Shown: one piece after another, positions 1-37,541 of the stretch
Position numbering within the stretch: position 1 is the stretch's first letter
Layout: each line of letters opens with the position of its first letter
NCBI GenBank assembly: GCA_944358445.1
Contig: CALVRC010000016.1
Span: forward strand, 1-37,541
Direction of reading: 5' to 3'
Length of the DNA stretch: 37,541 nucleotides
From: an uncultured Bacilli bacterium
Lineage (GTDB): Bacteria > Bacillota_I > Bacilli_A > RF39 > UBA660
Position numbers and translations under genes: made by a program
The notes under the pieces: generated by a model
What the model was told of the DNA's origin: nothing
Seen by the model: only the letters and a program-made list of their open reading frames with translations
Database searches by the model: none

Positions 1-24
1 TTTTACCTCTTTCTTATATTTTAT

Positions 25-57
25 CATACTTAAAAAGTATGTAAGTTTTTTACTTAC
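25..57. terminator. Overlapping AT hairpins, possible terminator of an upstream gene
   Basis: CATACTT at 25-31 pairs with AAGTATG at 35-41. An overlapping second hairpin, GTAAGT/ACTTAC, sits at 41-57 around a T run. The two share bases, so they would compete. This may be the terminator of a plus-strand gene ending before the window. The rest of 58-143 shows nothing beyond loose repeats of a TTACACACT-like word. Confidence 0.3.
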
Positions 58-143
58 ACACTTTATTTTACACTCTCGAATTACACACTCTTATTATCTT
101 TTAATTTATTATATTGTTTATTCTAGATTTCATTTTTCAATAA

Positions 144-377
144 TGTTTAGATGAAATATTTAAGATTATTGAACAATACCAATCTCGTATTCTAGGAGTT
201 TGCTCAAACATTCTACCACATGAATTTATAATCGCAATATACCCACCATCTTCAAAAGCAGAATTAGCCGGTATAAGTTTAAAAAAGAGATATTGCTTAT
301 AGTCTTATATTCAATTACTTAGTTCTATTTCTGAAAAGGTTGATGTACCTATAACATATTTTTTTGAAAATAAATAA
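144..377 (+). pseudogene. Decayed plus-strand coding fragment, unidentified
   Basis: One frame is open from 144 to a TAG at 300-302, then resumes without a shift to a TAA at 375-377. The first part includes CSNILPHEFIIAIYPPSS and AELAGISLKKRYCL. The second includes SYIQLLSSISEKVDVP and ends TYFFENK. The peptide looks protein-like rather than random. There is no start codon with a Shine-Dalgarno, and a TAA closes the frame at 141-143, so I read it as the C-terminal relic of a lost gene with an added nonsense mutation. I do not recognise the family. It converges on the Fic gene and shares a bidirectional hairpin with it. Confidence 0.5.
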
Positions 378-406
378 AGAGTCTCCATTTTACCATGGAA
401 ACTCTT
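377..406. terminator. Bidirectional terminator between the relic and the Fic gene
   Basis: AAGAGT-c-TCCA (377-387) pairs with TGGA-a-ACTCTT (396-406) around an 8-base loop, leaving one mismatch. A T-rich stretch follows on the plus strand and an AT-rich one on the minus strand. The Fic stop codon (390-392) lies in the loop. Confidence 0.7.
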
Positions 407-1640
407 TTGTTTTTTGCTTATTTTTTTGTTTTTTTATTCCTTCATTATAGAATATTAATAGATAATTATATAATTCATTTTGATTGGCTGATATTACCCC
501 ATTATGCATTAAATTTTCAAACATTGCATTGTCGTCTTTAATTTTTATATTATTTCTATTTACAAGCTCTTCAAACAAAGGATCTATTAATAATTTATTT
601 GTTTTATTTATACTTCCATCTTGATAACTAACTACAACAAAAGCATGTGGTTCTAATGAGGGTTCAAAAAATGAGATATTTAAGATCATTGAGCTTATAT
701 CTTGTTCATCAAGATAATCTTTAATCATTGAGGCAATTTCCTCGTCTATGCTATAATGAAATGTCATGTTTGGTATGTCTTCTTTTATTCTTTTTACTAA
801 ATTCATAATTGTTTTTGGTGAAGATTTTTTTGTTTCTTTATTATGATAACTATTTTCTAATTCAATAATTGAATCACATATTTTACAGTAATAGAAATTT
901 AAAATGTCTGAAAAATTTTCTTCTTCACCTATAGCTTTTTGCATGGCTTTTTTATATGCTTTATTTTCATTACTAGATATATATATTAAAGGTAGACCAA
1001 CATCCATAAAAAGTTTATTCATAAAAGCTCTTATTGAACGTCCATTACCATCTCCAAATGGATGAACTTTTATTAAATTACATTTTAATTTAATACATTT
1101 ATCAATATAAGTAAATAAATATGCTGGATTTGTTTTTACTTTTTCTTGCATGTCTAATATTTCTTTTAAATCATAGTCTAACATTTTTAATTCAAACCAG
1201 ATATTACTAGCAGGCGCTAAATCAATTGGTGCGCCATCTATATGAGCATCACTATTTCGGATTGTTCCTCCTACTTCTGGGTATGGTGCTTTTGAGAATA
1301 ATTTTCGATGTAAATCAAGTAATGCATATATATCAAAATTTTCATTTATCTCTTCTGAAAACAAATAATTATACATTTCTTCTAATCCTTGTTTTTCAAA
1401 TCTCATATGAGCATTTTCTAAAATTGATTCACATGCGATATAATGTGTTATAAATGTTTTGGAAACTTCTTTTATATGTCTTTTTTCCTCTTTTAATTGA
1501 TAGTAGAATATTAACAGTCTTTTAGGTATTTGAATACCATCTTTATATAATCTTCTTGTTCTTTTTCTTTCTACGTAATCATAAAATAATGCTTTTAATA
1601 TTTCTAACAATTCTTCTTGATTTGTTATAATTCCACCCAT
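390..1640 (-). CDS. Fic-family protein with a C-terminal transglutaminase-like domain
   Basis: 416 residues. The Fic signature HPFGDGNGR is complete at 193-201, with a flap-like GGTIRNSDAHIDGA around 124-137 upstream. Fic domains usually transfer AMP (or another phosphate-linked group) from a nucleotide to a target hydroxyl. ESILENAH at 71-78 resembles the inhibitory helix of self-inhibited Fic proteins, but the Ser is displaced by one position from the usual (S/T)xxxE(G/N). The C-terminal ~130 residues contain PHAFVVV (His332) and LIDPLF (Asp353), arranged like the His and Asp of transglutaminase/papain-like folds. Where the Cys would be expected there is HYSIDEE (Ser297), so the second domain may be inactive or divergent. 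The start has a good AAAGGTGAT site. No antitoxin gene lies beside it. Fic assignment is firm; the second domain is inference. Confidence 0.9.
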   Translation of the reverse strand: MGGIITNQEELLEILKALFYDYVERKRTRRLYKDGIQIPKRLLIFYYQLKEEKRHIKEVSKTFITHYIACESILENAHMRFEKQGLEEMYNYLFSEEINENFDIYALLDLHRKLFSKAPYPEVGGTIRNSDAHIDGAPIDLAPASNIWFELKMLDYDLKEILDMQEKVKTNPAYLFTYIDKCIKLKCNLIKVHPFGDGNGRSIRAFMNKLFMDVGLPLIYISSNENKAYKKAMQKAIGEEENFSDILNFYYCKICDSIIELENSYHNKETKKSSPKTIMNLVKRIKEDIPNMTFHYSIDEEIASMIKDYLDEQDISSMILNISFFEPSLEPHAFVVVSYQDGSINKTNKLLIDPLFEELVNRNNIKIKDDNAMFENLMHNGVISANQNELYNYLLIFYNEGIKKQKNKQKTKEFPW

Positions 1641-1689
1641 AATATCACCTTTTGCAGTGCATATTGTAACAAATTAATTTATTTTTGTA

Positions 1690-1715
1690 AAGAAAAAACT
1701 ACTTTTATGTAGTTT
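1690..1715 (-). terminator. Terminator of the pduL-ucpA pair
   Basis: On the minus strand AAACTAC (1715-1709) pairs with GTAGTTT (1702-1696) around ATAAAA, followed by a T run. The stem begins inside the ucpA stop codon. Confidence 0.8.
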
Positions 1716-2493
1716 ATACACCCATGGTCATTGTTTCTGGTAAGGTTGAACCACCATCTATTACTATGCCTTGAGCTGTAATATAACTAGATTCATCGGA
1801 TGCTAGAAAGGCAGCTAAGTTACCAAGTTCTTCAATGGTACCTAATCTTTTCATTGGAATTCCTTTCGCAATTCCATCTACAACGCTTTGAGGGTTTTCT
1901 TCATTTGATTCTTTAGCCATTCCACTAACCATAGGTGTCATTATATAACCTGGCATAATAGCGTTTACTCTAATATTTTTATCTACTAGTTCAGCGGCCA
2001 AACCTTTAGTAAAACCAATTAATGCGGCTTTGGTTGTGGCATATGCAACTTCTCCGCTATCAGCAACCATAGGACCTGTAACACTTGATAGATTTACTAT
2101 AGAACCTTTTTCCATATAAGGTAAAGTTGCTTTTGTGACATTCCATGTTCCTTTAATATTTATATCGAAATGGAAGTCTCTTAGTTCATCAGACATTTCT
2201 ATAAAAGGTTTTAGTCTACATACTCCTGCATTATTCACTAAGATATCAATATTACCCCATTTATTATTTATATCTTCTATGGCTTCGTTTACTTTATCTA
2301 TATCTCTAATATCAACTTTATAGCCTAAAACATCATAGTTTTGAGATTTAAGTTCATTAATTGTTTCTGTTATTTTTTCATCATAATCTAATATGGCTAC
2401 TTTAGCTCCTTCTTTTAAAAATACTTTGGTTATTCCTAAACCATTTCCCATAGCTCCACCTGTAATTATGGCTACTTTATTATTTAATTTCAT
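1714..2493 (-). CDS. ucpA: UcpA-like short-chain dehydrogenase/reductase
   Basis: 259 residues from the chosen start. Classical SDR features: TGGAMGNGLG cofactor loop at the N-terminus, NNAG, a catalytic Ser in NLSSVTG, and YATTK as the Tyr/Lys pair. The stretches AGVCRLKPF, DINIKGTWNVTKA and the end GGSTLPETMTMGV match E. coli UcpA closely as I recall it, so the subfamily call is better than generic SDR. The substrate is not known. Two ATGs are possible. The one at 2502 sits one base after the AGAAAGG site, while 2493 is about 10 bases away, so I choose 2493, which lies one base after the pduL stop. The gene is translationally coupled to pduL, suggesting a shared aldehyde/acyl-phosphate pathway (inference). 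Confidence 0.85.
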   Translation of the reverse strand: MKLNNKVAIITGGAMGNGLGITKVFLKEGAKVAILDYDEKITETINELKSQNYDVLGYKVDIRDIDKVNEAIEDINNKWGNIDILVNNAGVCRLKPFIEMSDELRDFHFDINIKGTWNVTKATLPYMEKGSIVNLSSVTGPMVADSGEVAYATTKAALIGFTKGLAAELVDKNIRVNAIMPGYIMTPMVSGMAKESNEENPQSVVDGIAKGIPMKRLGTIEELGNLAAFLASDESSYITAQGIVIDGGSTLPETMTMGV

Positions 2494-2494
2494 G

Positions 2495-3073
2495 TTATTC
2501 ATCCCTTTCTAATTCAATAATTTCTAGTGTATCTCCTGTTTTTACATTAAAGGCATTTCCTTCATCTGTGTCAATGTGCATTTCTAGTACTGATGGGTCT
2601 AATATTTTTAAATAAACATTATTTAGTATACCACCTTTTTCACCATCTATTTTTACTTTAACTTTTTTTACACCTTCTAGATTATATTTTTTTACTTCTT
2701 CAGGACTTATATGAATATGGCGATTAGCTAAAATGCATCCTTCCTTTAAATCTATTTTCCCTTTTGGTCCAATAATAGTGATTGGACTTGAACCTTCTAA
2801 ATCTCCAGATGTCCTGATTGGTGGGTTTAGTTTTAAAGTATAGGCATCTGTTTTAGAAATTTCTACTTGAGTATAGTTCCTGATTGGTCCTAAAACCCTA
2901 ACATGATTAATTTCTCTATCACCATTTTTAATAGTAACTAATTTGTCTGAGGCAAACTGGCCTGGTTGACGTAAATCTTTTACTTTGTTTAACGGTTCAT
3001 CTCCAAATAAAATTTTATAATCTTCTTCTTTTAAATGAACATGGCGATTTGAAACACCTAAAATAACTTGCAT
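2495..3073 (-). CDS. pduL: PduL-type phosphate acyltransferase (phosphotransacylase)
   Basis: 192 residues. PduL enzymes swap CoA and phosphate on short acyl groups (acetyl- or propanoyl-CoA to acyl-phosphate) and are unrelated to Pta. Both metal-binding repeats are visible: VSNRHVHL near residue 7 and ANRHIHISPEE near 115, with LRQPGQFASD, VRVLGP and RTSGD between them. The product begins directly at MQVILGVSNRHVH, with no N-terminal encapsulation helix, so it is probably cytosolic. No microcompartment shell genes are nearby. AAAGGAGG precedes the ATG. It is the first gene of a two-gene unit with the UcpA-like dehydrogenase and is divergent from gerQ. A housekeeping acetate-forming role is plausible but inferred. 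Confidence 0.92.
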   Translation of the reverse strand: MQVILGVSNRHVHLKEEDYKILFGDEPLNKVKDLRQPGQFASDKLVTIKNGDREINHVRVLGPIRNYTQVEISKTDAYTLKLNPPIRTSGDLEGSSPITIIGPKGKIDLKEGCILANRHIHISPEEVKKYNLEGVKKVKVKIDGEKGGILNNVYLKILDPSVLEMHIDTDEGNAFNVKTGDTLEIIELERDE

Positions 3074-3156
3074 AAATAACCTCCTTTATATTTTCCTCTT
3101 TAAGTATAACATATTTTATGGTTTTAGGAATATATTATTATGGAAAGGATGATTAG

Positions 3157-3516
3157 ATGAACAATAATTTTGTAAACCAAAATGGTTTTCCGGGTACTCC
3201 TATTTATTCTGGAGGTGGGAATATTCCCAATCAGCAAACACAAATGAATTATAATGTGCCTTTAGAACAATCTTATATTGAAAATATTTTAAGATTAAAT
3301 CGTGGAAAGAAAGTTGAAATATATGCTTCTTATCCTGATTCTGATGAATGGAGAAATAAAGTTTTTTCAGGAATAATTGAACAATCGGGCCGTGATCATA
3401 TTATTTTAAGTGATCCTAAAACTGGAGATTGGTATTTGATTTTAATTATATATGTAAACTTTATTAAGTTTGATGAGCGTATTATTTCTGACCCTGAATT
3501 CTATCCAAATAATTGA
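3157..3516 (+). CDS. gerQ: Spore coat protein GerQ
   Basis: 119 residues. After a low-complexity, Asn/Gln/Gly/Pro-rich N-terminal third, the conserved GerQ block runs through YIENILRLNRGKKVEIY, FSGIIEQSGRDHIILSDP and IIYVNFIKFDERI. In Bacillus, GerQ is an inner-coat protein cross-linked by transglutaminase Tgl and helps cortex lysis at germination. It is synthesised in the mother cell, and a sporulation sigma factor should drive it. The upstream ACATATTT and AATATATTAT words are compatible with a SigE-type promoter but not diagnostic. GGAAAGGATGA precedes the ATG. The tgl gene is not in this window. The gene is followed at once by lemA, whose promoter overlaps its last codons. Confidence 0.92.
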   Translation: MNNNFVNQNGFPGTPIYSGGGNIPNQQTQMNYNVPLEQSYIENILRLNRGKKVEIYASYPDSDEWRNKVFSGIIEQSGRDHIILSDPKTGDWYLILIIYVNFIKFDERIISDPEFYPNN

Positions 3517-3541
3517 AAAGTAAATTAATATTTGTTATAAT
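3513..3541 (+). promoter_or_regulatory. SigA-type promoter of lemA
   Basis: TTGAAA (3513-3518), a 17-base spacer, and TATAAT (3536-3541). The -35 overlaps the gerQ stop codon. The predicted leader is only about ten bases, leaving just room for AAGGTGAT. This uncouples lemA from sporulation-controlled gerQ. Confidence 0.75.
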
Positions 3542-3558
3542 ATTTTTAAGGTGATAAT

Positions 3559-4104
3559 ATGGCTGTATTTATTGTTTTGACATCTATTTTATTAGCTGTT
3601 TCATTACTTATTATTTGGATTACAAACAGTTATAATCAATTTCAAGTATTAATTATTAGAATAAATGAAGCTGAGGCAAATATAGATGCAGTATTAAGAA
3701 AAAGATTTGATTTACTTAATAAATCTATAGATGTAATTAAAGCTAATACTAAGACTGAAGAAAATGTTTTAGAACAAATTGTAAAACTTCGTTCAAGAAA
3801 ATTAAGTAATTTTGAACTTGATAGAAAACTATATGATGCTTTAAAAGAATTTGAAAAATATAAAGAAGAATATCCCAAACTTAAAAGTACTGAAGCTTTC
3901 ATGAAAATTGATATTTCTTTAAATGAATCAGAAGCTGAAATTGTTGCTTTAAGAAAATATTATAATGATATTATTACTGATTATAATAAATTAGTTAAGG
4001 CTTTTCCAACTAATATAATTGCATTGATTTTTAAATTTAAAAGTAAGTTATATTTTGATGGTAAAGATATGAATGACGAGATAGTTGATGATTTTAAATT
4101 ATAA
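3559..4104 (+). CDS. LemA family protein
   Basis: 181 residues. One N-terminal membrane segment (about 3-22) is followed by a helical domain: YNQFQVLIIRINEAEANIDAVLRKRFDLL is the LemA hallmark region, then SRKLSNFE and a late ALRKYYNDIITDYN, equivalent to the family's ARRxYN motif. LemA proteins are N-out, helical-bundle membrane proteins of uncertain function. The usual partner (HtpX or a TPM-domain protein) is not adjacent. It has its own promoter and converges on divIC. Confidence 0.85.
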   Translation: MAVFIVLTSILLAVSLLIIWITNSYNQFQVLIIRINEAEANIDAVLRKRFDLLNKSIDVIKANTKTEENVLEQIVKLRSRKLSNFELDRKLYDALKEFEKYKEEYPKLKSTEAFMKIDISLNESEAEIVALRKYYNDIITDYNKLVKAFPTNIIALIFKFKSKLYFDGKDMNDEIVDDFKL

Positions 4105-4127
4105 AAAGTTCCTTATTTGGAACTTTT
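4104..4127. terminator. Bidirectional terminator between lemA and divIC
   Basis: AAAAGTTCC (4104-4112) and GGAACTTTT (4119-4127) with a 6-base loop, flanked by A and T runs. It contains the end of the lemA stop and the whole divIC stop. The AGTTCC/GGAACT core recurs at 7610 and 8845. Confidence 0.85.
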
Positions 4128-4544
4128 CTTTTTCTTTCTTCTTTTATGTTTTATAATAATAAATAATATTATTAAAATAATTCCTGCTATACACACATAA
4201 ATTATATTTTTTTCATCTTTTTTTGTTTTTTCTTTTTGTTTTGATGTTTTTTCTTCAGTTTTTATAACATATTCACCATTTTTTGTATATAAATAATTTT
4301 CTCTGGCATATCTTGCGACATAATCCTTATCTTGAAGTTTGGTAATTTCTGTTTTTAAATCACTTGCGTCTGTTTTTAATGTATTTAATTTTTTATTTAA
4401 CTGATACTCTTCATTGTTTAATTTATATAAATCCATAGTTGTTGTTACTAATGTGAAGGCACAATAAACAATGATAAAAATGGCGATTGATCCAAAGACA
4501 ACTAGTCTTCTTTTAGCTTTTTTGGGTACTCTTTTTTTTGCCAC
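4113..4544 (-). CDS. divIC: DivIC/FtsB-type septum formation initiator with an extra C-terminal membrane segment
   Basis: 143 residues from a GTG start (AAGGTGAT upstream). Basic N-terminus, then a membrane segment at about 14-35, a coiled coil (YKLNNEEYQLNKKLNTL through EITKLQDKD), and VARYARENYLYTKNGEYVIK, the DivIC/FtsB C-terminal signature. DivIC joins FtsL and DivIB in the divisome and helps activate septal wall synthesis. Unusually, a Lys/Glu-rich linker leads to a second hydrophobic segment (about 113-130) and a strongly basic tail, so the C-terminus should return to the cytosol. Standard DivIC has one membrane pass. Lying just downstream of the yabPQ genes, it matches the B. subtilis order yabP-yabQ-divIC. 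Confidence 0.88.
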   Translation of the reverse strand: MAKKRVPKKAKRRLVVFGSIAIFIIVYCAFTLVTTTMDLYKLNNEEYQLNKKLNTLKTDASDLKTEITKLQDKDYVARYARENYLYTKNGEYVIKTEEKTSKQKEKTKKDEKNIIYVCIAGIILIILFIIIKHKRRKKKKSSK

Positions 4545-4568
4545 TTTATCACCTTACTTTCTAGTAAA

Positions 4569-4597
4569 AGTATAGCATTTTTCTTATTCTTTTACAA
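4569..4597 (-). promoter_or_regulatory. SigA-type promoter of divIC
   Basis: On the minus strand TTGTAA (4597-4592), 17-base spacer, TATACT (4574-4569), about 25 bases before the GTG start. It lets the division gene be expressed apart from the sporulation genes upstream. Confidence 0.7.
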
Positions 4598-4632
4598 TTG
4601 TGGTAAGTTTGTTAGACAATTTATTTACAATT

Positions 4633-4932
4633 TTAAAACAAATGTTTTCTTTTCATTAATTTTGATTTTAAATATTTTTGAATTATATTTTCCATTATAA
4701 AACCTAGAATAATCATGATTAATTCATAAGGATGAAATGTGGCATTATTTATGTTTAATAATATTATGAAATACATTAAAATGCTTATAGAAATTACTAA
4801 AGATGTTCCTATTAATTTTATTATTATTTTTGAGTTATAAATGATTTTGTGATTAATATTTAGAAACAAAGAAAAAAATATACCAAAAACAAATGAGAAT
4901 AATAATGAATTTATTTGAATACTAAGTGCCAT
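4633..4932 (-). CDS. yabQ: Spore cortex biosynthesis protein YabQ
   Basis: 99 residues, almost entirely hydrophobic with three to four membrane segments. The N-terminal IQINSLLFSFVFGIFFSLF and the later FHPYELIMIILGFIMENII fit the YabQ family (B. subtilis YabQ is longer, about 210 residues). In Bacillus, YabQ sits in the mother-cell-derived membrane around the forespore and is needed for cortex formation. The ATG overlaps the yabP stop (TAATG), so the two are translationally coupled. The call rests on position as much as on sequence. Confidence 0.75.
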   Translation of the reverse strand: MALSIQINSLLFSFVFGIFFSLFLNINHKIIYNSKIIIKLIGTSLVISISILMYFIILLNINNATFHPYELIMIILGFIMENIIQKYLKSKLMKRKHLF

Positions 4933-5222
4933 TATTTAAATAACTTATTAAATAATCCACCATCTTTTTCTTTATTTCCATCTTCTGTGTAGGCAATACT
5001 ATCTACTTTACCTTTTATAGAAACATTTCCTTGATATGTATCTAATTTAATAATTTCTAAATCTTCTCCTTTAAGTGTTAGGTTACCCATGCTTGTTTCC
5101 ATGAAAAATTCATTTTCATCAAAACTTTCTATTTTCTTTACTCCGGTTATGATTATATTTTTTCTTTCATTTATGGTAATACTATGATTTAATGATGTAA
5201 TAACACTATCTATCTTGTCCAT
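4932..5222 (-). CDS. yabP: Sporulation protein YabP
   Basis: 96 residues, close to the roughly 100 of B. subtilis. Family features: SITINERKNIIITGVKKIESFDENEF, then METSMGNLTLKGEDLEI and a C-terminal region around KVDSIAYTEDG. YabP is a mother-cell protein that acts with YabQ in cortex assembly. AAAGGGTGG precedes the ATG. A CATATACT word about 25 bases before the start may be a sporulation -10. Confidence 0.85.
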   Translation of the reverse strand: MDKIDSVITSLNHSITINERKNIIITGVKKIESFDENEFFMETSMGNLTLKGEDLEIIKLDTYQGNVSIKGKVDSIAYTEDGNKEKDGGLFNKLFK

Positions 5223-5244
5223 ATTTGTCCACCCTTTCTAAAAG

Positions 5245-5252
5245 AGTATATG
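5245..5252 (-). promoter_or_regulatory. Possible sporulation -10 element before yabP
   Basis: The minus strand reads CATATACT here, close to the SigE -10 (CATACAmT). The identical octamer occurs at the matching distance before yabG. No convincing -35 is seen for this copy. Confidence 0.35.
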
Positions 5253-5264
5253 CTGGAGCGAATT

Positions 5265-5289
5265 AAAAAAGACGAATTATTCGCCTTTT
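5265..5289 (-). terminator. Terminator of spoVG
   Basis: On the minus strand AAAAGGCGAA pairs with TTCGTCTTTT (one G-U pair) around TAA, followed by a T run. The TAA loop is the spoVG stop codon itself. Confidence 0.8.
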
Positions 5290-5546
5290 TCTTCTTTAAC
5301 TTTATTATATTCTTCGAGAATAGCGTCTTCAAACATTTTACGGCACTCTGGTGTAATTGGATGAGCGACATCATGATAAGTACCATCGCTGTTTTTACGA
5401 CTTGGCATTGCTACAAACAAGCCATTATCACCCTCGATAATTCTAATTCCGTGAATTGCGAAGCAGTCATCTACTACTACTGATACGATACCACGCATAC
5501 GGTTTTCACTGTCGACTTTACGAACGTTGACTGATGTGATTTTCAA
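5277..5546 (-). CDS. spoVG: Septation/sporulation regulator SpoVG
   Basis: 89 residues. The sequence follows SpoVG throughout: KITSVNVRKVD, GIVSVVVDDCFAIHGIRIIEG, VAMPSRKNSDGTYHDVAHPI and ILEEYNKVK. SpoVG binds RNA (and DNA) and influences septum formation and sporulation. The start is TTG, preceded by AGGGAGAGG at good spacing; the downstream codons read KITSV as in other members. A strong SigA-type promoter lies about 35 bases upstream. In B. subtilis, purR and yabJ precede spoVG; here a 500-base gap separates it from veg. Confidence 0.97.
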   Translation of the reverse strand: MKITSVNVRKVDSENRMRGIVSVVVDDCFAIHGIRIIEGDNGLFVAMPSRKNSDGTYHDVAHPITPECRKMFEDAILEEYNKVKEEKGE

Positions 5547-5580
5547 GCTAACCTCTCCCTTCTAGCATGATTCCATTTTC

Positions 5581-5609
5581 AGTATACAATATTTTATTTG
5601 AAAAATCAA
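5581..5609 (-). promoter_or_regulatory. SigA-type promoter of spoVG
   Basis: Minus strand TTGATT (5609-5604), 17-base spacer, TATACT (5586-5581). B. subtilis spoVG is the model SigH gene, so a near-consensus vegetative promoter would be a difference worth testing. Confidence 0.75.
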
Positions 5610-5698
5610 GTAAAATATATGTTTATTCATATATTTCGTAGATTTTTATTTGAAATTCCGTTTTATGGCAAAAAGCTGAAATAAGTTTGAATATAGTA

Positions 5699-5766
5699 CA
5701 ATAAAATGTAAAATCAAGGGTGAACGACAGTGAGTTTATAAAACCCTTGATTTTTACATTTTATTG
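5699..5766. repeat. Long inverted repeat (23 bp arms)
   Basis: The arm 5699-5721 (CAATAAAATGTAA...CAAGGGT) is the reverse complement of 5743-5766 except for one extra base, around a 21-base loop GAACGACAGTGAGTTTATAA-a. The arms lack a following T run in the gene direction, so a simple terminator is unlikely. Confidence 0.85.
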
Positions 5767-5781
5767 ATTATAATACTTAAT

Positions 5782-5805
5782 ACAAACAAAGCTGGCTTTG
5801 TTTGT
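5782..5805. terminator. Perfect short hairpin, possible terminator downstream of veg
   Basis: ACAAACAAAGC (5782-5792) pairs with GCTTTGTTTGT (5795-5805). The stem ends in a T-rich arm on the plus strand and reads equally on both strands. It could end transcripts from veg but is 240 bases past the stop. Confidence 0.4.
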
Positions 5806-6044
5806 TATCTATAAATATATACATCCTATGATTATTCAATTGCTTTAATAATATTAAAAAAACAGAAATTAGTATGAAAAACGGAAATAACCTCCTTAAT
5901 TTTGTCATGCAAAAATTTAAGTAATACTAGCTAATATTAGGCGAAATTAAAAGACTTATTTCCGTTTTTATATTCCAAAGTAGCAATAAGTCTTGTAAAT
6001 TAAATGTTTCTTCATAAACCTGCATTTAGTCTAAAAATTCACGT

Positions 6045-6287
6045 TTATTCATATATTTTAATGGTTTTGGTTATAATATCAGCATAGGAAAATGATTTTA
6101 TAATTTTATTTTCTGTTAATTCTATTAAAAAAACACAATTATATATTTTTATTATTTTAGCTTCGTATGTTTCAAATTTGTTTCTTCCTAAATTATATTT
6201 TATTTTGACAGTTCTCCCTAAATGGGGCATCAATGCATTTTTTATAATTTCATTATTATAATTATTTTTAACGGGGATAACCAACAT
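6045..6287 (-). CDS. veg: Veg family protein
   Basis: 80 residues from the chosen start (B. subtilis Veg is about 86). The conserved core is LGRTVKIKYNLGRNKFETYEAKI followed by VFLIEL and SFSYADIITKTIKI, matching Veg's GGRRK...VFVVEL...VSYSYADVLTETVEL pattern. Veg is a small abundant protein linked to biofilm regulation in B. subtilis. The open frame reaches 6332, but the ATG at 6287 has AAAGGA at ideal distance and gives the family length; it overlaps yabG by 20 bases. The yabG-veg order is as in B. subtilis. Confidence 0.85.
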   Translation of the reverse strand: MLVIPVKNNYNNEIIKNALMPHLGRTVKIKYNLGRNKFETYEAKIIKIYNCVFLIELTENKIIKSFSYADIITKTIKIYE

Positions 6288-7050
6288 ACATTGTTCCTTT
6301 CGTGATAATTCCTCCCATACCGTCTTTACCATATTTTGTTTTTTCTAATATATCTTTTATATCAATATCTTTATTTATATCTGATAAACTCATCTTTGTG
6401 GCAACTATGGCTGGATCCAAAGCATGAATGTTTATTCTTTTTGGACTTGAAGCGAAGTTGGCTCCAGCTCTTATTAGTTCTTCATAATATGATGAACAGC
6501 CTCCAGCTATTATTATTAGTTTTTCATGACTATTTTCATATTTTCTAGCCTCTTTTATCGCATCTGAAAAATATTTACTATTTTTATATGCTTCTATGTT
6601 ATTGGTATCACCTTTTCTTTTATAATAAGCATCGTGTCCAGTTATTACAACAATGTTAGGTTTATATTCATTTAACCATTCTTTCATATGGTCCGGCATA
6701 TTTTTTTCTTCTTCATTGATTCCCATGGCCCAGATATTTGTTTCTTTATAATAGTCTAAACACCTTTTTAAAAAGTCTTTATCACTGTCAATGTGGAGGA
6801 TTTTTCCTGGAAGATAGAAAAAATCATTTCTATCTAGTTCTTCTATTTTTTGGATACGTTCCAAAAATGGTTTTTCTCCTTCAATATCCCCTCCTTCGTG
6901 TTTTTTTAAATCTGCAATACTACTATCTACTAGTAATCTAACATTTATTCCTTTTAATTCACACATATCTCCATCGATTTTTATTATTGTAAAGATGATA
7001 TCATTATTATGCGAATTACGGGTTACTAAATCACCTATTTTAAAATCCAT
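6268..7050 (-). CDS. yabG: Sporulation-specific protease YabG
   Basis: 260 residues (about 290 in B. subtilis). It starts MDFKIGDLVTRNSHNNDIIF, then an insert and the long conserved part: LPGKILHIDSD, VVITGHDAYYK, YKNSKYFSDAIKEAR, IIIAGGCSSYYEELIRAGANFASSP, INIHALDPAI and GGIITKGTMYVGYP. YabG cuts coat and germination proteins (for example SpoIVA; CspBA in Clostridioides) during coat maturation. The ATG at 7050 follows GGGTGAT, whereas the in-frame TTG four codons earlier has no site. CATATACT lies 20 bases upstream. Confidence 0.93.
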   Translation of the reverse strand: MDFKIGDLVTRNSHNNDIIFTIIKIDGDMCELKGINVRLLVDSSIADLKKHEGGDIEGEKPFLERIQKIEELDRNDFFYLPGKILHIDSDKDFLKRCLDYYKETNIWAMGINEEEKNMPDHMKEWLNEYKPNIVVITGHDAYYKRKGDTNNIEAYKNSKYFSDAIKEARKYENSHEKLIIIAGGCSSYYEELIRAGANFASSPKRINIHALDPAIVATKMSLSDINKDIDIKDILEKTKYGKDGMGGIITKGTMYVGYPR

Positions 7051-7068
7051 ATTATCACCCAAATAAGT

Positions 7069-7076
7069 ATATGTTA
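7069..7076 (-). promoter_or_regulatory. Possible sporulation -10 element before yabG
   Basis: The minus strand reads CATATACT. Fourteen bases further upstream is TTATAAA, a weak match to the SigE -35. Same octamer as before yabP. Confidence 0.4.
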
Positions 7077-7103
7077 GGTGATATTTTTTTATAACAAAAA
7101 AAG

Positions 7104-7571
7104 TTATATTTTTTTCTTTATGGTTTTTGGGGAATTAAATATAACTTCTTCACTATAATATTCATCTGTTCTTGATGTTTCTTTCCAATTATATGCATCT
7201 ATTATTTTATTAAATTCATCTAGTCTTTTAGTTGGAATAGTAATTAGTGGAGTATCTGTTTGTAGATATTCAAATGAATCTTCTAAGATTTGTTTACTAT
7301 ATCCTTTTTTTCTATAATCTTCATTTACAAGTAATGTACATATTTTCTTTTCATCAGTATTTTTTAAGGTGGCAAGGCTGACAACTTCTAGACCGTCTAA
7401 ATAGAAAATTATATCTCCTTTTCCTTTTAAGATTCTAGGTAAGTTTACTGTATAAAACCATTTTAAGTATTCTGGATATTGGTCATTATTATATGTTGTT
7501 TGAAGATAGATTGCTAAAACAGCTTTAGAAAAATTTTTGTCTGACATTTGGCTTAAAACATATCTTTCCAT
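7104..7571 (-). CDS. GNAT-family N-acetyltransferase
   Basis: 155 residues. The GNAT core is visible as IIFYLDGLEVVSLATL, KICTLLVNEDYRKKGYSKQILEDSFEYL (acetyl-CoA loop RKKGYS around residues 89-94) and a C-terminal NKIIDAYNWKETSRTDEYYSEEVIF. Such enzymes move acetyl from acetyl-CoA to an amine; the substrate cannot be read. It stands alone between yabG and the HipA-like gene, with a terminator upstream of it. Confidence 0.8.
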   Translation of the reverse strand: MERYVLSQMSDKNFSKAVLAIYLQTTYNNDQYPEYLKWFYTVNLPRILKGKGDIIFYLDGLEVVSLATLKNTDEKKICTLLVNEDYRKKGYSKQILEDSFEYLQTDTPLITIPTKRLDEFNKIIDAYNWKETSRTDEYYSEEVIFNSPKTIKKKI

Positions 7572-7605
7572 TGTTATTCCTCCGTTTAGTTTTTTATTTT
7601 ATCAT

Positions 7606-7626
7606 AAAAAGTTCCATATAGGAACT
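7606..7626 (-). terminator. Terminator of the HipA-like gene
   Basis: AGTTCC/GGAACT stem (7610-7615, 7621-7626) with a 5-base loop and a minus-strand T run. The stop codon (7627-7625) overlaps the stem. Confidence 0.8.
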
Positions 7627-8791
7627 ATTTATGATGTATTATATTTTTTAATTTATTTATTCGGCCATTTAATAAGGTACATATCTTATCAATTCTTCTA
7701 TCAGTCATTTTTGTTATGCTTTGATATTTATGAAGAAGATTTTCAAATTCTTCAGTAATTCCATTTAAATTTTCTATGTTGTATCTGTTAAGATCTTGAA
7801 CTTTTTTTAATATATCATCAAAATCCATAACATTATAGAAAAACCTACCTTGGCCGTTTAAAATAATTTCTTTTTCATTATAGTCAAGAATGTTTAAAGA
7901 CTGCCCATTATCAAATATCGGAGCAACATCTAGCCATTTTAAAGTATTAACGTTTCTAATAATACCGAAGTTATTTAAGTGTCTATCTTCGTTCATCATG
8001 ATATAATCTAAAATAAACATATCTTCTAATTTTTCTCGTGCATTGTTAATTCCATAACTTTCTAAGATTTCAATATATTCTTCATAGGCATTATCTTTAT
8101 GGCAATTATTTAAAATTTGCGAGGCTGGCACTAGTTCGGTATCTTTATCAATGAAACATTCACATTTGGAAACAACTTTATCAGAAATAATTTCTAAGTC
8201 GTAATGAGTATGTTTAATATTTAATCTTTCACAAATTTTGGAGGCTATAACTTCATTAAATGGTTGCATAACTTCATTTTTATAAGCACCTTTTAACAAA
8301 TATCTTTTACTATTTTGAATAACCCAGGATTTTTTTAACCTTCCATCAGTTGTATTATTTGGAGATATTAAGCTTATTTTAGTATTAAAATCATTAGAAT
8401 TAGAAAATGTGGCATTAGTAAAATCAGCTGAATTAAAATCATTTTCAAAGAAATTTATATTTTTATACTTGACATGACTATTAAGTGGTTTTATCCAATA
8501 TTGGTCAGATAATGATAGTCCGAAAGCTTTATCTAATAATTCATTTGGAGTAGATACTCCAAGTTTTGAAAGCAATAAATCTAAGTCATCACGCCAATTT
8601 GGAATTCCGCGTCCTTTAAACCATTCTGTGAGCGCGGAAATATCATTGTGATTTGTTTTTAAAGTTTGATTTATAATAATTGGTGCATAGTCTATATTTT
8701 TTATTTCATATATTTTAGTGAATACAGCTAATTGTTCATTATATTCGGCAATTAAAACTTCTGTATTTTTGTTCATCAAAATTACTTTCAT
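7625..8791 (-). CDS. HipA-like kinase-domain protein without a HipB partner
   Basis: 388 residues. The C-terminal two thirds follow the HipA kinase fold: YLLKGAY (Lys167), NEVIASKICERLNI (Glu180), catalytic loop MMNEDRHLNNFGII (Asp269, His271, Asn274) and VAPIFDNGQSL (Asp294). The N-terminal ~150 residues do not look like the usual HipA_N domain. HipA proteins phosphorylate targets such as glutamyl-tRNA synthetase. Stand-alone proteins of this type are common in Firmicutes, and their targets are unknown. No small helix-turn-helix gene precedes it, so a toxin-antitoxin role is not supported here. Confidence 0.8.
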   Translation of the reverse strand: MKVILMNKNTEVLIAEYNEQLAVFTKIYEIKNIDYAPIIINQTLKTNHNDISALTEWFKGRGIPNWRDDLDLLLSKLGVSTPNELLDKAFGLSLSDQYWIKPLNSHVKYKNINFFENDFNSADFTNATFSNSNDFNTKISLISPNNTTDGRLKKSWVIQNSKRYLLKGAYKNEVMQPFNEVIASKICERLNIKHTHYDLEIISDKVVSKCECFIDKDTELVPASQILNNCHKDNAYEEYIEILESYGINNAREKLEDMFILDYIMMNEDRHLNNFGIIRNVNTLKWLDVAPIFDNGQSLNILDYNEKEIILNGQGRFFYNVMDFDDILKKVQDLNRYNIENLNGITEEFENLLHKYQSITKMTDRRIDKICTLLNGRINKLKNIIHHK

Positions 8792-8840
8792 ATACGTGCA
8801 CCTCTTTCTTTCTATATTTTATCATAATTAACTTGAAAAT

Positions 8841-8861
8841 AAAAAGTTCCATCTAGGAACT
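8841..8861 (-). terminator. Terminator of the ABC transporter gene
   Basis: AGTTCC/GGAACT stem (8845-8850, 8856-8861), minus-strand T run after it. It overlaps the stop codon (8862-8860) and is a near copy of the hairpin at 7606. Confidence 0.8.
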
Positions 8862-11358
8862 ATTTATTTAATATAGCATCTATTGGTTTAATTCTATTTA
8901 CTCTACTCAATGAGATAAATGTTATGATTAAAGCTATAATTATTGTTAAGCCAAACATGAATAGTGGTACTAATGGGCTTTTTATAATACCATTTAATGA
9001 ATAATACATACTACCAAACATGCTTTTATTTAAAAGGTCACATATATAATTCCAGCCTATTACGGATATTATCCAAGAAATTAAACCAATGATTAATGAT
9101 TCATAAGTAAATATTTTTAAGGTATCTTTACTTCTAGCGCCTAAGGCTCTTAATATACCAATTTCCTTTTTAGAATATGATATTGATACTCCTATAAAGT
9201 TTGAGAATAGTAATACTGCGAATAGTACAAATACTAGACTTACTACTAAAAGATATTTATATAATCCTGAGTAGGTATATATTACATTATTTAAATCATT
9301 TTGATTCATTCCAAAGATATTATATGTATAGTATGTTCCATTTGGAATATTTGGAGTATCTGAGTATGTAAGTTTTTTGAATACTTCTTTAAGGTGGTCT
9401 ATGTCATTATCATAAATGTATATATTATGTAAGTATTTGGTCTTAGGATTATATTCTTCAACAAATTCATTACTTACATACGAATTATCTTCTAAGGTTA
9501 CACCAATAATATTTGCAGCAGTGTCTTTATTATTAGAAATATTATGTAATTTTAATCTTACTTTATTGAAATTTTTATCTTCTTTTAAATAGTATTCAGT
9601 ATAGGCTTGAACTGCCTCAGCATATGATACATTAGAATTTTGTTTTAAATAATTTTCTAAACCTGTTTTATAATTGTTATCAAATTCTTGTAAATCTGTT
9701 TGGGATAGTATTACTTCATTTTTATTTAATTTGTTTACTGTTTTTATTCCATCTTTAGTTATTACCTCAATATTTTCTTTTAAACTATTAAGTCCTCTTG
9801 AAAGTCCTTCAGATGAATAAGTACTTTTATCAATAACTGAAGTTAAATACATTTTAGTTAATATTAATTCTTTACTACTATTTAATTTAGCTGTGTTGGT
9901 GAAGCCTTTGACATATACGGTACTTCCAAGTGCTGAATAAAAATTATAGTAATATTCACTTAAATCATAATTTAGTTCTGGAACTTCTTTATATTTTTCA
10001 AATGGTTTATTATTGTCATCAACTACACCACTTATGACTACGTTATTATCTCCTAGTTTTAATGCATGTTTTGAATTTACTAATTCTTCTATACTTTGAG
10101 GTTTATATAGTTTATTATTACTATCTATTACTCCATATTTTATTATATATTCAGCCAAATATTTATGAATTACTAATTCTCTATCATTTTTTGGTAAGCT
10201 TCCAATAACTTTACCTGGTAATCTATCATCTTCTAATTCAACAAAATAGTAAATATGATTATTTCCTTTATAATATGCTGGGGTGTCTTGATTAAATTCA
10301 CTACCATAAGTGAAGGTTATTGTCATTTCATTATCAAGTAAATTATAGGTTTTATTTAGTTTAGAATTGGTTTCTTTTTCAAGGTATTTTAAGTCTTTTT
10401 CTGATAAATCAATGCTTCGTGCTTCATATCTACCATAGTATTCCGTTTTGTCAACTGTATAGACATATTTATGATTATCTTTCATGGTATTGGTTAGAAA
10501 TACTTCTTTATCAAAGATTAAGCAGTTAATGGTAAAGCCCATAAAGATTAGAGCCATTGCTGTTAATATACAGGTCATAAATAGTTTGAATGGTTTTACT
10601 TTTAGGCTTTTTAAGGCCATTTTAATACTATAGGAAAATGGTAATTTAGATTTTTTTAATTCTAATTTTTCTTCGGTTACCTCAGTTTCTGGTTTGGTAT
10701 CATTTGTTATATTTCCATCTGATATTTCGATTATTCTATCCGCGTAAGTATTTGCGGATTCCATATCATGAGATACAACTATAACTAGTTTTTCTTTGGA
10801 TATTTCTTTTAAAAGATTAAATATTTGTTTACTAGAGGTTTGATCTAAATTTCCGGTTGGTTCATCAGCTAAAATTATTTTTGGATTTTTAATTAAAGCT
10901 CTGGCTATTGCGACTCTTTGTTTTTGGCCACCTGATAATTCATTTACTTTTCTTTGACCTAGATTTTCTATATCTAGTTTTTTTAATAGGCTATCTATTT
11001 CTTCTTTTGTTGGTTTTTTATTTTGTAATCTTAAGGCAAGTTCAATATTTTCATAAACATTATATTCTTCTAGAATATTAAATTCTTGAAATATGAAACC
11101 AATATAGGTATTTCTATATGAATCATATTCTTTATTTTTAAATTTACTGATATTTTTACCATTTATAAGTAGTTTTCCTGTTGTTACTGTGTCTAATCCG
11201 CCTAGTAAGTTTAGCATGGTAGATTTTCCACTACCAGATTTACCTACTATGAAAACCATGCCCTTATTACCAATTTTCAGATTGATATTATTTAAGGCTT
11301 TGGTTTCTACTCCTTTTTTTGCTTTATAGATTTTACTAACATTTTTAAACTCAATCAT
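8860..11358 (-). CDS. ABC transporter, ATPase fused to FtsX-type permease (MacB/BceA-B-like)
   Basis: 832 residues. N-terminal ATPase (1-225): GKSGSGKST Walker A, QEFN Q-loop, LSGGQKQR signature, ILADEPTGNLD Walker B and SHD switch. A membrane segment follows at about 255-280, then a large extracytoplasmic region (about 285-690) and three C-terminal membrane segments around LLVVSLVFVLFAVLLFSNF, LIIGLISWIISVIGW and LVPLFMFGLTIIIALIITF. The FtsX-like SYSKKEIGILRALGA motif follows the second segment. Such mechanotransmission transporters work in peptide resistance, lipoprotein or peptide export. The substrate is unknown. Fusion of ATPase and a single permease unit implies a homodimer. No two-component system is adjacent. 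Confidence 0.88.
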   Translation of the reverse strand: MIEFKNVSKIYKAKKGVETKALNNINLKIGNKGMVFIVGKSGSGKSTMLNLLGGLDTVTTGKLLINGKNISKFKNKEYDSYRNTYIGFIFQEFNILEEYNVYENIELALRLQNKKPTKEEIDSLLKKLDIENLGQRKVNELSGGQKQRVAIARALIKNPKIILADEPTGNLDQTSSKQIFNLLKEISKEKLVIVVSHDMESANTYADRIIEISDGNITNDTKPETEVTEEKLELKKSKLPFSYSIKMALKSLKVKPFKLFMTCILTAMALIFMGFTINCLIFDKEVFLTNTMKDNHKYVYTVDKTEYYGRYEARSIDLSEKDLKYLEKETNSKLNKTYNLLDNEMTITFTYGSEFNQDTPAYYKGNNHIYYFVELEDDRLPGKVIGSLPKNDRELVIHKYLAEYIIKYGVIDSNNKLYKPQSIEELVNSKHALKLGDNNVVISGVVDDNNKPFEKYKEVPELNYDLSEYYYNFYSALGSTVYVKGFTNTAKLNSSKELILTKMYLTSVIDKSTYSSEGLSRGLNSLKENIEVITKDGIKTVNKLNKNEVILSQTDLQEFDNNYKTGLENYLKQNSNVSYAEAVQAYTEYYLKEDKNFNKVRLKLHNISNNKDTAANIIGVTLEDNSYVSNEFVEEYNPKTKYLHNIYIYDNDIDHLKEVFKKLTYSDTPNIPNGTYYTYNIFGMNQNDLNNVIYTYSGLYKYLLVVSLVFVLFAVLLFSNFIGVSISYSKKEIGILRALGARSKDTLKIFTYESLIIGLISWIISVIGWNYICDLLNKSMFGSMYYSLNGIIKSPLVPLFMFGLTIIIALIITFISLSRVNRIKPIDAILNK

Positions 11359-11411
11359 TTTAACCCCTACTCTCTACTTTAATCTTATCACAAGTTATTT
11401 ACAAAGTATAG

Positions 11412-11438
11412 AAAAAACTCTGAAATAAATCAGAGTTT
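11412..11438 (-). terminator. Terminator of the prfB-ftsX operon
   Basis: Minus-strand AAACTCTG (11438-11431) and CAGAGTTT (11422-11415) with an 8-base loop and T run, six bases after the ftsX stop. Confidence 0.88.
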
Positions 11439-11443
11439 ACATG

Positions 11444-12343
11444 TTAGATTTTTAAGTATTTTTTAACGGCTCTCCACGAACCAAACATACCTACAGCAAT
11501 ACCAATACCTAGAAGTATTAATGATGTTGTGTAGACGAATGGGACTGGTTCAATTAATTTAATAAATGGAGAGAACAAATGTCCATCAAAGTTTCTATAT
11601 AGTGCGCTATAACCATAGACTGTAGTTAATATTGGAATAATTGATCCTAAGGCTCCTAGTAATAAGCCTTCAATAATGAATGGAATTCTAATATTTAAAT
11701 TAGAGGCTCCAATTAATCTCATAATACCAATTTCTCTTTGTCTAGAGTTAATTGTTATTTTAATTGTATTAGAGATTAAGAAGGCGGTAACTAAGATTAG
11801 GGCAATTACGGCACCAATACATATTTTATGAACGAAGTCAAAGGTTTGAATTAATTGTTCAACCATGCCTTCACCATATTTAACTAATGTTATACCATCT
11901 ATTTTTTCAATTTGATTAGCAACATTTTTTATTTTTTCGATGTCTTTTACTTTAACTTGAAATGTGTTTTGAATTGGATTTTCAGAGTCGGTCCAATTTT
12001 TCATAATACTGTCAAAGACTTCTGATGATTCACGCATTTCTTTTGTTATATCCATTTTTGAGCGGAATTCATATGTATCAACATTATTGATAGTACTTAT
12101 TTTATCTTTTATTTCGTCTATTTGGTCATCTGACGCCTCATTGTCTATAAAGGCTACGATAGTAACATCTCTTTCAACTAATTTGGTAAAGTTATCAACA
12201 TTATTAGATAAAACCATAGATACGGCAACAACGATTAAAGTTATAGTTATACATGATATAGAAGCAAATGATAATGAAAAGTTTCTGAAGACACCTTTAA
12301 AAGCATCTCTAAAGTTTCTTCCAATAATTCTAATTGTTTTCAT
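11444..12343 (-). CDS. ftsX: Cell division protein FtsX
   Basis: 299 residues. Cytosolic N-terminus (IRIIGRNFRDAFKGVFRN), membrane segment about 22-45, an extracellular loop (about 50-165) with VERDVTIVAFIDNEASDDQ, then three membrane segments, ISNTIKITINSRQREIGIMRLIGAS between the second and third, and a final short tail. FtsX, with FtsE, passes a signal across the membrane to peptidoglycan hydrolases during elongation or division; in B. subtilis it controls CwlO. It overlaps the ftsE 3' end by 14 bases. Confidence 0.95.
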   Translation of the reverse strand: MKTIRIIGRNFRDAFKGVFRNFSLSFASISCITITLIVVAVSMVLSNNVDNFTKLVERDVTIVAFIDNEASDDQIDEIKDKISTINNVDTYEFRSKMDITKEMRESSEVFDSIMKNWTDSENPIQNTFQVKVKDIEKIKNVANQIEKIDGITLVKYGEGMVEQLIQTFDFVHKICIGAVIALILVTAFLISNTIKITINSRQREIGIMRLIGASNLNIRIPFIIEGLLLGALGSIIPILTTVYGYSALYRNFDGHLFSPFIKLIEPVPFVYTTSLILLGIGIAVGMFGSWRAVKKYLKI

Positions 12344-13025
12344 TACTATATGTTCCTTTCTTATAATCTTTTAAGACTCTTCCTGAATCTAAAACTATAA
12401 CCCTTTTGTTCATTCTTTTCACTATATTAATATCATGAGTAACCATGATTATTGTTGTACCTAATTTGTTGATTTCTTCTAATACTTCCATAATTTCCAT
12501 TCCAGTTGATGGGTCTAGGTTTCCGGTTGGCTCATCACAAATTAATAATTTTGGACCATTAACAATGGCTCTTGCGATGGCGACACGTTGTTGCTCCCCA
12601 CCTGATAACTGTGAAGGATAGTTTTTAATTTTATGTTTTAATCCAACTAGTTCTAATACTTTAATGACTTTTGCGTGTATTTCATCTTTTGGAAGGCCAA
12701 ATATTTCTAATGCGAAAGCAACATTTTCATATACTGTTGATTTTGGAAGTAATTTATAATCTTGGAATACAACTCCAATTTTTCTTCTAATTTTATATAC
12801 TTTACCATTTCTTAGTTTTCCAACATCTATTCCACCTACAATGATTTGACCAGAAGTTGGTTTTTCTTCACGATATAACATTTTTATTAAAGTACTTTTT
12901 CCACAACCTGTTGAGCCTATTATAAAGACAAAATCACCTTTAGCAATGGTTAGATTTAAATCTTGAATAGCGGTGACACCGGTTTTGTATGTTTTTTTGA
13001 CGTTTGTCATTCTGATTAAATCCAC
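12330..13025 (-). CDS. ftsE: Cell division ATP-binding protein FtsE
   Basis: 231 residues. Walker A GSTGCGKST, the FtsE-typical MLYREEKPTSGQI, RRKIGVVFQDYKLLP, signature LSGGEQQR, Walker B LLICDEPTGNLD and the switch THD. It is the ATPase of the FtsEX complex. The frame opens with a GTG at 13034, but the GTG at 13025 (VDLIRMTNVKK) is better spaced from the AGAAAGAAG site; family members begin close to this point. The choice between the two GTGs is uncertain. Confidence 0.95.
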   Translation of the reverse strand: MDLIRMTNVKKTYKTGVTAIQDLNLTIAKGDFVFIIGSTGCGKSTLIKMLYREEKPTSGQIIVGGIDVGKLRNGKVYKIRRKIGVVFQDYKLLPKSTVYENVAFALEIFGLPKDEIHAKVIKVLELVGLKHKIKNYPSQLSGGEQQRVAIARAIVNGPKLLICDEPTGNLDPSTGMEIMEVLEEINKLGTTIIMVTHDINIVKRMNKRVIVLDSGRVLKDYKKGTYSNENN

Positions 13026-13044
13026 TACAATCACTTCTTTCTAC

Positions 13045-13932
13045 TTAAGATTTATGCCCTTGAACTTCATATGTATCAATAATTATTACAAATGCTTCAG
13101 GGTCTAATTTTTTTATAGCCTCAGTGGCTATAAAGTATTCTCTTGTTGGGATGGCACATAATAATACTTTTTTCTTTTTATTTGTATAGCCACCTTGCGC
13201 CTCTATTTCAGTAACACCACGATTTAAGCTTTCCATGATAAATTTTTTTATAGTTTTTTCTTCAGTTGTAACAATTTCTAGAGTTTTATATTCAGAAATA
13301 CCTAATATTACTCTATCACTGATCATGCCAGATGCATAAAGTGTTATAAATGAATAGATAAATGATTGCCACCCAAAGAAAATACCACCTGCGAGCATAA
13401 TTAATCCTTCTGAATATATATTTGCTTTACTATAAGGCATTTTACCATAATGAGATAATATTTGTTTTAAAACATCGGTTCCTCCTGTTGTAAAATTATT
13501 TTTAAAAACTAATCCTGTTCCAATACCACTGATTAATGCACCACATAAAGCAATAACAATCATTTCAGTGTTGCCTAAATCAATATATTTGGGTAAAAAT
13601 TCTGTAGTTTTAACTAATAATGGATATAAAATTGATCCAATAATTGTTGGCTTTGTTTTTTCTTTGCCTAAAAAAACGAAACTAGCAATTAATAACAATA
13701 CATTACCTATTAATATAACCAGTGATGGATCAATGTTCCAAAACTTTTCAGCAATAATTGAAAATCCACTTAAGCCAAAAATTAAGTTGCACGGCTTTAA
13801 AAAGATATTGAAGGCACATGCTGATAATAATACGCCAATGAAAAATTGTATATATCTTTTTAGTTTTTTACTACCTGTAATTTCTTTTAAAAGACTAGTA
13901 CTATCAATTTGCCCCTTTTTAGCAAATATCAT
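13045..13932 (-). CDS. YitT family membrane protein (DUF161/DUF2179)
   Basis: 295 residues. Five or six membrane segments from about residue 27 (IQFFIGVLLSACAFNIFL) to about 200, with GLSGFSIIAEKF and the hallmark TTGGTDVLKQILSHYGKMPYSKA, then a cytosolic DUF2179 domain (EYKTLEIVTTEEKTIKKFI to IIDTYEVQGH). The biochemical function of the family is unknown. The ATG overlaps the prfB TGA (ATGA), and ftsE starts 19 bases later, so it is embedded in the prfB-ftsEX operon. Confidence 0.92.
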   Translation of the reverse strand: MIFAKKGQIDSTSLLKEITGSKKLKRYIQFFIGVLLSACAFNIFLKPCNLIFGLSGFSIIAEKFWNIDPSLVILIGNVLLLIASFVFLGKEKTKPTIIGSILYPLLVKTTEFLPKYIDLGNTEMIVIALCGALISGIGTGLVFKNNFTTGGTDVLKQILSHYGKMPYSKANIYSEGLIMLAGGIFFGWQSFIYSFITLYASGMISDRVILGISEYKTLEIVTTEEKTIKKFIMESLNRGVTEIEAQGGYTNKKKKVLLCAIPTREYFIATEAIKKLDPEAFVIIIDTYEVQGHKS

Positions 13933-15027
13933 CCGGCATTCCTCCTTAAATTAGCGTTTATAAATTTATCTAAATCCCCATCCATAACTTTATTTACATT
14001 TGTTTCTTCACAATTTGTCCTATGATCTTTAACTAATGAATATGGATGCATAACATAACTTCTAATTTGAGAGCCAAAATTGATATCTCTTTGCTCACCT
14101 TTTAATTCTTGTAATTCTTTTCTTTTATTATCTTCTTCTATAGCATAAAGCTTACTTTTTAAAATCTGCATAGCTTTGGCTTTATTTTGAACTTGGCTTC
14201 TTTCATTTTGACAAGTTACAACTATTCCTGTTGGTAAGTGTGTTATTCTAACGGCACTATCTGTTGTATTAACACTTTGGCCACCGGCACCTGAACTATG
14301 GAAAACATCAATTTTTAAATCTTTTTCATTAATATCAACTTTTACTGTGTCATCAATAACTGGAGTAACACTTACTGAGGCAAATGAGGTATGTCTTCTA
14401 GCTCCTGAGTCAAATGGAGAAATTCTAACTAATCTATGAATTCCTTTTTCATTTTTTAAGTATCCATAGGCATATAAGCCTTTAACAATAACAGTAATAC
14501 TTTTTAATCCGGCTTCTAGGCCTGGCTGTTCATCGACTATTTCTAATTTATAGTTTTTCTTTTCAGAGTATCTTGAATACATTCTATATAACATATTAGC
14601 CCAATCACAAGCTTCAGTTCCTCCTGCGCCTGAGTGTATTTCTAAAACGGCGTCATTTTTGTCGTAATCACCGCTTAATAATATTATTGTTTCTGTTTCA
14701 TCAATTTTTTTACTTAAGTTTTTACTTTCAGTTTCTAGCCATAGTAGACTTTCTTCATCTTTAGAATCTAATGATTTTGCCATTTCTAGATAATCATTTG
14801 TTTCTTCTAATAGGCTTTGAACATCTTCTAAAACTTTCTTTTCGCTATTTAGTAGGTTGATTACTTCTTCACTATGCTTTTTATCATTCCAAAAGTTTGG
14901 AGAAGACATTTCTTCTTCTAGTTTTTTTATATTTTTCTTTTTTGTTTCAGGGTCAAAGTGACCTCCATAATTCGTTTAATTTTTTTTGATATCTTTCATA
15001 TAGATTAACCATTTCTTTTAATTCCAT
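13929..15027 (-). CDS. prfB: Peptide chain release factor 2 (programmed +1 frameshift)
   Basis: 365 residues when joined. Translation starts at the ATG at 15027 (GGAGG upstream), reads 24 codons to CTT at 14958-14956, meets UGA at 14955-14953, and must slip +1 to continue as GAC from 14954. The long second part carries SPF (about residues 203-205, recognition of UAA/UGA) and GAGGQ (GGQ about 248-250, peptidyl-tRNA hydrolysis), with VVTCQNERSQVQNK following. RF2 ends translation at UAA and UGA, so its presence means UGA is a stop here. First gene of prfB-yitT-ftsE-ftsX. Confidence 0.98.
14953..14966 (-). promoter_or_regulatory. prfB autoregulatory frameshift site
   Basis: Minus strand GGAGG (14966-14962), TCA, CTT, TGA followed by C. 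The Shine-Dalgarno-like GGAGG three bases before the slippery CTT-TGA is the canonical RF2 feedback element: low RF2 lets the ribosome slip +1. Confidence 0.97.
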
Positions 15028-15051
15028 AGACGTGCCTCCTACCATGAAATA

Positions 15052-15060
15052 ATTATATCA
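15052..15060 (-). promoter_or_regulatory. Extended -10 promoter of prfB
   Basis: Minus strand TGATATAAT, an extended -10 (TGnTATAAT), 25 bases before the ATG. No good -35 is seen. Confidence 0.6.
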
Positions 15061-15095
15061 AATTATTGATTAATTTACTAGTTAAATTGCACGGA

Positions 15096-15122
15096 AAAAA
15101 TAGACAATTAATCATCTATTTT
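15096..15122 (-). terminator. Terminator of yutD
   Basis: Minus-strand AAAATAGA (15122-15115) and TCTATTTT (15104-15097) around a 10-base loop that contains the yutD stop codon; T run follows. Confidence 0.75.
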
Positions 15123-15389
15123 CTTTAGTATAAAATATTTACAATCATATGCGCCATTAGTTTTGATATATTCTTCTGCTTTTTCTATATCGTTTATAGG
15201 TTTAAATTTTGGGTTTTCTTTGTTGCAAAAACCTTTTAATCTAAGTTTTCCGTACGACCAATCACCTAATATATAATCATAATCATCAAAGTATTCAGTA
15301 TATTTTTCTTTAATTGCTTCTAATTCGAAAGCATTTTTATAATCTTTATATAATTCATATTTATTCTTTTCTATTTCATATGTTTTCAT
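15108..15389 (-). CDS. yutD: YutD family protein (DUF1027)
   Basis: 93 residues. YDYILGDWSYGKLRLKGFCNK and the late GAYDCKYFILKK match YutD, a small conserved Firmicutes protein of unknown function. The ATG at 15389 has GGAGG seven bases upstream; an in-frame TTG at 15401 overlaps that site and is rejected. In B. subtilis yutD and yunB are close neighbours, as here. Confidence 0.85.
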   Translation of the reverse strand: MKTYEIEKNKYELYKDYKNAFELEAIKEKYTEYFDDYDYILGDWSYGKLRLKGFCNKENPKFKPINDIEKAEEYIKTNGAYDCKYFILKKIDD

Positions 15390-15418
15390 ATTAACCTCCA
15401 AATATATTATATCATAAG

Positions 15419-16171
15419 TTATGTAGTTGGAAGTGTTAAAGATGGAGCTACAGTATTTAAATTACCATAATAACTTGGAACTTTACCATTAACTAATTTT
15501 AAGGCAATTGGCACTTTAGTTTCTAGTTCTATTTCTTTGTCATAGAATGGAAGTATAATATTTTCTGTTATTTTTATATTAGCATATACTTTTATTAAGG
15601 CATTATTGATTCCGTAATTAGTAAGTTCTGTAGAAATATTACTTACTACATCTCCTGTTAAAGAGATTTTTATAGGAATTTGCGCGCCAAAATTGGCAAA
15701 TATTGGATTATTGAAAATAAAGCCACTATTGAGATAATAGATTACACCGTTTTTTAATGCTTTTTCATCATAGTTTTCTAATAAGTCAGCTTGATATTCT
15801 ACTTTTTCTATATTCCCATTTTCTATATATTTTAAACTTTTTTGAATGCTTTTTGTTGCTGTTGTTAAATATTTATTGATTAATGCAGTATTGAAATCAA
15901 CACTTTTTATTTCTCCATTTGAATCATTTGTGATAACGAATAGGCTTTCTGTGTTTATTTTATCTGTTATATATTTATCAATCGCATTATTAATTATTAT
16001 GCTGGAAAATTTTTTAGCTTCTAAAGAGCTATATTCAAACAGTGATGGCATTATTCTATCTTTTATATAACCAAAGATTAAATATAAACTTATTATGATT
16101 AAAACTAGAAGAATAGCTATTAAATTAATAATTTTTGCTTTAGATTTTCTTTTTAAACGTATTCTATTCAT
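15419..16171 (-). CDS. yunB: Sporulation protein YunB
   Basis: 250 residues (about 254 in B. subtilis). Very basic N-terminus, one membrane segment (about 15-35), then EAKKFSSIIINNAIDKYI, SVDFNTALINKYLTTATKSIQKSL, NFGAQIPIKISLTGDVVSNISTELTNYGINNALIKVYANI and TKVPIALKLVNGKVPSYY, all YunB-like. YunB is a SigE-dependent protein required for efficient sporulation, with a role not fully known. There is no Shine-Dalgarno before the ATG. Instead CATACAAT, a perfect SigE -10 match, ends five bases before it, which would make a near-leaderless message; this may be coincidence. Confidence 0.88.
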   Translation of the reverse strand: MNRIRLKRKSKAKIINLIAILLVLIIISLYLIFGYIKDRIMPSLFEYSSLEAKKFSSIIINNAIDKYITDKINTESLFVITNDSNGEIKSVDFNTALINKYLTTATKSIQKSLKYIENGNIEKVEYQADLLENYDEKALKNGVIYYLNSGFIFNNPIFANFGAQIPIKISLTGDVVSNISTELTNYGINNALIKVYANIKITENIILPFYDKEIELETKVPIALKLVNGKVPSYYGNLNTVAPSLTLPTT

Positions 16172-16199
16172 ATTTAATTGTATGAAAAAAAGAGCTTTA

Positions 16200-16859
16200 T
16201 TAGCCCACTATCTCATAAGGTTCTTTAATTGTACCTTTACCTTCTAATTTTATATCTGATGAAAGATTTAAAACAGGTGAATAAAATATGGTACCATAGC
16301 AGCTTTGAGATACTAACTCTCTACCGGCTTGTATTACATATACATTATTACTGTTTAAGCCCGAAGATGAAAAATAAGGTGTGATTGTCCATGTTTGTTC
16401 ATTTTCATTAACTAAGTTTTGCATCCAATTTGTTTTTAAACATATATCACGGTTAGTTATTTCTTTTTTCATTGTTTCACACTAACTCGCATTAGAGTTA
16501 GCTCTTAAATATTCACTAGCAGTTGGAAGACCAATTTTACCAGTCCATATTTTACTATCTTCTTCTTTTATTTGTTCAATTAAATCATCATTATTATTTA
16601 ATGCACTACCAATTTTAAATTCTTTATCAATTATTTTATCTGTATTTGTGGTTATTTCATTAATGTATTCATTATTGAGATGATTCTTTAAATCTCCATT
16701 TTCCCAATTAGGACTATATTCATTCCAATAAAATTCATCGTTAGTTTCATTTCTAATTATTTTTATTGTATTATCTTTATCTACTGAAATTATTCTCCAA
16801 AGCTCATTATTTATACTTATATACATTTTTGGAATGGTGTAGATTAAAGGGAATAAAAG
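16200..16859 (-). pseudogene. Broken surface-protein C-terminal domain
   Basis: One minus-strand frame opens after a TAA at 16862-16860, gives IYTIPKMYISINNELWRIISVDKDNTIKIIR, runs to EYLRANSNAS, meets a TAG at 16484-16482, and continues in frame through WTITPYFSSSGLNSNNVYV to VLNLSSDIKLEGKGTIKEPYEIVG. The WRIISVD...TIK, GLPTASEYLRANS and LSSDI+..G.GT...PYEI pattern recurs as a C-terminal domain of large surface proteins in AT-rich gut Firmicutes (from memory). There is no start with a Shine-Dalgarno and no signal peptide, so this is a 5'-truncated copy with a nonsense mutation. A more decayed copy lies at 35211-35420. Confidence 0.75.
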
Positions 16860-16881
16860 TTACTATGGAGAAAAGCACTAA

Positions 16882-16905
16882 AAAAGCTAGAAAATTCTAG
16901 CTTTT
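16882..16905 (-). terminator. Terminator of the repeat-containing surface protein gene
   Basis: Minus strand AAAAGCTAGAA (16905-16895) and TTCTAGCTTTT (16892-16882) with a tiny loop and T run. It overlaps the last codons of the gene. Confidence 0.88.
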
Positions 16906-18219
16906 TCGATATCTAAATTTATATGTTACTTCTAATTCATAATTAGGATTAGTTGAAAATTCTAAAATTGATGTTTTAATTTTCTTTTCGAAATCAGCAT
17001 GATTTAATGGAGTTTTTAATACTTTTAATGAAAGTATGTCATACTCTATTCTAAATCTAGTCATTATTTTTCTTTCCATTATTCTATAGTCAAGGTTTTC
17101 TTCGTTGACATTTTGATCTGGTGACCATGATGTTGGATCACCTAAAGTTTCTGTTTCTGTATCTTTATATGGTCTTCCAGATGGTGCTTTTGATGTTAGA
17201 CCACTATATTTTCTTTTAGTTCCATTATACCATCTCCACTGTTTATCACGGTAGTGATAAAGTGTGGCTGTTTCTTCATCTCTTTTATTGTATTTATCCG
17301 TATTAACATCTTCTCTAGCTGTATATTGTCCATTATTATAGTATATTTTTTTACCTTCATCATTTAAATAGTAAAATTTATATCCTGTTGTACTAGAAAT
17401 TGTTCGGTAATCTTTTTCTTCTGGGTAATTTAGTGAGTATTCTGTCCATTCTGTTTCTCTGACACTAGCTGTATCTTTATTGGCATATCTAGCTGGTTGT
17501 TCTGAAGAAAACTCTGAATAATCTCCTTCAATATCATACCATTTCCAACTTCGGGTTCTATAACGATAATAATATGTTGTATCATTTTCTATATTAGCAA
17601 TTTTTCCTTCAGCTGGCACTTCTGGTAAATCTTCTTCGTTTAATGGTAATTTAATTCCATATTCTGATATTTCATCTGATATTTCCGAATCATCAAAATA
17701 TTCCGTCCATTTAGTATAGTTTGATTCTTTTTCATAATAATTATAATATGGAATGACATCTACAATTGCTTTTCCAGAAGGATATGCTGATTGTTCTTTG
17801 CTCCAACCACCATACTTAGTATTTACAGAGCATTTCCCGCAGTTTTTGGCATCTATAGTATATACATATTCATTTTTATATTTTGTTATTTTAACGCTTC
17901 CTGAACAAAGCGTGTTGTCTGTTCTTGAACTACTTAAATATTGTTCATTATACAAATCATCTAAACGAACACTGATATTTTCTCCTTCTAGACTAGGCAA
18001 GTTTCCTTGATCTTGGGCATATTTTAAACTTGCACTTTTAATTACATTATATACTTTTAAACAACCATTATTTTGAACAACGACAACTATGATAAATATT
18101 ATAATTACAATCGGTAAAATTGTTCCAAATACAAAGAAGAAATTTAACATTGGTTTCTTTGCTTCAAACGATTGATCAACAGCATTTCCTTCTCTATCTA
18201 CATAAGTTTGCCTTTTCAT
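16897..18219 (-). CDS. Membrane-anchored surface protein with aromatic repeats
   Basis: 440 residues, not assignable to a named family. Residues 1-24 are cytosolic, 26-48 a membrane anchor, the rest extracellular. The segment after the anchor (CLKVYNVIKSASLKYAQDQGNLPSLEGENISVRLDDLYNEQYL, then LCSGSV...YVYTIDAKNC) resembles prepilin-like surface proteins: a helix, a KLPS-like turn and a disulphide-prone Cys pair. Two clear repeats follow: YYYRYRTRSWKWY...YSEFSSEQPARYANKDT at 216-250 and LYHYRDKQWRWY...YSGLTSKAPSGRPYKDT at 320-354. A weaker one sits near 136-175. A cell-wall or glycan contact role is a guess. Good GAGGGGTGA site at the start. The upstream LppM-like gene is on the same strand, behind its own terminator. 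Confidence 0.75.
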   Translation of the reverse strand: MKRQTYVDREGNAVDQSFEAKKPMLNFFFVFGTILPIVIIIFIIVVVVQNNGCLKVYNVIKSASLKYAQDQGNLPSLEGENISVRLDDLYNEQYLSSSRTDNTLCSGSVKITKYKNEYVYTIDAKNCGKCSVNTKYGGWSKEQSAYPSGKAIVDVIPYYNYYEKESNYTKWTEYFDDSEISDEISEYGIKLPLNEEDLPEVPAEGKIANIENDTTYYYRYRTRSWKWYDIEGDYSEFSSEQPARYANKDTASVRETEWTEYSLNYPEEKDYRTISSTTGYKFYYLNDEGKKIYYNNGQYTAREDVNTDKYNKRDEETATLYHYRDKQWRWYNGTKRKYSGLTSKAPSGRPYKDTETETLGDPTSWSPDQNVNEENLDYRIMERKIMTRFRIEYDILSLKVLKTPLNHADFEKKIKTSILEFSTNPNYELEVTYKFRYRKS

Positions 18220-18282
18220 TTAATCACCCCTCGTATATTATCATTTTAACACATCTATAGTTTTTTTAAAATATATTAACAG

Positions 18283-18306
18283 AAAAAAGTCTACAATTAG
18301 ACTTTT
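18283..18306 (-). terminator. Terminator of the LppM-like gene
   Basis: AAAAGTCTA/TAGACTTTT stem (18285-18293, 18298-18306), 4-base loop, minus-strand T run. Confidence 0.88.
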
Positions 18307-18317
18307 TTAATCTTATA

Positions 18318-19319
18318 TTATTTATTTTCATTGTTTGGCGTAGAATTAAAGATATTAGCATTTGCAGTATTAGTTGGAGCTTGTTCTGACTTTGTCATAT
18401 TATTTTGAATTTCTGAATTAACTTGAGGTGCTTGTTCAACTTTTGTTTCAGTAATATTTGAAACCGTTGGTATTGGCTGCTCATTTGTTGCTGATACAGT
18501 TGGTGCAATATTTTGATTAATATTTTCTACATTTGAATCAGTTACTTTTACTGGTGTTCCAACAGGCGCTTTTGGTTTTCTTTTTTTAGATACTATTACA
18601 ATTATAATTATTATAATAATGGCAGCTGCTATACCAGCAGTTAAATAAACATTATTCATATTATATAGTTCAAATTGAAATTCAATATTTTGAAGATTTT
18701 GATTCATTAAGTCCCAAACTAGTTTTTTACCATCATTTTCAGTAGATGTGGCATTACTCTTTATTGCTTTGTATGGTAAAGTTACATTAAATTTCATATC
18801 CATATTAGATGAAATAGAAGACAAATCAATATTACTTGAAAAATCCATAGAATTATCTTGACCATATGTTGTTGAATCTCCAAAATCCATTTGACTTTCT
18901 AATTCGCTTGAAGTATTATTTTCCATAGTAACGGTATATGTGTTTTTAAAGAAACCTTGTTTTACTGTGAATATCTGTGCATTTTCTTCATTCATCAATT
19001 TTTCTAAATCAAAATTTACTTTTTTGTCACTACTAATGTCATCAATATTTTTAAATTCTTTTGAAAGCGTATATCCTTTCATTGAACCATCTGAATATTC
19101 ATCTACTTTGAATCCGTTATTTTCAGCTTCATTTTTTGTTTCCTCATCCATAAGTCCTTCACTACCATATTGCTGTAATAAGCTTTGGTCAACTGCAGAA
19201 GTGACTGACAACTTCATGCTTTTATCTTTGTTGATACTCATATCAATGTTAGCCTTTACACACCCTGACATCATAAAAACAATTAACATAAGACATAAAA
19301 CTTTACAACTTTTTTTCAA
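18318..19319 (-). CDS. LppM-like lipoprotein with C-terminal membrane segment
   Basis: 333 residues from a TTG start preceded by GGGGAGAAAG. A lipoprotein signal ends at MMSGC (Cys20), followed by VKANIDMSINKDKSMKLSVT, typical of LppM/DUF3153 domains. The domain ends around NQNLQNIEFQFELYN. A membrane segment (about 227-245) with KKRK stop-transfer follows, then a Gln/Asn/Pro/Thr-rich cytosolic tail of about 85 residues. The protein thus has both a lipid anchor and a transmembrane helix. Function unknown. Confidence 0.75.
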   Translation of the reverse strand: MKKSCKVLCLMLIVFMMSGCVKANIDMSINKDKSMKLSVTSAVDQSLLQQYGSEGLMDEETKNEAENNGFKVDEYSDGSMKGYTLSKEFKNIDDISSDKKVNFDLEKLMNEENAQIFTVKQGFFKNTYTVTMENNTSSELESQMDFGDSTTYGQDNSMDFSSNIDLSSISSNMDMKFNVTLPYKAIKSNATSTENDGKKLVWDLMNQNLQNIEFQFELYNMNNVYLTAGIAAAIIIIIIIVIVSKKRKPKAPVGTPVKVTDSNVENINQNIAPTVSATNEQPIPTVSNITETKVEQAPQVNSEIQNNMTKSEQAPTNTANANIFNSTPNNENK

Positions 19320-19390
19320 CTTTCTCCCCTACTTTCTCTTTTAGAATATCAAAATAATTTTTTTTTGTCAATAATATGTGAGAGTTAGTG

Positions 19391-19419
19391 AAAAAAAGAA
19401 AATAGTTTATTCTATTTTC
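19391..19419 (-). terminator. Terminator of the nrd operon
   Basis: Minus strand GAAAATAG (19419-19412) and CTATTTTC (19405-19398) around AATAAA, then seven Ts. It overlaps the last codons and stop of the rubredoxin-fusion gene. Confidence 0.85.
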
Positions 19420-20009
19420 TCAAATACACTAGCAGGAGCGCCGCAAATTGGACATACAAAATCTATTGGTAAGGTTTCTCCTTCATAAACATATCCACAA
19501 ATTTTACATCTATAACCTTTTTTAGGTTTTTCATATGTTGGGGCCTTTGGAGGAGTAACAGCTTTTTTTACTTTATGGTAATAGTCATACGTCATGACTT
19601 CTTCATCTGATAATATTTCGGTATTTATGACTTTTGCAATAAATATTGTGTGAGTATCTAAATCAATTTCATTTATTACTTCACATTCAATTAAAGAAGC
19701 CATTTTTTCTTTAATGTATGGAATGTTATTACTATCTTTTTCTGTTTGAAATAATTTATATTTATCATTATCTTTACTACTTGTAAAACCAAATGTTTGA
19801 ATTACTTCCATATTTATTTTTTGTGTTAATACTGTAGCATTAAATTTTTTATATGTTTTTATCATTTGATTAGTATAGTTATCTTTATTAATAGCAACAA
19901 TTACCTTATCACTTGTAACTTGGGTTAATGTATTAACAATGCAGCCACTATTGATAGTGTTTATTATGTATACACCATACGATAATTTTCTTAAACCTTT
20001 ATTATTCAT
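19407..20009 (-). CDS. Flavin reductase-rubredoxin fusion (Hrb-like, high-molecular-weight rubredoxin)
   Basis: 200 residues. The first ~150 form a flavin reductase-like FMN-binding domain: LRKLSYGVYIINT, CIVNTLTQVTSDKVIVAINKDNYTNQMI, IEVI-type MEVIQTFGF and CEVINEIDLDTHTIFIAKV. A linker (about 152-163) leads to a compact rubredoxin with CKICGYVY and CPICGAPASVF (two CxxC pairs, about 168-193). In Moorella the equivalent Hrb passes electrons from NADH to rubredoxin and flavoproteins that remove oxygen or NO. The gene starts eight bases after the nrdG stop, so it is co-transcribed with the oxygen-sensitive class III reductase. Protection or electron supply to NrdG is inferred from this. Confidence 0.88.
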   Translation of the reverse strand: MNNKGLRKLSYGVYIINTINSGCIVNTLTQVTSDKVIVAINKDNYTNQMIKTYKKFNATVLTQKINMEVIQTFGFTSSKDNDKYKLFQTEKDSNNIPYIKEKMASLIECEVINEIDLDTHTIFIAKVINTEILSDEEVMTYDYYHKVKKAVTPPKAPTYEKPKKGYRCKICGYVYEGETLPIDFVCPICGAPASVFEKIE

Positions 20010-20017
20010 ATTTCTCC

Positions 20018-20569
20018 TTAAATATACACATGTTTTTTTCGAGGAACTTCTATTTTATGAGTACGCTCTTTCATGTATTTATCAATTAAAATTATTTTCT
20101 TTTCTTTTAGACTTTTTTGGACATCTATTATTCTTTGATTTCTAGAACCTCTAAAATCCAAATTTAAGCTAAATTTATTAATATCAAATTTACCATCAAC
20201 TAGGACGTCAACATATTTTAATAAATTTAACATTTCTTTACTTAGTAAAACTTGTTCGTAAGTAAAGCCTGTATAACACCAAACATTTAATCCCTTTTCT
20301 TTGGCATGTTTGGCTATTTTGGCACATGCTTTGGCTTGAAACATAGGGTCTCCACCTGATAAGGTGATTCCTTGCTGACCTAAAAGAGTATCTAACTCTT
20401 TATTTATTTCTTCTACATTTACAGAAAAGCCGCCTTTAAAATCATGGGTGGTAGGGTTATGACAACCTTTGCAATTATGACTACACCCCTGAGTCCAAAT
20501 GACGGTTCTAATTCCTGGTCCATCAACTATACTATCTGGTTGTAAGTCGCTGGCTAAACGTATTTCCAT
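20018..20569 (-). CDS. nrdG: Anaerobic ribonucleotide reductase activating enzyme
   Basis: 183 residues. Radical-SAM motif CSHNCKGCHN (CxxxCxxC, about residues 29-36), DGPGIRTVIWTQGC before it and ITLSGGDPMFQ after. NrdG uses a [4Fe-4S] cluster and S-adenosylmethionine to create the glycyl radical on NrdD. The last 25 residues are unusually basic. The ATG overlaps the stop of the 55-residue glycyl-radical gene (TAATG), so the activase and its presumed substrate peptide are translationally coupled. Confidence 0.95.
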   Translation of the reverse strand: MEIRLASDLQPDSIVDGPGIRTVIWTQGCSHNCKGCHNPTTHDFKGGFSVNVEEINKELDTLLGQQGITLSGGDPMFQAKACAKIAKHAKEKGLNVWCYTGFTYEQVLLSKEMLNLLKYVDVLVDGKFDINKFSLNLDFRGSRNQRIIDVQKSLKEKKIILIDKYMKERTHKIEVPRKKHVYI

Positions 20570-20736
20570 TATTTTGATTCTTTCATAAGACCAGCAGTAC
20601 TATGTTTTACACGGTCATGTTCTTCAGACCTTTTAGCATTATTAAATCTATCAGTAGTTCCTACTAAGTAACCTGTAATTCTTCTAATTCGTTCGAATTT
20701 AACCCCTTCTCCTACTTTTTTTTCGTCTGCTTTCAT
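20569..20736 (-). CDS. Separate glycyl-radical domain of class III ribonucleotide reductase
   Basis: 55 residues. The core GVKFERIRRITGYLVGT...FNNAKRSEEHDRVKH matches the C-terminal glycyl-radical tail of normal NrdD proteins (RxxGYL...RVKH); Gly22 would be the radical site. The ATG has its own GGAGG eight bases upstream. The gene begins 12 bases after the nrdD TAG in the same reading frame, so readthrough of one TAG would fuse them. The nrdD product itself ends in NTCGGR where this tail should be. I infer a two-piece enzyme: catalytic barrel plus a radical-bearing peptide that NrdG activates, comparable to the spare-part GrcA/YfiD for pyruvate formate-lyase. Alternatively it could repair a damaged NrdD. 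Confidence 0.85.
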   Translation of the reverse strand: MKADEKKVGEGVKFERIRRITGYLVGTTDRFNNAKRSEEHDRVKHSTAGLMKESK

Positions 20737-20748
20737 TTTAATTTCCTC

Positions 20749-23049
20749 CTATCTTCCTCCGCAAGTGTTTAGACTTGCATTTTTTATTCTTTCCATTGGG
20801 ACTCCTTCCCCTTCTTTTCTTCCACATCCTGGGCAGAAATCTCCGATTACACCAGTATATCCACAAACAGGGTCTCTATCTACTGGGTGATTAATTGCTC
20901 CATAACCTATACCATTATCATGCATTGTTCTGATGATTTGCTCAAATGCATCAATATTCATAGCTGTATCTCCATCTAATTCGACATAAGTTATATGTCC
21001 ACCATTTGTAAATGCGTGATAAGGTGCTTCTAACTGTATTTTTTTAACAGCTGAAATATTATAATAAACTGGTACATGGAATGAATTAGTGTAGTATTCT
21101 CTATCAGTAACTCCTTTAATTTTTCCATATATTGCTTTATCTATATTAGTAAATCTTCCTGATAATCCTTCAGCTGGTGTAGCTATTAATGAGAAGTTTA
21201 AATTATATTCTTTGGCATATTCGTCAATTTTCTTTCTCATAAAACCAATAATTTTTATACCTAATTTTTGGGCTTCTTCACTTTCACCATGATGTTTACC
21301 GATTAAGGCTTTTAAACATTCAGCTAAACCGATGAAACCGATTGTTAGTGTTCCATGTTTTAATACTTTTCTTAAACGATCGTTTGTTTTTAGTTTTTCG
21401 CTATCAATCCAAACTCCTTGACCTAATAAGAATGGGAAGTTATATATTCTTTTGGAACATTGAATTTCAAATCTTTCAAGTAATTGATCCTTAACTAAGT
21501 CCATTAATTCTTCTAATTCTTTAAAAAAGCCGTCTAAATCAGTTTCTCCACTTACTATACCATGTTTAATTCCTAGTCTAGGTAGATTAATAGATGTAAA
21601 TGATAAATTTCCTCTACCTGGAGTAATTGATTTATTTGGATCAACAACGTTTGCTAAAACCCTTGTTCTACATCCCATATATCCAACTTCTGTTTCATAG
21701 TTGTTTGGATCATAATATTCTAAGTTAAATGGTGCATCTATAAATGAGAAGTTTGGAAATAATCTTTTTGCTGATACTTCACAAGCTAATCTGAATAAAT
21801 CATAGTTTTTATCTTCTTTATTATAATTTACGCCTTCTTTAACTTTGAAAATTGAGATTGGGAAAATTGGGGTTTCATGATTTCCTAGTCCGGCATCTGT
21901 TGCGAGTAAATAGTTTTTAATAACCATTCTTCCTTCTGGAGATGTATCTGTTCCAAAGTTAATTGATGAGAATGGAACTTGAGCTCCAGCTCTTGAATGC
22001 ATTGTATTTAAATTATGGATAAAGGCTTCCATAGCTTGATATGTTTGTCTATCAGTTTTTTCATAAGCTTTTTCATAAGCTTTTTCAAATAATCTTTCTA
22101 ATTGTTTTGAACCTTTAGTAAATGAATCAAATATATTCAAATCTATATCAATTGTTTTTAATTTATCTATTTCTTTAGCTACTCTATCCATATTTATATA
22201 GTATTCAAAGTCTGTTAAGTCTAAGTAATCATAAATAGATTGTTTTAACTGTTTTTTAAAGGTTGCTAGAACACCTGGTGCCATATAATAATCAAAAGCT
22301 GGTATTGCCTGACCACCGTGTTGGTCATTTTGATTGGCTTGAATTGCTATGGCTGCTAAAGCTGTATAACTGATTATATCTTTAGGTTGCCTTAAATAAC
22401 CATGGCCTGTTGAAAAACCATTTTTGAATAGTTTATTTAAATCAATTTGACAACAGGTTGTTGTTCCCATTGGCAAGAAATCCATATCATGAATATGAAT
22501 ATCACCATTATCATGAGCTTCGGCAAATTTTGGTTTCATTAAATATGCTTTAGCAAATTCTTTAGATACTGTAGAACCATATTGAAGCATTGTCCCCATG
22601 GCTGTATCTCCATCAACATTGGCATTTTCTCTTTTATCATTTACTTCAGAAGCTGATTTTAATCCGAGACTTTCTAAGGCTTTTAAAAATTTATGTTGCT
22701 TTTTTTCACCAAAGAACACTTGTCTTGAGACATTTCTTCTTTCACGGTAATCTGCAAATTCTTTATAAACATCTGGATAACCTTGTTTTTGAAGTTCAGA
22801 CTCTATTAAATCTTGAATTGCTTCTATCTTTATTTTTTCTTCATTTTTATATTCTTTTTCTATACGTTTAATAACAGAATTATAAACTTTATTAACATCT
22901 TTTTCAGAATAATGATTTTCTTCGTCTTTTTCTAAACTATCAAAAGCTTTTTTTATGGCAATAGCTATTTTTGTTCCATTCCATTCTACTTTTTTACCAC
23001 TTCTTTTAATTACTGTTAGATAATCTAATTTTTCTTCTTCAATTGTCAT
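20749..23049 (-). CDS. nrdD: Anaerobic (class III) ribonucleoside-triphosphate reductase, catalytic chain
   Basis: 766 residues. An N-terminal ATP-cone (about 6-100: TVIKRSGKKVEWNGTKI to YKEFADYRERR) is followed by the catalytic barrel with GDIHIHDMDFLPMGTTTCCQ, NQNDQHGGQAIPAFDYY, NTMHSRAGAQVPFSSINFGT, MGCRTRV, GRGNLSFTSINLPR and a late RDPVCGYTGVIGDFCPGCG zinc-type region. It reduces ribonucleotides to deoxyribonucleotides without oxygen. After GVPMERI the chain ends KNASLNTCGGR; the usual RRITGYLVG tail is missing and is encoded by the next gene. The start has GGGAGGT and a strong promoter. A functional enzyme is likely only as a complex with the small gene product (inference). Confidence 0.96.
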   Translation of the reverse strand: MTIEEEKLDYLTVIKRSGKKVEWNGTKIAIAIKKAFDSLEKDEENHYSEKDVNKVYNSVIKRIEKEYKNEEKIKIEAIQDLIESELQKQGYPDVYKEFADYRERRNVSRQVFFGEKKQHKFLKALESLGLKSASEVNDKRENANVDGDTAMGTMLQYGSTVSKEFAKAYLMKPKFAEAHDNGDIHIHDMDFLPMGTTTCCQIDLNKLFKNGFSTGHGYLRQPKDIISYTALAAIAIQANQNDQHGGQAIPAFDYYMAPGVLATFKKQLKQSIYDYLDLTDFEYYINMDRVAKEIDKLKTIDIDLNIFDSFTKGSKQLERLFEKAYEKAYEKTDRQTYQAMEAFIHNLNTMHSRAGAQVPFSSINFGTDTSPEGRMVIKNYLLATDAGLGNHETPIFPISIFKVKEGVNYNKEDKNYDLFRLACEVSAKRLFPNFSFIDAPFNLEYYDPNNYETEVGYMGCRTRVLANVVDPNKSITPGRGNLSFTSINLPRLGIKHGIVSGETDLDGFFKELEELMDLVKDQLLERFEIQCSKRIYNFPFLLGQGVWIDSEKLKTNDRLRKVLKHGTLTIGFIGLAECLKALIGKHHGESEEAQKLGIKIIGFMRKKIDEYAKEYNLNFSLIATPAEGLSGRFTNIDKAIYGKIKGVTDREYYTNSFHVPVYYNISAVKKIQLEAPYHAFTNGGHITYVELDGDTAMNIDAFEQIIRTMHDNGIGYGAINHPVDRDPVCGYTGVIGDFCPGCGRKEGEGVPMERIKNASLNTCGGR

Positions 23050-23075
23050 AAGTACCTCCCATATTTTCTAAATTG

Positions 23076-23104
23076 ATTATATACCGTCATTTGACTATAG
23101 TCAA
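23076..23104 (-). promoter_or_regulatory. nrd operon promoter with a palindromic operator over the -35
   Basis: Minus strand TTGACT (23104-23099), 17-base spacer, TATAAT (23081-23076): near-perfect SigA. The perfect palindrome TTGACTATAGTCAA (23091-23104) covers the -35. It resembles Crp/FNR-type sites (TTGAy-N4-rTCAA) more than the NrdR box, which normally occurs as a pair. Confidence 0.8.
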
Positions 23105-23470
23105 TAGAGATGTTCGCTTTTTTTAAACTTTTTTTTAGTTATTTTTAAAACTCCTTATTTTATAAAGTTTTATCAAATTTTATTTTTGTAAAATTTTACG
23201 TTTTTTATTTTTTTAACTATTTATACATCCTTATTTTTTAAACAAGATTGATGCTTTTGCTTGTTTTTTAAAGGGATTTACCACTTTTTGCTTTTGCACT
23301 TAAAAATGTATTTTTTGTAAAAAATACATTTTTTTGTTTTTTCGCTTTTTTTGTTTTTTTGATTTTTTTATTTTTTAAAAAGTTCTTTTTTTTACGTATG
23401 AAAGGTAGAATGTTCGCTTTTTATGCATATGTTTTTCGAACAAATCATATACTTATTCGAGGGCGGTTTA
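23105..23470. other. Poly-T-rich divergent gap with short repeats
   Basis: The plus strand is dominated by T runs. The word ATGTTCGCTTTTT occurs at 23110-23122 and exactly 300 bases later at 23410-23422, with a shorter TTCGCTTTTTTT near 23341. A 15-bp A/T hairpin (23302-23316 with 23319-23333) is followed by a T run, and AAACAAG/CTTGTTT near 23240-23273 forms another. TGTTCG (23411-23416) and CGAACA (23437-23442) form an inverted pair before the deacetylase gene. I see no gene and no clear plus-strand promoter. Confidence 0.5.
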
Positions 23471-24685
23471 ATGAAGAAAATAATTATTTTATTAGTTACA
23501 ATTTTTCTGTTATGTGGATGTAGTGATAAAGAAGTTCAAAGTTATATAAGTAATGATGATGGTTTAATTTCTATTAACTACCCTGTTACAAATATAAATG
23601 TTTTAGATGATGCAATAAGTAGTTATGTTAATCAAACTTATCATAATTTTAAAAATATGAAGTCTACAAATGTGCCAGAGCTTAATATTTCTTATACTTA
23701 TAAAGAATTAAATAGTGATATAGTTAACGTTAGTTTACAAACAGAAATAGTTACTGACAAGGTTATAAATAAGATTAAAACTTTTACATATAATAAATCT
23801 AACAATAAATTTTTAACAATGGAAGATTTAGTTGAGGATTTAAATGGTTTAGACTACGAAATAAAAAAAGAGTTATTAATAAAGTATCAGGATGCCGATA
23901 TGGATTATTTGAGTAATGTTAGTTATGATTATTTTACAATTGATGATGAAAATCTAACTTTATATTTTAATCCGGCCGAAATTAAAAGCAAGCACAAGGA
24001 ATTGATATACTTAGATATTCCTTTGGATAGTTTAAAATTATTGATTGATATAGATAAAAATGAAGGAAAAGATACTTATTTATCTATAAAAAAAAGAAAT
24101 GTTTCTTTAGATGACAAAGTAATTGCTTTGACCTTTGATGATGGTCCTAGTAAATATACTAATGATATTTTAAATGTTTTAAAAAAATATAATGCATGTG
24201 GAACTTTTTTCTTAATTGGAAATAAGGTGGATTTTTACAAGGATACTTTAAGAAGAATGCTTGAAGAAGGAAGTGAAATTGGTAATCATTCATATGATCA
24301 TAAATTACTAACGAGACTATCTAAGGAGGAATTTCAAGATGAAATTAATAATACTCAGGAAGCTATAAAAAAAATAACTGGTTTTACTCCAACCTTATTT
24401 AGGCCTACTTATGGTGGATATACAAATACTTTAAAAAGTTATACTGATTTAAAATTTGTTTTATGGGATGTAGATTCTTTAGATTGGAAAGTAAAAAGTA
24501 AAACTAAAATACTTAAGAATGTTTTACCTAATGTAAAAAGCGGAAGTATTATTTTAATGCATGATAATCACAGATATGCTTTAGATGCTTTAGAGGATAT
24601 AGTTACAAATTTAAAAAGTGATGGTTATAAATTTGTAACAGTAAGTGAACTTTTGGAGCTTAAAAATTTAAGGGAAAGTGAATGA
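23471..24685 (+). CDS. PdaC-like polysaccharide deacetylase lipoprotein
   Basis: 404 residues. Lipoprotein signal ending LLCGC (Cys at about 17), an N-terminal DUF4163/DUF3298-type region (about 30-200) as in B. subtilis PdaC, then a carbohydrate esterase family 4 domain: ALTFDDGPS, GTFFLIGNKV, GNHSYDHKLLTRLS (H-S-x-x-H metal site), FRPTYGG (RPPYG variant), FVLWDVDSLDW and IILMHDNH. It should remove acetyl groups from peptidoglycan or another surface glycan. The ATG at 23471 has GAGGGCGG before it; an upstream ATG at 23423 would add 16 residues before the signal peptide and lacks a site. Confidence 0.9.
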   Translation: MKKIIILLVTIFLLCGCSDKEVQSYISNDDGLISINYPVTNINVLDDAISSYVNQTYHNFKNMKSTNVPELNISYTYKELNSDIVNVSLQTEIVTDKVINKIKTFTYNKSNNKFLTMEDLVEDLNGLDYEIKKELLIKYQDADMDYLSNVSYDYFTIDDENLTLYFNPAEIKSKHKELIYLDIPLDSLKLLIDIDKNEGKDTYLSIKKRNVSLDDKVIALTFDDGPSKYTNDILNVLKKYNACGTFFLIGNKVDFYKDTLRRMLEEGSEIGNHSYDHKLLTRLSKEEFQDEINNTQEAIKKITGFTPTLFRPTYGGYTNTLKSYTDLKFVLWDVDSLDWKVKSKTKILKNVLPNVKSGSIILMHDNHRYALDALEDIVTNLKSDGYKFVTVSELLELKNLRESE

Positions 24686-25065
24686 CAAATTATAACTTAG
24701 AAGAAGCCGACCTTATTAAAGCTCAAATTTTGCTGTCTTTTATATTACTTTTTACAACAATTATATCTATTTCTTTATCTTATAATTTTTTACTTGGTCT
24801 TGAAGATAAGGAGCCAATTTATACTGAGATAGAAAGTTCAGAAATTTTAATTTTAAATAGGACAATTATGTTTATTGTGGCAGCTATCTTTATTTATATT
24901 AATATTAGAGATAAAAAGGTTAAGGAAAAGTATGATTTAGAAGATGAATTTGCGAATTTACAAATTGATGCGAGTGTACTTAATTTTATTGCTGCTTTGA
25001 TTGTGCTTTATGTAGGCCTTAAATCTGGAAGTAATATCACTTCTGGGGAAAATCCTACTATATAA
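24682..25065 (+). CDS. Small membrane protein, unrecognised
   Basis: 127 residues with three predicted membrane segments (about 15-38, 58-73, 98-113). Acidic N-terminus (NYNLEEADLIKAQ) and a charged loop NIRDKKVKEKYDLEDEFANLQ. The ATG overlaps the deacetylase TGA (ATGA), so the two are coupled. I know no family for it; a helper for the deacetylase is possible from position only. Confidence 0.7.
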   Translation: MTNYNLEEADLIKAQILLSFILLFTTIISISLSYNFLLGLEDKEPIYTEIESSEILILNRTIMFIVAAIFIYINIRDKKVKEKYDLEDEFANLQIDASVLNFIAALIVLYVGLKSGSNITSGENPTI

Positions 25066-25110
25066 GTAATTTTCTTCATAAATTCCTATATTTTGCAGAA
25101 AATGTAAAGT

Positions 25111-25153
25111 AAGAGAGTTTAACTAATATTTTTATTGGTTTTCTCTTTTTTTA
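25111..25153 (+). terminator. Terminator of the deacetylase operon
   Basis: AAGAGA (25111-25116) and TCTCTT (25142-25147) with an imperfect inner stem (AAC/GTT), then a long T run. Confidence 0.6.
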
Positions 25154-25191
25154 TTTTTATTTATAGGTTATTTTTCTGATTTAAATGCCAC

Positions 25192-25236
25192 ATTCTCCAA
25201 AGATTTTCAAAATTTGCAAAAAGTGTAAAGAAAAAA
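25192..25236. repeat. Interspersed motif, copy A
   Basis: ATTCTCCAAAGA, then a CAA-ATTT stretch, then GTGTAAAGAAAAAA. The same layout occurs at 33028-33071. A partial third copy (TTTTGCAGAAAATGTAAAG) lies at about 25091-25109. All are intergenic. Confidence 0.6.
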
Positions 25237-25251
25237 AGCCTTATTTGGCTT
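25231..25251 (-). terminator. Terminator of rny
   Basis: Minus strand AAGCC (25251-25247) and GGCTT (25240-25236) around AAATAA, then a T run. The loop holds the rny stop codon. Confidence 0.85.
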
Positions 25252-26794
25252 CTTCAGTTACTCTGGTTTCTCTTATAACCACTACTTTTATTGTACCTGG
25301 ATATTGTAAGTTTTCTTCAATTTTATTTTTAATTGTTCTAGCTATTTTATGACTTTCTAAATCATCAACATCTTCTGGTTTAACAATAACTCTAAGTTCT
25401 CTACCAGCTTGAACTGCAAATGTTTTTTCAACACCTTCTATTTCATTTCCTATTTGTTCAAGTTCAGTTAATCTTTTAATATAATTTTCTAATGAATCAT
25501 TACGTGCTCCAGGTCTTGATGCAGAAACGGTATCAGCAATGGCAACTATTGTACTAATAATACTTGTGGATTCTGTATCTCCGTGGTGTGATTCAATTGC
25601 GTTAATAACAATTTCATTTTCACCATATTTTTTAGCTAAATTAGCACCTAGTTCTACATGGCTTCCTTCAACTTCGTGGTCAATGGCTTTTCCAATGTCA
25701 TGAAGTAGTCCAGCCCTTTTAGCTAAGGTAATATTTTCGCCTAATTCACCAGCCAAAATTCCTGATAAATGGGCAACTTCTAATGAATGTTTTAAGGCAT
25801 TTTGACCATAACTAGTTCTAAACTGTAATTTACCAATAGTTTCAACTAACTCGGGTTCCATTTTAGTTATACCTAGTTCAAATAAAGCGTTATTACCTAT
25901 TTCAATCAATTCGGCTTTCATTTCTTTAACTGTTTTATCATACACTTCTTCAATGCGGCTTGGATGGATTCTTCCATCTTTAATTAATGTTTCTAGTGTT
26001 AGTCTAGCAATTTCCCTACGATAAGGGTCAAAACTTGATAAAACTATAGCTTCAGGTGTGTCATCTATAATTAAATCAACACCTGTTACAGCTTCAATTG
26101 TTCGAATATTCCTTCCTTCTCTACCAATGATTCTTCCTTTCATGTCATCGTTTGGTAAATTAACAACTGTAACGGTTTGTTCTCCAGCAATATCAGCAGC
26201 ATATCTTTGCATTGTACTAACTAACATTTCTTTAGAACTTTTATCAGCTTGAAGTTTAGCTTCAGCTTCACGGTCTTTAATATATGAAGTTATTTCTAAA
26301 TTCATCATATCTTCGACCTTTTTCATTATTAGCTCACGTGCTTCTTTTTTTGTATAACCCGCAATTTTTTCTAATAATTTGATTTGTTCATTTTTTGTTT
26401 CTTCTAACTCCATTTGCTTTTCTTGAATATCTTTTTGCATAAGTACTAAATTGTTTTCTTTGTCTTCTAGCATTTGCTCACGGTTTTGCAAAGTCTGATC
26501 GCGGCGATCCATACTTTCCTCACGGGCCAAAAGACGTTCTTCGGAGTCTTTAATTTCTTGTTTTTTTTCTTTTGTTTCTTTTTCTAATTCAACTTTTAAT
26601 CTATGATTTTCTTCTTTTGCTTCTAAAATACTATCTCTTTTTAATTTATCTGCTTCTTTTTTTGCATTATCGATTAAGCTTTGAACTTTTTTTGAAGCGT
26701 TCATTAATTTAATAGAATTTAAGATTATCATAAGGATAATACCAACAAAAAGACCAATTAAGATCAGCAATATGGAGAACACAATATTATTCAT
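25241..26794 (-). CDS. rny: Ribonuclease Y
   Basis: 517 residues. N-terminal membrane anchor (about 4-27), a long charged coiled coil (about 35-200), the KH domain ([28 protein letters not shown]) and the HD domain with [19 protein letters not shown] and NAIESHHGD. RNase Y is the membrane-bound endonuclease that starts mRNA decay in many Firmicutes. The start has TGGAGG; the leader carries a GAAA-tetraloop hairpin right before that site. Confidence 0.97.
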
Positions 26795-26809
26795 ATTTAA
26801 CCTCCATAC

Positions 26810-26823
26810 GGGATTTTCATCCC
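26810..26823 (-). promoter_or_regulatory. GAAA-tetraloop hairpin in the rny leader
   Basis: Minus strand GGGAT-GAAA-ATCCC, ending a few bases before the TGGAGG ribosome site. It could limit ribosome access or mark a processing site. Confidence 0.5.
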
Positions 26824-26830
26824 TAATTCT

Positions 26831-26859
26831 ATTGTAAATGGAATATAATCAGAAGTCAA
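26831..26859 (-). promoter_or_regulatory. SigA-type promoter of rny
   Basis: Minus strand TTGACT (26859-26854), 17-base spacer, TACAAT (26836-26831). Confidence 0.75.
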
Positions 26860-26940
26860 GAAAAATTAGTTTTGTGAATATTTAAATATGATTTAATAAA
26901 CATTTGTTCATCACTTAAAAATGCACTTTCATTATATATG

Positions 26941-26962
26941 AAAAAAGGACATAATAGTCCTT
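26941..26962 (-). terminator. Terminator of greA
   Basis: AAGGAC/GTCCTT stem (26945-26950, 26957-26962) with a 6-base loop, minus-strand T run; overlaps the stop codon. Confidence 0.9.
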
Positions 26963-27431
26963 AACTTATAGCTACAACTTTAACTTGATATTCACCATTT
27001 GGGCTGGCAACAGTAGCAATATCGCCAACTTTAGCGCCCATTATTGCTTTAGCAATTGGTGATTCATTAGAAATTTTGTTAGCAAATGGATCTGCTTCTT
27101 TAACACCAACAATAGTGTATGTATCAGTATCATCATCACCAACATATTCTAATTCAACAGTGTTACCAACTGAAACTTTATCGGTTTGAACGTTTTTTAT
27201 AACGATTGCTTTTTCAATTTGTTTTTCTAAAATGGCTATACGATTTTCTGTTTCTGACTGTTCATTTCTAGCTGCATCGTATTCGGCATTTTCACTTAAA
27301 TCGCCTAAGGCTCTGGCTTCTTTTAAAGCTTCAATAACTGCTGGTCTCTTTTCCATCTTTAAATATTCTAATTCTTTTTTCATGTCTTCCAAACCTTGTT
27401 CAGTTACATAAACTTCATCTGTATTTGTCAT
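26961..27431 (-). CDS. greA: Transcription elongation factor GreA
   Basis: 156 residues, normal length. N-terminal coiled coil (VTEQGLEDMKKELEYLK, ARALGDLSENAEYDAAR with the acidic tip) and the C-terminal FKBP-like domain (SNESPIAKAIMGAKVGDIATV). GreA rescues backtracked RNA polymerase by stimulating transcript cleavage. It lies downstream of trhP2, as in B. subtilis except that udk is missing between them. Confidence 0.98.
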   Translation of the reverse strand: MTNTDEVYVTEQGLEDMKKELEYLKMEKRPAVIEALKEARALGDLSENAEYDAARNEQSETENRIAILEKQIEKAIVIKNVQTDKVSVGNTVELEYVGDDDTDTYTIVGVKEADPFANKISNESPIAKAIMGAKVGDIATVASPNGEYQVKVVAIS

Positions 27432-27491
27432 TGTTTTTCACCTCAGTTTTCTATTTACTCCATAAAATATTACTACATATTTTATGCTTTG

Positions 27492-28673
27492 TCAACATAT
27501 TTTCATCATGTCATTTACACTTACTTTTTTAGGTACTTTTAAGTAAATTATTTGTTTAGGATGTCTGACTATTTCTATAGGATTTTTATCTTCATCATAT
27601 ATTTTATCTATAGTAAATTTAAAATCCTTGTCTGGTCCAAATATTTCTACTTTATCACCTTTTTTAAAGTAATTTCTTTGTTCAAGTTTAGCAAGTTTCG
27701 TTTTTTCATCATATTCTAATACTATACCTAGGAAATCTTGATTAGTTATCTCTTGTCTTCCATTATAGTATTGAACATCTTTTCCAAAGTTTCCATCAAA
27801 GAATTGGGTGATGGAGTCACGGTTTGCTACTCTTCTTAATATACGTTCATATGTTAAATTATATTCATAATTTTTAGAATTGTGACAATAATCATCAATT
27901 AATTTTCTATATATTTTGACAACTGTTGCGATATAATAAATTGAGCGCATACGTCCTTCTATTTTTAAACTATCTACTTCCATATTAATTAATTCTGGGA
28001 TATGATTTGCCATTGATAAATCTTTGGTACAAAAAGTAAAAGGTTTTTCTCCTTCTAAATGCTTATTTTCATCATATAAATCAAAGTCCCAACGACATAT
28101 TTGGCTACATCCTCCTCTATTTGAGTCCCTATTTGTTAAGAAGTTTGATAAAACACATCTACCACTATAAGATGCACACATGGCCCCATGGATAAATACT
28201 TCTAATTCTATATTGATATTATTTTTTATATCAACAATATCTTCTTTACTGCATTCTCTAGCTAAAACTATTCTCGTTACACCTTCTTTTTTCCAAAACT
28301 CTATAGCTTCTTTATTTAATGTTGAAGCTTGGGTTGAGAGATGTATTTCTAAATTTGTGTTTTTTGTTAGTTCGATGATGGCTGGGTCACTAACTATAAT
28401 TGCATCAACATCTATTTCATCTAGTTTCAATAAGTAATCTTTTACTTTTTCATATTCTTTATTATGCATGGCAATATTAACTGTTACATAAACTTTTTTG
28501 TTTAGCTTATGGGCATAATCTACGCCTTCTTTTATTTCTTCTAATTTAAAATTATCTGCGTTTGCTCTTAAATTAAAGGCACCACCAATATAAACAGCAT
28601 CGGCACCATATAATAAAGCTATTTTTAATCTTTCTAAATCTCCTGCTGGAGCGAGTAATTCTGGTTTTTTCAT
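27492..28673 (-). CDS. trhP2: tRNA 5-hydroxyuridine synthase subunit TrhP2 (peptidase U32 family, YrrO)
   Basis: 393 residues. It opens with the U32 motif PELLAPAGDLERLKIALLYGADAVYIGG and carries the Cys-rich cluster HGAMCASYSGRCVLSNF...RGGCSQICRWDF (about 161-200) plus a C-terminal barrel. In B. subtilis the TrhP1-TrhP2 pair hydroxylates U34 of certain tRNAs (ho5U) using prephenate, working like E. coli TrhP. It starts two bases after the trhP1 stop. Confidence 0.9.
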   Translation of the reverse strand: MKKPELLAPAGDLERLKIALLYGADAVYIGGAFNLRANADNFKLEEIKEGVDYAHKLNKKVYVTVNIAMHNKEYEKVKDYLLKLDEIDVDAIIVSDPAIIELTKNTNLEIHLSTQASTLNKEAIEFWKKEGVTRIVLARECSKEDIVDIKNNINIELEVFIHGAMCASYSGRCVLSNFLTNRDSNRGGCSQICRWDFDLYDENKHLEGEKPFTFCTKDLSMANHIPELINMEVDSLKIEGRMRSIYYIATVVKIYRKLIDDYCHNSKNYEYNLTYERILRRVANRDSITQFFDGNFGKDVQYYNGRQEITNQDFLGIVLEYDEKTKLAKLEQRNYFKKGDKVEIFGPDKDFKFTIDKIYDEDKNPIEIVRHPKQIIYLKVPKKVSVNDMMKIC

Positions 28674-28675
28674 AT

Positions 28676-29479
28676 TTATTTCACCTTATATATTGTTTCA
28701 CTATACAGAAATCCTGTTTCTATAGGGAATTTGTTTTCCTTTTTGTCTTTATGTTTTTTTAAAACTTCTTTAAAGTCTTTTTCATCAATAAAATTACTGT
28801 TAAAAACTAGATAATCTATATTTTTTAAATCTACTGATGTAGCGTTTAAAATATAATTAGAGTAAACAGTTGTACCTAAATCAGTATCACTGATAGGATA
28901 TGTTTTTCCTTCTTTTCTAATGGAATTTTGATTTTTACTTTTTAAATTAAATGTGTCTAAATAATTTTTTACTAAATGTCTTCTAGATGTAAACATCGGA
29001 ATATAACCAAAGACATTAACGAATAATTTAGCTTTTGTATTATTTTTTATTTCATCTATTTCTCTTTTAGTAAGTTCTGATGATAAATAAGCATATTCTA
29101 TCCCTTTGTTATACCAATAATTTACTGTTCCATAATTGGTAGTTAAATGTTCTTGGTTCCATACTAACGGGGTTTTTAAATTTAACTTTTGTTTTAAGTT
29201 AACTAGGGCGATGTCATAGAAAATGATTCCATTAATGTTTAGTTTTTCTATTTCTTTTAAAGTTTTTTCTAAATTATTTAATTCATTATTATGAATGTTT
29301 TTATTTATAATTACAAATATTTCCTTATTTAGTTTTTTTATTTCTATTATTTCTTCTAGTATAAAGGTGTGAATGTAATTAATACTTAAATCTTTTAGTG
29401 GTACAAGATAGGCATCAATATAGTTTTGTATATTTTTAGCCTCATCTATATTATTAATTATAGCTGCAACTTTACTCAT
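28676..29479 (-). CDS. trhP1: tRNA 5-hydroxyuridine synthase subunit TrhP1 (peptidase U32 family, YrrN)
   Basis: 267 residues, shorter than B. subtilis YrrN (about 309). The TIM-barrel part is recognisable in INGIIFYDIALVNL, WNQEHLTTNYGTVNYWYNKGIEYAYLSSELTKREIDEI and FVNVFGYIPMFTSRRHLVKNYL. The iron-sulphur cysteines of TrhP2 are absent, as expected for the P1 subunit. Order and spacing with trhP2 match yrrN-yrrO. Confidence 0.85.
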   Translation of the reverse strand: MSKVAAIINNIDEAKNIQNYIDAYLVPLKDLSINYIHTFILEEIIEIKKLNKEIFVIINKNIHNNELNNLEKTLKEIEKLNINGIIFYDIALVNLKQKLNLKTPLVWNQEHLTTNYGTVNYWYNKGIEYAYLSSELTKREIDEIKNNTKAKLFVNVFGYIPMFTSRRHLVKNYLDTFNLKSKNQNSIRKEGKTYPISDTDLGTTVYSNYILNATSVDLKNIDYLVFNSNFIDEKDFKEVLKKHKDKKENKFPIETGFLYSETIYKVK

Positions 29480-29512
29480 ATTATGCCTCCAATCAATAAA
29501 AGATTATATCAG

Positions 29513-29536
29513 AAAAAGGTGTTTTTTTCCACCTTT
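29513..29536 (-). terminator. Second of two tandem terminators before trhP1
   Basis: Minus strand AAAGGTG (29536-29530) and CACCTTT (29521-29515) around an A-rich loop, then a T run. Confidence 0.65.
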
Positions 29537-29551
29537 ATATTTTTTTTAAAG

Positions 29552-29574
29552 AAAAAGTCACTTGTAATGACTTT
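29552..29574 (-). terminator. Terminator of the DUF975 gene
   Basis: Minus strand AAAGTCA (29574-29568) and TGACTTT (29560-29554), 7-base loop, short T run. It starts inside the stop codon. Confidence 0.75.
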
Positions 29575-30301
29575 ATTCATCAATTATTTTAACATCATTT
29601 TTGATTTTTTCATAGAAATTAGCCATACTAACTCCTATATATGGAATTAACCATAGATATAATATTCCTAAAGTGAATAGTCCTAAAAACATCCATCCAA
29701 CGAAACTTAAAGCAAGTAAAATGTAATCTAATTTATGACCATCCATCATATCCATACTTGTTCTAAAAATATCTCCTAATGGCATACTTTCATGATCGTA
29801 TAATATAAAATAGCTTTGTGAAAGACTTAATATTAATACTATCCAGAAAATTGCAATTGCTACACTCAATATAATTCCAATTACAATCATAAATGAAGAA
29901 AGTGCGATATTTAGATCTGCTTGATATGAAATGAATATAATCAATGAATTAACTGCAGTATATTCTAATAAAGCAAATAATGTATTGATTGCTAAAAAAA
30001 CAATTGTAATAGCAGCACATCTAAAGAAAGCGTCTGTTCTTTGGAATAATTCACTATATTTAACTTTTTTATCACGAGCTAATTTTACAAACATTTGAAT
30101 TAAACCCATATAAAATAAGCTTGTAATTATTAGTCCTAAAAAGATTGCCATTGGTGGCTCTTTGATGAAAGCGGCTGTTCCATAACACATTCCAGCAAAT
30201 ATTATATATATTAAAATAGCAATTACTATATCTGTATATTTACCACTTAAACTTTTTCTAGTTTTGGTTTTTATTTTTTTTATGTCAACACTTTCATGCA
30301 T
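29573..30301 (-). CDS. DUF975 family membrane protein
   Basis: 242 residues with about six membrane segments. KIKTKTRKSLSGKYTDIVIAILIY at the start and the later YDHESMPLGDIFRTSMDMMDGHKLDYILLALSFVGW are DUF975 hallmarks. Function unknown. It is inserted between trmR and trhP1, where B. subtilis has nothing, and is isolated by terminators on both sides, so it is a separate transcription unit. Confidence 0.85.
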   Translation of the reverse strand: MHESVDIKKIKTKTRKSLSGKYTDIVIAILIYIIFAGMCYGTAAFIKEPPMAIFLGLIITSLFYMGLIQMFVKLARDKKVKYSELFQRTDAFFRCAAITIVFLAINTLFALLEYTAVNSLIIFISYQADLNIALSSFMIVIGIILSVAIAIFWIVLILSLSQSYFILYDHESMPLGDIFRTSMDMMDGHKLDYILLALSFVGWMFLGLFTLGILYLWLIPYIGVSMANFYEKIKNDVKIIDE

Positions 30302-30359
30302 AATTCATACCCCTTTTCTTCTATTATCATTATATCATATGAGGGACTTTTTTAGACAA

Positions 30360-30393
30360 AAAATTAAAAACTCATAGTAAAGTTTTTAATTTT
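30360..30393. terminator. Terminator after trmR (13-bp A/T stem)
   Basis: AAAATTAAAAACT (30360-30372) and its exact complement (30381-30393) with an 8-base loop; T-rich on both outward sides. It closes the ruvX-mltG-trmR unit. Confidence 0.75.
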
Positions 30394-30415
30394 CTTTTTT
30401 TAGAAAAAATGGAAA

Positions 30416-30994
30416 TTAATCCATTTTACTAACAGCAATTCCATCACCAATTTCATAAAATTTAGTATTAAATTCTTTGTTTTCTTTCAAAAAATCTTTA
30501 TAATTATTTATTTTTTTTACTAAAGCTCTTAAATTTTTACTATGTATGGTTTCTGGTTGTTTTGTTAGACCATGAAAGTTTAAATTATCTGTTATAATAG
30601 CACCATTTTTAGCTAAGTTAATTTTGTATTTTTCAAAGAATTTAATGTATTGAGCTTTTGCAGCGTCAATAAATATTAAATCATAAGTTCCTTCTATTTC
30701 TGTTTCTAGGGCATCACCAAATATTAGGTTGATTCTATTTTCTAAGTTAAAGTTTCTTACGTTTGTACAAGCTAGGTTATACATTTCTTTATTTCTTTCG
30801 ATGGATGTTATTTTGATGTTTTGATTAACTAGTGCCATATTTATTGCAGAGTACCCTATGGCGGTTCCTACTTCTAAAATGTTTTTGGTGTTGTTTTCTT
30901 TAATATATTTTATTAAAAAATTTAGACCATCTTTTTGAATAATTGGGACATTATTTTCTAAAGCATATTTTTCTAGTTCTTCTATGCTGCCCAT
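30416..30994 (-). CDS. trmR: tRNA 5-hydroxyuridine methyltransferase TrmR (YrrM)
   Basis: 192 residues; B. subtilis YrrM is about 217 and has an N-terminal helix lacking here. SAM-binding motif ILEVGTAIGYSAINMA (about 39-54), acidic SIERN, DLIFIDAAKAQYIKFFEKY and NLNFHGL are typical of this class I O-methyltransferase group. TrmR methylates ho5U34 to mo5U34, the step after TrhP1/P2, whose genes lie 1 kb downstream. The ATG is read within the mltG 3' end (13-base overlap). Confidence 0.88.
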   Translation of the reverse strand: MGSIEELEKYALENNVPIIQKDGLNFLIKYIKENNTKNILEVGTAIGYSAINMALVNQNIKITSIERNKEMYNLACTNVRNFNLENRINLIFGDALETEIEGTYDLIFIDAAKAQYIKFFEKYKINLAKNGAIITDNLNFHGLTKQPETIHSKNLRALVKKINNYKDFLKENKEFNTKFYEIGDGIAVSKMD

Positions 30995-32064
30995 TTTCCT
31001 TCATCCTTTAGTTTTGCGATGATTCTATCATGTTCAGTTGCATTTTTTGTAAAATATACCTCTTTATTTGTGTCAGCAACAAAGTAATAGTAATCATTTT
31101 CTGTAGGTTCTAAGGCGGCTTTGATGGAACTGATACTTGGATTATCTATTGGGCCTACTGGAAGACCAGTCATAGAGGTACATCTTGTATTATAACCATT
31201 ACATGCAGTTAAATCACTTTGTGTTAGTCTTTCTGTCATTGTTTTTTTTTCTGCATAGTATGTTGTAACGTCGCTTCCTAATGACCAATTATCGTTTAAT
31301 CTATTATAGAAAACTCCAGCAACCATTGCTCTATCGGTATCTGAGACAGCTTCTAATTCAACGATTGAAGCAAGTGTTAGGATTTGATGAACACTATATT
31401 CACTATTTTGTAATGTTTCTTTGTATTCTTCTAATTTTGATTCTGTATTATCTAATATTTTTCTGACAATTGTATCAACATCTATTTCAGCTGGTTCAAA
31501 GTGATAAGTATCTGGATATAAATATCCTTCTAGTGGGTAATATATTTCACTATTATATATTTCATCAGTTATAAACCAATAATCTTGTTTTAATGATTCA
31601 AGATATGTTTTATCAGCTAATTTATTTATAAATTCCTCCGCTTTAATATCTGTTTTTTCTTCGACAATTTTTGCCATTTGAGTAAGGTTTAATCCTTCTC
31701 TAAAGGTTAATTTAATAGTACTATCTTTTTTACTGTTTTTATCGCCTAAAACTTTTATAATTTCAGGGACACTCATAGCTTCATTTAGTTCATAGTCTCC
31801 AGTAACTAACGAATCTGGCTGGGCAAATTTTAAATAGATCTTATAAAATGTTTCAGAACGTATTAAATTTTGTTCTTTTAATTTACTAGCAATTGAAAAA
31901 TAATTATCTCCTTCAGCAATAGTAATTGTTTTAGGATCTGTATTTGAACTAACTGCGCTTGTTTGATATTTATATACACCTAATACAATTAGCAGTAAAA
32001 CTATAATAAAGAGCAATAAAAAGAGTAAGAATTTACCCAATTTAAATTTACGAACTTTTTTCAA
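30982..32064 (-). CDS. mltG: Endolytic transglycosylase MltG
   Basis: 360 residues from a TTG start. Cytosolic basic tail, membrane segment about 10-28, LysM-like DPKTITIAEGDNYFSIASKLKEQNLI, then the YceG domain with ILTLASIVELEAVSDTDRAMVAGVFYNRL (the Glu in VELEA is catalytic) and TSMTGLPVGPIDNPS. MltG cuts nascent glycan strands and sets their length. Position matches B. subtilis yrrL. Confidence 0.95.
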   Translation of the reverse strand: MKKVRKFKLGKFLLFLLLFIIVLLLIVLGVYKYQTSAVSSNTDPKTITIAEGDNYFSIASKLKEQNLIRSETFYKIYLKFAQPDSLVTGDYELNEAMSVPEIIKVLGDKNSKKDSTIKLTFREGLNLTQMAKIVEEKTDIKAEEFINKLADKTYLESLKQDYWFITDEIYNSEIYYPLEGYLYPDTYHFEPAEIDVDTIVRKILDNTESKLEEYKETLQNSEYSVHQILTLASIVELEAVSDTDRAMVAGVFYNRLNDNWSLGSDVTTYYAEKKTMTERLTQSDLTACNGYNTRCTSMTGLPVGPIDNPSISSIKAALEPTENDYYYFVADTNKEVYFTKNATEHDRIIAKLKDEGKWAA

Positions 32065-32082
32065 GGTAAAAACCTACTCAGC

Positions 32083-32418
32083 TTATTCAGCTCCGTTTGT
32101 TTCAGGAGTATTGCTAGCAGATTCGATTTGTGATTGCATTTCATTTAAGATTGTTTCAATTATTTTCCATTCTTTTTCTGTTTCAATTGGTTTTAATGGT
32201 AAAGCAGCAAATTCATTATCTTCATCAGATTTCAAATCTTTTGGATCATAAATTGATGCATATACTTTGGTATTTCCTTCATTATCAATTGAATGATCAG
32301 TATAAACAATGTAATTTTTCTTTGTTTCTGGTGATTCAAATAAGAATAATGCCTCACAATCTAATTGTCTTCCTTCTTCATCGATTGCTTTAAATTTTAC
32401 TGTTTCATTTTCTTGCAT
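32083..32418 (-). CDS. yrzB: DUF1292 family protein (YrzB)
   Basis: 111 residues. FKAIDEEGRQLDCEALFLFESPETKKNYIVYTD and NTKVYASIYDP are the DUF1292 pattern; an acidic, Gln/Glu-rich tail follows. Function unknown. It lies between ruvX and mltG, as yrzB does in B. subtilis. Confidence 0.88.
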   Translation of the reverse strand: MQENETVKFKAIDEEGRQLDCEALFLFESPETKKNYIVYTDHSIDNEGNTKVYASIYDPKDLKSDEDNEFAALPLKPIETEKEWKIIETILNEMQSQIESASNTPETNGAE

Positions 32419-32424
32419 ATTTTT

Positions 32425-32844
32425 TCATTCCTTTCTTTTATCCAAATATGTTTGTAAAATGATATTAGCAGCTAAGCTATCTATTTTTTTCTTTCTTTTT
32501 TTTCTAGACATGTCTGCTTTTATCATATAACCACTGGCTTCTTTTGTTGACAACCTTTCATCTTGCATTTCCACAGGAATTTTGAAGGTTTCTTCTAATT
32601 TTTTTTTAAACTCTAAAGTAACTAAAGCCCTGGGACCTATTGTTCCATTCATATTTTTAGGTAAACCTAAAATTATTTTTTCAATAGGCTCTTTTTCAAT
32701 AATAGTTGATAGTTTACTGATGGCTTCATTATAATCTTCTTCTTCGAAATGAATGGTGTCATACGTGGTTGCAATAGTTTTAGTATTATCAGATATGGAA
32801 ACTCCAATGGTGCGAGTTCCTAAATCTAAGCCTAAATATTTCAA
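32425..32844 (-). CDS. ruvX: YqgF/RuvX family putative Holliday junction resolvase
   Basis: 139 residues from the chosen TTG start. RNase H-like fold: KYLGLDLGTRTIGVSISD (first catalytic Asp), KIILGLPKNMNG, EMQDERLSTKEAS (Glu in DER) and KKKIDSLAANIILQTYL (last Asp). Family members act on Holliday junctions or in 16S rRNA maturation. A GTG at 32853 lies inside the GAGGGTGG site, so the TTG at 32844, giving MKYLGLDLG, is preferred. Confidence 0.9.
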   Translation of the reverse strand: MKYLGLDLGTRTIGVSISDNTKTIATTYDTIHFEEEDYNEAISKLSTIIEKEPIEKIILGLPKNMNGTIGPRALVTLEFKKKLEETFKIPVEMQDERLSTKEASGYMIKADMSRKKRKKKIDSLAANIILQTYLDKRKE

Positions 32845-32874
32845 TATAACCACCCTCTATTAATGTACATAAAA

Positions 32875-32903
32875 ATTATACCATTTATTTTTTCTTTTGT
32901 ATA
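32875..32903 (-). promoter_or_regulatory. Promoter of the ruvX-yrzB-mltG-trmR operon
   Basis: Minus strand TATACA (32903-32898, weak -35), 17-base spacer, TATAAT (32880-32875). Confidence 0.55.
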
Positions 32904-32929
32904 GTTAAATGTTAAAATTTGATCATTAT

Positions 32930-32967
32930 GTAAATAAAATGTAAATTTACATTTTGCTTGTATTTAC
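32930..32967. repeat. Nested inverted repeat between ruvX and the VanY-like pair
   Basis: A perfect 20-base palindrome AAAATGTAAATTTACATTTT (32936-32955) sits inside an outer pair GTAAATA (32930-32936) and TATTTAC (32961-32967). It is 27 bases upstream of the ruvX -35 and far from the vanY start, so it could be an operator for either side. Confidence 0.6.
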
Positions 32968-33027
32968 TTTTTTTACTTATTATCTTATTTTACCTAAATA
33001 TTACCTTTGTGTATAGCAAATGGTTAT

Positions 33028-33071
33028 ATTCTCCAAAGACTCACAATTTATGACAATATGTAAAGAAAAAA
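33028..33071. repeat. Interspersed motif, copy B
   Basis: ATTCTCCAAAGACTCACAA, TTTATGACAA and TATGTAAAGAAAAAA, aligning with copy A at 25192-25236. It lies just upstream of the presumed vanY promoter. Confidence 0.6.
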
Positions 33072-33109
33072 TTAAGTTTTTATTAATAGTATAATTTAAT
33101 GAAAGATGG

Positions 33110-33115
33110 TATAAT
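33110..33115 (+). promoter_or_regulatory. Probable -10 of the VanY-like operon
   Basis: TATAAT, 18 bases before the ATG; a second TATAAT lies near 33090. No good -35 for either. Confidence 0.4.
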
Positions 33116-33133
33116 GTGAATAAAGGTGATGAT

Positions 33134-34087
33134 ATGTATTATACGAAAAAAAGAAGAATTAAAAAAGGCCCTATTATTGTACTAGTTGTAATTGTTTTAA
33201 TTATTATTTTAGTAATTGTAGGCATAAACTTATATAAGCATTATACAAGTGATGAATATAAGCTTGGTAAGGCTGGATATGATGAAAATGAGATTAAAGA
33301 GATTTTGAAGTTTGATGATAAGTATATAACTTATGCAATAGAACATAAATATGAAGATGATTTTATTCCACTTATGAAAGAAAAATATTTTATGTGGAAA
33401 AATTATGATAATTATATTAAATATATTAATGATGAATATGGTGATAAAAAGGTAGATTATAGTAAGGTAGTTTCTTTGGTTAATGTTGGAGCAAATAACG
33501 AACCTTATACACATACTAAAAAAACCGATATGGATAAAGGATATGCAATTTTAGTTAATAAATATACTTCTTTACCAGAAAAATACGCTCCAGATGATAT
33601 AGTTGAAATGAGTAATTGGTATGCTTATCCAAATAATAGAATTAGAAACGATGTTTATGCGGCTTTTAAAGAGATGAGTGAAGCGGCTAAGGAAGATGGT
33701 TACACTTTGATTGTTAATTCTTCTTATAGGTCTTATGAAGAACAAAAAGAAATTTATGATGATTATGAAGATAACCGTGGCAAGGAGTATGCGGATAAAT
33801 ATGCTGCTCGGCCAGATTTTTCTGAACATCAGACAGGTCTTTCTTTAGATATATTTTCTCCAGGAGCAAATATGAGTAATTTTGCAGAAACAGAAACTTA
33901 TAAATGGCTTAGTGAAAACTCATATAAATATGGATTTATCTTGAGATATCCTGAAGGTAAAGAGGATATTACTGGATATAGCTATGAGGCATGGCATTAT
34001 AGGTATTTAGGTAATGAACTTGCTAAAAAAGTGTATGATAGTGGTTTAACTTACGATGAATATTATGCTTATTATTTAGATGATTAA
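33134..34087 (+). CDS. VanY-like D-alanyl-D-alanine carboxypeptidase (M15B), first copy
   Basis: 317 residues. Basic cytosolic tail, one membrane segment (about 13-35), a helical linker (GYDENEIKEILKFDD...YITYAIEHKY...YIKYINDEYGDKKVDYSKVVSLVN) and a VanY domain with SSYRSYEEQKEIYDDY, the zinc-site SEHQTGLSLDIF, KYGFILRYPEGKEDITGY and EAWHYRYLG. It should trim D-Ala from peptidoglycan stem peptides outside the membrane. The ATG at 33134 follows AAAGGTGAT. There is no vanR/S or vanHAX, so this is not glycopeptide resistance. Confidence 0.92.
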   Translation: MYYTKKRRIKKGPIIVLVVIVLIIILVIVGINLYKHYTSDEYKLGKAGYDENEIKEILKFDDKYITYAIEHKYEDDFIPLMKEKYFMWKNYDNYIKYINDEYGDKKVDYSKVVSLVNVGANNEPYTHTKKTDMDKGYAILVNKYTSLPEKYAPDDIVEMSNWYAYPNNRIRNDVYAAFKEMSEAAKEDGYTLIVNSSYRSYEEQKEIYDDYEDNRGKEYADKYAARPDFSEHQTGLSLDIFSPGANMSNFAETETYKWLSENSYKYGFILRYPEGKEDITGYSYEAWHYRYLGNELAKKVYDSGLTYDEYYAYYLDD

Positions 34088-34097
34088 GGGTGATAGT

Positions 34098-35195
34098 ATG
34101 AAAAAAAAGATTTTTATAATTATAGGGGTTTTATTATGTCTTTTACTTTTTTCACTCTTTTTCTTTTTATTTTTTAAAGACGAAAATAAAACTGATAATA
34201 ATGATTTAAGTTATGAAGAAAGGTTTAAAAATAAAGGATATTCTGATGATGAAATTGCGACTATTTTAGATAAGGTTTCTAAGGATGATTATGATTTTGT
34301 TTTAGAAACTGGTTACGATAAGAGTTTAATCGATATTTTAAACTCTTCTGATTATAATGAAGATAATTTTAGTAATTATATAGAATACTATATGAAAAAT
34401 AAGAAATCTAATATAAATGATATTATTACGATTATTAATTCTGGTTATGATTTAATGAATTATCCGGCATCTAGTTTACTTGCTAGTTTGGTTAAGGAAA
34501 AATATTATATTAATGACAATGTTGCTCGTTATTTGGATTATGGTAATAGTCATAATGTAGATAGTAAAAAGATCATTGCTATGGTTAATTCTAAGGCTGA
34601 TTTGGGATTTTATAGTAATAGTTATGATAGTAATTTGAATAATAACAATTTAGTTTTAGTTAATAAGTTTTATCATTTAAAAGAAGATTATACTCCTTCT
34701 GATTTGGTTACTTTAGGTGGTCAATATAATAAGGGCGCTAATAGTAAGATGAGGAAAGAGGCTGCTGATGCTTTTATGAAGATGGTTGATGCGGCTAAGT
34801 TAGATAATATTATTCTTTATAATATGTCTGCTTTTAGAAGTTATGATTATCAAGTTAATTTATATGATAGATATATTAAAAGGGATGGTAAGGCTGCAGC
34901 TGATAAATATTCGGCTAGGCCTGGATATTCTGAGCATCAAAGTGGTTTATGTTCTGATTTAAATAATATAAGTGATTCTTTTGATGGAACTGATGAAGCT
35001 ATATGGCTTCGTGATAATGCTTATAAATATGGATTTATTTTAAGATTTCCAAAAGGTAAAGAAGATATTACTGGTTATAAGTATGAACCTTGGCATTATA
35101 GATATGTTGGGGTGGATGCGGCTAAAATAATTTATGAAGATGATATTACTTTGGAAGAGTATTATGCTTATTATATAGAAAACACTTCAGAGTAG
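34098..35195 (+). CDS. VanY-like D-alanyl-D-alanine carboxypeptidase (M15B), second copy
   Basis: 365 residues, paralog of the gene before it and ten bases downstream. One membrane segment (about 4-25), a longer helical linker with repeated units of the type GYSDDEIATILDK and DYDFVLETGYDKSLIDIL, then the same peptidase: SAFRSYDYQVNLYDRY, SEHQSGLCSDLN, KYGFILRFPKGKEDITGY, EPWHYRYVG. In the zinc motif the first copy has HQTGLSLD and this one HQSGLCSD, so all metal ligands remain. AAGGGTGAT precedes the ATG. Confidence 0.92.
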   Translation: MKKKIFIIIGVLLCLLLFSLFFFLFFKDENKTDNNDLSYEERFKNKGYSDDEIATILDKVSKDDYDFVLETGYDKSLIDILNSSDYNEDNFSNYIEYYMKNKKSNINDIITIINSGYDLMNYPASSLLASLVKEKYYINDNVARYLDYGNSHNVDSKKIIAMVNSKADLGFYSNSYDSNLNNNNLVLVNKFYHLKEDYTPSDLVTLGGQYNKGANSKMRKEAADAFMKMVDAAKLDNIILYNMSAFRSYDYQVNLYDRYIKRDGKAAADKYSARPGYSEHQSGLCSDLNNISDSFDGTDEAIWLRDNAYKYGFILRFPKGKEDITGYKYEPWHYRYVGVDAAKIIYEDDITLEEYYAYYIENTSE

Positions 35196-35210
35196 TTTGA
35201 AGTGTTTTTT
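35181..35210 (+). terminator. Terminator of the VanY-like pair
   Basis: AACACTTC (35181-35188) and GAAGTGTT (35199-35206) with T run; the upstream arm encodes the last residues of the second peptidase. Confidence 0.88.
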
Positions 35211-35420
35211 AGTATTCGGGGATTATCTTTAGTTCCATTACCAGTTATAATTAAATCTACTTTTAAATATATTACAGGTCTTGGGGAAGTATAACTATTA
35301 TCAGTGCCACTACTATTTATACATTCTATGGGCTGTTATATTTAACTTTGGGCTAGGCTTGTTAATGCTTGGGAACTTGGTATTTTGGTTCCTTCTACCC
35401 AGTATATTGTTGAACTAACT
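35211..35420 (-). pseudogene. Highly decayed surface-protein C-terminal domain
   Basis: Minus-strand fragments in different frames: IYWVEGTKIPSSQALTSLAQ (about 35346-35408) and, after a shift, ECINSSGTDNSYTSPRPVIYLKVDLIITGNGTKDNPRI (about 35214-35328). The last piece parallels VLNLSSDIKLEGKGTIKEPYEI of the relic at 16200. No start and several stops. This explains most of the gap before the next gene. Confidence 0.6.
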
Positions 35421-35465
35421 ATATTATTAAAGGTTTCAACTGATTATTTATTAAATGTAAACAGC

Positions 35466-35500
35466 AAAAAAAAGTAATCTCTAATCTGAGGTTACTTTTT
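35466..35500 (-). terminator. Terminator of the 401-residue gene
   Basis: Minus strand AAAAAGTAA (35500-35492) and TTACTTTTT (35477-35469), T run after; the stem includes the last codons and stop. Confidence 0.8.
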
Positions 35501-36686
35501 CTATATCATGTTTTAAAACATTAATTATTCTATGATTCATATCTTTAGTATATGGGTCATCTGACATTAACTTACTAACAAATCTTTTTTTCTCAGTATT
35601 TGTTTTATGTCCATGGGCTTCACAGAACCTATCTTTGGCTTTTAATAATTTTGTTTTACTTAGGCTATAACCTAATATATTTTGAAGGTTTGTGGCTATT
35701 TCAATTCCGTCATCTGCATTTAAATGATTGATTATTTCATCATAAGCTAAATCACTAGCTATCTCTAATAAAGGTGCAAAAATTTTTTTAAGTCCGTTAT
35801 CTAGTTCTTGATATGTTGTTTCAAATGTTAATAAGTCATATATTGTAGATGTAACAGATGAACTATATGTTGGATTTTTATGTTTATATTTTATTCCTTC
35901 TACTGTTTTAATGGTTGGAAGTTGAACTGTTTTTACAAAATTTTCTGCACTATCTGCATTATTTAATAATTCATTATATGTTTGAAATGGATGATCTTTT
36001 AATTCAATTACATAAGAAATATAATTTATTCCGTTTTTTGTATCCATAACATTTAATTTGGAATCTTCCCATAAGAATATATCTTTGTTTTCTTGTGATA
36101 TTGTTTGAAGGATATCTCCTCTTTCATTATAAAAAATTCGGTATGTTTCTTTTTCATGGTTATTTATATATTCTTTTTTATAGCCACATATGAAACCATT
36201 TTTAGAAATTACTTTTAAGGCATCTTGGATTTTAATTGTTGGATATAAATCTTTTTCCACAGTATTTTCTTCTTTTTTTTCATTATATGTAGATTTTTTA
36301 TAAGTATATTTTTCTCTTTCTAAAGCTGTCATAATGTATTTTTCTGGATGTTTATCTCTATCTTCAGCAGTTCCAGCAAAGACAGCTTTATAAGCGGATA
36401 ATGGTGCGGAAGTTTGGTTTAATATATCAATTCCTTCTTTGGTCATATTTATTACAGCACTATAAAAACCTCTTATATCTTCTTCACATAATTTATAGAG
36501 ACTATATATTTGAGTTCCTCTAATATTCATATCATCTAGCAAAATTAAAGTTGCTAGACTAGTATTTTCACCTTTTAATTCTATCAGTTTATCGATAACT
36601 GTTGCGGCATCTGCACTATCTTCAATCATAGCTTTTATTACGTTTGGAAATGATGTGAAATCTAATTGTTTTCTTTTTTTTATCAT
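35481..36686 (-). CDS. Unrecognised 401-residue cytosolic protein
   Basis: No family recognised. No signal peptide or membrane segment. The N-terminal ~110 residues are helical (MIEDSADAATVIDKLIELKG, LLDDMNIRGTQIYSLYKLCEEDIRGFYSAVI), followed by a Lys/Glu-rich linker (about 125-150). A beta-rich part with YRIFYNERGDILQTISQENKD sits around 180-205, and a helical C-terminal third ends in SKTKLLKAKDRFCEAHG...KRFVSKLMSDDPYTKDMNHRIINVLKHDI. The GGAGGGG site before the ATG and normal codon use indicate a real gene. The N-terminal block recalls phage- or plasmid-type regulators but this is only an impression. Confidence 0.7.
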   Translation of the reverse strand: MIKKRKQLDFTSFPNVIKAMIEDSADAATVIDKLIELKGENTSLATLILLDDMNIRGTQIYSLYKLCEEDIRGFYSAVINMTKEGIDILNQTSAPLSAYKAVFAGTAEDRDKHPEKYIMTALEREKYTYKKSTYNEKKEENTVEKDLYPTIKIQDALKVISKNGFICGYKKEYINNHEKETYRIFYNERGDILQTISQENKDIFLWEDSKLNVMDTKNGINYISYVIELKDHPFQTYNELLNNADSAENFVKTVQLPTIKTVEGIKYKHKNPTYSSSVTSTIYDLLTFETTYQELDNGLKKIFAPLLEIASDLAYDEIINHLNADDGIEIATNLQNILGYSLSKTKLLKAKDRFCEAHGHKTNTEKKRFVSKLMSDDPYTKDMNHRIINVLKHDIEKVTSD

Positions 36687-36750
36687 ATATGCCCCTCCTA
36701 TTTTATCTAATTATAACACCTTTATGTGTTTTGTGTAAATAAATTTTATA

Positions 36751-37398
36751 CTAGTTCTTTTTATCTTTAATGATAAATTTTAAGTGTGGAAAGGCATTAA
36801 GTAATCTTCGATTAAATATTGATTTGTTTCTAAGAACTCTTTTTACTTCTTCATTCGCTTTTTCAGTGATATCTTTGATATTCGAGTATCCTTCTTTCTT
36901 AAGATTAGATATGATTACATATGAGGTAACTATATCAACTATGAAAATTACAAAAACAATGATCATAATAATATTAAATATTATGGTTGGAATATTTTTA
37001 ATAATTTTTAGAAAAAACGGGTTGAAAAAATAAACTAAAATAAGACCTAAGGCACCAAAACCTAAAGATGTTGTTAGGCTTACTCTACCATTTATATGAA
37101 ATCTATGGTCACTATAATCCCACCATCTAGCATGAAATAGTTTTTCCATTAGGTAACTAGTTATATATTCTAGTATTGTTCCTAGTAAAAATGACATGAT
37201 GAATAAGACTATTGGATCTTCATAATATTTTTTTAAAAGAAAGGTTATAAACAAAGCACCAAAACCATAGATTGGACACCATGGACCAATAAGGAAGCCT
37301 CTTGCTGTTATTTTTCTTTTTTTTACTGATACGATTGCTACTTCCATAAGCCAACCCATAATTGCATATATAATGAATATATAAAAGACTCTAAACAT
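36751..37398 (-). CDS. CmpB-family (PF06541-type) putative ABC transporter permease
   Basis: 215 residues, five membrane segments. The hallmark stretches are IYAIMGWLMEVAIVSV, RGFLIGPWCPIYGFGA, GTILEYITSYLMEKLFHARWWDYS and INGRVSLTTSLGFGALG. The family is annotated as a putative ABC permease, but its function is not established. The frame extends to a GTG at 37410, but the ATG at 37398 has AGGTGG eight bases before it. A SigA-type promoter lies close upstream. Confidence 0.85.
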   Translation of the reverse strand: MFRVFYIFIIYAIMGWLMEVAIVSVKKRKITARGFLIGPWCPIYGFGALFITFLLKKYYEDPIVLFIMSFLLGTILEYITSYLMEKLFHARWWDYSDHRFHINGRVSLTTSLGFGALGLILVYFFNPFFLKIIKNIPTIIFNIIMIIVFVIFIVDIVTSYVIISNLKKEGYSNIKDITEKANEEVKRVLRNKSIFNRRLLNAFPHLKFIIKDKKN

Positions 37399-37421
37399 AA
37401 AACATACCACCTTTTTTAGTA

Positions 37422-37450
37422 ATTTTACACTACTCTTTATATTTTGACAA
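37422..37450 (-). promoter_or_regulatory. SigA-type promoter of the CmpB-like gene
   Basis: Minus strand TTGTCA (37450-37445), 17-base spacer, TAAAAT (37427-37422). Overlapping its upstream edge is an inverted pair ACACTA (37450-37455) and TAGTGT (near 37468-37473), a possible operator. Nothing further is seen to the window end. Confidence 0.65.
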
Positions 37451-37541
37451 CACTATTTTTTTTGTGATAGTGTAAAATAGTTTCGGATATACAAAAACGA
37501 AAACCTCTGATACAATAATTGTCGCTAAACAGAAAAGAGGT

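Follow-up and report, generated by a model that had tools for sequence, protein, structure and literature searches.

Modular type IV pilins, as described in passages of PMC8179133, consist of a small pilin module that bears a bulky, exposed module with a functional or binding role. PilB and PilC of Streptococcus sanguinis and CofB of E. coli share this arrangement of a pilin module and a bulky exposed module with the protein described here, and differ from it in that the class III signal peptide, which defines pilins, is lacking from our protein. For the T4SSs of Gram-positive bacteria, passages of PMC12102498 describe no classical pilus and contact that is made by surface adhesins, and the adhesin named there, PrgB, has the same role that we propose here, that of making contact for a monoderm T4SS that has no classical pilus. 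Surface proteins are required for a monoderm T4SS to reach its partner cell, and few of these are known. PrgB is a wall-anchored LPXTG adhesin, whereas our protein combines a pilin-type head with unrelated modules on a membrane anchor that is not cleaved. Here we analyzed a stretch of 37,541 nucleotides from an uncultured member of the Bacilli (referred to below as the window), and we favor, at roughly even probability, the reading that its 440-aa membrane-anchored protein is the surface-contact module of a fixed chromosomal T4SS, with an ectodomain that differs between lineages.

Gene organization and predicted protein

The open frame at 16897-18219 was found to be real from its orthologues and an AlphaFold2 model of its product, and it lies on the minus strand, which a preliminary description of the window had not given. 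It starts with an ATG at 18219 and encodes a 440-aa membrane-anchored protein with a pilin-type head and two Tyr/Trp/Arg-rich units. Preceding it on the same strand are a ribosome-binding-site-like GAGGGGTGA read from the sequence (18224-18232) and a housekeeping-type promoter (18243-18270), in which TTTAAA is separated by 16 nt from TAAAAT, which is preceded by TG (extended -10). This extended -10 pattern was present upstream of 50 of 57 orthologues, compared to a mean of 4.5 and a maximum of 11 in shuffled controls. Since the gene has this promoter-like site of its own and an intrinsic-terminator-like hairpin at its 3' end (16880-16907, minus strand), it is probably a single-gene unit in the window.

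Both neighbors that the preliminary description had named are present on the minus strand. Upstream is a gene for an LppM-like lipoprotein (18318-19319; Pfam LppM 28.7 bits, cut-off 27), and downstream, as judged from ORFs and Pfam, is a broken DUF6273-type gene (16200-16826) made up of the frames 16482-16826 and 16200-16472, which are in the same phase with an in-frame stop between them and which match Pfam DUF6273 with an E-value of 0.0058, short of the cut-off. Beyond the broken gene on the same strand is the sporulation gene yunB (15419-16171; NCBIfam spo_yunB 140.2 bits, cut-off 111.9). The earlier reading of a surface-protein locus is incomplete in that the gene forms its own transcription unit beside yunB-yutD-prfB-ftsEX and has relatives in a T4SS locus. 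The possibility that the LppM gene is a relic of T4SS lipoproteins was rejected, with blastp similarity never better than E 0.13. A relative of the broken DUF6273-type gene is uninterrupted in the equivalent place at L072 (DUF6273 34.7 bits) and likewise split at L070. Just upstream of the main frame of prfB (window 14951-14960, minus strand) is a CTTTGAC, which we take to be a classical programmed frameshift signal.

Hydropathy and sequence place a membrane anchor that has no prepilin motif at residues ~24-48 (18076-18150, minus strand); hydropathy peaks at 3.34 at residue 30 and is at most 0.34 past residue 60, leaving this as the sole membrane segment. The pilin-type head, delimited by a head profile and invariant columns, follows at residues ~49-133 (17821-18075, minus strand) and contains the conserved Cys53 and Cys130. 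In the AlphaFold2 model of the 440-aa protein (mean pLDDT 89.3), a helix predicted for residues 16-71 continues into a small strand-containing head, the ectodomain (residues 134-440; mean pLDDT 94.4) is predicted to consist mostly of long strands, and the C-terminal region (residues 396-440; 16900-17034, minus strand) is predicted to form helices and one strand. The predicted fold and bitopic topology would have a cytoplasmic N-terminus, one membrane helix, and an outer beta ectodomain. The single membrane segment and the conserved ectodomain cysteines agree with the earlier designation of a surface protein. Residues that are invariant over 57 sequences include Cys53, Cys130, Tyr218, Tyr228, Asp249, Tyr271, Arg272, Tyr323, Tyr338, Asp353, and Tyr393, among others; Asp249 in unit 1 and Asp353 in unit 2 occupy matching positions in the KD element, which makes it probable that these residues maintain the fold.

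Two homologous aromatic units

The ectodomain contains two Tyr/Trp/Arg-rich units of ~75-80 residues, which were delimited by a repeat profile: unit 1 at residues ~214-285 (17365-17580, minus strand; YYYRYRTRSWKWY...SSEQPARYANKDT; E 3.0e-23) and unit 2 at residues ~317-395 (17035-17271, minus strand; LYHYRDKQWRWY...TSKAPSGRPYKDT; E 3.1e-30). The half-profiles of the two units matched in hhalign with 99.0% probability and a score of 92.5, compared to a maximum of 22.3 and a mean of 11.7 in 100 column-shuffled controls. The two similar units of the preliminary description are thus present, and they are homologous well beyond chance. Aligned column by column across 18 proteins, they have in common YxYRxxxWxWY, then YS and a KD element, and later YR.

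The repeat had been called unfamiliar, and the searches bear this out: no significant Pfam, NCBIfam, or PDB sequence match was obtained with the protein, a 34-member alignment, or the repeat profile as the query, and the repeats matched no described domain in the libraries searched. On this evidence, the aromatic repeat is an undescribed family and is newly defined here. The open-licence literature yielded nothing on this repeat or on a T4SS in RF39. The model and its ectodomain, each used as a Foldseek query, gave no PDB chain at E <=0.001, and there was no match at that threshold in a viral library. In VIA-align 2, the best Z was 3.1 for the whole model (74 residues, rmsd 6.3) and 2.7 for the ectodomain (51 residues, rmsd 3.3); these comparisons with the whole model and the ectodomain as queries do not amount to a new fold. 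Tetraspanin and DUF6945 gave repeated weak hits below their cut-offs, which were treated as chance and perhaps have their source in the membrane helix and the YRYR-WRW segment. The idea of a thrombospondin-type-1-like Trp/Arg ladder received no support from any test that was run.

Relationship to prepilins

A profile of the anchor plus head was compared to prepilins of the window genome and related genomes and gave 34.6 bits for L055, 32.4 for L002, 22.6 for L163, and 20.9 for L147, while the best E-value of its shuffled controls was 0.2. Because small sequence sets lie behind the E-values of the head profile and of the comparison with L147 and L150, the bit scores are the better guide. Prepilin-type proteins with both the same head and the same repeat as the window protein also exist (L147 and L150), and the C-terminal region 396-440 is retained in L147. 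Two related genomes, G171 and G126, encode long proteins with a prepilin-type start (e.g., AFTLIEIV) that score 19.9 and 16.3 bits for N_methyl, just under the 21.2 cut-off; the head and repeat of these proteins, and in L147 also the C-terminal region, can be aligned to the window protein on both sides of a large insert. As judged by these homologies, the window protein is either derived from type IV prepilins or shares an ancestor with them. In two long prepilin-like proteins (L147:1061-3043 and L148:1691-3562), the pilin head is followed by tandem Cys/Trp repeats (CASTSPGTGWTQGAGC-like), and in L147 these repeats separate the head from the matching C-terminal part.

The pilin-like stalk of the preliminary description is upheld for the head, which is homologous to prepilins at 20-35 bits, and not for a prepilin cleavage motif, which is absent. 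The window N-terminus has no class III signal peptide (Gly/Ala cleavage site, hydrophobic tract, and Glu5), the protein has no N_methyl match in Pfam, and the motif was found in 0 of 26 head proteins read at T4SS loci (25 distinct, since L220 repeats L116). The lack of a cleavage motif means that the window protein should stay tethered in the membrane and be neither processed nor polymerized into a pilus. If the protein were a minor pilin, processed at a non-canonical site and still incorporated into type IV pili, this would account for the prepilin homology of the head, for the existence of prepilin-type homologues with the same ectodomain units, and for a genome with a PilB-type ATPase and 18 N_methyl prepilin matches over the cut-off, yet it is improbable given that the motif is missing from the window protein and the T4SS-locus head proteins alike and that only 2-3 of the 80 named loci have pilin genes next to them. 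The 18 matches are spread over several contigs of the window genome (G000), and some of their frames are 347-692 aa long.

Distribution and neighborhoods of the orthologues

Orthologues were found in 40 of 44 genomes of the genus, including 14 of 14 of the better genomes, showing that the gene is inherited and conserved and is not a variable orphan or part of an island. The full-length protein is present in 19 of 193 genomes of the family, and when the repeat profile was run over 392 genomes of the phylum, the 4 that matched were all within the same family. No relatives were found in the viral contigs, phage records, or plasmid records searched. The window genome is 1.43 Mb in size and belongs to a small-genome group. 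The 80 relatives in named records come from uncultured Bacilli, Tenericutes, Firmicutes, and similar entries, with Candidatus Pelethosoma (Candidatus Pelethosoma merdigallinarum) as the sole named genus among the loci.

Five kinds of neighborhood occur at these 80 loci, namely yunB (43, two of which are also T4SS loci), ylbD (12), cotZ (6), T4SS (9), and pilins (2-3), and in most members of the genus the gene is beside yunB. The orthologue is immediately downstream of the CotZ-like spore-coat gene, in the same orientation, in L104, L106, L107, L111, L113, and L124, and it is divergent from the YlbD-like coat gene in L119-L123, L125-L128, L130, L131, and L137. Such neighbors, with yqfD also nearby, could indicate a spore-envelope or engulfment protein that is made along with them, in what is probably the order RF39, predicted to sporulate in passages of PMC10868615, and in a family in which 165 of 193 genomes have spoIVA. 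We give this explanation little chance of being correct. The promoters of 50 of the 57 orthologues resemble the housekeeping extended -10 type, while simple sigma E, K, and G patterns were at chance (2, 0, and 0 of 57). The full-length form is far less widespread than spoIVA, and G071 has the full protein with no spoIVA match.

Linkage to a family-wide T4SS locus

A surface-contact module of a T4SS is suggested by the arrangement of genes in other lineages. At divergent orthologue loci, genes for VirD4, VirB4, an M23 peptidase, and a rhodanese adjoin the gene. Against this reading, the 440-aa gene is on contig C16 in the window genome and the T4SS is on C6, where the order is VirB6/TrbL-like, VirB4, peptidoglycan hydrolases, lipoproteins, VirD4, rhodanese, and rmuC, the last two directly following one another. 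The aromatic form adjoins VirD4 and/or rhodanese in 9 of the 80 named loci (L088, L092, L109, L116, L117, L129, L133, L135, and L139) and in G112, making 10 relatives. On the tree of aromatic-form proteins, this linkage occurs in four places and the starred branches force at least three changes; the trees are quick trees, with long branches for L113, L117, and L239. Within the clade that holds the window, L088 and L092 have a contiguous VirD4-rhodanese-gene-yunB-yutD-prfB order, and the T4SS and yunB neighborhoods are therefore joined inside this clade. It would be simplest to assume that the gene originally resided in the T4SS locus and that the linkage was lost in the window lineage.

A new family of paralogues, which share the anchor and head and often have a DUF6273-type end, is located in this chromosomal T4SS locus across the family, and the window protein is the best match in its own genome to the paralogue-head profile (A5; E 6.3e-17). 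Four of six T4SS-locus head proteins scanned matched DUF6273 at E <=0.01, two of the six over the cut-off. Strong paralogue matches, counted as the best per genome down to E 8.2e-22 with second matches dropped, were obtained in 99 genomes, of which 82 are represented among the VirD4 matches listed and 17 are not. Paralogue and VirD4 are on one contig in 38 of the 82 and on different contigs, which is uninformative, in 44. Among the 38, the paralogue follows VirD4 by 216-717 bp in 23, precedes it by 9-13 kb on the same strand in 12, and is farther away in 3, so that 35 of 38 are within the VirD4 neighborhood on the same strand.

The relation between the two forms was also compared across genomes. 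Of the 19 genomes that have the aromatic form, none gave a strong paralogue match, versus 99 of the 174 others, a mutual exclusion with P 4e-7 before correction for descent. On a VirD4 tree that included 23 DUF-type genomes picked for adjacency and omitted L220 as a copy of L116, the aromatic and paralogue sets fell on opposite sides of one branch (support 98); the exclusion may thus reflect one ancient exchange or separate descent and not many swaps. VirD4 was detected in 114 of the 118 genomes that have one or the other form versus 59 of the 75 that have neither (Fisher 1.2e-4). Since VirD4 is very common in the family (a close VirD4 is present in 173 of 193 genomes and in 42 of the 44 genus genomes), co-occurrence is weak evidence and synteny carries the case. 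One genome, G143, has the full protein and no detected VirD4, which also counts against the T4SS reading.

The recurrence of the linkage in four places on the tree and the 35 of 38 same-contig paralogues at the T4SS locus argue against an adhesin or wall/glycan-binding surface protein that stands on its own and is near T4SS genes by chance in some lineages. We consider this explanation unlikely, while noting that the aromatic/Arg-rich ectodomain, for which the preliminary description had suggested glycan or wall binding, the five kinds of neighborhood, and the gene's position in the window as a transcription unit of its own, bounded by a promoter and a terminator, would all be consistent with it. 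A VirB8-like structural subunit of the T4SS, with one membrane helix and a wall-facing domain instead of a contact function, agrees in topology and locus; it is very improbable, since the sequence homology is to pilins and the exposed part is wholly different between lineages, unlike that of a core subunit.

Proposed role as a contact module

The homologies, the repeat, the absence of the motif, the synteny, and the difference in ectodomain between lineages are established at the sequence level, and they suggest a physical association of the 440-aa protein with the T4SS. In the contact-module reading, the anchor and pilin-type head would place the protein at the envelope T4SS machine, where as an uncleaved prepilin relative it would stay in the membrane and not in a pilus, and the ectodomain would contact the surface or wall of a partner. 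In one lineage this ectodomain would consist of the aromatic units and in the other of a DUF6273/C-type-lectin-like domain. Passages of PMC10743442 describe DUF6273 modules as resembling C-type lectins in phage receptor-binding proteins, the tentaclins. In the paralogues, DUF6273 takes the place of the aromatic ectodomain behind the shared anchor and head, whereas the window protein's own ectodomain has no DUF6273 match in Pfam and only the broken neighboring gene resembles DUF6273. By analogy, the use of adhesins by Gram-positive T4SSs, the lectin-like DUF6273, and the binding modules carried on pilins point to a contact role. We more tentatively propose, as a possible history that we would not call probable, that in small-genome Bacilli of the gut a prepilin lost its processing site and became the tethered contact module of a family-wide T4SS, with its exposed domain swapped between lectin-like DUF6273 and the aromatic repeat.

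If the contact role is correct, it would be a new kind of link between pilins and T4SSs, and it would predict for a large uncultured lineage of the gut a fixed T4SS for contact with neighbors, fitted with lineage-specific contact modules. A close parallel is in the Patescibacteria, a different phylum whose small genomes, according to passages of PMC12102498, almost all carry a chromosomal monoderm T4SS, in most cases with no relaxase; a pilin-headed protein with swapped ectodomains is not mentioned in those passages. In the genus studied here, a relaxase of class PF03432, the one class scanned, was over the cut-off in 8 of 44 genomes, and the fixed T4SS may serve cell-cell interaction instead of conjugation. 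G006, G004, G021, G028, and G031 have a second VirD4 of ~600-660 aa within a few kilobases of a PF03432 relaxase, and these pairs apparently belong to mobile elements and not to the fixed T4SS. The T4SS locus on C6 of the window genome (L164) also contains three related lipoproteins, a C39/NlpC-type hydrolase, and a glucosaminidase-CHAP hydrolase, and it ends with the rhodanese gene followed by rmuC-rnr-smpB.
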